Positions 1-42,573 of a stretch of 42,573 nt of DNA are shown here, piece by piece. The DNA lies in the NCBI GenBank assembly GCA_018333525.1, contig JAGXTF010000059.1:81334-123906 (forward strand). Direction: 5' to 3'. The notes below the pieces were generated by a model that did not search any database, was not told the origin of the DNA, and saw only the letters and a list, made by a program, of their open reading frames with translations. The first letter of the stretch is position 1; every line of letters begins with the position of its first letter. A program made the translations under genes and the position numbers. The stretch comes from Bacteroidota bacterium (GTDB lineage: Bacteria > Bacteroidota > Bacteroidia > NS11-12g > UBA955).

Positions 1-26
1 TAACATGGTTAAAACAATTTAACAAC

Positions 27-54
27 AAAAAAGGGCCTTTAGAGCCCCTTTTTT
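27..54 (-). terminator. Rho-independent terminator, probably bidirectional
   Basis: A run of A, then GGGC, a short loop, GCCC and a run of T form a hairpin with one internal mismatch and an A/T tract on each side. It lies just beyond the stop codon of the glutamine synthetase gene on the minus strand, so it most likely ends that transcript. The flanking A and T tracts would let it work from the other side as well. Confidence 0.75.
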
Positions 55-70
55 ATGAAATATTTCAGAA

Positions 71-2275
71 TTAGCGAACAAACAGCATTTCCGTGTATTT
101 CGGCAATGGCCATTCGGAATCATCTACCAATTGCTCCAGGCGGTCGCTGCTATCGCGAATACTGTCGAAATAGGGTTTTACTTTATTACAATAAACCATC
201 GCACGTTTGTGAGCATCCCCAATTTTATTGGCTTTGCTGCGTTCCTGCGTCATCTTTTCATTGTCGGAATGCAATTGGTTGATGTATTTGCTGATGTTGG
301 TTACAATTTCCACCTGGGCCCTAACGCTGGATTTGGATTGGCCAATGGAAAGCAAAGAGGCAATATTTTCTGCAACACGCTTCTGGTAGCGGATTGCAGC
401 TGGAATTACATGGTTTTGTATGAGCTCATTTAAAACCCTTCCTTCAATTTGTAAACGCAGGATATAGCTCTCAAAACGAATTTCTGTTCTGGCCTCCAGT
501 TCCTTATGGCTGAAAATGCCATTTTTCACAAACAAATTCACCGCAGATTTTGAGAGATATGCTTCCAGTGCTTCAGGTGTATTGGTAATATTATTCAAAC
601 CTCTGCGTTTTGCATCTTTCACCCAGTCTGAACTATATCCATTGCCACCGAAAATTATCTTTTTGCAATCTTTCAAATAACTCACCAAAACTTTTTTAAC
701 GGCTTCGTCTTTTTTTACACCTTTATTTTCTTTCAGAAATTCATCTACTTCCGCTTTGAATTTGATTAACTGATTTCCAACAATGGTATTTAAAACAACC
801 ATGGAACTGGCACAATTATCACTGCTTCCCACTGCGCGGAATTCAAATTTATTTCCGGTAAATGCGAATGGAGAAGTGCGGTTTCTGTCTGTATTATCCA
901 ATAAAATTTCTGGAACGTGTGTAATTTTAATACTGTCGCTTCCCTTTTTCTGTCTGGATTTTCCGGTACCTGTTCCACCGAAATCATCCAGTACATGCTC
1001 CAACAATTCACCTATAAAAACAGAAACAATTGCAGGAGGTGCTTCATTTGCACCCAGGCGATGGTCATTGCCAGCCGTGGCGATGCTTGCACGCAGCAAA
1101 TCGGCATGATCATAAACGGCTTTAATGGTATTCACAAAAAATGTCAAAAACTGCAGATTTTGTTCCGGGCTGTTACCTGGAGAAAGCAGGTTTACACCGG
1201 TGTTGGTAATGATGCTCCAGTTGTTGTGTTTTCCACTTCCATTAATTCCTTTAAATGGTTTTTCGTGTAACAAAACTTTTAAATTGTGTTCTTCCGCTAC
1301 GCTTTCCATCACATCCATCAACAGGCTGTTGTGATCAACAGCAAGATTAGCTTCTTCAAATTGTGGCGCACATTCAAATTGCCCCGGAGCAACTTCATTG
1401 TGTCTGGTTCTCAGTGGAATCCCCAGTTTATGCGCGCGCTCTTCAAAATCTGCCATATAAGCGAGAACGCGATTTGGAATACTTCCAAAATAATGATCTT
1501 CCAATTGTTGACCTTTTGCAGGCACTTGTCCTAACAAAGTTCTACCGGATAACATCAGATCAGGGCGGCGGTTATAATGTTCTGAATCCACCAAAAAATA
1601 TTCCTGTTCCACACCCAAACTGATGGTACAATCTTTCACATTGGTATCGAAATATTGGCAAACGTCGGTAGCTGCCTTTCGAATAAAAGCAACGGCTTTC
1701 AGCAATGGCGCCTTGTAATCCAGCGCTTCGCCGGTGTAGCTAACAAAAATGGTTGGAATGCACAGGGTTTTTACACCTGCTTTTTCCATAATAAATGCCG
1801 GAGAACTCGGATCCCAGGCGGTATATCCGCGGGCTTCAAAAGTATTGCGAATACCACCACTCGGAAAACTGCTTGCATCTGGTTCTTGCTGTACCAATGC
1901 TTTCCCGCTGAATTTATCCACTCCGGTATCTTGTGTAGAAGGTTCAAAAAAACTATCATGTTTTTCTGCCGTGGTACCACGCAATGGTTGAAACCAGTGC
2001 GTGTAGTGGGTGCAGCCTTTGGTAAGCGCCCATTCCTTCATACCCTGGGCAATTTCATGTGCCAATTCCAGAGAAATGGATTTACCGATTTTAGCGGCAT
2101 CATCAATGGCTTTGCACGCAGCTTTGCTTAAAAATTGTTTTTGATTTTCCGGGCCGAAAACATTTTCGCCGAAATAATTGGAGATCTTGGATTCTATCAC
2201 TTGGTTGTCTTTTTTTCTGGTGGGCGAGCCTGCCGCGGAACGGTTTGCAGAGGCTTTATTTGCTGAGGAAGGCAT
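71..2275 (-). CDS. glnN: Type III glutamine synthetase (GSIII)
   Basis: It makes glutamine from glutamate, ammonia and ATP in the cytoplasm. At 734 residues it has the length of the GSIII family, which is common in Bacteroidota and much longer than GSI (about 470). Visible landmarks are a metal-site segment GVEQEYFLVD (221-230), HNEVAPGQFE (292-301), and the GSIII signature around LLHEKPFKGINGSGKHNNW (335-353). The first 28 residues are Ser/Ala/Lys-rich and look like a loose extension before the family's N-terminal core (YFGENVFG). It is alone on its strand and divergent from kup, 209 bp away; a terminator follows directly. A weak -7-like box lies at 2305-2312 on the minus strand. The family call is very secure. 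Confidence 0.97.
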   Translation of the reverse strand: MPSSANKASANRSAAGSPTRKKDNQVIESKISNYFGENVFGPENQKQFLSKAACKAIDDAAKIGKSISLELAHEIAQGMKEWALTKGCTHYTHWFQPLRGTTAEKHDSFFEPSTQDTGVDKFSGKALVQQEPDASSFPSGGIRNTFEARGYTAWDPSSPAFIMEKAGVKTLCIPTIFVSYTGEALDYKAPLLKAVAFIRKAATDVCQYFDTNVKDCTISLGVEQEYFLVDSEHYNRRPDLMLSGRTLLGQVPAKGQQLEDHYFGSIPNRVLAYMADFEERAHKLGIPLRTRHNEVAPGQFECAPQFEEANLAVDHNSLLMDVMESVAEEHNLKVLLHEKPFKGINGSGKHNNWSIITNTGVNLLSPGNSPEQNLQFLTFFVNTIKAVYDHADLLRASIATAGNDHRLGANEAPPAIVSVFIGELLEHVLDDFGGTGTGKSRQKKGSDSIKITHVPEILLDNTDRNRTSPFAFTGNKFEFRAVGSSDNCASSMVVLNTIVGNQLIKFKAEVDEFLKENKGVKKDEAVKKVLVSYLKDCKKIIFGGNGYSSDWVKDAKRRGLNNITNTPEALEAYLSKSAVNLFVKNGIFSHKELEARTEIRFESYILRLQIEGRVLNELIQNHVIPAAIRYQKRVAENIASLLSIGQSKSSVRAQVEIVTNISKYINQLHSDNEKMTQERSKANKIGDAHKRAMVYCNKVKPYFDSIRDSSDRLEQLVDDSEWPLPKYTEMLFVR

Positions 2276-2439
2276 TGTTCTCAGTTGGAATTAAATGGTT
2301 GCGGCAAAGTTCGTATTATGTATGCAATCTTTGCGAGCCAACCAAGTGTTTTTTTCCATTTTTTTTAAACGTGTATTCTAATGGTTAAATCACCCGGACT
2401 TTGTGCATAAAGTGTTGTTTTATTGCGAAAGTCTAACGG

Positions 2440-2467
2440 TTGTAATACCAAAAAGGACGTATTTTCG
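2440..2467 (+). promoter_or_regulatory. Candidate Bacteroidota promoter for kup
   Basis: TTG at 2440-2442 is followed after 17 bases by TATTTTCG (2460-2467), one mismatch from the Bacteroidota -7 box TAnnTTTG. The kup start codon follows 17 bases later. The spacing suits the TTG/TAnnTTTG promoter class, but the imperfect box keeps this tentative. Confidence 0.4.
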
Positions 2468-2484
2468 CCAACCAATTAAAAAAA

Positions 2485-4419
2485 ATGGCACATTCGCGCC
2501 TCGACAAGGTTTCTGCGGCAGGTTTATTAGTTACCCTAGGCATCATTTACGGCGATATCGGAACATCCCCCTTGTATGTAATGAGCGAAATTGCCGGCCA
2601 GAGCCCGATTTCCGAAATTATGGTGCTCGGTGGAATCAGCGCTGTTTTCTGGACTTTAACATTGCAAACCACTATAAAATATGTGGTACTAACCCTGCAA
2701 GCAGATAACAAAGGTGAGGGTGGAATTTTCTCCCTTTTCAGTTTGTTGCGAAGGCGATATCCATATTTAATTGTTGGAAGTATGCTAGGAGGTGCTATGC
2801 TTTTGGCAGATGGAATTATAACACCACCCATCTCCGTTGCCGCAGCAGTAGAAGGTCTCAGGCTCATCAATCCAAAAATAGACACGGTACCTATTGTCGT
2901 CGGAATAATTGCAGTTCTGTTTATCATCCAAAGGGCGGGAACCAATATTGTTGGAAAAACTTTTGGTCCCATTATGCTGATTTGGTTTAGCATGCTTGCC
3001 GTTTTGGGAATTAACCAAATTATGGACTACCCGGAAATTTTGAAAGCAGTAAATCCAAAATACATGGTGGAATTTTTGATGGGGAGTAAAGAGTCATTTG
3101 TATTACTGGGAGCTGTTTTCCTTTGCACCACAGGTGCTGAAGCCTTGTATAGTGATCTCGGACATTGCGGTAAAAAAAATATACGGGTGAGTTGGGTATT
3201 TGTAAAAACATGTTTGCTATTAAATTATTTCGGACAGGGTGCCTGGATGATTCAAAGACAAGGAACGGTGCTTGGTGATCTCCGTCCGATTTTCGGAATT
3301 ATGCCACCATGGTTTTTACTTTTCGGAATTGTAATTGCAACAGCTGCAGCGGTAATTGCCAGCCAGGCACTTATAAGTGGTTCTTTTACGCTCGCCTCGG
3401 AAGCAATCCGATTGCATTTTTTTCCAAAATTTACAGTTAAATTTCCAAGCAATGTAAAAGGTCAAATCTATATTCCTGTAATTAATACTTCCCTGATGTT
3501 GGGTTGTATTGGAGTGGTTTTATATTTTCAGGAATCCAGCCGAATGGGCGCTGCATATGGGCTCGCAATTACAGTAACCATGTTGATGACAAGCATTTTG
3601 CTCTTTTATTATCTCAAATCCAAAGGATGGAATTTGCTTTTGGTATGGTCGATAATGATTGTATTTTTCACGGTAGAATGTACTTTCCTTTTTGCGAATC
3701 TGGCAAAATTCATGCATGGTGGTTATGTAACCATGATTATTGCAAGCATCATTTTGTTGATCATGTATGTTTGTTATCAGGGTGGCCGAATTAAAAACCG
3801 ACTGGTAAACAGCGTGCGCATTCAGGATTTTCGCGATAAACTCAAGGCATTGAGCAATGATACCACGTTGCCTAAATATGCAACACACCTCATTTATTTA
3901 TCCAAGGTTCGCGCAGATGATCAGGTAGAGCCTATTATTCTATATTCCATTTTACAGAAGCGACCGAAACGTGCAGACTTTTATTGGTTTGTGAATGTAG
4001 ATGTAACGGATGAACCTTTTACCATGGAATATAAGGTGAATATTATTGAGAAAAATGATATTATCCGGGTGAGGTTAAAACTCGGATTCCGGGTACAACA
4101 GAAAATCAGTTATTATTTGAAATTGGTAATTGAAGATATGGTGCGTAACGGTGAGATCAATCTGGATCCATATTACCATGCATTTACAGATAAAAATTAT
4201 ATTGGAGATTTCCGATTTGTTTTAATTGAAGAAGAAATCAGTTATGAAAATGAATTGCCATTGTATGATGAATTCCTTCTCAATGCATACAGCAATCTCA
4301 AAAAACTCGCCAGCAGCCCCGACAAATGGTTTGGACTCGATGAGAGTATGGTTAGCAAGGAGTTAGTACCTGTGGTAATTAAATCGCAGTCCAAAGTAAA
4401 ATTAACCCGAATAAAATAA
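2485..4419 (+). CDS. kup: KUP/HAK/KT-family potassium transporter
   Basis: An inner-membrane potassium uptake protein of 644 residues, the usual Kup length. The N-terminal family signature GDIGTSPLYV is at residues 23-32. About twelve hydrophobic segments fill roughly residues 10-430, and a soluble cytoplasmic tail of about 200 residues follows, as is typical for Kup. Family knowledge says these transporters carry K+ with protons. The ATG at 2485 follows an A-rich stretch and sits directly before the conserved first helix. The stop codon shares one base with the start of the downstream peptidase (TAATG), so the two are probably co-transcribed and translationally coupled, though their functions are not obviously related. 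Confidence 0.96.
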   Translation: MAHSRLDKVSAAGLLVTLGIIYGDIGTSPLYVMSEIAGQSPISEIMVLGGISAVFWTLTLQTTIKYVVLTLQADNKGEGGIFSLFSLLRRRYPYLIVGSMLGGAMLLADGIITPPISVAAAVEGLRLINPKIDTVPIVVGIIAVLFIIQRAGTNIVGKTFGPIMLIWFSMLAVLGINQIMDYPEILKAVNPKYMVEFLMGSKESFVLLGAVFLCTTGAEALYSDLGHCGKKNIRVSWVFVKTCLLLNYFGQGAWMIQRQGTVLGDLRPIFGIMPPWFLLFGIVIATAAAVIASQALISGSFTLASEAIRLHFFPKFTVKFPSNVKGQIYIPVINTSLMLGCIGVVLYFQESSRMGAAYGLAITVTMLMTSILLFYYLKSKGWNLLLVWSIMIVFFTVECTFLFANLAKFMHGGYVTMIIASIILLIMYVCYQGGRIKNRLVNSVRIQDFRDKLKALSNDTTLPKYATHLIYLSKVRADDQVEPIILYSILQKRPKRADFYWFVNVDVTDEPFTMEYKVNIIEKNDIIRVRLKLGFRVQQKISYYLKLVIEDMVRNGEINLDPYYHAFTDKNYIGDFRFVLIEEEISYENELPLYDEFLLNAYSNLKKLASSPDKWFGLDESMVSKELVPVVIKSQSKVKLTRIK

Positions 4420-6590
4420 TGAAAAACCTCTGCATATATGTGGCCATATTTATGGCCTTTTCCGGCTTGCAGGCGCAAACCAAAAGAGAAATTACACTGG
4501 ATGATATTTTCAAAAAGAATACATTCAGAATGCAATTTGCCCCGGCATTTAATGTAATGAAGGACGGCATTTCTTACAGCGTATTGGAGAATGATAAATC
4601 CGGAAGCTGGAATATCAATCGTTATGATTTGCAAACGGGAAAATTAATCCATGCCATTTTTCAATCTGAAAAAATGACAGAGAAAATTGCGCCGGAATCT
4701 TACGAGTTTTCAGCGGATGAATCTCAATTGCTTATTACCACTGCCGGGGAGCAAATCTACCGCCACAGCAGCAAAAGCCTTGCATATGTCATTGAAGTTG
4801 CTACAGGAAAAACAACCGCTATTTCTTCGGAAAAAGTCATGTATCCCACTTTAAGTCCCGATGGGAAAAAAATTGCCTGGGTAAGAGATAACAATTTATA
4901 TATGGCTCAAATTTCTGACGGAAAGGAAATTGCCATTACCACAGATGGGAAACACAATGAAATCATCAATGGTGCCGTAGATTGGGTTTATGAAGAAGAA
5001 TTCAGCATGAGCAGGGGTTTTGAATGGAACTCTGAAAGCAAATTCATCGCTTTTTATCGTTTTGATGAACACGCGGTGAAAGAATTTTCCATGAGTTTGT
5101 ATTCCGGTTTATATCCAGCGGTGGAAAGTTGGAAATATCCAAAAGCAGGAGAAGACAATTCAAAAGTGGATGTATTGATTTACAACCTCGAAACGTCCAA
5201 AACCATTACTTGTAATACATTTAGTGATCATGATCAGTATTTACCCAGAATTAAATGGACCCAAATTCCGGAATTACTGAGTATTCAGAAATTAAACAGA
5301 ACACAAAATCAATGGGAAATGCTGTTCTATCATGCATTGCGCGGAAAGCCCGAATTAATTCTCGCGGATTCAGCAAAGACTTATATCGATATTTCAGACA
5401 ATTTATTTTTCATTCAAAATACAAAGCAATTTTTGTATACCAGCGAAAAAAACGGGTACAACCATATCTATTGTTTCGATTTTGGGAAAATGACGGAGAA
5501 GCAGGTTACAACAGGTAATTTTGATGTAAATACCATACAGGGGGTAGACGAAAAAAAAGAAAAAATATATTATACCAGTAGCGAAGTTTCCGCAACAGAA
5601 GATCATTTTTATGAGATAAAATTCAATGGAAAAAACAAGCGGGAATTGAGCAAGGGAAGTGGTAATCACAGAATTACCATGGGGAATGGCAATTTATATT
5701 ACACCGATATGGTTTCCAGTATTTCTGCACCATACCAATTTTATTTGTGCAAAACAGGAGATAAATGGCAAAGAGCATTGGAAACCAACCATATCGCGGA
5801 TTCTGTGATGCACGAATACAACTTTGGAACAACGGAATTTGGAAATTTCACTACGGACAGCGGTGCCAATCTGAATTATTATATGATGAAACCGGCCAAT
5901 TTTGATGCATCCAAAAAATATCCCGTATTGATGTTTGTGTACGGCGGTCCCGGAGTGAATATGGTGCGCAATTCTTTTGGCGGACGCAATTATTTTTGGC
6001 ACCAGTACCTCGCACAAAAAGGTTATATTATTTTTTGTGTAGACAATAGAGGAACCGGTGGCAGAGGAAGGGATTTCAAACACAGCACTTATTTACAACT
6101 GGGAAAATTGGAATTGCAGGATCAAACTTTAGCTGCCAAGTGGATTGGCAAACAACCCTGGGTGGATGCGAGTAGAATAGGTATTTGGGGCTGGAGTTTT
6201 GGCGGTTATATGAGCAGTCTTTGTATCACAAAAAGTGCCGATGTTTTTAAAACCGCAATTGCTGTGGCTCCTGTAACCAATTGGCGTTATTACGATAATA
6301 TTTATACAGAGCGTTTTTTGCGCAAGCCACAAGATAATCCGCAGGGATACGACAATAACTCACCCATTAATTTCGTAAGCGGTATAAAGGGAAATTATTT
6401 GTTAATACATGGCACCGGAGACGATAATGTTCATTTTCAGAATTCAGTGGAAATGGTGAATGCAATGATTAAAGCAGGTGTAAAATTCGATAGTGAATAT
6501 TATCCAAACCGAAACCACGGCATTGGTGATCGTGCAGCGCAATACCATTTGTACCGCCGCATGACGGAGTATATTCTGGATAATCTGTAA
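4419..6590 (+). CDS. Exported dipeptidyl peptidase IV (S9B serine peptidase)
   Basis: A 723-residue periplasmic peptidase that would release X-Pro/X-Ala dipeptides from peptide N termini. A signal peptide (about residues 1-19, ending LQAQ) is followed by a beta-propeller region and a C-terminal alpha/beta-hydrolase domain. The catalytic triad can be placed: Ser593 in GWSFGGY, Asp668 in GTGDDNVHF and His700 in NRNHGI. The propeller has the DWVYEEEF motif, whose paired glutamates in DPP-IV bind the substrate's free N terminus, which supports dipeptidyl peptidase rather than oligopeptidase activity. The start overlaps the kup stop by one base. No terminator-like hairpin follows before the repeat-rich spacer. 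Confidence 0.95.
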   Translation: MKNLCIYVAIFMAFSGLQAQTKREITLDDIFKKNTFRMQFAPAFNVMKDGISYSVLENDKSGSWNINRYDLQTGKLIHAIFQSEKMTEKIAPESYEFSADESQLLITTAGEQIYRHSSKSLAYVIEVATGKTTAISSEKVMYPTLSPDGKKIAWVRDNNLYMAQISDGKEIAITTDGKHNEIINGAVDWVYEEEFSMSRGFEWNSESKFIAFYRFDEHAVKEFSMSLYSGLYPAVESWKYPKAGEDNSKVDVLIYNLETSKTITCNTFSDHDQYLPRIKWTQIPELLSIQKLNRTQNQWEMLFYHALRGKPELILADSAKTYIDISDNLFFIQNTKQFLYTSEKNGYNHIYCFDFGKMTEKQVTTGNFDVNTIQGVDEKKEKIYYTSSEVSATEDHFYEIKFNGKNKRELSKGSGNHRITMGNGNLYYTDMVSSISAPYQFYLCKTGDKWQRALETNHIADSVMHEYNFGTTEFGNFTTDSGANLNYYMMKPANFDASKKYPVLMFVYGGPGVNMVRNSFGGRNYFWHQYLAQKGYIIFCVDNRGTGGRGRDFKHSTYLQLGKLELQDQTLAAKWIGKQPWVDASRIGIWGWSFGGYMSSLCITKSADVFKTAIAVAPVTNWRYYDNIYTERFLRKPQDNPQGYDNNSPINFVSGIKGNYLLIHGTGDDNVHFQNSVEMVNAMIKAGVKFDSEYYPNRNHGIGDRAAQYHLYRRMTEYILDNL

Positions 6591-6710
6591 TCTTTAACCA
6601 CGAGCGCCTGAGGCGCCACAAAGAAGGCTCAAAGACGCAAGGGAACGAATATGTATTTTGAATTTTCGTTGGAATTAGTGTTACGGATTACAAACTTCAA
6701 TACAATGCCG

Positions 6711-6738
6711 CAAGCCACAGGCCTCAAGCCTCAGGCTT
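6711..6738. repeat. Tandem 14-bp repeat
   Basis: CAAGCCACAGGCCT (6711-6724) is followed immediately by CAAGCCTCAGGCTT (6725-6738). The second unit is also an inverted repeat (AAGCCT-C-AGGCTT). It looks like decayed non-coding repeat sequence. Confidence 0.6.
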
Positions 6739-6831
6739 TGTTGTTGGTGCCTGAATTTCTTAATTTATATCTGCAATTTTTTCCCATCTGTGCAAGCATA
6801 AATCCTACTTTAATAACTTATTCTGTTAATT

Positions 6832-6873
6832 CGACAAGTCATGACTTGTCGCTACATGCCAATATCAACTAAC
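6832..6873. repeat. 42-bp palindromic intergenic repeat, copy 1
   Basis: The element begins with the perfect 20-bp palindrome CGACAAGTCATGACTTGTCG (6832-6851), followed by a non-palindromic tail starting CTACATGC. A second copy lies at 6890-6931 with only two mismatches over 42 bases. The palindrome plus conserved tail resembles REP-type dispersed elements; that family assignment is inference. Confidence 0.85.
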
Positions 6874-6889
6874 CACTGCATATGCAAAT

Positions 6890-6931
6890 CGACAAGTCAT
6901 GACTTGTCGCTACATGCAAATAACAACTAAC
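6890..6931. repeat. 42-bp palindromic intergenic repeat, copy 2
   Basis: This copy has the same 20-bp palindrome (6890-6909) and tail in the same orientation as copy 1, separated from it by 16 bases. The two mismatches fall in the tail, not the palindrome, which suggests the stem is the conserved part. Confidence 0.85.
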
Positions 6932-7017
6932 ACTTGTATACTTAAGACTGAGAACTCGGTAACACGGTAACTTCCTCACTTATACACTCCATCACTTATA
7001 ATTTTGAATTTAAATAA

Positions 7018-7045
7018 AAAAAACCCGGTTGCCCGGGTTCTTTTG
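7018..7045 (-). terminator. Rho-independent terminator of the TonB-dependent receptor gene
   Basis: AACCCGG (7022-7028) pairs with CCGGGTT (7033-7039) around a four-base loop. On the minus strand the stem is followed by a long T run. It lies 17 bp beyond the receptor's stop codon. Confidence 0.85.
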
Positions 7046-7061
7046 AAAAGTCTGTTCATTT

Positions 7062-9881
7062 TCAGAACGAGTATCCGTAACTAATTGTTAAGGTTCTTCC
7101 ATTGGTGAAACCAAACAACATATTGTCGGTTCCTTTTTCATATTTACCATTTGCATTCAGATCCTGATAGTAAATGGTCTTTTGTGCCAGCAAATCTCCT
7201 GCAGTTAATTTTATATTTCCATGTTTGCCATTTTTGCCCAACTGTTTTGAAATCTGAAAGTCTACAATTCCACGGCCGTATTCGTAGATATCTGCACCAT
7301 AAGGTTGTATTTCTTTCGAAACTCCGATATATGCAATTCTGGATCCTATTTTGTTATAATTCAAACTCATGCTTAAACCGGATTTTGCATGATCATAATA
7401 CAAGCTAACGTTTGCCACATAAGGACTCTGTCCCTGCAATGGTCTGTTTTGCACACCGGTGCTGTTTTGATTAAACTGAACAGAAGATCGGATGATTGCA
7501 AAATTTCCGTACAGACTTAAATTTTTGAAGATTGCATCGCCAAACAGGTTGCCAATAAATGCCAGTTTTTTGCGCATTTCCAATTCCACACCGCGTATTT
7601 CTGCACTCTTTTCATTGCGGTATGTGAAGGTGCGTATGGTTGCCTGAGTTGGATCCAAAGAAAATTCTATGGGATTGATAATGCGTTTCGCAAATGCACC
7701 AACAGTTAGCATATCCTCTTTTCCGGGAAATAATTCAAAACGCACATCCAGGTTGTGCAATACTGCGCGTTTTAAATTGGGATTTCCTATTACTTCGGAA
7801 TTCAAATTGAAATTATAGAAAGAAAATGGAGCCAGTTCACGCATTTCAGGTCTGTTAAGTGTTTTATAATATGCCAGACGCAAACCGGTTTTGGAGGTAA
7901 TTGGCGCAGTCATATTTATGGAAGGCAAGAAATCATTTATTGTTCCTGCATTCGAAACATCTTTCTTATATATTTTGGTAAAGATATCGTTAGTGAGAAT
8001 TTGTGTAAATTGTTCCATTCTCACTCCATAAATCAATTTCAGATAATTCGGTTTTTTATTGGAATAAAATAAAGGATAGTTATTTTCCATCATCACAAAA
8101 CCCGCGTAGAGCTTAGCATTTCCGCTGTAGTTGTCCAGGTCAATTGCAGTTTTCTCTACCAAATATATTCCATGACCGCTTATACCTTCATTAGATAAAT
8201 CCTGTGAAGGTGTGTTTTGCGTTAGAATGGATTTTCCAACAGGTCCATAAACAAACTCCCTGCTGGTAAAATTGCGATTGCGATTTTGATAAAAAGCTCC
8301 GTATTTTAAATTGGAAACCATGCGGCCGAGTTTAAAATTGTGTTTCATTTCCACACTTGCACTCCAGGTATTCTCAGAAAGATTGCTAAAAAAACGACCG
8401 GAACCTGCATTGAAAAAATCATTTAAAACCAAATAGCGGTCGGTCTTTTCAACGGTTGCATATTGGGCAATTCTGAAATCCGGAATTTCGCGATTTGTAT
8501 TTCCGTAATTCACCAACCAGGTCAATGTATTTTGCTTTTCACCCAGAATATGCGTTCCGTTTAACTGGGTGCTCATCAGCCGGTTGAAATTCACCAGATT
8601 GGAATAACCATCAGCGTCTACCTGATTTTCATAATCACTTACCCCTTTTCTAAAAGTACTGGATGCATCATAATTGATGGTCATCAAATTTTTCCAGTCT
8701 ACACGATTTTTGTTATTCAGCTTCACAGACAAATTCAGAATACCTCCATTTTGCACATTGGAACTGAATAGTTTGTCGTTGTAACTGCTCAAAGCACGAT
8801 TGTCGCTCAAATCATTTCGCTGCACTATTCCGTCTGAATATTTTTGAGTAATGCTATAATTTAAACTCGCCAACAAGCCAATTTCTTTTTGCCCTTTTAA
8901 TTTAAATGGCACTCCAATGGAATAATTAAATCTTGGCGATGGTACCGGGCGCACAGTGCTGATATTCCAATTGTTATTGAATTTTTTAGTTTCCTCTGAA
9001 TTAAATTCTAGTTTGCTTTGATCATATAAAGTACCGCTCAAATTCGGAATATTTCTTTGATTACCCGGTATACCGAAATATTCACTACCTGAAATTCCAA
9101 AACTCTGAATTTCCCTGAATGAAGTAAGGCTGTTATACTGTATACCGAAGCTAAAACTCTGCACCTTCTTATCAGGAATATTTTTGGTATTGATACGAAT
9201 AATTCCCCCACCGAAATCACCGGTCATATCCGGTGTGCCGGATTTTATGATGATGATATTGTCCAATAAAGTCGCTGGAATAATATCAAATGAAAATGCT
9301 TTTCTGTCGCTTTCCGTGCTTGGCAATGGAGCACCGTTGAGATAACTTGCGTTGTAACGGTCATACATGCCCCTGATATTGGCAAACTTTCCATCTTGAA
9401 TGGTTGCACCCGGAATCCTTTTAATTACATCACCTGTGCTTCGCGCTGTTGTTCTCCCAATTTCCTGAGAACCAATTGTTTCAATAAGGCCGGGAGCCTT
9501 TGCTTTGGCATCAACAGACCATATAATGGTATTCTGATCTTTAATTTTTCGTGCAACCTTAATCCTTGCATCGCGAACGGTTTGAATTGGAATTAATGTT
9601 TTATTCAAAAACAATTCTTCTGTACCAACCTCAACAGAATCTAATTCTTCTTCATAATTTCTGCCCGAAAACACCAGAGTCTGGCTCCCCAAAGGCAACA
9701 ATATATGATAATGTCCATCCGGATCCGTCCAGGATGTATCCAAACTTCCAATTGCAAATACCCGAACGCCCGAAACTTTTTTTCCGTCATCCGTTCCAAC
9801 AACACCGGAAACACGGCCTGTTTGGGCCCTGAGGGTATACCCGGATATCAGAAACAAGGAGGCAATCAATAATTTTTTCAT
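7062..9881 (-). CDS. TonB-dependent outer-membrane receptor with CarboxypepD_reg-like domain
   Basis: A 939-residue outer-membrane uptake or signalling receptor. A signal peptide (about 1-20, ending LRAQ) precedes a carboxypeptidase-regulatory-like beta-sandwich (about 22-100). The plug follows, with STGDVIKRIPG, a FANIRGM segment and GDFGGGIIRINTK, then a long beta-barrel ending in the aromatic residue of GYSF, as outer-membrane barrels do. No SusD partner is adjacent, so it is not a SusCD glycan system. The substrate cannot be read from the sequence. A TAagTTTG box lies upstream at 9955-9962, and a small stem-loop sits just before the start codon. A T9SS protein of a family I recall seeing near such receptors is at 13535, six genes away. 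Confidence 0.93.
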   Translation of the reverse strand: MKKLLIASLFLISGYTLRAQTGRVSGVVGTDDGKKVSGVRVFAIGSLDTSWTDPDGHYHILLPLGSQTLVFSGRNYEEELDSVEVGTEELFLNKTLIPIQTVRDARIKVARKIKDQNTIIWSVDAKAKAPGLIETIGSQEIGRTTARSTGDVIKRIPGATIQDGKFANIRGMYDRYNASYLNGAPLPSTESDRKAFSFDIIPATLLDNIIIIKSGTPDMTGDFGGGIIRINTKNIPDKKVQSFSFGIQYNSLTSFREIQSFGISGSEYFGIPGNQRNIPNLSGTLYDQSKLEFNSEETKKFNNNWNISTVRPVPSPRFNYSIGVPFKLKGQKEIGLLASLNYSITQKYSDGIVQRNDLSDNRALSSYNDKLFSSNVQNGGILNLSVKLNNKNRVDWKNLMTINYDASSTFRKGVSDYENQVDADGYSNLVNFNRLMSTQLNGTHILGEKQNTLTWLVNYGNTNREIPDFRIAQYATVEKTDRYLVLNDFFNAGSGRFFSNLSENTWSASVEMKHNFKLGRMVSNLKYGAFYQNRNRNFTSREFVYGPVGKSILTQNTPSQDLSNEGISGHGIYLVEKTAIDLDNYSGNAKLYAGFVMMENNYPLFYSNKKPNYLKLIYGVRMEQFTQILTNDIFTKIYKKDVSNAGTINDFLPSINMTAPITSKTGLRLAYYKTLNRPEMRELAPFSFYNFNLNSEVIGNPNLKRAVLHNLDVRFELFPGKEDMLTVGAFAKRIINPIEFSLDPTQATIRTFTYRNEKSAEIRGVELEMRKKLAFIGNLFGDAIFKNLSLYGNFAIIRSSVQFNQNSTGVQNRPLQGQSPYVANVSLYYDHAKSGLSMSLNYNKIGSRIAYIGVSKEIQPYGADIYEYGRGIVDFQISKQLGKNGKHGNIKLTAGDLLAQKTIYYQDLNANGKYEKGTDNMLFGFTNGRTLTISYGYSF

Positions 9882-9888
9882 GTATAAA

Positions 9889-9902
9889 CAGCTTTTCAGC
9901 TG
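9889..9902 (-). promoter_or_regulatory. Stem-loop with GAAA tetraloop in the receptor leader
   Basis: On the minus strand the leader reads CAGCT-GAAA-AGCTG, a five-pair stem closed by a GNRA-type tetraloop. It ends seven bases before the receptor's ATG. In that position it could affect translation initiation, though a 5-bp stem may also be chance. Confidence 0.45.
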
Positions 9903-9954
9903 CGAAACAACTGCCGGCCTGTTATCCCAATGTGAAGGGATATTTAAGAAAAAT

Positions 9955-9962
9955 CAAACTTA
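9955..9962 (-). promoter_or_regulatory. Candidate -7 box for the TonB-dependent receptor
   Basis: The minus strand reads TAAGTTTG, an exact match to TAnnTTTG, about 73 bases upstream of the start codon. I could not find a TTG at the usual 17-23 base distance, so the -33 element is missing or diverged. Confidence 0.4.
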
Positions 9963-10005
9963 TATTAACGCTTTGGTAACATTGGCTTTACCAAAAAGAC
10001 ATGCA

Positions 10006-11016
10006 TTAATTCAGATTAGATGCTAGCTTTTCGAACACTGGCTTGGCGTTGCGGTTTCCATACACTACTTGAAAAACTGCATCTATAATATCCATTTTTA
10101 ATCCCATTTCTTCGCTCATGGTATGTACAGTTTCAGTAGCATAATAACCTTCTGCAATCATATTCATTTCCAGTTGTGCATTTTTTACCCCGTATCCTTT
10201 CCCCAGCATATTTCCGAAAGTGCGATTTCTGCTAAACTGGCTGTAACAGGTTACCAATAAGTCTCCCAGGTAGGCTGCATTTTTCACATCCCTATGTGTT
10301 TCGTGCAGGGCATCCAGAAATACTTCCATTTCTCTTAAAGCGGCACCTACATATACTGCCTGAAAGTTATCGCCATAGCCCAAGCCATGTGCGATTCCTG
10401 AGCCGATAGCATAAATGTTTTTTAGTACTGCCGCATATTCTGCTCCATATAAATCATTATTCACACGGGTATTTATAAATCGACAAGTAATGATACTTTC
10501 TATGCGCTCCGCAAGTTCTGTTTCAATTGCAGAAATAGTGAGATAACTCAATTTCTCCAATGCCACTTCTTCTGCATGACAGGGACCTGTGATCAACCCA
10601 ATATTGGCCGATGGAATCCCATAATTATTTTCCAAATAGCGCGCAATTACCTGCCTGCTTTTAGGGTCAATACCCTTTACGGCTGAAACGTAAATTTTAT
10701 CTGCCGGCAAATGGATTTGATGCAGGGTTTCGGAAAGAAAAGCTGAAGGTATGGCAATAAGTATCAACTCAGCCTGATTAATTGCGTCCTGCAGGTTATT
10801 GGTAGGATTTACCCTGTCTGTGCGAATTTCAACAGAAGATAAATAATTCGGATTGTGTCTGAATTTACGAATATGGTCGGCAGTTTCGCTGCTTCTGGTC
10901 CACCATTGAATATTGGTTTCCGGGTGTTCTGAAATGATCTTTACCAGTGCTGTGGCCCAACTCCCACTCCCCAGAACTGCAATATTTTTAAAAAATGGAT
11001 TCAATAGTGCCTGCAA
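10006..11016 (-). CDS. gpsA: NAD(P)H-dependent glycerol-3-phosphate dehydrogenase
   Basis: It reduces dihydroxyacetone phosphate to sn-glycerol-3-phosphate for phospholipid synthesis in the cytoplasm. Over 336 residues it shows the Rossmann dinucleotide motif VLGSGSWATA (14-23), the SAVKGID segment with Lys114, and AVLKNIYAIGSGIAHGLGYG around Lys199, the lysine at the family's active site. There is no in-frame ATG near the N terminus. Translation must begin at a non-ATG codon: TTG at 11016, or TTG at 11004, which gives MNPFFKNIAVLG and fits the usual GpsA N terminus better. It lies 40 bp behind the bcp gene on the same strand, probably in one transcript. Confidence 0.95.
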   Translation of the reverse strand: MQALLNPFFKNIAVLGSGSWATALVKIISEHPETNIQWWTRSSETADHIRKFRHNPNYLSSVEIRTDRVNPTNNLQDAINQAELILIAIPSAFLSETLHQIHLPADKIYVSAVKGIDPKSRQVIARYLENNYGIPSANIGLITGPCHAEEVALEKLSYLTISAIETELAERIESIITCRFINTRVNNDLYGAEYAAVLKNIYAIGSGIAHGLGYGDNFQAVYVGAALREMEVFLDALHETHRDVKNAAYLGDLLVTCYSQFSRNRTFGNMLGKGYGVKNAQLEMNMIAEGYYATETVHTMSEEMGLKMDIIDAVFQVVYGNRNAKPVFEKLASNLN

Positions 11017-11056
11017 AAAAACGGTTTGTAAGGCAAAAAACCTTGAATGTGTCCGC

Positions 11057-11509
11057 TTATTTGCCCATGATCTGCGAAGCGTGGTCTTTGGAAACTACTT
11101 TTTCAATCACTTCTTCAATGATCCCATTTTCATCAATAATATAAGTGGTGCGCAAAACACCCATATGCTCATGACCAAATGTTTTTTTCATTGCCCAAAC
11201 TTTAAAAGCTTTGATTGCTTTTAATTCCGGATCCGCAAGAAGCGAAAAAGGCAAATTAAATTTTGCAATAAAATTGGCATGCTTTTTTACAGAATCCGGT
11301 GAAATTCCAAAAACCATATAACCGGCTTTCATCAGCGCTTTGTAATTGTCTCTGAGATTACAGGCTTCTTCTGTGCAGGTAGGTGTGTTGTCTTGTGGAT
11401 AGAAATACAATACGATTTTTTTCCCTCGAAATTTCTCCAGATCTACTAGTTTTCCTGATTGATCCGGAAGTTGAACAGGTGGAGCAGGTTTCCCTTTTTT
11501 AAGTGGCAT
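11057..11509 (-). CDS. bcp: Thioredoxin-dependent thiol peroxidase (Bcp/PrxQ type)
   Basis: A cytoplasmic peroxiredoxin of 150 residues that reduces hydrogen peroxide and organic peroxides using thioredoxin. The peroxidatic cysteine is Cys45 in TPTCTEEAC. A second cysteine, Cys50, lies five residues on, the spacing of the PrxQ/Bcp group with an intramolecular disulfide. The FYPQDNTPTCT block and GISPDS are typical. The ATG at 11509 gives the normal family length. It lies 27 bp behind the small exported protein and 40 bp before gpsA on the same strand, so the three are likely an operon. Confidence 0.95.
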   Translation of the reverse strand: MPLKKGKPAPPVQLPDQSGKLVDLEKFRGKKIVLYFYPQDNTPTCTEEACNLRDNYKALMKAGYMVFGISPDSVKKHANFIAKFNLPFSLLADPELKAIKAFKVWAMKKTFGHEHMGVLRTTYIIDENGIIEEVIEKVVSKDHASQIMGK

Positions 11510-11536
11510 GCGTTGTACAAAATTGCACCAAATATT

Positions 11537-12067
11537 TTAAGGCTTAAAGGAAAGTGAGGAAATAATACCATCAGCCTCTTTTATAAAACTGTCGAAGCTA
11601 TCCGGTGTTGCTGTGAATGTAACAACAAATGTACTGCCGCGGGAACAAAATCCGCGTTGTTTCCATTGTCTGGGATTGCCGCTTTGGGTGCCGGTAAAAA
11701 TTACTTCAAATCCGGAATTTCCATTTTGTTCTACTACACGCGATGTAAGTAGGGAAAAATTGTCAATGGCCAATGGCAATTGTTCCAGATTTATTTTAAG
11801 CATGGAATCTGCCGAAACATTGCAATTATTTTCCGCTTGAATGGAAAGCGCTACAGTGGATCGTTGGCCGTTGAAACGCGGTGATAGGAGATACAACCTG
11901 GTTCCGCCAAAACCGCTGGTGTTCAGCGTCCACCCTTCAGGATACGATATTTGAAAAGTATCGGTTTTATATTGTAATTTACTGGAATCACCGGTGAACC
12001 GGGCATTCGCGAATGTATCAGACGCTGCGAAATTGAGTAAAATCAAAAGGGAAAATTTCCATTTCAT
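11537..12067 (-). CDS. Small exported protein, PsbP/DcrB-like fold
   Basis: A 176-residue protein with an N-terminal signal peptide (about 1-20, ending TFANA). The remainder reads as alternating beta strands with the pattern YKTDTFQISYPEGW near the start and a C-terminal strand FDSFIKEADGIISSLSF. That layout, a short strand ending in YPxGW and a final FxxxxxxIxxSxxF, resembles the PsbP/DcrB-like proteins that occur widely as bacterial envelope proteins. Two cysteines (NNCNV and GFCSR) could form a disulfide. No catalytic residues are evident and I cannot give a function. It is the first gene of the likely bcp-gpsA transcript, with a hairpin cluster upstream. Confidence 0.65.
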   Translation of the reverse strand: MKWKFSLLILLNFAASDTFANARFTGDSSKLQYKTDTFQISYPEGWTLNTSGFGGTRLYLLSPRFNGQRSTVALSIQAENNCNVSADSMLKINLEQLPLAIDNFSLLTSRVVEQNGNSGFEVIFTGTQSGNPRQWKQRGFCSRGSTFVVTFTATPDSFDSFIKEADGIISSLSFKP

Positions 12068-12126
12068 CCATATTTTGTTTGCAAAAATCAGGCCTGAATT
12101 ATCTCGTATTAATTTTCAGATATGAT

Positions 12127-12174
12127 GCTGTTGGTCGCCATGCGTTGCGCCGGCATGGCATGAGGACCAACAGC
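12127..12174. repeat. Large intergenic hairpin A
   Basis: GCTGTTGGTC (12127-12136) pairs perfectly with GACCAACAGC (12165-12174), and inside it GCCATGC (12137-12143) pairs with GCATGGC (12153-12159). A nine-base loop and a five-base one-sided bulge (12160-12164) complete it. This gives 17 base pairs, too long for chance in a spacer this size. Confidence 0.85.
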
Positions 12175-12207
12175 GCCAGGAGCGGCGGATTACCATTATT
12201 TCCCTTA

Positions 12208-12249
12208 TTGGTGCTCTTGTTTGTCCATGCGAAGCGGACAAACCACCAA
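12208..12249. repeat. Large intergenic hairpin B
   Basis: TTGGTG (12208-12213) pairs with CACCAA (12244-12249), and GTTTGTCC (12219-12226) pairs with GGACAAAC (12236-12243) around a nine-base loop. A five-base bulge (12214-12218) sits on one side. Loop size and bulge length are the same as in hairpin A, although the arms differ. Confidence 0.8.
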
Positions 12250-12265
12250 CAAGTCACGATGGCGC

Positions 12266-12279
12266 GAGGACCAACAGCG
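12266..12279. repeat. Second copy of the hairpin-A right arm
   Basis: GAGGACCAACAGCG at 12266-12279 repeats exactly the sequence at 12162-12175 in hairpin A. It could pair with the hairpin-A left arm as an alternative structure. It ends 14 bp before the stop codon of the TfoX-N gene. Confidence 0.75.
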
Positions 12280-12292
12280 AAGGGTGGAATTT

Positions 12293-12634
12293 TCACTTTT
12301 TCTTCGACGCTTTCGGCACATTTGCCTCCAGTTTTTCCACAAAATCGATGGATTTTTCCGCCAGAAATTTCCATTTATCTGCATATTCCATTCCCACCTG
12401 AACCCAGCCATTCATGGGCCTTCCATCCATGGGACTGAACATTCCCACACCATCCAAAGCAAGTGTTTCATTCTGCGTTTGTGTATCCAGTTTTACAACC
12501 AAAAATTCTTTGTACAAACAAAATGCGGCTTTACCATTTGGTGTTTTCATGCAAGGGGCACCAAACATTTTACTTCGTGCAGCGCGGCTTTCAAGCGAAC
12601 TGCATATTTCATCAAACAATTCCTGAGCTTTCAT
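12293..12634 (-). CDS. TfoX N-terminal domain protein
   Basis: A 113-residue cytoplasmic protein matching the TfoX N-terminal domain: SKMFGAPCMKTPNGKAAF (about 21-38), then a strand pair (LVVKLD), DGVGMFSPMDGRPMNGWVQV, and a C-terminal helix in ADKWKFLAEKSIDFVEKL. The C-terminal TfoX domain is absent, as in many stand-alone homologues. TfoX/Sxy is known as a competence regulator in gammaproteobacteria, but single-domain relatives in Bacteroidota have no established role, so I do not call it a competence factor. A Lys-rich tail ends the protein. The ATG at 12634 follows an A-rich stretch. Confidence 0.85.
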   Translation of the reverse strand: MKAQELFDEICSSLESRAARSKMFGAPCMKTPNGKAAFCLYKEFLVVKLDTQTQNETLALDGVGMFSPMDGRPMNGWVQVGMEYADKWKFLAEKSIDFVEKLEANVPKASKKK

Positions 12635-12747
12635 TTTTTGTAATTTATTTTGATTTTAACTGCGCATCCTATTTCTTGCTGGCATTTGCTATTTTAATTC
12701 TACGAATTAAATCCAATTATATCTGCATATTTCCGAATTAAAAGTAT

Positions 12748-13302
12748 TCATTTAACTCTCGGTCTCCATGCAATTTCAACACCACCGTTTTGCATATCCA
12801 AAAATCTGGCGAGTGTAAAAAGATAATCGCTCAAACGGTTTAAAAAATGAATGACCAATGGTTCAATGGTTTCTGTTTCCGTAAGATGTACCACCCAGCG
12901 TTCCGCCCTTCTGCAAATACATCTGGCCAAATGCGCATATGCTCCGGGCGTAGTAGCACCTGGAAGAATAAAATTTTTCAATTCAGGTAAAAGGGTAGTC
13001 ATTCTGTCTATTTCCTTTTCCATCATTGTTATATCTTCTTCATGTAATTGGGGCAACACCATTTTATTGCCAGGTGCGGCAGCGAGATAAGATCCAATAG
13101 TAAAAAGCCTGTCCTGGATCAAAGCAAGGCTTTCCAGTATTTGTGTATCCGAAGTGGTGCTTCTTACAATTCCAATTGCACTGTTCAATTCATCTACATT
13201 GCCATAACTCTCCACGCGTAAATGATATTTTGGAACGCGCAATCCGCCAATTAATCCGGTGGTTCCATCATCACCGGTTTTGGTATAGATTTTCATGCCC
13301 AT
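12748..13302 (-). CDS. PduO-type ATP:cob(I)alamin adenosyltransferase
   Basis: It transfers the adenosyl group of ATP to cob(I)alamin to make coenzyme B12. At 184 residues it matches the PduO/MMAB family: an N-terminal KIYTKTGDDGTTGL, SYGNVDELNSAIG, a central helix pair, and the ATP/cobalamin-site segment ARCICRRAERWVV. ATG codons at 13302 and 13296 are both possible starts; the second (MKIYTKTGD) is the commoner N terminus. No B12-dependent enzyme or B12 synthesis gene is visible in this window, so it probably serves enzymes such as methylmalonyl-CoA mutase encoded elsewhere. It is followed by the TfoX-N gene after 113 bp and is divergent from the T9SS gene. Confidence 0.93.
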   Translation of the reverse strand: MGMKIYTKTGDDGTTGLIGGLRVPKYHLRVESYGNVDELNSAIGIVRSTTSDTQILESLALIQDRLFTIGSYLAAAPGNKMVLPQLHEEDITMMEKEIDRMTTLLPELKNFILPGATTPGAYAHLARCICRRAERWVVHLTETETIEPLVIHFLNRLSDYLFTLARFLDMQNGGVEIAWRPRVK

Positions 13303-13534
13303 ACGGATGCAAGATTAAATCATTTCACCGAAAATCATTCACATAAGTTATCCTTAACTATTCACTACAAGGGCTAGTCTGATTTGGCTAAAGCAGGGGA
13401 TTGCCCAAACCGATTCCGGGTCAATGTTAAATTCAGGTAAAGGTAGCATAACATCAAATAACCCATTCATAACATTACTTTTAAATTCCGATAAACAGCT
13501 ATCATCACTTTTGTGCCGGAATAAAGACCAAACA

Positions 13535-15316
13535 ATGAAAAAAAATACAGCCTTACTTTTGATCGCAGCCGGCATGTTTTTGACCAAAACAAATGCACAA
13601 CAATTTTTTGCTCAAGATAATTACGTTGGAGCCCTTAGCAGCGATGTTTCAAAAGATTGGACCACCGGATGGACCGAGTGGGACCCGCAACAAAAAAGCT
13701 ATCCAGCTGTTACAGAAACCAGTACTCTGGATGCTTCTTCCGCAGGTAAATTGGAAATTAGCAGTACTTTAACGCTGGATGCATCCAAAGTTTATTTACT
13801 CAAAGGGATCATAGTAATAAAAAGTGGTGGTAAACTGGTAATACCTGCTGGTACTGTAATTCGCGCAGAAGCGGATTTAAATACAACCCCAAAGAACTAT
13901 GCAAGTATTGTGGTTGAAAGAGGCGGACAAATTGAAATTAATGGAACTTCATCTAATCCGGTAATCTTCACCAGCAATAAAAACGCAGGAAGCCGCAATC
14001 GTGGAGATTGGGGTGGAATTGTTTTGTGCGGAAAAGCGACCAACAATCAGGGCAGCGATGTTCAAATTGAAGGGTTTAACAATGTAAGTTTCGATGGAAC
14101 TCTTGCCAAACATGGCGGTGGGTCAGACAATAACGACAATAGTGGAATTATTAAATATTGCAGAATTGAATTCGGTGGGCTCGCATTTGAAGCAAACAAA
14201 GAAATCAATGGACTTACCTTTGGTTCTGTAGGAAAAAGCACAACTATAGACAACATACAGATTTCTTTTGGTGGTGATGACTCTTACGAATGGTTTGGTG
14301 GCAATGTGCAATGCAAACACCTGATTTCCTTTAAAACAACCGACGATGATTTCGATACAGATTACGGATATCAGGGTGCAGTACAATATGGTATTGGAGT
14401 GCGAGATACCGCATATTATGACCTTTCTTATAATGCTGCTTCAGGTGCCTCTACGTCTGAAGGATTTGAAAGTGATAACGATGCAGGTGGATCTGGCAAA
14501 ATGCCTTATACCAATGCAGTTTTCAGTAACATGACCATGGTAGGACCTGTTTATGTAGGTAACACCTGGGCAAACCTTACTTCTGTTCAAAAAGCAGCGT
14601 TCCGCCGCGGAGTGCGAATTCGCAGAAATAGCCGTATCAGTATTGTAAACTCTATATTTATGGGATACAGAAACTTTGTTTATTTCGATGGCGACAGTAC
14701 TATGGTTGCTAGCGGTGCAGCAGACAGTTCATTCCCTTCTAATATGGCTTTTAGAAATAATTTAATTGTAAACAGTGGCGCAGCATTTACTCCGGCTTCT
14801 TCCACAGCAAATGGTTTGGTTGAAGTTTCAAATGCCATTTATTTGAACAAATTCGATGGTTGGTTAAAGGCATCCACAAATGCAAATAATATCAATCCGG
14901 TTGCATATACCAGCAAAACAGTACTGGAAGATCCGAATCATCCCACTGCTCCTAATTTCAGACCTGTAAGCACATCCCCTGCCCTTTCCGGCGCCGGATG
15001 GACTACTAAAAGATTATTGGATTACGGAGTTTACAACCATGTAAAAGGATTTGATAATTTGGTTTCTTATTCCATTTATCCAAATCCTGCAAACAGCGTT
15101 ATTTATGCAGATCTTTTTCTGTTGAATAATTCCAATGTAAACATCAGCATTCTGGATTTGAATGGTAAAACAATTCAAGAATCCAGAAAACATGAATTGC
15201 ATGCAGGTGAAAACCGCATTGAACTGGATGTAAAAAATCTGAACAATGGCCTTTACCTGATTCATGTTCAATCTGCAAGTGGAAACATGAGCAGCAGGGT
15301 AATGATTCAAAATTAA
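13535..15316 (+). CDS. T9SS-secreted beta-helix-like protein
   Basis: A 593-residue secreted or surface protein. The ATG at 13535 is chosen because it begins a good signal peptide (MKKNTALLLIAAGMFLTKTNAQ); the frame is open further upstream to 13424 but without signal-like sequence. The body has right-handed beta-helix-type repeats (LVIPAGTVIRAEA, IVVERGGQIEINGT, NPVIFTSN, GDWGGIVLCG) and a GGDDSYEWFGG ... KTTDDDFDTDYGYQG block. The last 80 or so residues are a T9SS type-A sorting domain (SIYPNPANS, NGKTIQES, LNNGLYLIHV, final strand). The acidic, Asp/Gly-rich motifs suggest calcium binding, but no function is established. A strong terminator follows. Confidence 0.88.
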   Translation: MKKNTALLLIAAGMFLTKTNAQQFFAQDNYVGALSSDVSKDWTTGWTEWDPQQKSYPAVTETSTLDASSAGKLEISSTLTLDASKVYLLKGIIVIKSGGKLVIPAGTVIRAEADLNTTPKNYASIVVERGGQIEINGTSSNPVIFTSNKNAGSRNRGDWGGIVLCGKATNNQGSDVQIEGFNNVSFDGTLAKHGGGSDNNDNSGIIKYCRIEFGGLAFEANKEINGLTFGSVGKSTTIDNIQISFGGDDSYEWFGGNVQCKHLISFKTTDDDFDTDYGYQGAVQYGIGVRDTAYYDLSYNAASGASTSEGFESDNDAGGSGKMPYTNAVFSNMTMVGPVYVGNTWANLTSVQKAAFRRGVRIRRNSRISIVNSIFMGYRNFVYFDGDSTMVASGAADSSFPSNMAFRNNLIVNSGAAFTPASSTANGLVEVSNAIYLNKFDGWLKASTNANNINPVAYTSKTVLEDPNHPTAPNFRPVSTSPALSGAGWTTKRLLDYGVYNHVKGFDNLVSYSIYPNPANSVIYADLFLLNNSNVNISILDLNGKTIQESRKHELHAGENRIELDVKNLNNGLYLIHVQSASGNMSSRVMIQN

Positions 15317-15707
15317 TCTCTTTCATCTTTATATCTTTCGGGTAATATTTTTTCAAAAAAGGATCGGAGTTTTTCCGGTCCTTTTTTTTGTAATGTAACC
15401 TGCGCTTGGGAACTCCAACGCATGGAGGCCAATCCTACTATTGTAAAATAGTTTTTAAATGTTCTATTATTAGAATTTCTGTTTATCACTAAAACAATAA
15501 AATATGGAAATGATGTAAAAGAGTAATTCTTGTTGCCACCCGGATTTATCTGGGAATATCCTGCCTGCAGAGGATCGGGGGCGTGTGTAAAAAGCGGTTA
15601 AACATGTGCGAAGTGGAGCCAGTGTGTAAGCCTGCACGACCGACAGTGTCATTCCGTAAGTGCGCCACCATTTTCAATAAAAGGTGGATTAAAAATAATT
15701 TAATAAA
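15317..15707. other. 391-bp spacer with terminator and GC-richer tail
   Basis: The left part holds the terminator of the T9SS gene. The right part (about 15530-15670) is richer in G and C than its surroundings and includes a six-pair hairpin CCCGGA-TTTA-TCTGGG (15539-15554, one G-T pair). I see no tRNA, SRP RNA or convincing small ORF there. An unrecognised small RNA or decayed repeat is possible. Confidence 0.5.
15355..15389 (+). terminator. Strong Rho-independent terminator
   Basis: AAAAAAGGATCGGA (15355-15368) pairs with TCCGGTCCTTTTTT (15374-15387) over 14 positions with one wobble pair, around a five-base loop, and runs into eight T residues (15382-15389). It ends the T9SS beta-helix gene 38 bp upstream. 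Confidence 0.9.
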
Positions 15708-16427
15708 TTGCCCCAAAAAGTGGATAAGGAAATTAACGACGTGGTTATGGAGTTGCGACATGTATTTGAACAGGCCGGCAATGCGAGTAATGCTGCTGCA
15801 ATGCGCAAATACATGAAAAATCACTTTGATTATCATGGAATAAAAAAACCATTGCGTGTAGAGATTCAACAACCGTTTTTAGCGGTATGCAGCAAATTAA
15901 ATTTTGAACAAATGGATCCGCTGATACGCGAACTTTGGCAACAACCTGAAAGAGAATATCAGTATCTGGCAATTCAGATTTTAGACAAAGCCAAAGTATG
16001 GAAAACCAAAAAAAGTATTGAATTGTTGGAATGGCTGTTGGTAAACAAAAGCTGGTGGGACAGCGTGGATGCCATCGCAGTAAAGTTAATTGGTCCGTAC
16101 ATGAAGACTTTTCCCGGAAAACGAAATTTATATATGAATAAATGGCGAAACAGCGATAATATGTGGCTGCAGAGAACAACCCTTATTTTTCAATTGAAAT
16201 ATGGTGAGGCGATAGACAAAAAATTGCTGTTTGAAATTATTGAACAGTTTAGCACTTCCAAAGAATTTTTCCTTAAAAAAGCTATCGGATGGGCATTGAG
16301 GGAACTCAGCTATTACGATCCGCAAGAAGTTATTGAATTTTGCAACACCCACACTTTGCAAGCGCTCAGTGTGCGCGAAGCGTACAAAGCTATGCGCAGA
16401 ACCAGTGCGGCTTCCCTTTCAAAATAA
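15708..16427 (+). CDS. AlkD-like DNA alkylation repair (HEAT-like) protein
   Basis: A 239-residue all-alpha protein matching the DNA alkylation repair / AlkD superfamily of HEAT-like repeat DNA glycosylases, which excise alkylated bases. The N-terminal helix pair with MRKYMKNHFDYHGIKKPLR (about 30-48) is the family's entry motif. Later segments LIRELWQQPEREYQYLAIQIL, WLLVNKSWWDSVDAIA and KEFFLKKAIGWALRELSYYDP are the conserved HEAT-like helices, including the Trp-Asp pair (SWWDSVD) typical of the substrate cleft. The frame starts with TTG at 15708; GTG at 15720 (MDKEIND) is an alternative, and ATG at 15747 would cut into the first helix. Confidence 0.88.
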   Translation: MPQKVDKEINDVVMELRHVFEQAGNASNAAAMRKYMKNHFDYHGIKKPLRVEIQQPFLAVCSKLNFEQMDPLIRELWQQPEREYQYLAIQILDKAKVWKTKKSIELLEWLLVNKSWWDSVDAIAVKLIGPYMKTFPGKRNLYMNKWRNSDNMWLQRTTLIFQLKYGEAIDKKLLFEIIEQFSTSKEFFLKKAIGWALRELSYYDPQEVIEFCNTHTLQALSVREAYKAMRRTSAASLSK

Positions 16428-16435
16428 AGGGGCAC

Positions 16436-16465
16436 TTGTATTTTTGACGGCACTGTCTATATTTG
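16436..16465 (+). promoter_or_regulatory. Promoter of the consensus Bacteroidota type
   Basis: TTG (16436-16438), 19 bases, then TATATTTG (16458-16465), an exact TAnnTTTG box with ideal spacing. The next ATG is at 16487. It would drive the small alpha/beta protein, the lipoprotein and perhaps the membrane cassette beyond. Confidence 0.65.
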
Positions 16466-16486
16466 ACTTTTCAAATACCCCTGCTT

Positions 16487-16792
16487 ATGTTGATTGAACG
16501 CAATGAATTCCGCATCAAATTTGGCCACGTGAAGGAAGCGCTGGCACTGTGGAAGGAAATTTTTGATTCCTTTCAGGATATGAAAGACAAACCAAGAATC
16601 CGGATACTAACCGATGTTACCGGTCCTGCATATACCATTGTACTGGAACTGCAACTGCGAGGATTTCAGGATCTGGGCTTTAAAGCCTACCAATGGCAAA
16701 CAAACCCAAAGGCGCATGAGTTGTATAAGAAAGTAATTCCCTTATGCGAATCTGCCCACAAAACGCTATATACCCTGGAATACGAGAATTAA
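16487..16792 (+). CDS. Small protein, possible dimeric alpha/beta-barrel fold
   Basis: A 101-residue cytoplasmic protein with no signal peptide. The order is strand (EFRIKFGH), long helix (VKEALALWKEIFDSFQDM), strand (RIRILTDVTGP), strand (YTIVLELQL), helix (KAHELYKKVIPLCESAHKTLY). This beta-alpha-beta-beta-alpha plan is that of dimeric alpha/beta-barrel (NIPSNAP/antibiotic-monooxygenase-like) proteins, but no catalytic residue stands out. I chose the ATG at 16487 over the in-frame TTG at 16463, because that TTG lies inside the -7 box of the promoter just upstream. The lipoprotein gene follows after 13 bp. Function unknown. Confidence 0.7.
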   Translation: MLIERNEFRIKFGHVKEALALWKEIFDSFQDMKDKPRIRILTDVTGPAYTIVLELQLRGFQDLGFKAYQWQTNPKAHELYKKVIPLCESAHKTLYTLEYEN

Positions 16793-16805
16793 TTCTAATT
16801 CAGAT

Positions 16806-17450
16806 TTGAAACAATTATTTTTATGGATAAGCTTTTTTGCTTTTGTTGCAGTTTCGTGCAACCCAAAAAAGCAGGTACCTTTTGATTATGGTAATGTTGT
16901 AAATAACATTTACAAGAACAACTTTTTTCAATTTAAACTTCAAGTACCACATGGTTGGAAAGTGCTTTCCAAGGATGAAAAGAAGAAACTGAGCGAAAAA
17001 GGACGTGATTATATTACACAAGGCAATGAAGGCATGAAGGATGCTTTTAAGGCTTCCGAAATCAATACAGCAAATCTTTTATCTATTTTTCGTTATGAGG
17101 TAAATCCTGAGGAAGAATACAATTGTAATTTCATCATTATGGCAGAAAATTTAAAAAACAATCCGAAAATTAAAAACGGAGAAGACTATTTATATGTAAC
17201 CAAACAAGTTATTCAAAAAACCAATATTCAGATTTCTTCTGCAGATAGTAAGTTCGAGAAAGTAAAATTGGGAGGCAGAGATTTTTTCAGGATGAACATG
17301 ACATTGTCAGTAATGGGAATGGAAATTCAACAATCCTATTTTGCCTTGCTCGACCAGGGTTTTGCGCTTGGTATGGTAATGAGTTATGTAACAGAAAGCG
17401 ATAAAAAATTGCTAGATGATTGCATCCATTCGGTAACTTTTAACAATTAA
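16806..17450 (+). CDS. Lipoprotein of unknown function with TTG start
   Basis: A 214-residue envelope lipoprotein. The N terminus MKQLFLWISFFAFVAVSC is a lipoprotein signal with the acylated cysteine at residue 18. The only start that gives it is TTG at 16806, since the nearby ATG is in another frame. The mature part has a YKNNFFQFKLQVPHGWKVLSK segment followed by strands and a final helix, the same general layout as the PsbP/DcrB-like exported protein at 11537 (a strand ending in P-x-G-W, and a closing strand IHSVTF). It may help anchor or fold something at the membrane, but nothing specific can be said. Confidence 0.75.
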   Translation: MKQLFLWISFFAFVAVSCNPKKQVPFDYGNVVNNIYKNNFFQFKLQVPHGWKVLSKDEKKKLSEKGRDYITQGNEGMKDAFKASEINTANLLSIFRYEVNPEEEYNCNFIIMAENLKNNPKIKNGEDYLYVTKQVIQKTNIQISSADSKFEKVKLGGRDFFRMNMTLSVMGMEIQQSYFALLDQGFALGMVMSYVTESDKKLLDDCIHSVTFNN

Positions 17451-17539
17451 AAAAATGGGAGCTGCACCCACAAACAGGGAGGAACCGAAAATCCAACAGA
17501 GTAGGGAAAAATTAAAAACTCAATTTAAACTTCAAAAAA

Positions 17540-17875
17540 ATGGAAGAACAAAAAGTAGACATGTTTATTCTGTCTAACAGCAAATTTTTTGAGAGCCATA
17601 TGGTTCCTCAAATTCGTGAAAGATTATTGGCCATGGATGACTCCAAATGGGCACTGATACAAACGCTGCAATTCAAGGACCCTACAACCAGCATTATTGT
17701 TTCTTTGCTTGCCGGTGGATTGGGAATTGACAGGTTTATCATAGGCGACACCGGAATGGGTGTGGGCAAGTTGCTCACCTGTGGTGGTCTCGGTATCTGG
17801 ACCATAGTGGATTGGTTTATGATAATGGATGCAACCCGACAAAAGAATATGCTGAAATTGAGTCAATACCTGTAA
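17540..17875 (+). CDS. TM2 domain protein
   Basis: A 111-residue membrane protein. Residues about 50-100 form a TM2 domain: hydrophobic helix SIIVSLLAGGLGIDRFIIGD, a short turn GMGVGKLLTCGGLGIW, and a second helix TIVDWFMIMDAT. The GxxGIDRF motif between the helices is the family mark. The first 45 residues are a soluble N-terminal region. TM2 proteins occur in many bacteria and in animals, and their biochemical role in bacteria is not settled. It is followed after 5 bp by the DUF2752 gene, then a DUF4870-like protein and an M48 peptidase, all tightly spaced. Confidence 0.92.
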   Translation: MEEQKVDMFILSNSKFFESHMVPQIRERLLAMDDSKWALIQTLQFKDPTTSIIVSLLAGGLGIDRFIIGDTGMGVGKLLTCGGLGIWTIVDWFMIMDATRQKNMLKLSQYL

Positions 17876-17880
17876 AATAT

Positions 17881-18294
17881 ATGACCAGGAGACGCCTGTA
17901 TCCCATTATTGCAATAGTTTGCAGTCTTGCTTATGCATGGTTGTTTTTATTTAACCATGCACATGATGAAGAAAATTCACATGTGCAAACGGTGTGCATT
18001 GTAAAAAATGTTACAGGCGTCCCCTGTCCTTCCTGCGGTTCCACAAGGTCAATTTTCATGTTGATGCAAGGTGATTTTTTGGGAGCAGCCAAAGCAAATC
18101 CTATTGGCCTTATTAGCGCTCTGGTATTGATTGTTGCACCTTTATGGCTGTTTTTCGACCTGATTAAGAGAAGGGAAACCCTGCTGGAATTTTATTTAAC
18201 TTTCGAACAATTTATTCGTAAAAAGCAACATGCCATTCCGGCAATTACTCTGGTAATTGCTAACTGGATATGGAACATTTACAAAGGTTATTAA
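17881..18294 (+). CDS. DUF2752 membrane protein
   Basis: A 137-residue membrane protein with the DUF2752 hallmark CPSCGSTRS (residues 49-57), two cysteines before a Gly-Ser-Thr-Arg stretch, followed by an amphipathic helix and a transmembrane segment (LISALVLIVAPLWLFF). A first helix precedes it (IIAIVCSLAYAWLFLF), and a last hydrophobic stretch lies near the C terminus. The ATG at 17881 is used; the frame stays open upstream to 17812 but overlaps the TM2 gene. The CxxC-like pair could bind metal or be redox active, but the family has no proven function. TM2 and DUF2752 genes adjacent to each other suggest a shared membrane role (inference). Confidence 0.88.
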   Translation: MTRRRLYPIIAIVCSLAYAWLFLFNHAHDEENSHVQTVCIVKNVTGVPCPSCGSTRSIFMLMQGDFLGAAKANPIGLISALVLIVAPLWLFFDLIKRRETLLEFYLTFEQFIRKKQHAIPAITLVIANWIWNIYKGY

Positions 18295-18296
18295 AC

Positions 18297-18728
18297 ATGG
18301 AAATTACGCGATACAAAATGTATACACCGGGCGAACATGAAGCCGAAAAAGCATCAAACAGCTATTTAATGTCTTTGATAGTTGTAGTTGCAGGATTGCC
18401 CCTGCCTATTATCAATTTAATTGCCACACTGGTATTTTGGCTTGCAAACCGGCGTGCAACATATTTTGTTCGTTGGCATTGCATGCAGGCATTGTTGTCG
18501 CAATTTCTTTTGTTTTTTATGAACAGTTATGGATTTTGGTGGACCATTTCACTGATTTTTGGAGAACGAAGTATTAGCAATGAATACATTGCTTATCTGA
18601 TCACATTATTGGTAGTCAATCTAACTGAGTTTATTGTCACTATTTACACTGCAATTCAAACCAGAAAAGGAAAACATATTTCCTGGTGGTTTTATGGAAG
18701 TATTACCGACATTATTGTAAAACCCTGA
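18297..18728 (+). CDS. DUF4870-like multi-pass membrane protein
   Basis: A 143-residue membrane protein beginning two bases after the DUF2752 stop. After about 25 polar residues it has three or four hydrophobic segments: LMSLIVVVAGLPLPIINLIATLVFWL, a RRATYFVRWHCMQALLSQFLLFFMNSYG stretch, and IAYLITLLVVNLTEFIVTIY. The pattern of a helix pair, then an Arg/His-containing amphipathic linker with Gln-Ala-Leu, resembles DUF4870/Tic20-like small membrane proteins. That assignment is by pattern only. An upstream ATG at 18270 would overlap the preceding gene; the ATG at 18297 is preferred. Confidence 0.65.
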   Translation: MEITRYKMYTPGEHEAEKASNSYLMSLIVVVAGLPLPIINLIATLVFWLANRRATYFVRWHCMQALLSQFLLFFMNSYGFWWTISLIFGERSISNEYIAYLITLLVVNLTEFIVTIYTAIQTRKGKHISWWFYGSITDIIVKP

Positions 18729-18729
18729 G

Positions 18730-19545
18730 ATGAGAAAGAACGTCCTTCTACAATTCATTTTATTGCTGGTTCCTATTGGACTGCTTTGGTTTGGGTTGAA
18801 ACAATTAAACTGGATAGAAATTTTAAAAATTGAAAAAATATCTAAAAAAACCGAAGAGAAACTTGGCGAAATATTCTGGGATATTTTCAAGAATTCAGAA
18901 CAGGAAATTCAAAATCCGGATATTCATAAACCGGTTGAACAACTGTTTAACAGAATATGTCTGTACAACAAACTGGAGCCATCCAAATATAAAATTTACA
19001 TATTGAACAACAGTATGGTAAATGCCTTTGCACTGCCAAATAAGCAACTTGTAATTTACACAGGTTTAATTCTCGCCTGCGACAGTTCCGCAGAACTATG
19101 TGGCGTGATGGCGCATGAATTGGCACATATTCAGAAACGGCATGTAACCAAAAAACTGATATCCGAAATGGGATTGGGTGCTGTAATTTCCATAAGCGGT
19201 GGCAAAGCGGGTGGCGAAGTATTGCGGCAGGCAGCGCAAATGGTGAGTTCCGCAGCTTTTAGCAGGGCTATGGAAAAAGAAGCGGATTTAACCGGAGCCG
19301 ATTATTTGTACAATGCAAATATCTCTGTAACACCACTGGCTAATTTTATGTTCAAGCTGGCTTCAGACAAAGATATGCCAACTGCACCGGCCTGGATATC
19401 CAGCCACCCGGCGTCGGATGATCGAGCAAAATATTTGCTGGAATATGCCGAAACACATCCGGTTTTGAAATCGGAAATTATGCCGGCATCTGAATGGGAG
19501 AAACTGCAAAATGCAGTGAAACAAATCATTCAAATAAAAGAATAA
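18730..19545 (+). CDS. M48-family zinc metallopeptidase
   Basis: A 271-residue membrane-anchored peptidase, probably facing the periplasm. A single N-terminal hydrophobic anchor (LLQFILLLVPIGLLWFGL) is followed by the M48 domain. The zinc site is HELAH at residues 129-133, preceded by GVMA as usual in M48, with the third ligand expected at Glu184 in MEKEADLTGADYL. A WISSHPASDDRAKYL segment near residue 220 is also typical. Such peptidases (BepA/LoiP group) act in envelope protein quality control; that role here is inference. It is the last gene of the compact cassette, one base after the preceding stop. Confidence 0.93.
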   Translation: MRKNVLLQFILLLVPIGLLWFGLKQLNWIEILKIEKISKKTEEKLGEIFWDIFKNSEQEIQNPDIHKPVEQLFNRICLYNKLEPSKYKIYILNNSMVNAFALPNKQLVIYTGLILACDSSAELCGVMAHELAHIQKRHVTKKLISEMGLGAVISISGGKAGGEVLRQAAQMVSSAAFSRAMEKEADLTGADYLYNANISVTPLANFMFKLASDKDMPTAPAWISSHPASDDRAKYLLEYAETHPVLKSEIMPASEWEKLQNAVKQIIQIKE

Positions 19546-19811
19546 GCAGTCCCATTTACCCATGCTAAACTTTCAGAAGTGGAAAGCAGCATTGTCTAGG
19601 TTTGCCCGAAAACCCTTAAACAATTGATATTAGCGCGAAATTGATTTGGTAAATTCAGAATTTTTACTAAATTCGCTAGTCTGGATTTCATTCATTAAGG
19701 AAAAAATACTGTCTTAGCGACAAGTATATTCATGAATGGAATAAAACTTTATTTATGGATTCTACTTAGGTTGCTATCCATAAGTTAAACTTTTACTAAC
19801 TTAATAAACCT

Positions 19812-20225
19812 ATGAAAAACCATTACATCATTATTGATGACGAGAGCCTTCACAATCTGATTTGCGAAGTCAACATCAAAAAGGCAGATTCCAATTCCAA
19901 AACCATCAGTTTTACCTATCCACCGGAAGCTATTTCCTATTTAAGAAAAGAATACCGAAAGAAAAGTGCTGAGATGATAGTACTTGTGGATTTGGTAATG
20001 CCTGAAATGGATGGTATTGAAGTACTGGAAGAACTCTCTACCTTTATTCATCCGGGATTTGATCATATACATGTGTACGTGCTCTCTTCCAGCATTGAAG
20101 AAGAATTGATAGAACAGGCTAAATCCTTCCCTCTGGTAAGGGGTTTCATTGAAAAACCACTTACCACAGAGAAAATTGAAGAATTGCTGACCTGGGATTT
20201 TCATTCCTCCCACTCAGAAACATAA
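19812..20225 (+). CDS. Single-domain response regulator (receiver only)
   Basis: A 137-residue CheY-like receiver. The acidic pair is Asp9-Asp10 (IIIDDE), the phosphoacceptor is Asp60 (LVDLVMPEMDG), a hydroxyl/aromatic switch region lies at VYVLSSS, and the conserved lysine is Lys115 (FIEKPLT). There is no output domain. Receivers of this kind with a short C-terminal tail are common in Bacteroidota and may act as phosphate shuttles or protein-interaction modules. No histidine kinase is next to it, so its partner is elsewhere. It is preceded by a 266-bp spacer with no recognisable feature and converges on the PaaN gene 17 bp away. Confidence 0.92.
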   Translation: MKNHYIIIDDESLHNLICEVNIKKADSNSKTISFTYPPEAISYLRKEYRKKSAEMIVLVDLVMPEMDGIEVLEELSTFIHPGFDHIHVYVLSSSIEEELIEQAKSFPLVRGFIEKPLTTEKIEELLTWDFHSSHSET

Positions 20226-20242
20226 TTCCCTAATACGCGGAA

Positions 20243-21886
20243 TCAGGCGTAGCGATTCCCTACCCAAACAAACCTGCGGTTTACATATTCAGGATTAGTA
20301 AATCCCGCATTTCCGCTTGGATTACCACCGGTTACATGAAAATCGCTGAATGCAGCATGTTGATTCACAAATGCAGCACCATTAAAATTAAAACTCACCG
20401 GGGTGAAAGATCCATTCATGATTTCAGCTGTTTGATTCATAAATTCTTCATCCTGGGAATAACACAAACAGGTAATTGCGCCCAACTCTAAAGCGGCATT
20501 AGATGCGAGTTCCAGACTGTGCGCAGCACTTTTGGTCTTAATAATAAAAATAGCGGGGCCAAAACATTCATGCCTCCATGCATCCGTATTCTCCGCATCG
20601 GTAACCATTACTACCGGACTTTTTATTCTCGCTTCAGGAAATTCCGGATTTACAACTGCAATACTGTCCAGAATTACGGTTGCGCTTTTTTTCGCGGCTT
20701 CTACCCTGTTTATGGTAAGGTCATTTTGAATTGCTCCCAAAGTGTGCGGGCCAGCTTTTGGATTCTCAACCAAAGCTTTTACAGCATTTGCAATTTGTGA
20801 GGCGCATTCATCAAAAGACAAATTTCCGTTTTCTGTTTGAATTCCACTTTCGGAAATGAAAATGTTCTGGGGTGCAGTACACATTTGTCCGGAATATAAA
20901 CTTGCTGAAAAAGCAATATTTCCAAAAATAGGTTCCGGATTTTTTACGCTTTCTAAAATTACCGAATTCACTCCGGCCTTTTCAGTAAATGTGATTTTAC
21001 CGGGAATTTTTTCCAAATAATCGCCGAATGCCGAACCACCAGTGTAATCGATGAGTTTCACATCTTTATGTTCCGCAAGTTCTTTGGTAATTTGTTGTTT
21101 AGATGTATCGGCACCGAGCTGAACTACATTGGGAGAAATTCCTGCATTTTTTAATGCATTTTGAATTTCTGCAACTACAATTGCTATGGGCAAAATACTT
21201 TTCGGATGCGGTTTTACAATTACAGGATTTCCCGCCATTAAATTGGCATATAAACCTGGTACTGTATTCCAGGTGGGGAAAGTACTGCAACCAATTACCA
21301 GTCCGATACCGCGGGGAATTGTTTTAAAAGTTTTTCTGAGAGTGAGGTCAAATTTCCCCATGTTTTTTACCCAGTTTACTTCTTCCTGAAAACGCGACAT
21401 TTCCTCGTAGGCCATAGAAATAACTTCCATTGCTCTATCGTTGGAGTGTGGGCCGCTGGCCTGAAAACTCATCATAAACGCCTGTCCGGTGGTATGCATG
21501 GTTGCATAAGCCAATTCGAAAAAACGATTGCTGATGTTTTCCAAGCTTTCAATAAGAATGGAAGCGCGTTCCTCTTTACTCACTTTAGCCCAAACAGAAG
21601 ACACCTCCTTTGCGTAACGTATAAGTTCTTCGGCGCCGTACTGCGGATATTTGATTCCCAGGCCCAGCATCATATAAGGACTTATTTCTTCACCTATGCG
21701 CCCGCGATGCGGATTTTCGTGTAATTCACTAAAATCGGTATTCAGCATTTTTTGAAAAGCTTCCAATCCTTTTGCATTTGCATCTTCTGCATACGCTTTC
21801 GGATTCTCCGGCCAGGAAGCATAAAAGGTTCTGGTTTTTTGCGCAGTAATTGCAGCGCTTATCAATTCCTGAGATTTTATGGTCAT
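20243..21886 (-). CDS. PaaN-type aldehyde dehydrogenase (phenylacetate pathway homologue)
   Basis: A 547-residue cytoplasmic enzyme of the aldehyde dehydrogenase superfamily, closest by pattern to PaaN proteins lacking the hydratase domain. It has GIGLVIGCSTFPTWNTVPGLYANLMAGNPVI-type cofactor-binding sequence, a DYTGGSAFGDYLE turn, FTEKAGVNSVI, and the probable nucleophilic cysteine in YSGQMCTAPQN. The C-terminal half includes WRHECFGPAIFI. PaaN homologues oxidise aldehydes in ring-cleavage pathways, but no other paa gene is present here. The ATG at 21886 lies one base from the stop of the upstream pore-like protein gene; an upstream GTG frame (21931) is less likely. Confidence 0.85.
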   Translation of the reverse strand: MTIKSQELISAAITAQKTRTFYASWPENPKAYAEDANAKGLEAFQKMLNTDFSELHENPHRGRIGEEISPYMMLGLGIKYPQYGAEELIRYAKEVSSVWAKVSKEERASILIESLENISNRFFELAYATMHTTGQAFMMSFQASGPHSNDRAMEVISMAYEEMSRFQEEVNWVKNMGKFDLTLRKTFKTIPRGIGLVIGCSTFPTWNTVPGLYANLMAGNPVIVKPHPKSILPIAIVVAEIQNALKNAGISPNVVQLGADTSKQQITKELAEHKDVKLIDYTGGSAFGDYLEKIPGKITFTEKAGVNSVILESVKNPEPIFGNIAFSASLYSGQMCTAPQNIFISESGIQTENGNLSFDECASQIANAVKALVENPKAGPHTLGAIQNDLTINRVEAAKKSATVILDSIAVVNPEFPEARIKSPVVMVTDAENTDAWRHECFGPAIFIIKTKSAAHSLELASNAALELGAITCLCYSQDEEFMNQTAEIMNGSFTPVSFNFNGAAFVNQHAAFSDFHVTGGNPSGNAGFTNPEYVNRRFVWVGNRYA

Positions 21887-21887
21887 T

Positions 21888-22268
21888 TTATTGGTTATGT
21901 TCAATTGGAGCCAGCAGTTTATGTAATACACGGTGAAACAATGGTGCGAGCATCACTCCTACTGCTGTGAGGAATGTTACACCGCTGTAAATGCTATACA
22001 GGGTTACAAAAATTTTGGATTTATCGGTATGCAATTCTATTGCCGGACCCATTCCTGTTAGAATCATGGAAGCATTATAAAATGCATCCACCCATGAAAT
22101 GTTTTCCAGTATCCTGTATCCCAGTGCACCCAAAAACAAACTGGAAATTATAAACAGAAAACCTGTAATCGCATACCACAAAACCCTGCGCAGAAATTTT
22201 TTGCGGCCGGCTACAGCTACAGAACGATGTTCAAATTTCAAATCGGCTGGTCTGCGGATTTGCATCAT
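21888..22268 (-). CDS. Two-TM potassium-channel-like protein with atypical filter
   Basis: A 126-residue membrane protein. A basic N terminus (RKKFLRR) leads to helix one (VLWYAITGFLFIISSLFLGALGY), a pore-loop-like segment WVDAFYNASMILTGMGP, and helix two (IFVTLYSIYSGVTFLTAVGVMLAPLF). That is the plan of a two-TM K+ channel subunit, but where the filter would read T-V-G-Y-G-D it reads L-T-G-M-G-P. It may be a channel of altered selectivity or a non-conducting relative. The ATG at 22268 lies four bases after the DUF3467 stop, and the PaaN gene begins one base after its own stop, so all three are one transcript. Confidence 0.7.
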   Translation of the reverse strand: MMQIRRPADLKFEHRSVAVAGRKKFLRRVLWYAITGFLFIISSLFLGALGYRILENISWVDAFYNASMILTGMGPAIELHTDKSKIFVTLYSIYSGVTFLTAVGVMLAPLFHRVLHKLLAPIEHNQ

Positions 22269-22272
22269 AGGT

Positions 22273-22599
22273 TTATGCCTGGCCGGTTTGTCCACCAAAA
22301 TTCAGCGGAAAACCAGGGCCCGAAGAAAATTCATCGAGACTGATCTCGCCAAATACCTCTTCAAATTTCGTAATATTATCATTAAGTGCCAGCATCAAAC
22401 GCTTGGCATGCTGCGGTGCCAGAATAATTCTGGATTTTACACGACCTTTTGGAATTCCGGGTAACAGGCGAATAAAATCTACAATAAATTCGGAATTGCT
22501 ATGTGTGATGATAGCAAAATTACTATAGGTGCCTTCGGCTACATCTTCCCCCAATTCAATATCGAGTTGCTGGGGATTTATTTCTGGTTTTTCGTTCAT
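22273..22599 (-). CDS. DUF3467 protein
   Basis: A 108-residue cytoplasmic protein matching DUF3467: EGTYSNFAIITHSNSEFIVDFIRLLPG (about 22-48), then GRVKSRIILAPQHAKRLMLALNDNITKFEE. These strands and the helix are the whole domain, and the Pro/Gly-rich tail GPGFPLNFGGQTGQA looks disordered. The family is widespread in Bacteroidota, with no assigned activity. The ATG at 22599 gives the usual start; a TTG at 22614 is possible but unneeded. It is first in the operon with the channel-like protein and PaaN, divergent from the copper oxygenase gene. Confidence 0.9.
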   Translation of the reverse strand: MNEKPEINPQQLDIELGEDVAEGTYSNFAIITHSNSEFIVDFIRLLPGIPKGRVKSRIILAPQHAKRLMLALNDNITKFEEVFGEISLDEFSSGPGFPLNFGGQTGQA

Positions 22600-22617
22600 A
22601 AAAATCAATGGCAAAAA

Positions 22618-22634
22618 TAAACCGAATCGGTTTA
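22618..22634. promoter_or_regulatory. 17-bp palindrome in a divergent promoter region
   Basis: TAAACCGA-A-TCGGTTTA (22618-22634) is a perfect inverted repeat with a single central base. It lies 18 bases upstream of the DUF3467 start and 69 bases upstream of the copper oxygenase start. It could be an operator for either gene; no regulator is adjacent. Confidence 0.5.
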
Positions 22635-22673
22635 GAACGCATCTGAAAAGTAAACAAATTAAACGATATAAGG

Positions 22674-22683
22674 GTTTGCAAAC
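22674..22683. promoter_or_regulatory. 10-bp palindrome near the copper oxygenase start
   Basis: GTTTGCAAAC is a perfect 10-bp palindrome 20 bases before the ATG at 22704. It may be a binding site, but a palindrome of this length can occur by chance. Confidence 0.3.
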
Positions 22684-22703
22684 GTTTCTTTGTATATCTT
22701 AAC

Positions 22704-24254
22704 ATGAATCTCCGGAGGTTATTCACCCTTATTTTATTGGCAGTAACGGGAAAACAAATACAAGCCCAAAGCCCTGATTGGGCTGAAAAAATCGCCCCCA
22801 TTCTTTATACCAACTGCTCTGGTTGCCATATAGAAGGAGGCATTGCGCCTATGAGCTTTACGGGATACGAGGCCGCCAAAACATACGCTTATTCCATAAA
22901 AGGCGCGACACAAAGTAAATCTATGCCTCCCTGGCCCGCTGATCCACAGTACAGGCGAATGGCACATGAGAAATTGCTCAGTGCTCAGGAAATTCAGGAC
23001 ATCTCCGATTGGGTGGATGCAGGCATGCCATCCGGAGACACAACCAAAGCACCGGCAGCACCATCACCAAAAACCGGAAGCAGCATATTAAATGCGAACC
23101 TGAAGCTAAAAATGCCCGATTACAAAGTGAAAACATCCAACGATGAATACCGTTGTTTTGTATTACCAACCGGGCTTTCTGCGGATAAATTTCTCACTGA
23201 AATTGAAGTAGTACCGGGAAATTATTCCGTTGTACACCATGTATTGGTTTTTCATGATACCAGCAAAGTGCCATTGCAATTGGACAGTGCAGACCCAAAT
23301 CCCGGTTATCTGGGATTTGGAGGTACAGGCTCTTCCACCTCCAAAATGATTGGGGTTTGGGTTCCGGGGCAAGACCCTTTTCAAATGCCACCCGGTATGG
23401 GAATAAAATTGGAGAAAAATGGATATATCATTCTACAGGTGCATTATCCTGCAAACATTCAGGATGTTACGGACAGTTCCAAGGTATATCTCAAATACAG
23501 TAGCAGTGCATTACGCGAAGTTGGAATTGCACCAGCGTTGAATCACATAGCACCCAGTTTGCAAAACGGACCATTGTATATTCCTGCAAATCAGAAAAAG
23601 GATTTTACATCCAAATACACTGTGCCTATTGATATTTCCATATTTGCAGTGGCTCCGCATATGCATTTAATCGGACAAAAAATCAAGGCGTTTGGAGTTG
23701 TTAAACCCGGCGATACAAATAAATTTATTTCCATTCCGCAATGGGATTTTCATTGGCAAAGAACTTATACATTTACCAAAGTACAGAAAATTCCCTCCGG
23801 CACTGTTTTATGGGGAAATGCGTCTTACGACAATACTTCCGGAAATCCCCTGAATCCTAATAAACCACCAAAAGCAGTGAGCCTGGGTGAAGCAACAACC
23901 GATGAAATGATGTTGGTTTATTTTTGGTACACCTTGTACCAGAATGGTGATGAAAATATGGTATTGGATACCACACAACCCAAAAACTTAAGCCATACCA
24001 ATTCTTTCGCAACTCATTCAATAGTCGGGTTTCCGAATCCGGCCGGCGAAATTTACCATTTGCGCGGTGTTACAAACGAAAAAGATCGATTGAATTATCA
24101 ATTATTTAATGTTGCCGGAAAATTAATTCCATGTTCGTGGAAATGGAATGGCGAAGAAGTAGAATTTGATATTCGCAATCTGGCGGCCGGAAATTATTAT
24201 TTAAAGATTTCCGGTATCGGTTTTACCAAAAATATGGCATTGATAAAACTCTAA
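22704..24254 (+). CDS. Cytochrome c / PHM-like copper monooxygenase with T9SS sorting domain
   Basis: A 516-residue secreted fusion. Signal peptide about 1-22; a short cytochrome c domain with the haem motif CSGCH at 38-42 and candidate Met ligands at 50 or 74; then a type II copper-, ascorbate-dependent monooxygenase-like domain; and a C-terminal T9SS type-A domain from about 438 (IVGFPNPAGE, NVAGKLIPC, LAAGNYYLKI). The six copper ligands of PHM have counterparts: His178, His179 and His247 for one copper, and His319, His321 and Met402 or Met403 for the other. PHM-like enzymes hydroxylate C-H bonds; the fused cytochrome could supply electrons (inference). Its stop overlaps the RidA stop on the other strand. 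Confidence 0.88.
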   Translation: MNLRRLFTLILLAVTGKQIQAQSPDWAEKIAPILYTNCSGCHIEGGIAPMSFTGYEAAKTYAYSIKGATQSKSMPPWPADPQYRRMAHEKLLSAQEIQDISDWVDAGMPSGDTTKAPAAPSPKTGSSILNANLKLKMPDYKVKTSNDEYRCFVLPTGLSADKFLTEIEVVPGNYSVVHHVLVFHDTSKVPLQLDSADPNPGYLGFGGTGSSTSKMIGVWVPGQDPFQMPPGMGIKLEKNGYIILQVHYPANIQDVTDSSKVYLKYSSSALREVGIAPALNHIAPSLQNGPLYIPANQKKDFTSKYTVPIDISIFAVAPHMHLIGQKIKAFGVVKPGDTNKFISIPQWDFHWQRTYTFTKVQKIPSGTVLWGNASYDNTSGNPLNPNKPPKAVSLGEATTDEMMLVYFWYTLYQNGDENMVLDTTQPKNLSHTNSFATHSIVGFPNPAGEIYHLRGVTNEKDRLNYQLFNVAGKLIPCSWKWNGEEVEFDIRNLAAGNYYLKISGIGFTKNMALIKL

Positions 24255-24634
24255 GGGAGCATAGCTACCACTGAAATTTCAACCAACGCATCTTTCGGCA
24301 GGCGGCTTACTTCCACCGTTTCTCTTGCAGGAAAATCAGCGGTAAAATAACTCCCGTACACGGCATTAATCTTAGGGAAATCATCCATATTTTTGATAAA
24401 TATGGAGGTTTTAACGATACTGGAATAATCCAGGCCGGCTTCTTTTAAAAGCGCACCTACATTGTTCATGGCAATTTTCGTTTGTTCTTCCACATTGCCT
24501 TCCGACATTTTTCCAGTGGAAGGATCAATGGCAATCTGTCCGGACAGGTAAACAAAATTTCTGGCTTTCACACCCTGGCTATAGGGCCCAATGGGCTCAG
24601 GTGCATTTTTGGTATATATGGTTTGGCGATTCAT
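24251..24634 (-). CDS. RidA-family enamine/imine deaminase
   Basis: With the ATG at 24634 this is 127 residues, the standard RidA length, starting MNRQTIYTKNAPEPIGPYSQG. RidA hydrolyses reactive enamine/imine intermediates such as 2-aminoacrylate in the cytoplasm. Typical segments are GPYSQGVKARNFVYLSGQI, NVGALLKEAG, VKTSIFIKNMDDFPKIN, and the C-terminal ARETVEVSRLPKDALVEI with the conserved arginine before E-T-V-E-V. A longer frame from ATG 24736 would add a basic, hydrophobic, lipobox-like N terminus (LFAC) and overlap the divergent gene; I prefer the short form. Its TAG stop overlaps the TAA of the convergent copper oxygenase gene. Confidence 0.9.
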   Translation of the reverse strand: MNRQTIYTKNAPEPIGPYSQGVKARNFVYLSGQIAIDPSTGKMSEGNVEEQTKIAMNNVGALLKEAGLDYSSIVKTSIFIKNMDDFPKINAVYGSYFTADFPARETVEVSRLPKDALVEISVVAMLP

Positions 24635-24650
24635 GGATTCCTTATTTTTG
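24622..24650 (+). promoter_or_regulatory. Promoter for the 3HCDH-like gene, overlapping the RidA start
   Basis: TTTG (24622-24625), 17 bases, then TATTTTTG (24643-24650), an exact TAnnTTTG box. The ATG at 24658 follows seven bases later, implying a very short or absent leader. The element spans the first codons of the divergent RidA gene and supports 24658 as the start of the plus-strand gene. Confidence 0.6.
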
Positions 24651-24657
24651 CTGCCAC

Positions 24658-25317
24658 ATGCAAACAGGTATATTGGGGTCCCCAGCACAATCAAAAGCCT
24701 GGCAGCTACTTGCCGGCGAAAATAATGCCTGTACATGGCTGCAAGATACCCAATCGTCAAAGAATTTTAATTTGGTCATCGATTTGGAATTTGATGACCA
24801 TCCGGAACGCATTTTGGAATATGCCGGAAATACTGAAACCATATTTCTACTGGGAGCAGTAAAAATCACACCTGAACTTGCATTTGCAAATGCGGGTATT
24901 GCATATTCCGGAGAAAAGATTTTTGGAATCAATTCCATACCCTCTTTTTTGGAAAGGAAAACCCTGGAAATCAGCAATCCATTTTCACTGGATATTGCCA
25001 TGCTGGCTGAGTTAAAATGGTGGGATCAGATGGAGTGGGTAAAAAGCCGGGTGGGAATGGTAACGCCACGCATTGTTTTCATGATTATTAATGAGGCGTA
25101 TTTTACTTTTCAGGAGGGTACTGCTACCCGTGAAGACATTAATGCCGCGATGAAACTTGGCACCAATTATCCCCGTGGACCATTTGAATGGTGTGAAGTT
25201 GCAGGAATTGCAAATGTGTATGAAACTCTGTTAGCGGTTTATGAAGATACACGCGATGAGCGCTATAAAATTTGCCCTGCTTTGAAGTCAGAATATCTGT
25301 TGCAAAACATACGCTGA
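24658..25317 (+). CDS. 3-hydroxyacyl-CoA dehydrogenase C-terminal-like protein
   Basis: A 219-residue cytoplasmic protein. The C-terminal 90 residues match the helical C-terminal domain of 3-hydroxyacyl-CoA dehydrogenases: VTPRIVFMIINEAYFTFQEGTA, DINAAMKLGTNYPRGPFEW, and a final helix. The N-terminal 120 residues look like a shortened nucleotide-binding-type fold (GILGSP, NLVIDLEFDD, IFLLGAVK) without a clear GxGxxG loop, so NAD binding and catalysis are doubtful. It may be a non-catalytic or divergent beta-oxidation relative. The start at 24658 is supported by the promoter box seven bases upstream; an open frame continues upstream to 24601 without support. Confidence 0.75.
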   Translation: MQTGILGSPAQSKAWQLLAGENNACTWLQDTQSSKNFNLVIDLEFDDHPERILEYAGNTETIFLLGAVKITPELAFANAGIAYSGEKIFGINSIPSFLERKTLEISNPFSLDIAMLAELKWWDQMEWVKSRVGMVTPRIVFMIINEAYFTFQEGTATREDINAAMKLGTNYPRGPFEWCEVAGIANVYETLLAVYEDTRDERYKICPALKSEYLLQNIR

Positions 25318-25498
25318 GTTCTTCGGGTGCATAATTTTTACGGCATGGGATTTATTTCCATGAAACCTTCGTAAACAGGGACAAAAAAGCACCTGTGTCC
25401 ATTGGTGGTAACGCCTATAGGCAATGTGAACAAATCTGGTATAAAATTGATTCAATTATGAATTAAAATATTAAAATTTGGAGCAAACGAGTTTGTGC

Positions 25499-26845
25499 AT
25501 GGCAGCAAAGAAGAAATCCTCCGAAATACTCCCAAAAATTTTTGTACTCGACACCTCAGTAATTCTCTATGACCACAACGCCATTTTAAATTTTGATGAG
25601 CATGATGTGGCCATTCCAATAACCGTTTTGGAAGAGCTCGATAATTTTAAGAAGGGAAATGACACTTTAAATTTTGAAGCGCGTGAATTTATTCGCTTCA
25701 TCGATAAAATGTCCCAGGGTAATTCCCTGAACCACTGGATAGCGCTGGGAAATGGCAGCCACAGCAAGTTCAAGGTTATCATGGATGAAAGCTCTAAAGT
25801 AGATGCAGAAGCTATTTTTAACGGGAAAAAAGCAGATCACAAAATTTTAAATGCAGCCATGCATATTCAGGCGGAATATCCGGACCGAAATGTGATTTTG
25901 GTGAGCAAGGATGTGAACCTGCGATTAAAAGCCAGGTCCTTGAGTTTGGCAGCCGAGGATTATGAAACCGGAAAAATAAAAAATGTAGATGGCCTTTACA
26001 AGGGAATTACATTTACTGAATTGGATGACAGTGCAGTAATTGATTCTCTGCATGAAAAAAATATTATTCCGGCAAAGGGAATTTTAAATGGCCATGCAAA
26101 TGCGAATCACTATTACATTTTAAAGAACCATAAAAGTTCCATATTGGCATATTTCAATCCTACCACAAATAATTTGGAAAAAGTTGAAAAAAGAAGTGCT
26201 TATGGAATTAAACCAAAGAATGCGGAGCAGGCATTTGCCATGCATGCGCTGTTAAACGACAATATCAAACTGGTAACCATACAGGGTGTGGCGGGAACAG
26301 GAAAAACATTACTGGCTCTGGCATGCGCGCTGGAAAACAGAAGCATGTTTCGTCAGATCTATCTGGCCCGTCCGATTATTCCATTAAATAATAAAGATAT
26401 TGGATTTTTACCGGGTGATATTAAGGCAAAAATTAATCCTTATATGGAACCTTTGTGGGACAATTTAAAATTCATCCAAAATCAATATTCTGAAAATGCG
26501 AAAGAAAGCCAACGAATTAAAGAAATGGTGGAGAATGAAAAATTGCTGGTTACACCACTTGCGTATATACGCGGCAGAAGTCTTTCCAATATTATGTTTA
26601 TAGTGGATGAAGCGCAAAACCTTACTCCGCTTGAAATAAAAACCATTATTACCCGTGCAGGGGAAGGAACCAAAATTGTATTTACCGGCGACATCAACCA
26701 AATTGATACACCTTATCTGGACGCGCAGTCCAATGGTTTGAGTTATTTGATAGACCGTATGCGCAACCAGAATTTATACGCACATACCACATTGGAAAAA
26801 GGAGAAAGATCGGAACTGGCCAATTTGGCGAATGAATTGTTATAG
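25499..26845 (+). CDS. PIN-PhoH family ATPase/ribonuclease
   Basis: A 448-residue cytoplasmic protein with two domains. The N-terminal PIN nuclease domain starts at FVLDTSVILYDHNA (Asp18) with a second acidic site in VLEELDNF (Glu45/Glu46). The C-terminal PhoH domain has Walker A GVAGTGKT (263-270, Lys269) and Walker B VDEAQ (369-373), with LARPIIPLNNKDIGFLPGDI between them. This is the long PhoH2/YlaK-type architecture, thought to couple RNA unwinding to cleavage. The ATG at 25499 gives MAAKKKSSE; the frame also has a TTG at 25478. It stands alone, 181 bp after the preceding gene. Confidence 0.93.
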   Translation: MAAKKKSSEILPKIFVLDTSVILYDHNAILNFDEHDVAIPITVLEELDNFKKGNDTLNFEAREFIRFIDKMSQGNSLNHWIALGNGSHSKFKVIMDESSKVDAEAIFNGKKADHKILNAAMHIQAEYPDRNVILVSKDVNLRLKARSLSLAAEDYETGKIKNVDGLYKGITFTELDDSAVIDSLHEKNIIPAKGILNGHANANHYYILKNHKSSILAYFNPTTNNLEKVEKRSAYGIKPKNAEQAFAMHALLNDNIKLVTIQGVAGTGKTLLALACALENRSMFRQIYLARPIIPLNNKDIGFLPGDIKAKINPYMEPLWDNLKFIQNQYSENAKESQRIKEMVENEKLLVTPLAYIRGRSLSNIMFIVDEAQNLTPLEIKTIITRAGEGTKIVFTGDINQIDTPYLDAQSNGLSYLIDRMRNQNLYAHTTLEKGERSELANLANELL

Positions 26846-26880
26846 TTGAAATAAAATTTAGAAATTGCGTTTCACACACG

Positions 26881-27549
26881 ATGAAACACATTTTCGGTGT
26901 AATATTTATATTTTCTTGTTTTCAATTAATTAAGGCGCAGTCGGATTCTATTGTCGTCAGAATTTTATCTGAGACCCATCAGGAAATGCATTATAACTCT
27001 ACCACACGCATTTCTACGGCTTATCTCAATGTGGATGGAAATATGTTTTTTTATTCGGATTCCAAAAAATTCAAAACTTTTTATAGCCCCGGGATTTCAA
27101 AATATTCCGGATTTCGCTGTTCCGGTGAATACAATAAGATATCAGATACAAATGGGATTTTAAAATTATATACAGGAAAAACAGGTAACAAACTTTATTT
27201 TCTGGAAATGCGAAGTGATACTTTTTATCTGGATTCTGTTCAACCCGATTCTACCGGAATTATTGCTTTAGAATTTCGTAATGAAAAATCCGATGAAGGA
27301 GTTTTCACTGTGGATTATATTAAAAATACCCATGTATCAAATTGGGATTTGGCCATATCCAACATGAATACGGATGGGTTGATGCGAGAGAATCACCAAT
27401 ATAAGGTTTATGACGCCTTGCGAAATAAATGTCTGCATGCACCTGATGCAAATACGAGTTTGGCATTTTATATATTTTATGCGAAAAGTTTTCGGATGGT
27501 GAATGAAAAACAATTCAATAAAATTAAAAAGGAGAAGATGAAGTTTTAG
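26881..27549 (+). CDS. Secreted protein of unknown function
   Basis: I do not recognise this 222-residue protein. It starts with a clear signal peptide (MKHIFGVIFIFSCFQLIKAQ), then mixed beta-rich sequence full of Tyr, Phe and Ser (YLNVDGNMFFYSDSKKFKTFY), and a basic C-terminal tail (KIKKEKMKF). Two cysteines (FRCSGE and NKCLHA) may pair. There is no lipobox, no repeat and no T9SS sorting domain. It lies 35 bp behind phoH on the same strand and converges on the WG-repeat gene. Confidence 0.7.
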   Translation: MKHIFGVIFIFSCFQLIKAQSDSIVVRILSETHQEMHYNSTTRISTAYLNVDGNMFFYSDSKKFKTFYSPGISKYSGFRCSGEYNKISDTNGILKLYTGKTGNKLYFLEMRSDTFYLDSVQPDSTGIIALEFRNEKSDEGVFTVDYIKNTHVSNWDLAISNMNTDGLMRENHQYKVYDALRNKCLHAPDANTSLAFYIFYAKSFRMVNEKQFNKIKKEKMKF

Positions 27550-27557
27550 ATTTAATC

Positions 27558-27579
27558 GATTTTCACATCAATGAAAATC
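27558..27579. terminator. Possible weak convergent terminator
   Basis: GATTTTCA (27558-27565) pairs with TGAAAATC (27572-27579) around a six-base loop, at the convergent ends of the secreted-protein and WG-repeat genes. It is AT-rich with no good T run, so its function is uncertain. Confidence 0.3.
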
Positions 27580-28542
27580 TTCCACATAATCGAATTGAAA
27601 GGGAATAATAATTTTCCCTTTTTTATTGATAAAGCCCCATTTGCCATTCTTTTTTACAGCTACCAATCCGTTTGAATAATCCCCCGCGGCTTCGTATTGC
27701 GGGTCTATATAAACTTTCCCTTTCTTATTCATAAATCCCCATTGACCGCTTATTCTCACTGCAGTCATGGTCTTATTGTAATTTCTGGCACTTTCATATT
27801 TATCAAACAGAATTTTTCCATGTTGGTCTGTAAATCCGCAACTATCAAAATAATAAACATTAATAACACCATCGGTAATACTGGTAGACATTCCCTGCCC
27901 TGAAAATGAGTCCAGAACATTCCCAAAAGTATCAAAAACCAGTGTTTCTGACATATCTATACTTCTAACAGCTTTTCCATGGTCAAAATTGCTGCACCAA
28001 TGATCGAAACGAAAAGCAATTTCCCCTTTTTTGTTGATATGAGCCTCTCCTGCAGAAACAGACATAATTCCGATTGCCGCAAATCCTTCTTTGAAATCGG
28101 AAGCCGCGCGCAAATTGGGTTCAATTACCATATTCCCCTTTATGTTAACATATCCCCAATGATCATATCCATAAATAAAATTTCGATCATCCCACCAACC
28201 TTCTGTACATACCAGAGATAATCCACAACTGAGTACGGATGCAAATTTTATGTTTCTTAATTCTGTAATTACTTTGTCGTTCCGATCTACAAAATACCAG
28301 TTTGTATCTATGCACACATTTGCGACGCCTTCACTATAGCCATAGCTGGTATAAGTATATTGCCAGGAAGGATAATAGGTATATTTTTGGGGGATTACCC
28401 ACTCTCCTTTTTTATTGATGAAACCATAAGTAAAAACAGAATCTGTTCTTCCAATTACAGCTAATGCACGAGAAGTATCGTCCTGAGAAAATACAATATT
28501 CTGAATTAAAAATAATCCTATAAAAAGGTGTGTGTGTTTCAA
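27568..28542 (-). CDS. Exported WG-repeat protein
   Basis: A 324-residue envelope protein made of about six WG repeats, each a W-G-[FY]-[IVM]-[ND]-x-K-G core followed by a strand pair (for example WGFMNKKGKVYIDPQYE and WGFINKKGKIIIPFQFD). WG repeats form beta-rich folds that usually bind partners; no enzyme activity is implied. There is no ATG near the N terminus. A TTG at 28542 gives the best signal peptide (MKHTHLFIGLFLIQNIVFSQ), while a longer TTG frame from 28575 has a poorer one. It is probably the last gene of the minus-strand run that begins at 31448. Confidence 0.82.
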   Translation of the reverse strand: MKHTHLFIGLFLIQNIVFSQDDTSRALAVIGRTDSVFTYGFINKKGEWVIPQKYTYYPSWQYTYTSYGYSEGVANVCIDTNWYFVDRNDKVITELRNIKFASVLSCGLSLVCTEGWWDDRNFIYGYDHWGYVNIKGNMVIEPNLRAASDFKEGFAAIGIMSVSAGEAHINKKGEIAFRFDHWCSNFDHGKAVRSIDMSETLVFDTFGNVLDSFSGQGMSTSITDGVINVYYFDSCGFTDQHGKILFDKYESARNYNKTMTAVRISGQWGFMNKKGKVYIDPQYEAAGDYSNGLVAVKKNGKWGFINKKGKIIIPFQFDYVEDFH

Positions 28543-28588
28543 AAAAGGAAATATTATTTCCTTATAACGAAACAAATAAATATTTATT

Positions 28589-28957
28589 TCAGAATTGGTT
28601 GGTGCGAAGTAAAACCAGGGTGCAGGCTTCTTCGCTTTCTATCCCCTCTTTATGCAATAAAACTTCCAGTTCCGGATTTTCTGTCCCCGGATTGAAAATA
28701 ACGCGTTTGGGTTTCAGGCCGACAATATTTTGATAATACTGCTTTTGATTTTCAGGATTCAGGTATAAGGTAATGGTATCAAAGGTTTCACCGGTTGGAA
28801 ATTCATTTAAAATTGGAATTCCTGCGCAATTGCCTTTCTTTTTACCATAACAAATAACGCTATGGCCATAATCGCGCAGCATTCTGGTGGCAATAAAGGA
28901 ATACCGCCATTCGTTGGTGCTTGCTCCAATTACGAGGACATTTTCGGGATTCGCCAT
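28589..28957 (-). CDS. CoA-binding (Rossmann) protein
   Basis: A 122-residue protein with the CoA_binding_2 fold: VLVIGASTNEWRYS at 8-21 is the nucleotide loop, GHSVICYGKKKGNCAGIPI is the second strand and loop, and TITLYLNPENQ and PKRVIFNPGTENPELE complete the sheet. Proteins of this YccU-like type bind CoA or a related nucleotide; the reaction, if any, is unknown. The ATG at 28957 is used in preference to a TTG two codons upstream. It lies 44 bp behind the FAD oxidoreductase and 46 bp before the WG-repeat protein. Confidence 0.9.
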   Translation of the reverse strand: MANPENVLVIGASTNEWRYSFIATRMLRDYGHSVICYGKKKGNCAGIPILNEFPTGETFDTITLYLNPENQKQYYQNIVGLKPKRVIFNPGTENPELEVLLHKEGIESEEACTLVLLRTNQF

Positions 28958-29001
28958 TTGCAAATTACTTTATTATAACAATTCAAAGTTAGTTGTTGTT
29001 T

Positions 29002-30546
29002 TTACAATTTCGCTGAATACAAAATAGACTGGGCTACTCGCATACCATCCAAAGCAGCGCTCATGATACCTCCGGCGTAACCGGCACCCTCACCGGTTGG
29101 ATACAAATTCTCCAGTTGGACATGGTTTAATTTTTCTTTGTCTCGTGGAATTTTTACCGGAGAAGATGTGCGGCTTTCTACCCCAACCAAAACGGCATCA
29201 TTGGTTCTGAATGCCCGATATTTTTTACCGAGTGCCACCAATGCTTCGCGGATACTTTTGCTTACGGTATCCGACAAAACTTCTTCCAATTTCCTGCTTG
29301 CAATTCCGGGTAAATATGAACATTCCGGCAAAGTGGATGATGCTTTATTCTGTATAAAGTCTTCCAATCTCTGCGCAGGAGCAGTTAGATTTCCCTGTGT
29401 TGCAAATGCGAGTTGCTCGTAATGTTGCTGATAATGCATGGCAGAAAGTGCACCGTATTTTTCAAAAGATTTAAAATCTTTTTCATCTACTGACACAACA
29501 AATCCACTATTTGCGAATTTGCCATTTCTCCTGCTCGGGCTCCAACCATTTACCACTACTTCTCCCTTAGAGGTGGCAGCTGGCGCGATAATGCCACCCG
29601 GACACATGCAAAATGAAAATACACCCTTACCATGCACCTGTTCCACAAAAGAATAAGACGCAGCCGGCAAAATTTCAGGTTTGATTTTGCAATGGTATTG
29701 CATGCTGTCAATTAAAGATTGCGAGTGTTCCATACGCACCCCAATTGCGAAAGGCTTTGCCTCAATTTCTATTTTGTTGGCATAAAACCATTGAAATATA
29801 TCCCTTGCAGAATGCCCGGTTGCGAGAATTAATTTCGAAACTGAAATGGTTTCATTTTTTGCTGTTTTTACGGAAACAATTTTATTTCCCTGAATGACAA
29901 AGTCAGTAATTCTGGTTTCAAAATGAATTTCGCCCCCACAATCCAAAATAGATTCTCTATATTTTTCAATAATTGCAGGCAACTTATTGGTACCGATGTG
30001 TGGATGTGCATCCCAAAGAATTTGTTCGGTTGCACCATGTTCACAAAGACTAGCCAGTACTTTGGAAACGGGTCCGCGTTTGTCACTTCTGGTATATAAT
30101 TTCCCATCTGAATAAGTACCAGCACCACCTTCTCCAAAACAATAGTTGGAATCCGGATTTACTTCGTGATTTTTCACCAGATCCGCCAAGTCAAATCTGC
30201 GCAAACGCACTTCTTTTCCGCGCTCAAAAATTACAGGTTTGTAACCATTTTCGATGAGTTGCATAGCGGCAAAAATGCCTGCAGGTCCAAATCCAACTAT
30301 ATGCACTTCAGGTTTGTTTGTAACATTTTGCAGTTTAAAACCGGAAAAAGTATTTACCGTTTCATCTGCAGCATACACATCGATTCCAAAAAGAAAATAA
30401 GGAACTTTTCCCCGTGAGTCAATAGACCTTTTTGCAAGTACGGCCTTGCTATTAGGCAATCCGGATTGCCTGCAGGCCTGTTGCAGAATTTCCGACATTT
30501 CCGGTGATTTTTCGGCTTCATATTTGAGTTGAATTCTTACTGGCAT
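29002..30546 (-). CDS. FAD-dependent oxidoreductase (COG2509 type)
   Basis: A 514-residue flavoprotein. Residues 1-80 are a small N-terminal domain containing an RSIDSRGKVPYFLFGIDV segment. The FAD Rossmann motif is VGFGPAGIFAA (84-94), followed by CFGEGGAGTYSDGKLYT near residue 145 and a C-terminal GEGAGYAGGIMSAALDG that would contact FAD. A mid-protein Cys/Pro-rich CMCPGG motif is also present. The arrangement matches the uncharacterised FAD-dependent dehydrogenase family found in most bacteria, whose substrate is not known. The ATG at 30546 lies three bases after the stop of the upstream HExxH gene, so the two are co-translated. Confidence 0.92.
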   Translation of the reverse strand: MPVRIQLKYEAEKSPEMSEILQQACRQSGLPNSKAVLAKRSIDSRGKVPYFLFGIDVYAADETVNTFSGFKLQNVTNKPEVHIVGFGPAGIFAAMQLIENGYKPVIFERGKEVRLRRFDLADLVKNHEVNPDSNYCFGEGGAGTYSDGKLYTRSDKRGPVSKVLASLCEHGATEQILWDAHPHIGTNKLPAIIEKYRESILDCGGEIHFETRITDFVIQGNKIVSVKTAKNETISVSKLILATGHSARDIFQWFYANKIEIEAKPFAIGVRMEHSQSLIDSMQYHCKIKPEILPAASYSFVEQVHGKGVFSFCMCPGGIIAPAATSKGEVVVNGWSPSRRNGKFANSGFVVSVDEKDFKSFEKYGALSAMHYQQHYEQLAFATQGNLTAPAQRLEDFIQNKASSTLPECSYLPGIASRKLEEVLSDTVSKSIREALVALGKKYRAFRTNDAVLVGVESRTSSPVKIPRDKEKLNHVQLENLYPTGEGAGYAGGIMSAALDGMRVAQSILYSAKL

Positions 30547-30549
30547 TTT

Positions 30550-30918
30550 TCAATAAAATTTAACCCAATGAAACCACTTTCTATTTTTCAAATAATCTTT
30601 TCGTGTTTCAAAGCGATACGCTTCCTGTTCAAATACGATGGATTTATATGCTTTGTTTTTATCTTTAAATAGAATTAACCGAATAAAATATTCCATAAAA
30701 TACCACACATAAAAAAACACAATCAACAATTCCAATTGCTGGCGGAAGTGAATTTTTTCGTGTCTGATAACATCTTCTCCCAACTCAATTCTTGTTTTAC
30801 CGGATATGATAAAAGGCCAGACAGCCATTGCTGTGAAGCGATGGCTGCCAAAGGTGAGAATCTTAAATAATATGGGACTGTAAATGTAGATGGGACAAAA
30901 ATAATTTAACCCATCCAC
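30550..30918 (-). CDS. Small membrane protein with HExxH motif
   Basis: A 122-residue protein with HEKIH at 53-57, a transmembrane segment right after it (LELLIVFFYVWYFMEYFIRLILF, 62-84), and VFEQEAYRFE at 95-104. An HExxH helix followed about 40 residues later by a Glu in an E-x-E-A context is the zinc-site layout of M48/M56-type metallopeptidases, but this protein is less than half their size. It may be a minimal or degenerate membrane peptidase; activity is not shown. The likely start is GTG at 30918, since the first ATG (30828) would remove a conserved-looking hydrophobic N terminus. It sits between an outer-membrane protein gene and the FAD oxidoreductase. Confidence 0.7.
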   Translation of the reverse strand: MDGLNYFCPIYIYSPILFKILTFGSHRFTAMAVWPFIISGKTRIELGEDVIRHEKIHFRQQLELLIVFFYVWYFMEYFIRLILFKDKNKAYKSIVFEQEAYRFETRKDYLKNRKWFHWVKFY

Positions 30919-30935
30919 AAAATACCAGAAGCTAA

Positions 30936-31448
30936 TTAAATTTTAAAACTGAGTCCGAATCGCAAACCTTTTTGCAGGTTGGCCATGTTGTCGGCATTGG
31001 GTTTGGGTGCATTTCTGTATTGAACTTCTGCAGCAACATGTTTTCCGAGGCTTTTGGCATAACCAACAGACCAAAACAGTCCGGCAGTATTTCCATTCAC
31101 ATTTGCTCCGTCTGAAATAGCCCCTACTATTCCTACTCCGCCTTCTCCATAAAACCCAAGAGGTAATTTCAAGTGAAGGAATCCATTTACGGAGCCTAAA
31201 TCCATATTTACAGGCTGTCCGGAGGTTTTGGTAATTCCTGCTTCTGCACCCAATGCATAAATGCGCTTTGGGTAATACATGGCCCTGGCAAGGAACTGGT
31301 AATTATCCATACGATAGGAATTGCCGAGATCCAGTGATCCACCGGTCATTGCCGTAACCACGAGGTGGTGTTTGGTATCGCGCCACTGCGCATGCGCAGC
31401 AGAGAAGTACAACAAAGTGCCTAAACTGAATACAAGGTGCTTTTTCAT
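30936..31448 (-). CDS. Probable outer-membrane beta-barrel protein
   Basis: A 170-residue exported protein with signal peptide MKKHLVFSLGTLLYFSAAHA. The mature part is made of alternating polar/hydrophobic strands rich in Gly and aromatics (LGAEAGITKTSG, GFLHLKLPLGFYGEGGVGIVGAI, LFWSVGYAKSLG), and it ends in RFGLSFKI, a plausible terminal strand. That suits a small eight-stranded barrel or porin-like protein. I see no ligand-binding signature. It is first in the run towards the HExxH, FAD and CoA-binding genes, with 17 bp to the next start. Confidence 0.65.
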   Translation of the reverse strand: MKKHLVFSLGTLLYFSAAHAQWRDTKHHLVVTAMTGGSLDLGNSYRMDNYQFLARAMYYPKRIYALGAEAGITKTSGQPVNMDLGSVNGFLHLKLPLGFYGEGGVGIVGAISDGANVNGNTAGLFWSVGYAKSLGKHVAAEVQYRNAPKPNADNMANLQKGLRFGLSFKI

Positions 31449-31531
31449 AATAGTTGAACGTTAAGTGTGAACTGAATATTTCAAATTTGGGGCCAAACCA
31501 TTTTTACCTGCACCTTATATTTCCTCGAAAC

Positions 31532-32698
31532 CTATTCCCAGCTTTTATTATAGGCGTCGTAGATTGCACTGCTGGTAGCAGTTACACCACCTGCGAATAC
31601 CATTCCCTGAGTATTAAAAACAGTTACTACCTCAATGCCATTTGGAAATAAAACAATTTCAGAAACTATTCCCTGACCATTATTTATGATGCTTCCATTT
31701 TTAGAATAATAGGATCCGTGAATTTCGCGGTTATCATCGAGCTGATTAAATCCAAAACGATTTTCTTCCATTATCTGGCGTTGTTCTTTACTCATTAAAA
31801 TTTCAGTATGGCGGAAATAAGCAAGCACACGCGCCAATTCCATGGAACTGAGAAAATAGCCCCCTCCACCTGCCATGGACGTCCAACTGCCATAATACAA
31901 GCCATTGCTGCTGTTGTTATTATCGGTATTTGCATAATACAAAGTGCAACTTGCTCTGGCCTCGGGTTCACAATTTGCACCATTGATTCCAATGGGTTCA
32001 AAAACCCGGTCCTGCATAAATTTAATATACATCGTTTCGGTGGTAAGGCTGTCCAGATTGGAACTGATATCAGGTGCATCGGGAAGTCCTCTCCACAAGG
32101 ATGGAATTATTACACGGAATAATGCAAAATTTGCGTTGAGATAGTTCCTGGGTTTAGCAGGATTGGTAACACCGGTAGCTACAAATGTGCGCAAACCGGT
32201 ATAACCCAGTGTATTGGAAAAATTAGTATTCACACTGCTCATACCGCTGCGGTGAGAAAGCAAATCTGCAAACGTGAGATCATCCACACCAGTGCCTCTG
32301 GACCAGGATGGTGGCAACCACGGTGCCACACGCGCATTGATGTTAATTTTTCTCTCTTCCAATAATTGCATTACCGCAATTGCAGTAAGAAACTTTGACA
32401 CACTTGCCAGATTTATTTTTTTATTCAGGGTAAAATTAAGTTGTCCATCTGCGGTTGTTCGTGCATCACCATAGGCTTTACCTCTTGCATAAAGCCCATT
32501 TTGATTAATGATGTAAGCCCATGCTTTTGCTCCGGAAGGTTCCATGGAATTCTTTAATTCCGTTTCAAATTTATCCAAGGAAAAAGTTGGTCCCGGATTA
32601 GCAATTTTTTGAGGATCTTTTTTGCATGCGGACACGAACAGGAAGGCAGTGGAAACAGCCAGCAGGCCCAGTTTCTTTGCTATATTTAAGGTATTCAT
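31532..32698 (-). CDS. Serine hydrolase of the beta-lactamase class C family, lipoprotein
   Basis: A 388-residue lipoprotein; the lipobox FVSAC puts the acylated cysteine at residue 25. The catalytic Ser-x-x-Lys is S99-V-S-K102, followed by the class-C-type motif LLSHRSGM (146-153), and Tyr186-Leu-Asn188 fits the YxN catalytic element. These features define the beta-lactamase/transpeptidase-like serine hydrolases, which include peptidases and esterases, so antibiotic resistance should not be assumed. The third motif near the C terminus is not obvious. It lies 83 bp upstream of the outer-membrane protein gene and is divergent from trpS. Confidence 0.92.
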   Translation of the reverse strand: MNTLNIAKKLGLLAVSTAFLFVSACKKDPQKIANPGPTFSLDKFETELKNSMEPSGAKAWAYIINQNGLYARGKAYGDARTTADGQLNFTLNKKINLASVSKFLTAIAVMQLLEERKININARVAPWLPPSWSRGTGVDDLTFADLLSHRSGMSSVNTNFSNTLGYTGLRTFVATGVTNPAKPRNYLNANFALFRVIIPSLWRGLPDAPDISSNLDSLTTETMYIKFMQDRVFEPIGINGANCEPEARASCTLYYANTDNNNSSNGLYYGSWTSMAGGGGYFLSSMELARVLAYFRHTEILMSKEQRQIMEENRFGFNQLDDNREIHGSYYSKNGSIINNGQGIVSEIVLFPNGIEVVTVFNTQGMVFAGGVTATSSAIYDAYNKSWE

Positions 32699-32809
32699 GA
32701 ATTCGAAATTGAACGAAATAAATTGTCTAAAAAAGTATTTTAATCCTTTTTAATTTATTTTAACCTTTGCCAACAATGCAAACAGAATTATGGATTAAAT
32801 CCAAGTTCT

Positions 32810-32817
32810 TATCTTTG
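32810..32817 (+). promoter_or_regulatory. -7 box for trpS, near-leaderless
   Basis: TATCTTTG (32810-32817) matches TAnnTTTG exactly and ends five bases before the trpS ATG at 32823, so transcription would begin at or next to the start codon. No good TTG lies at the expected -33 distance. Confidence 0.45.
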
Positions 32818-32822
32818 CCCCA

Positions 32823-33824
32823 ATGTCTGAAATCGTTGTAAGCGGAATTCGGCCGACCGGTAAATTGCATCTCGGAAATTATTTCGGAGCAGTAATTAAT
32901 TTCCTGAAATTGCAGGAAGCGCATGATTCATTTTTTTTCATTGCCGATTACCATTCCCTTACTACACATCCGACACCTGAGGATTTACATGGTAGTGTTT
33001 ACCGGGTATTTGCAGAATATTTAGCACTGGGATTAGACCCGGACAAATGCACTTTGTATTTGCAAAGTGATTTACCTGAAACAGCAGAGTTGTATATGTT
33101 TCTGAATATGAATGCTTACAAAGGGGAATTGGAACGTGTAACCAGTTTTAAAGAAAAAGCCCGCTCACAGCCAGACAATGTAAATGCCGGTTTGCTCACC
33201 TATCCCGTTTTAATGGCTGCCGATATTCTGATACACAAGGGCAGCAGGGTGCCTGTTGGCAAAGACCAGGAACAACATTTGGAAATGGCCAGAACGTTCA
33301 GCAACCGATTTAACAGATTATATCATACCGAGTATTTTCCGGAACCCCAGGCATTTACTTTTGGAAAGAATCTGGTTAAAGTGCCGGGATTGAGCGGTCA
33401 GGGTAAAATGAGCAAATCAGCTGGAGAAGCGGATTGCATTTATTTGGATGATGCACCTGAGGTATTAAACAAGAAGATCATGCGGGCTGTGAGCGACAGT
33501 GGTCCTTCTGAACCGGGAGCAGCAAAGAGCCAACCGGTTCAAAACTTGTTTGACCTGATGGCATTGGTCAGCAATGACGATACCATTTCATTTTTTGAGA
33601 CCCAGCATCAATCAGGAACCATCCGATACGGGGATATGAAAAAGCAATTGGCGGCGGATATGGAATTATTTGTGGCGCCCTTACGCGATAAAATAAGAAG
33701 CACTATAGAGAACCGGGAACAGGTAGCAAAAGCCGCAAAACACGGGGCAGAAAAAGCCAGAGAAAGTGCGGATAAAACCATGAAAGAGGTTCGAGAGATC
33801 ATAGGTTTTCGGAAGTTCTATTGA
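32823..33824 (+). CDS. trpS: Tryptophan--tRNA ligase
   Basis: The 333-residue class I aminoacyl-tRNA synthetase that charges tRNA(Trp). Its N-terminal segment SGIRPTGKLHLGNYFGAV carries the HIGH-type motif HLGN at 16-19, and GKMSKS is at 194-199. VPVGKDQEQHLEMAR in the middle is typical of bacterial TrpRS that recognise tryptophan in the same fold. Length and motifs are normal and complete. A -7 box ends five bases before the ATG. The glycosyltransferase pair lies 99 bp downstream, perhaps with its own promoter. Confidence 0.97.
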   Translation: MSEIVVSGIRPTGKLHLGNYFGAVINFLKLQEAHDSFFFIADYHSLTTHPTPEDLHGSVYRVFAEYLALGLDPDKCTLYLQSDLPETAELYMFLNMNAYKGELERVTSFKEKARSQPDNVNAGLLTYPVLMAADILIHKGSRVPVGKDQEQHLEMARTFSNRFNRLYHTEYFPEPQAFTFGKNLVKVPGLSGQGKMSKSAGEADCIYLDDAPEVLNKKIMRAVSDSGPSEPGAAKSQPVQNLFDLMALVSNDDTISFFETQHQSGTIRYGDMKKQLAADMELFVAPLRDKIRSTIENREQVAKAAKHGAEKARESADKTMKEVREIIGFRKFY

Positions 33825-33923
33825 ATTTCACCTTACTTACAACAAATTCTGCCTGAGCTTCGCCTCCGTGTAGAATAAAGTTTTAGGATTTTTCCTTTCA
33901 CAGATAGTAATTTGCAACCCAAG

Positions 33924-34886
33924 ATGGATTTATCTCTGGTTATACCACTGCTTAATGAACAAGAATCATTGCCTGAATTATATTCCTGGATCAAAAAAGT
34001 AATGCAGGAAAATGAATACAGCCATGAGATAATTTTTATTGATGACGGCAGTACCGATGGCTCCTGGGATACCATTTGCGCTTTGGCAAATGAAGACCCG
34101 GCTGTAAAAGGAATACGTTTCCGCAGAAATTATGGCAAAAGTGCAGCACTCAATGTAGGCTTTGATGAAGCACAAGGTGCTGTAGTAATTACTATGGATG
34201 CGGATTTGCAGGACAGCCCCGATGAAATTCCTGAATTGCGCAAAATGATTGTGGAAGGCAACTTTCATATGATCAGTGGTTGGAAGAAAAAACGTTATGA
34301 CAATGCTTTTACGAAAAATCTCCCATCCAAATTATTTAATTATACCAATCGGGTTTTGAGTGGCGTAAAGCTTCATGACATGAACTGCGGATTGAAGGCT
34401 TACAGGTTGGATGTGGTAAAGAATATTGAAGTATATGGCGACATGCACCGCTATATTCCGGTAATTGCAAAAGGGGCAGGATTCAGTAGGATTGGCGAAA
34501 AAGTAGTGGAGCATAAAGCGCGTAAATATGGCAAAAGCAAATTCGGTTTGGAGCGTTTTGTAAACGGATTTCTAGACTTACTTACCATTTTATTTATGTC
34601 GCGTTTCGGTAAAAAACCCATGCATTTTTTCGGTGTATTTGGAACCCTTTCTTTTTTACTCGGATTTATTATGGCACTGTACCTGTTGATAGAAAAATTA
34701 ATTCACGTGGCCAACAATACCCGCGCTCCTTTGGTTGCCGACAGTGCTTTTTTCTACATTGGATTAATTGCCATGGTAATTGGTACCCAATTATTTTTAG
34801 CCGGATTTTTAGGTGAATTAATCAGCAGAATGCATCCGGACAGAAACCATTACAACATTTCTGAAACCACATTCGATAAGGAATGA
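33924..34886 (+). CDS. Family 2 glycosyltransferase (DPM1/polyprenyl-phosphate type)
   Basis: A 320-residue membrane-associated glycosyltransferase. The GT-A domain begins at MDLSLVIPLLNEQESL, with IDDGSTDGSWD (39-49) and the metal-binding DADLQD (92-97). Two hydrophobic helices follow near the C terminus (FGVFGTLSFLLGFIMALYLLIEKL and FFYIGLIAMVIGTQLFLAGFLGELI), as in enzymes that transfer a sugar to polyprenyl phosphate. The ATG at 33924 is chosen over the in-frame TTG at 33912. The stop overlaps the next gene's start by four bases (ATGA), so the two are translationally coupled and probably act on the same lipid or polysaccharide pathway. Confidence 0.92.
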   Translation: MDLSLVIPLLNEQESLPELYSWIKKVMQENEYSHEIIFIDDGSTDGSWDTICALANEDPAVKGIRFRRNYGKSAALNVGFDEAQGAVVITMDADLQDSPDEIPELRKMIVEGNFHMISGWKKKRYDNAFTKNLPSKLFNYTNRVLSGVKLHDMNCGLKAYRLDVVKNIEVYGDMHRYIPVIAKGAGFSRIGEKVVEHKARKYGKSKFGLERFVNGFLDLLTILFMSRFGKKPMHFFGVFGTLSFLLGFIMALYLLIEKLIHVANNTRAPLVADSAFFYIGLIAMVIGTQLFLAGFLGELISRMHPDRNHYNISETTFDKE

Positions 34887-36013
34887 AGGGCAAAAAAATA
34901 GTCATTGTGGGACCGGCATACCCTTATCGGGGCGGACTAAGTACCTTCAATGAACGTTTTGCCAGAGAGCTGTCCAAAGACAATGAAGTTTCCATATGCA
35001 CATTTAAATTGCAGTATCCGGGATTTTTGTTTCCCGGACAAACGCAATATTCAACTGAAGCCGGTCCAGAGGATCTGAAAATTACGCGTTCATTAAATTC
35101 AGTAAATCCATTGAACTGGATTATACAGGGTTTTAAATTCAAAAAACAAAAACCGGATTTAATCATATTCCGTTACTGGATGCCATTTTTTGCACCTTGT
35201 TTCGGAACATTTGCAAGAATAATTAAAGGCAATAAACACACCAAAATTATTACCATTGCAGATAACATAATTCCGCATGAAAAGCGCTTTTTTGACAGTG
35301 CTTTTAATGCGTATTTTTTACCTGTGTTGGATGGAGCTGTAACCATGAGCAGAAAGGTATTGCAGGATCTGGACGATTTGCACTTTACCAAACCCCATTT
35401 GTTCAATCCACACCCGCTTTACGACAATTTTGGAGAAGGCATTTCCAAAGAATCCGCATGCAAAAAACTCAATTTAAATCCGGAAGAAAAGTACATGCTT
35501 TTTTTTGGATTTATTCGCAATTACAAAGGTCTGGATTTGCTGTTAAAAGCTATGTCTGACAAGCGGGTTAAAGAGTCAGGCGCTAAATTAATTGTTGCCG
35601 GGGAATTTTATGAAGACTCCAAAATATATTTGGATTTAATCCAAAATTCAGGAATAGCAGACCAGGTTATTTTGCGAACTGATTTTATTCCAAATAGCGA
35701 AGTTGCCACCTATTTCAGCGCTGCTGATTTAATTGTACAACCTTACCGAAGTGCCACACAAAGCGGTGTGAGCCAGGTAGCCTATCATTTCTCCAAACCT
35801 ATGATAGTAACGGACGTTGGTGGTCTGGCGGAATTTGTGCCACATAATGAGGTGGGTTTTGTATGCAAACCTGAACCTGAAGATATTGCAAAATATATTC
35901 ATTCTTTTTTCACAGAACACAAACCGGAGGAATTTCAACCCGGATTGCAGCGAATGAAAAAGGAATTTTCATGGGAACGGCTAACGCAGGCCATTGATAA
36001 AATACTGGAATAA
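34883..36013 (+). CDS. Family 4 (GT-B) glycosyltransferase
   Basis: A 376-residue GT-B fold enzyme that would add a sugar from a nucleotide donor to a lipid-linked or polysaccharide acceptor. The N-terminal loop VGPAYPYRGGLSTFNERFARELS is the acceptor-side Gly-rich motif. The C-terminal half has LFFGFIRNYKGLDLLLKAM, LIVAGEFYEDS, the donor-site segment YRSATQSGVSQVAYHFSKP and VTDVGGLAEFVPHNEVG. The usual EGFG is replaced by TQSGVSQ, as in a common GT4 subgroup. It overlaps the GT2 gene by four bases and converges on the DUF4349 gene. Confidence 0.92.
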   Translation: MKGKKIVIVGPAYPYRGGLSTFNERFARELSKDNEVSICTFKLQYPGFLFPGQTQYSTEAGPEDLKITRSLNSVNPLNWIIQGFKFKKQKPDLIIFRYWMPFFAPCFGTFARIIKGNKHTKIITIADNIIPHEKRFFDSAFNAYFLPVLDGAVTMSRKVLQDLDDLHFTKPHLFNPHPLYDNFGEGISKESACKKLNLNPEEKYMLFFGFIRNYKGLDLLLKAMSDKRVKESGAKLIVAGEFYEDSKIYLDLIQNSGIADQVILRTDFIPNSEVATYFSAADLIVQPYRSATQSGVSQVAYHFSKPMIVTDVGGLAEFVPHNEVGFVCKPEPEDIAKYIHSFFTEHKPEEFQPGLQRMKKEFSWERLTQAIDKILE

Positions 36014-36024
36014 TCTCTTAAATT

Positions 36025-36051
36025 AAATTATTTTTTAAAAGAAAATAATTT
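36025..36051. terminator. Possible bidirectional AT-rich terminator
   Basis: AAATTATTTT (36025-36034) pairs perfectly with AAAATAATTT (36042-36051) around a seven-base loop, at the convergent ends of the GT4 and DUF4349 genes and overlapping the latter's last codons. The stem is entirely AT, so it would be weak. Confidence 0.35.
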
Positions 36052-36918
36052 TAATCCTTTTTTACGGCGTTTCCAGAAAACAATTCCAGCGGCAAGAACT
36101 AAAATTAATGGCCATAGTGAAACCAGATAATTGAAGAACAATGCAAGTCCGCGCCAGCCCGTTTTCAGGGAGGAACCAAAATCGCTGAAAAAACCGCCTC
36201 TTGCCACTTCAAAACTATCCGGATTGGGAATGGTCCATTTCTTAACTACCGGGGTTTGGTATATATCCATGGTTACTCTGGCGAATTTTTTGCGAAGTTT
36301 TGCATCCGCAGGTGCAGGGCTTGATGCCCACTGGTGAGATTTGAATGAGGTTTTTTGTTCAGGTTCTGATTTGGATTCATCTGTTACGGAATAAGAAATG
36401 GTGCCATTTTTAGTTGAAGTATTGGTACCTGATACATATTTATCTGCAGCATCACTGGCAGACTCCATATTAACATCATAAGCCGTAATATGCCTGAACT
36501 CCAGATGATCCACCAGTTTTGCAATTCCATCCAAAAAAGAATCCAGTTTGCTGTTCAGTACAAATACCTCCATATGATTGCGCTGTAAAAGCTTTTTCAC
36601 TTCCTCGGCAGAATCGGTGCTCACTTTGCGGATGATATTCTCCGATTCTTCAATATCATACATAGACTGTGCAACGTATCCGCCATTGCGGATCGTCATT
36701 TTTTCAATAGTACCGGTGACGTCATTCACATTTTTAACCCGAAATTTCAGAGAGGCCTCACGGAGCATTTTGGTTACATCCGTTTGATTGGGAACCGGTG
36801 AAGTTTGCGTTTCGGAGGCAGGCTTTGCTATGTCCAGATAACGTGTTTTTGAAGATTCATTACATGCTGCAATAAAAACGGTGAGCAGCATAATGGCAAG
36901 GATACTTTTGTTTTTCAT
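36028..36918 (-). CDS. DUF4349 lipoprotein with C-terminal membrane anchor
   Basis: A 296-residue envelope protein. The lipobox VFIAAC gives a cysteine at residue 19, followed by a Ser/Thr/Pro-rich linker and the DUF4349 region: MLREASLKFRVKNVNDVTGTIEKMTIRNGGYVAQS, AEEVKKLLQR, and a long middle with LDSFLDGIAKLVDHLEFRHITAYDVN. A transmembrane helix (FFNYLVSLWPLILVLAAGIVFW) near residues 262-284 and a basic tail end it, so both ends may be held at the membrane. Function of the family is unknown. Confidence 0.88.
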   Translation of the reverse strand: MKNKSILAIMLLTVFIAACNESSKTRYLDIAKPASETQTSPVPNQTDVTKMLREASLKFRVKNVNDVTGTIEKMTIRNGGYVAQSMYDIEESENIIRKVSTDSAEEVKKLLQRNHMEVFVLNSKLDSFLDGIAKLVDHLEFRHITAYDVNMESASDAADKYVSGTNTSTKNGTISYSVTDESKSEPEQKTSFKSHQWASSPAPADAKLRKKFARVTMDIYQTPVVKKWTIPNPDSFEVARGGFFSDFGSSLKTGWRGLALFFNYLVSLWPLILVLAAGIVFWKRRKKGLKLFSFKK

Positions 36919-37122
36919 GGTGGTTAATACTTATATAATGAAGTTATGTAAACGAGACCGAACAAATTTTCTTTTATTATTAGTCATTCAAACGACAAAC
37001 ACCACTTAAACAGGCATTAACCTGCCTGAAATACAAAGGTGGCTTTCACAGAATACTGTCATTTTCCCGCAACCATTGCGCCCATTATCCGTCGTTAATA
37101 TAAATTGAGTCATCATTTACCT

Positions 37123-38562
37123 ATGCATAAAATTCTACCTCTTATATTTTCTCTTTTCGCCTTGCCGGTTTTTGCAACAACTCCTACCATTCGTTCCAGT
37201 AACCTCACATTCAAGGACACAGGCTGCAGCGCAAAAAACTTACATTGGACCGCAGGCAACGGAACTTACAGGCTGGTGGTAATTAACAAATACAGGCCGG
37301 TTGACATTATGCCCACGGATAGCCTTCGTTATTTTCCCGGTCAATATGTAAGAGATACCTCCGATTATTGCGACAATATTGTTTTCTACGCGGGTGCCGG
37401 TACAGATTTTAATACTAATAATCTGGAACACAACCGTTTGTATTATGTCGCAATTTTTGAATATTCTTCATCTTATGAATATTTAACAACGGATTATTTG
37501 GCAGATACTTTCAGAACCAGACCTGCTCCAAAACTGGATTTTAAAATTGAATATTCCGATTCCTGCACAGGCACCAATAAAGTTACCTTTTACAATCAAT
37601 CCACCACAGTTTTTCACCATCCTGCATATAAATGGCAAGTTTATGATGACAATTGGATACAAATTCCTGACGACTCCGCAGGTGTTACAAGAATTTTTAA
37701 AATGGGTGGCTGGAGAAAGGTCAGCATTTTTTTTATCTCTTCAGATGAATGTAAACAAATGTATACCATTACAAAGGAAGTACTCATCTATCCGAGTGTG
37801 GTACCAGCCCCTCATATTATTGGGGATTCAGAACTTTGTCTGAAACAAGGTAAAAACCTGATAAAATTTAATGAAACAAGTATTTTACCATCGATTCCCC
37901 TTTGTAGTTATTACAGAGAATGGTATTGGGAAAATCAATTAATAACTTATTTTCCAAATGGGGATTTTCAGTTCCCCAAAAGCGGTAACCATACATTGAT
38001 GCTGATAGTTACAAGCAAATATAACAACAAGCCCAAGTGCCGTGATACCGCTTATTTGCATTATAAGATTTTAGCAGATCCTAAACCAAATCTTGGTTCT
38101 GATTTAGTTACAGATACCACCGGTACCATTATATTATATCCGGGCAAATTTAATCAATATCAATGGAGCAGTAATTCCACCAATGATTCCATTTTTATCG
38201 ATTGTAAAAAATTAAATCCGAGAAATAATTATTTTTGGGTAACTGTAACGGATAGCAATGGCTGTAGCGGTTTTGACACCATAAAAATCGACCAGAAATA
38301 TGCATTAAATTCAAATAATACTTTATTTTCCAATTGGAAAATCGGACCCAATCCCGGTGCAGATTTCATTCAAATTATTTCGCCCAACAATCAGATTTTC
38401 AACTGCGAATTGACAGACAATACGGGAAGATCCTGCCTACATATTCAGGGATGTAAAAGTTGTATTTTGGAAACCAGAAACTTACGAAGTGGAACTTACT
38501 TTTTGAAAATAACTCAGGGTGAAATTCAAATTCAAAAAACCATTTTGCTGTTGAACCAGTAG
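37123..38562 (+). CDS. T9SS-secreted protein of unknown function
   Basis: A 479-residue secreted protein. The ATG at 37123 begins a signal peptide (MHKILPLIFSLFALPVFA); the in-frame TTG at 37105 is less likely. The body is rich in aromatics and Ser/Thr, with several cysteine pairs (TGCSAKN, SDYCDN, SDSCTG, SDECKQ) that suggest disulfide-linked Ig-like or PKD-like modules, such as a late segment (NLGSDLVTDTTGTIILYPG, WVTVTDSNGCSGFDTI) typical of Bacteroidota adhesin-like proteins. The C-terminal 80 residues are a T9SS type-A domain (KIGPNPGADF, DNTGRSCLH, LRSGTYFLKI). It converges on the arylsulfotransferase-like gene, 25 bp away. Confidence 0.82.
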   Translation: MHKILPLIFSLFALPVFATTPTIRSSNLTFKDTGCSAKNLHWTAGNGTYRLVVINKYRPVDIMPTDSLRYFPGQYVRDTSDYCDNIVFYAGAGTDFNTNNLEHNRLYYVAIFEYSSSYEYLTTDYLADTFRTRPAPKLDFKIEYSDSCTGTNKVTFYNQSTTVFHHPAYKWQVYDDNWIQIPDDSAGVTRIFKMGGWRKVSIFFISSDECKQMYTITKEVLIYPSVVPAPHIIGDSELCLKQGKNLIKFNETSILPSIPLCSYYREWYWENQLITYFPNGDFQFPKSGNHTLMLIVTSKYNNKPKCRDTAYLHYKILADPKPNLGSDLVTDTTGTIILYPGKFNQYQWSSNSTNDSIFIDCKKLNPRNNYFWVTVTDSNGCSGFDTIKIDQKYALNSNNTLFSNWKIGPNPGADFIQIISPNNQIFNCELTDNTGRSCLHIQGCKSCILETRNLRSGTYFLKITQGEIQIQKTILLLNQ

Positions 38563-38587
38563 CCTAAATCTGATTTAAATATTCCAC

Positions 38588-41209
38588 CTATTCAGATGAA
38601 ATAATCAATCTGGAAGCATTTATTTTTCCGTTTTCAAATTCTATTTTAACTGTATAAGTACCCGGCCTGAGATCATTTACCGCGATAGGTTTGCCGGAAC
38701 TTATCGAATTTAAAACCATTACTGTTTTACCTGTAATATCCGATATGGCCAGTTGCCGAACCGCCAAATCCGATTGAACGTTAAAATATGCAGTTGCCGG
38801 ATTGGGATAAAAATTACAATGGTTATTGGGAACATCAGAAATATTTTCAACCCTTTTGCCGTGCAAATACAGCACAAAGCTGGTGTCATCACCAATGGTT
38901 CCAGGGTCACTAACATTCCTCAATGCAAACTCAATGCTGCGTGTTTCGGAAAATGTTGGCGCCAATATCGTTACCGGTACATATACCTGGGTATTGCCAA
39001 CTGTAAAGTAAATCTGTTGATTCGTAAATGAAAAATCTTCTCCATTTATTGCTGAACCACCTTTAATTACCAAGTCTGCAGTAAAGTTCTCCTCCGCGGG
39101 ATTGTTGTTAATTCCAATGGAATAATTACTGTTTCCTATTATTGCCGAATCGCTTTCCCCAATAAAATCCACAACCGGTAAAATAGAATTTTCTATATCG
39201 TTTTTAGAAATTGGAATAATAAAATGATTGCTTAAATAGGGCGAAGTGGCATCTGCTTGTCCTACAAAACCTGTAACATTAAAATAACCTTCCGGAGCTA
39301 TGGATCCATTGAGATTGGTAATGGAATAAATGTACATCGAATCTATGGTTCCATCGGTATGCTTCACTCCCACCCTTGCAAACTTCCCGGCAGTTATTGG
39401 AATAGTTGGCCATTGCAAAGGATCTGTTAATTTCACTTTTTTAATTTTCACCAATGCAGATTCATGCAATTCATCCGGATGAGAAATCACAGAAGTATTG
39501 CGCAATAATTTGTTTGAAGATTTCTTAACCATTGAATCCAGTTTGGTTATGATTCCCCAACCATTTTTTTGACCAACATAACCAGTTACAACTACACTGT
39601 CTCCCATATTGAACGGCCCACTTTGAAGTGTGTCTTCGATATAAATGCTTCCGGTAATATCTGAGATAAAATAATGGGAACCGGATTCACCCATGGAATT
39701 GCTCTGTAATACACCTGCTATTCTGCAATGTACATTCAGTGAATCTGAAATTCCGGATATCTTGTTTTGGGTATTTATTTTTTTGATGGAATATAAAGGT
39801 GGCAATGGTTTATCACACAGCTTATCGGAATATGGCTGGGCCTCCAATTCAAGTCCGGGTGTTAAATTTCTACCATTAAATGCCCCATAATCCGGAGGAT
39901 AAAACTGACAGCGAAATACAGAATTTGCAATGGGTTTGACCCCTTGTTTGGTAGCGCCTGAAGAATTAATCGGATTTACATATTCCCACACAATAGTATC
40001 ATTGGAAATTTCCAAAAATCTACCTGTAGTGGCCAGAGTTGCTAAAATATGGGAATCGGAAATCTGATAGACACCACCCATAAAATCGGTGTAGAAATCC
40101 GTTGGTTTTGTTGCTTTATAAACTTCCTTTTCTTTGATAGGCCCAAATGGATTACCGGAGATGTAGGTGTATAAACCATTGGTGGTTAAAGGAGGATTAA
40201 TTCTACCTATGGTTGAGTATTTGGTAGCTCCCGGACGGTTTAATCCATTGTTAAAGAAAATTATTTGCCCTTCATTTTCCAAACCTTTTTCTACCCAATT
40301 TGCATGGTGGCTGTTAAACAATCTCCAGTTAGAGGAATCGCCGGTTCTATATGAAAGGGAATTGCCCCAGCGGTACAGAATATCGCCCCCTGCATCGGTT
40401 CTGCCACCGGAATGAGTAGCAGCTTCCAAAGTTGTTGTAGAATGATCGATAATATAAATTTCATCCAGGGAATGTGAAGTTAAAAGTATTTGATCCAATG
40501 CCTCATTGTAATCAATCCCATTAAAATGCAACCAATCCTGTCCTGTATTTAATTTATTGTTATTGGTAAAATTAATATCAAACAATTCACGATGGTTGGG
40601 CACCACTCCGTAATTTTTCTTTGTTGAATCATAATCCTGCACCATGTGATCCCAGACTTTCCATTCCCAAACAATTTCTGCAGAATCTGCACCAACTGGT
40701 TTAATTTCCTGAATTCTTTCGCTCCACACAGAAAATTTTGTCTGCGCAGGATTTCTGCCATGTGCCAAGGCATCAGCTATGGTATGATTTTCCCATACAA
40801 TGGCCAGAATATTGCCATTTGGCATTACTTTAAAATCATGGTGAAACACCATCACGGTGTCCGCCTGTTTGTATTGCCATTTCAGATTGCCATCCCAGTC
40901 GAATATTTCCAGAACCCCACCAACACCCGGTCCAAATCCGGCTCCAATTACATGACCTGCACGCACCAGGTTGCCATTTGGCTGCAGGGATGCCGAAAAG
41001 CCGGGAATGTAATTGCTGGTCCAGGTGTTTACCACTCTGCCACATTTATCCAGCAAATAGGTTTTCTTGGTCCCATTCGGGCTGTAAAGCACATATCCAT
41101 CTTGATTTTTGGGGGAGTAGGTAACCACACCAACGGTTCGGGTTTGGGAGAAAAGTGGAAGGAAGAAGAAAACAAGAACCGGAAGAAGTAGGTGGTATTT
41201 TAAATTCAT
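38588..41209 (-). CDS. T9SS-secreted arylsulfotransferase-like multidomain protein
   Basis: An 873-residue secreted protein starting at ATG 41209 (a TTG two codons upstream is in frame). After the signal peptide comes an arylsulfotransferase-like beta-propeller (about 25-450), with DGYVLYSPNGTKKTYLLD, VFHHDFKVMPNGNILAI and WLHFNGIDYN, each a D/N-G-N or H-containing blade like those of ASST enzymes, which move sulfate between phenols. Then an OB-like domain (about 480-690: DSVVVTGYVGQKNGWG, GYFNVTGFVGQ), a Calx-beta-like domain (about 690-790, SAINGEDFSFTNQQIYFTVG), and a T9SS type-A domain in the last 78 residues. The active-site histidine of ASST cannot be fixed by eye, so catalysis is unproven. 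Confidence 0.8.
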   Translation of the reverse strand: MNLKYHLLLPVLVFFFLPLFSQTRTVGVVTYSPKNQDGYVLYSPNGTKKTYLLDKCGRVVNTWTSNYIPGFSASLQPNGNLVRAGHVIGAGFGPGVGGVLEIFDWDGNLKWQYKQADTVMVFHHDFKVMPNGNILAIVWENHTIADALAHGRNPAQTKFSVWSERIQEIKPVGADSAEIVWEWKVWDHMVQDYDSTKKNYGVVPNHRELFDINFTNNNKLNTGQDWLHFNGIDYNEALDQILLTSHSLDEIYIIDHSTTTLEAATHSGGRTDAGGDILYRWGNSLSYRTGDSSNWRLFNSHHANWVEKGLENEGQIIFFNNGLNRPGATKYSTIGRINPPLTTNGLYTYISGNPFGPIKEKEVYKATKPTDFYTDFMGGVYQISDSHILATLATTGRFLEISNDTIVWEYVNPINSSGATKQGVKPIANSVFRCQFYPPDYGAFNGRNLTPGLELEAQPYSDKLCDKPLPPLYSIKKINTQNKISGISDSLNVHCRIAGVLQSNSMGESGSHYFISDITGSIYIEDTLQSGPFNMGDSVVVTGYVGQKNGWGIITKLDSMVKKSSNKLLRNTSVISHPDELHESALVKIKKVKLTDPLQWPTIPITAGKFARVGVKHTDGTIDSMYIYSITNLNGSIAPEGYFNVTGFVGQADATSPYLSNHFIIPISKNDIENSILPVVDFIGESDSAIIGNSNYSIGINNNPAEENFTADLVIKGGSAINGEDFSFTNQQIYFTVGNTQVYVPVTILAPTFSETRSIEFALRNVSDPGTIGDDTSFVLYLHGKRVENISDVPNNHCNFYPNPATAYFNVQSDLAVRQLAISDITGKTVMVLNSISSGKPIAVNDLRPGTYTVKIEFENGKINASRLIISSE

Positions 41210-41213
41210 ATAC

Positions 41214-41235
41214 AAATAGAACGATTATTCTATTT
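41214..41235. promoter_or_regulatory. 8-bp inverted repeat in the arylsulfotransferase-like leader
   Basis: AAATAGAA (41214-41221) and TTCTATTT (41228-41235) are perfect inverted repeats with a six-base loop, four bases upstream of the ATG at 41209 on the minus strand. A TCtaTTTG, one mismatch from the -7 box, overlaps the arm nearer the gene. It could be an operator or a leader hairpin. Confidence 0.4.
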
Positions 41236-41349
41236 TTGGATTGTCATATACCTGTCATTTGCGTTATTCCTATTGCTTTTCAGCAAGTTATTAAATTAGT
41301 ATTTTTCTACCGAATGTGGATATATTATTCGGCATGTATTAATGAGGAT

Positions 41350-41631
41350 TTACGTTTCGCTTTTGGTGAGGTATTTCCGAAGAACTTCTAACACACCAGG
41401 GCCAATTCCATGCAGGAGCTTAATTTCCTCAAGCCTGACCTCCTTTAGTTTTTCGATAGAATCTATTCCCTTTAGAAGGAGCGCTCTTCTAGCTGGTGCG
41501 GCAATTTCTGACATAAAACCGGTATCCGGTTTATTGGCTGCCTCACAAATGGGACAAACCGGACAAGAACTGCTCTTAAAAAAATGATGTCCATGGATGC
41601 AGATTTTTTCAATCCCTTTTTTAGCGGTCAT
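41350..41631 (-). CDS. Small zinc-ribbon / RNA polymerase alpha-CTD-like protein
   Basis: A 93-residue protein. The first part has CIHGHHFF and CPVCPICE (cysteines at 11, 23, 26 and 29, histidines at 13, 15 and 16), a probable metal site. The second part (about 42-88) reads IAAPARRALLLKGIDSIEKLKEVRLEEIKLLHGIGPGVLEVLRKYL, the helix-hairpin-helix fold of the RNA polymerase alpha C-terminal domain, with HGIGPG as the hairpin. Such stand-alone alpha-CTD-like proteins are seen in Bacteroidota and probably bind DNA or protein; none has a proven role as far as I know. It is the last gene of a minus-strand run with the GyrI-like and MORN-like genes. Confidence 0.82.
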   Translation of the reverse strand: MTAKKGIEKICIHGHHFFKSSSCPVCPICEAANKPDTGFMSEIAAPARRALLLKGIDSIEKLKEVRLEEIKLLHGIGPGVLEVLRKYLTKSET

Positions 41632-41686
41632 GGAGATTTGAGTTTAAAATATCACAATAAAATTTACAACTTTACAAATATTTTCA

Positions 41687-42199
41687 TTATTCCTTAGGCT
41701 TAATCGGAATATAAATATCCTCTTCGGAGGCAGGATCATTTCTTTTATACTTTTCTCCCAAAACTTCAAATTGCGGTCTGTTATCCAAAACGTAAGCAGA
41801 ATTTGGTAACCAAACCGAAAATATATAGCGGAAGGTGTTCTCGGCAGTTGCAGTATCACCAATATGGGTAAAGACTGCGTATTCGCCGGCGGGAATTGAA
41901 AGTAATTCCATTTGTGGCGGAATTGTATCTACATTTTTGATTTCTACACCTGCCCATTTGATGAATTTTTTATGGATATCGAAATTGGCGAAATTAAAAT
42001 CATCCGGAAATACCTGAATTGATAAAAGGACTGAATCTATTCTATTACGAATTTCGCCTAACCGTGGCATAAAACTTCCCCAAAGCACTGCAGTTTTATT
42101 GTCGGAAATACTCATTTCCAATGAATTACCGGCTACGATTTTTGGTGCTATCTTAAAGATTTCAGGTTCCTTATTTTTCAAAGAAGTGGTGATTGCCAT
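41687..42199 (-). CDS. GyrI-like small-molecule-binding domain protein
   Basis: A 170-residue cytoplasmic protein with the GyrI-like/AraC effector-binding fold. The duplicated beta-alpha-beta-beta units are visible: IFKIAPKIVAGNSLEMSISDN, then LWGSFMPRLGEI, and MELLSIPAGEYAVFTHIGDT with the typical GEYAVFTHxG, followed by FSVWLPNSAYVLDNRPQFEVLGEKY and a final strand (EEDIYIPI). There is no DNA-binding domain, so it is a stand-alone ligand-binding protein like those thought to sequester or hydrolyse small molecules. It is three bases after the stop of the MORN-type gene, so they are one unit. Confidence 0.9.
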   Translation of the reverse strand: MAITTSLKNKEPEIFKIAPKIVAGNSLEMSISDNKTAVLWGSFMPRLGEIRNRIDSVLLSIQVFPDDFNFANFDIHKKFIKWAGVEIKNVDTIPPQMELLSIPAGEYAVFTHIGDTATAENTFRYIFSVWLPNSAYVLDNRPQFEVLGEKYKRNDPASEEDIYIPIKPKE

Positions 42200-42202
42200 A
42201 GC

Positions 42203-42573
42203 CTATTTTAAAACTCCATCTTTATATATCCAAAAATTCAGCGCATTGCCATTCAAGTCATATTGAATGGTTTTACCATGCAATACATTATCTTTATAGG
42301 TATACTCATAAATCTTTTTACCGTTTTCATTATAAAGTGTGGAAATACCATTGAGTTTGTTCCCGGAATAATTCCATTCCATTTTTAATATTCCTGTAGT
42401 ATAATATTCTCTGGTTTTGCCTTCCAAAGACCCGCTGACATAATTGTATTCATATTTCTTTATCCCGTCCAAATTATATTCAGTTGCCATTCCATTGGCC
42501 TGGCCACCAGAATATTTTGTGTAAGCTTTCATTCTACCATCTTCAAAAATATCAAGCATAAATTCTGCATCTC
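42203..42573 (-). CDS. MORN/YwqK-type repeat protein, N terminus outside the window
   Basis: At least 122 residues in a frame that stays open to the right edge, so the true start lies outside. The sequence consists of about five MORN-like repeats of roughly 22 residues built on G-x-x-x-x-Y-x-x-[GN]-x-[KI] units, such as GMATEYNLDGIKKYEYNY, GKTREYYTTGILKMEWNY, GISTLYNENGKKIYEYTY and GKTIQYDLNGNALNFWIY. These match the YwqK-type repeat proteins often labelled as antitoxin components in automated annotation, though a toxin partner is not visible. The next gene follows after three bases. Confidence 0.82.
   Translation of the reverse strand, partial: DAEFMLDIFEDGRMKAYTKYSGGQANGMATEYNLDGIKKYEYNYVSGSLEGKTREYYTTGILKMEWNYSGNKLNGISTLYNENGKKIYEYTYKDNVLHGKTIQYDLNGNALNFWIYKDGVLK

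Follow-up and report, generated by a model that had tools for sequence, protein, structure and literature searches.

How would a copper monooxygenase that works outside a bacterial cell be supplied with electrons, and what would it oxidise? PHM and DBH, the animal copper enzymes that make amidated hormones and noradrenaline, need ascorbate, and it is the copper site termed Cu_M that activates O2 in both. The question is raised by an open reading frame on the + strand (22704-24254, 516 aa) of the 42,573-nucleotide stretch of Bacteroidota DNA analysed here (the window), which encodes a signal peptide, a cytochrome c domain, a PHM/DBH-like dicopper core and a T9SS sorting tail. An earlier note had described this gene as a secreted copper monooxygenase fused to cytochrome c; its coordinates, strand and length all proved correct when the open reading frame was checked, and the residues it had singled out (H178, H179, H247, H319, H321, M402 and M403) stand at those numbers in the translation.

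All features of the gene lie on the + strand. The N-terminal Sec-type signal peptide (approx. residues 1-22; 22704-22769) was recognised by inspection and appears in the model as a helix at residues 3-20. It is followed by the c-type cytochrome domain (residues 24-110; 22773-23033), which is assigned from matches of the Pfam models CBB3 and Haem_bd to the cut-out domain and to a 65-member alignment, from a model of the domain and from its match to PccH. The core consists of a Cu_H domain (approx. residues 130-285; 23091-23558) and a Cu_M domain (approx. residues 286-416; 23559-23951), both supported by VIA alignment to PHM and DBH and by Pfam matches of the window protein, i.e. Cu2_monooxygen (PF01082) at residues 134-249 with 40.5 bits (cut-off 30) and Cu2_monoox_C (PF03712) at residues 310-418 with 32.7 bits (cut-off 23). 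The T9SS type A sorting domain (residues 441-516; 24024-24251) is matched by Por_Secre_tail (PF18962; residues 443-504, 30.9 bits, cut-off 27), by TIGR04183, also above cut-off, and by solved tails. The haem domain before the core and the sorting domain after it, as proposed in the earlier note, were thus both recovered.

The core is, by sequence and model, a PHM/DBH-type two-domain fold with the full predicted set of Cu_H (three His) and Cu_M (two His, one Met) ligands. The window protein matched DBH (4zel, E 9.2e-8) and PHM (1opm, E 0.0012) with phmmer, and DBH was also the top match by sequence in a profile search (E 9e-9). In the phmmer alignment to 1opm, with PHM numbering counted by hand as chain index plus 44, His178-His179 (23235-23240) correspond to the Cu_H ligands His107 and His108 of PHM, Gln245 and His247 of the Q-V-H motif (23436-23444) to Gln170 and to the third Cu_H ligand His172, and His319 and His321 of His319-Met320-His321 (23658-23666) to the Cu_M ligands His242 and His244. 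An AlphaFold2 model built from 65 sequences (pLDDT 90.8, pTM 0.77), superposed on rat PHM as the earlier note had proposed, matched this fold (5wja_D, Z 23.8, 3.1 angstrom over 260 aa, 19% identity), and human DBH (4zel_A) followed at Z 22.1. The VIA ranking contained 26 PHM/DBH rows at Z 19.9-23.8, with the next row at Z 8.9, and Foldseek returned DBH at E 1.5e-15 and PHM at E 3.3e-15.

The sixth ligand had been left in the earlier note as Met402 or Met403. The available part of PMC4846438 gives the copper ligands of DBH as His262, His263, His333, His412, His414 and Met487. The ends of the VIA alignments place model residue 416 on PHM 328, 411 on PHM 323 and 413 on DBH 498, so that, provided the last strand is gapless, Met402 (23907-23909) is the predicted counterpart of PHM Met314 and DBH Met487. 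Met402 is invariant in 65/65 proteins, and this half of the proposal stands; Met403 was rejected, as it is Met in 53/65 only and the structural offset (416 on PHM 328) leads to 402. A search with residues 285-425 for a sequence alignment across the ligand Met gave nothing useful, the best matches being to adenosine kinase (E 0.22).

Conservation was read from an alignment of the window protein with proteins of 64 of the 80 loci fetched (65 proteins); the 16 loci left aside carried fusions, truncated or overlong forms, or near-duplicates (L069, L074, L079, L093, L099, L103, L111, L113, L116, L117, L118, L121, L127, L137, L138 and L144). The window protein has 13 His and 14 Met, and only H42, H178, H179, H247, H319, H321, M74 and M402 among them are invariant in 65/65. 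These are the expected copper ligands, the His of CxxCH and one Met placed in the haem domain, a pattern that is not due to chance. The claim that counterparts of all six PHM copper ligands are present is therefore upheld at aligned and invariant positions. Gln245 is likewise invariant in 65/65; among 17 exported-type proteins of another set, which shares some members with the first, 14 have Gln and 3 have Ala at this position.

In the amino-terminal domain, the CxxCH haem attachment motif C38-C41-H42 (CSGCH, residues 38-42; 22815-22829) is present in 65/65 proteins. Met74 (22923-22925), which lies in an MPPW motif and is equally invariant, is a candidate distal axial haem ligand as judged from sequence, and every one of the 33 proteins of types A and B (see below) has it too. 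The match of Cytochrome_CBB3 lies below its cut-off of 27 bits both in the whole window protein (17.9 bits) and in the cut-out domain (23.2 bits, E 8.7e-5). When the 65 haem domains were cut out and searched at E <= 0.01, Cytochrome_CBB3 matched 49, Haem_bd 43 and Cytochrom_C 16. Folded alone, the domain gave a helical model (pLDDT 84.8) whose best solved match was the monohaem cytochrome PccH (4rlr, Z 7.5, 2.1 angstrom, 75 aa), a Z score within the range of common arrangements; Foldseek with the same model returned no match at E <= 0.001, the best being cytochrome c6 at E 0.48.

The earlier note had considered this an uncommon bacterial use of the family, which was not borne out. Among 57 related genomes, the genome of the window counted in, 55 had a match at E <= 0.001, some of these being T9SS tails alone, and 26 had the exported type (match of at least 287 bits). 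A scan of species-level genomes gave at least 593 pattern matches and at least 577 confirmed loci, of which 80 were kept. The hosts among the matches listed are nearly all uncultured Bacteroidota, and a few carry the labels Kapaibacterium, Ignavibacteria or Thermoanaerobaculia. In the last case (L085, Acidobacteriota by label) the gene is nested in a Bacteroidota branch, and the contig is possibly mis-binned. Across the phylum, a profile of the core gave long matches (>240 bits, counted by hand) in 21/296 genomes; matches at E <= 0.001 occurred in 89/296, the others being short, mostly to the haem domain, and uncounted. A further draw of 99 genomes from the same phylum returned mostly the same genomes and added nothing. 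PF01082 alone gave a match in 6/296 genomes, against 21/296 for the core profile, so that Pfam misses most bacterial members and was rejected as a census tool. Plasmid records yielded a single remote match, in Nonomuraea (25% identity, unannotated). The exported form is thus common in the order of the window and patchy beyond it. Two adjacent copies of the copper monooxygenase gene were seen in 4/80 fetched loci (L094, L101, L117 and L136).

The genome of the window holds two members of the family, the window gene and a paralogue 33% identical to it that lacks a T9SS tail (G000:C34 7391-8689; locus L032:7313-8698). Ten cofactor residues are complete in 133/138 family proteins, a set that includes near-copies fetched by two routes. 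Four of the five exceptions are split or cut (L046, the second copy in L117, L118 and L167); in the fifth (L069:4893-6476) an in-frame deletion takes out the Cu_M HMH stretch and leaves the rest intact, which may be a genuine loss or a fault of the assembly. A tree of 128 distinct bacterial cores has a branch with SH-aLRT 99 that parts 104 tailed and 2 tail-less proteins from the other group, which is tail-less throughout (22/22). In both of the tail-less exceptions (L108 and L133) the stop codon is immediately followed by tail-like sequence. By sequence, then, the window gene belongs to a T9SS-exported clade within a wider cytochrome-PHM family. Type B and related paralogues share with it the cytochrome domain, the core and the same ten cofactor residues, but differ in the missing T9SS tail, in a redoxin gene usually nearby, in the pocket and in their place on the opposite side of the tree. 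The type B pocket has Asp245, Asn317, Gln404 and Ile406, each in 16/16, and in six further tail-less proteins, which form a third set, the pocket residues differ again. That the metal sites are fixed while the pockets vary suggests enzymes with different substrates.

Gene order around the window gene is kept in its own lineage: PaaN, DUF3467, copper monooxygenase, RidA and a 3-hydroxyacyl-CoA dehydrogenase-like gene. The PaaN-type aldehyde dehydrogenase (20243-21931, - strand; TIGR02288 above cut-off) and the protein with a 3-hydroxyacyl-CoA dehydrogenase C-terminal domain (24601-25317, + strand) both show this synteny within one lineage. The latter protein has 238 aa, with the dehydrogenase domain at 152-230 and a first 150 residues for which Pfam gave no match at E <= 0.1. 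PaaN was found in 10/80 fetched loci (11 matches, from which the remote one in L108, at 24% identity, was excluded), paaABCD directly downstream on the same strand in 4/80, and a gene of the fatty acid hydroxylase family directly upstream or in frame in 10/80. In L111:4197-6554 (785 aa) and L121:4194-6575 (793 aa), the fatty acid hydroxylase-family gene and the exported copper monooxygenase form a single open frame; an apparent signal peptide lies mid-frame, which makes separate translation as likely as fusion. PaaA was above cut-off in 52/57 relatives, with or without the copper monooxygenase gene, and such near-universal occurrence makes co-occurrence uninformative. The PaaN, paaABCD and fatty acid hydroxylase neighbours are leads only.

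We consider the protein rather more probably than otherwise to be a secreted dicopper hydroxylase with the PHM/DBH fold and non-coupled copper sites, held at the cell surface or released, that would use O2, be reduced via its own haem and act on a small, fairly non-polar substrate; occupancy by metal and haem, direction of electron flow, hydroxylase chemistry and substrate class are all predicted features of this proposal. The protein would be exported by Sec and receive covalent haem c in the periplasm, after which the T9SS would carry it over the outer membrane to the cell surface or into release. Both maturation steps are possible in this genome, since it encodes SprA (2206 bits, on the contig of the window) and cytochrome c assembly functions (two Cytochrom_C_asm matches above cut-off). 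The tail of the model resembles those of the cargo NucA (8glk_D, Z 7.7) and the CTD of mirolase (8qb1_C, Z 7.2), matches which in VIA lie among other beta-sandwiches. Once outside, the haem would be reduced by an external reductant or another cytochrome and could pass electrons to Cu_H (H178, H179, H247), which would supply Cu_M (H319, H321, M402), where O2 would be activated and a C-H bond of the bound substrate hydroxylated. The fused cytochrome would in this way replace free ascorbate.

Among solved structures, DBH (4zel) is the best match by sequence and by Foldseek, sharing the dicopper core, the six ligands and the presence of an extra N-terminal domain. This domain is DOMON in DBH and a CxxCH cytochrome in the window protein, which moreover is bacterial, has a T9SS tail and shows no dimerisation domain. 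PHM (1phm, 5wja, 1opm) has the same two-domain fold, with Z reaching 23.8 (260 aa), and its H107/H108/H172, H242/H244, M314, Gln170 and Gln272 all have counterparts in the window protein (numbering by hand); it differs in that the window protein has a fused haem domain, has Arg240 and Asn316 replaced, and is without the lyase partner domain. For DBH the electron source is ascorbate, according to the accessible portion of PMC4846438, and the sharing of electrons between the two distant coppers of PHM and DBH is still debated in the sections available of that paper and of PMC6123673. The closest precedent for a haem-fed core, by analogy, may be sought in cytochrome-reduced bacterial LPMOs: the excerpt available of PMC8981238 describes reduction of LPMOs by the bacterial c-type cytochrome domain CjX183, and, in cellobiose dehydrogenase with LPMO and Cellvibrio Cbp2D X183 with LPMO, an extracellular haem domain that feeds a copper monooxygenase. 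In these LPMO systems the cytochrome is on a separate protein, whereas it is fused in the window protein. A further distinction is that LPMOs are single-copper enzymes of a different fold.

The haem, which all intact members examined keep, is best taken as the point of electron entry: the fused domain probably feeds electrons to the copper core, from which the linker (approx. residues 111-130) could hold it distant. The flow might conceivably be reversed, in an extracellular oxidase or dehydrogenase-like relay whose copper takes electrons from the substrate and whose haem passes them to a respiratory or extracellular chain. The nearest solved match of the haem domain, PccH, is a cytochrome of Geobacter, models of the Haem_bd/CBB3 type match most members, and direction cannot be read from sequence; nevertheless a complete His/His/Met Cu_M site in nearly all of the 138 proteins, and a Gln170 counterpart in most proteins of the exported form, argue for the hydroxylase, and we regard a reversed relay as unlikely. 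Somewhat less credible still is a non-catalytic surface protein for copper scavenging or sensing, a role that would suit invariant copper ligands, a tail that places the protein outside, and a gene with no substrate pathway firmly linked to it, but in which an invariant haem motif with the candidate axial Met74 (65/65) would be needless and clade-specific changes of the pocket around fixed ligands would be unexpected.

As to the substrate, an exported hydroxylase of this fold could be a genuine peptidylglycine alpha-hydroxylating monooxygenase with secreted peptides as the targets of amidation, PHM being one of its two best structural matches. We take PHM Arg240 and Asn316 to be the residues that hold the substrate carboxylate, and Tyr318 to be a further substrate residue. 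The counterpart of Tyr318 (position 406) is Tyr or Phe in 65/65 exported-type proteins, but that of Arg240 (position 317) is Ala or Gly in 56/65 and that of Asn316 (position 404) Leu, Ile or Val in 64/65. This replacement by non-polar residues makes a peptidyl-glycine substrate unlikely, and as Pfam matched no lyase domain in the window protein, peptide amidation appears highly improbable. The substrate of the favoured hydroxylase is probably small and fairly non-polar or aromatic, and not peptidyl-glycine. A special case of this explanation, in which an extracellular, DBH-like benzylic hydroxylation feeds the phenylacetate pathway, draws on the neighbourhood, with PaaN as a neighbour both in the window and in the loci counted above and paaABCD in four other loci, as well as on DBH as the closest solved relative by sequence. 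Each paa linkage is however that of a single lineage and, among dozens of contexts, may be due to chance, PaaA occurs in relatives regardless of the gene, and as many loci adjoin a fatty acid hydroxylase-family gene instead as have PaaN; we thus hold a role in aromatic catabolism to be improbable.

What appears to be novel here is a T9SS-exported, cytochrome-fused clade of the known PHM/DBH superfamily, and our search of open-licence papers returned no description of a bacterial cytochrome-PHM fusion or of a T9SS-exported member. A broader and speculative picture, to which we give little weight, would have PHM/DBH chemistry widespread in bacteria and independent of ascorbate, with the fused cytochrome as electron source, one deep clade exported by the T9SS, several clades with different pockets and substrates, environmental compounds as the molecules hydroxylated, products that in some lineages enter the metabolism of aromatics or lipids, and the animal hydroxylases as a late branch of this larger bacterial family. 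With its fused probable donor and its hundreds of naturally occurring variants, such a family would allow direct tests of how electrons enter, of what Gln170 does (most exported-type proteins have Gln here, type B has Asp) and of how the pocket relates to the substrate. It would also add an undescribed oxygenase to the enzymes that common environmental Bacteroidota secrete.

Some further observations concern the tail-less paralogues and the rest of the window. A gene for a thioredoxin-like protein with a CPLC motif is adjacent to the type B gene, or at most two genes away, in 15/16 loci, the 16th being at a contig end, and such a gene is also present at 4/6 loci of the third set and at two exported-type loci (L158 and L167); no thioredoxin-like gene was found near the window gene. 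The redoxin linked to type B may aid haem attachment or copper loading. In the genome of the window, the tail-less paralogue begins before the preceding thioredoxin-like gene (L032:6798-7328) has ended. Finally, the window contains another exported enzyme, a protein with an arylsulfotransferase domain (PF05935) and a T9SS tail (38588-41215, - strand), of a kind that presumably acts on phenolic compounds.
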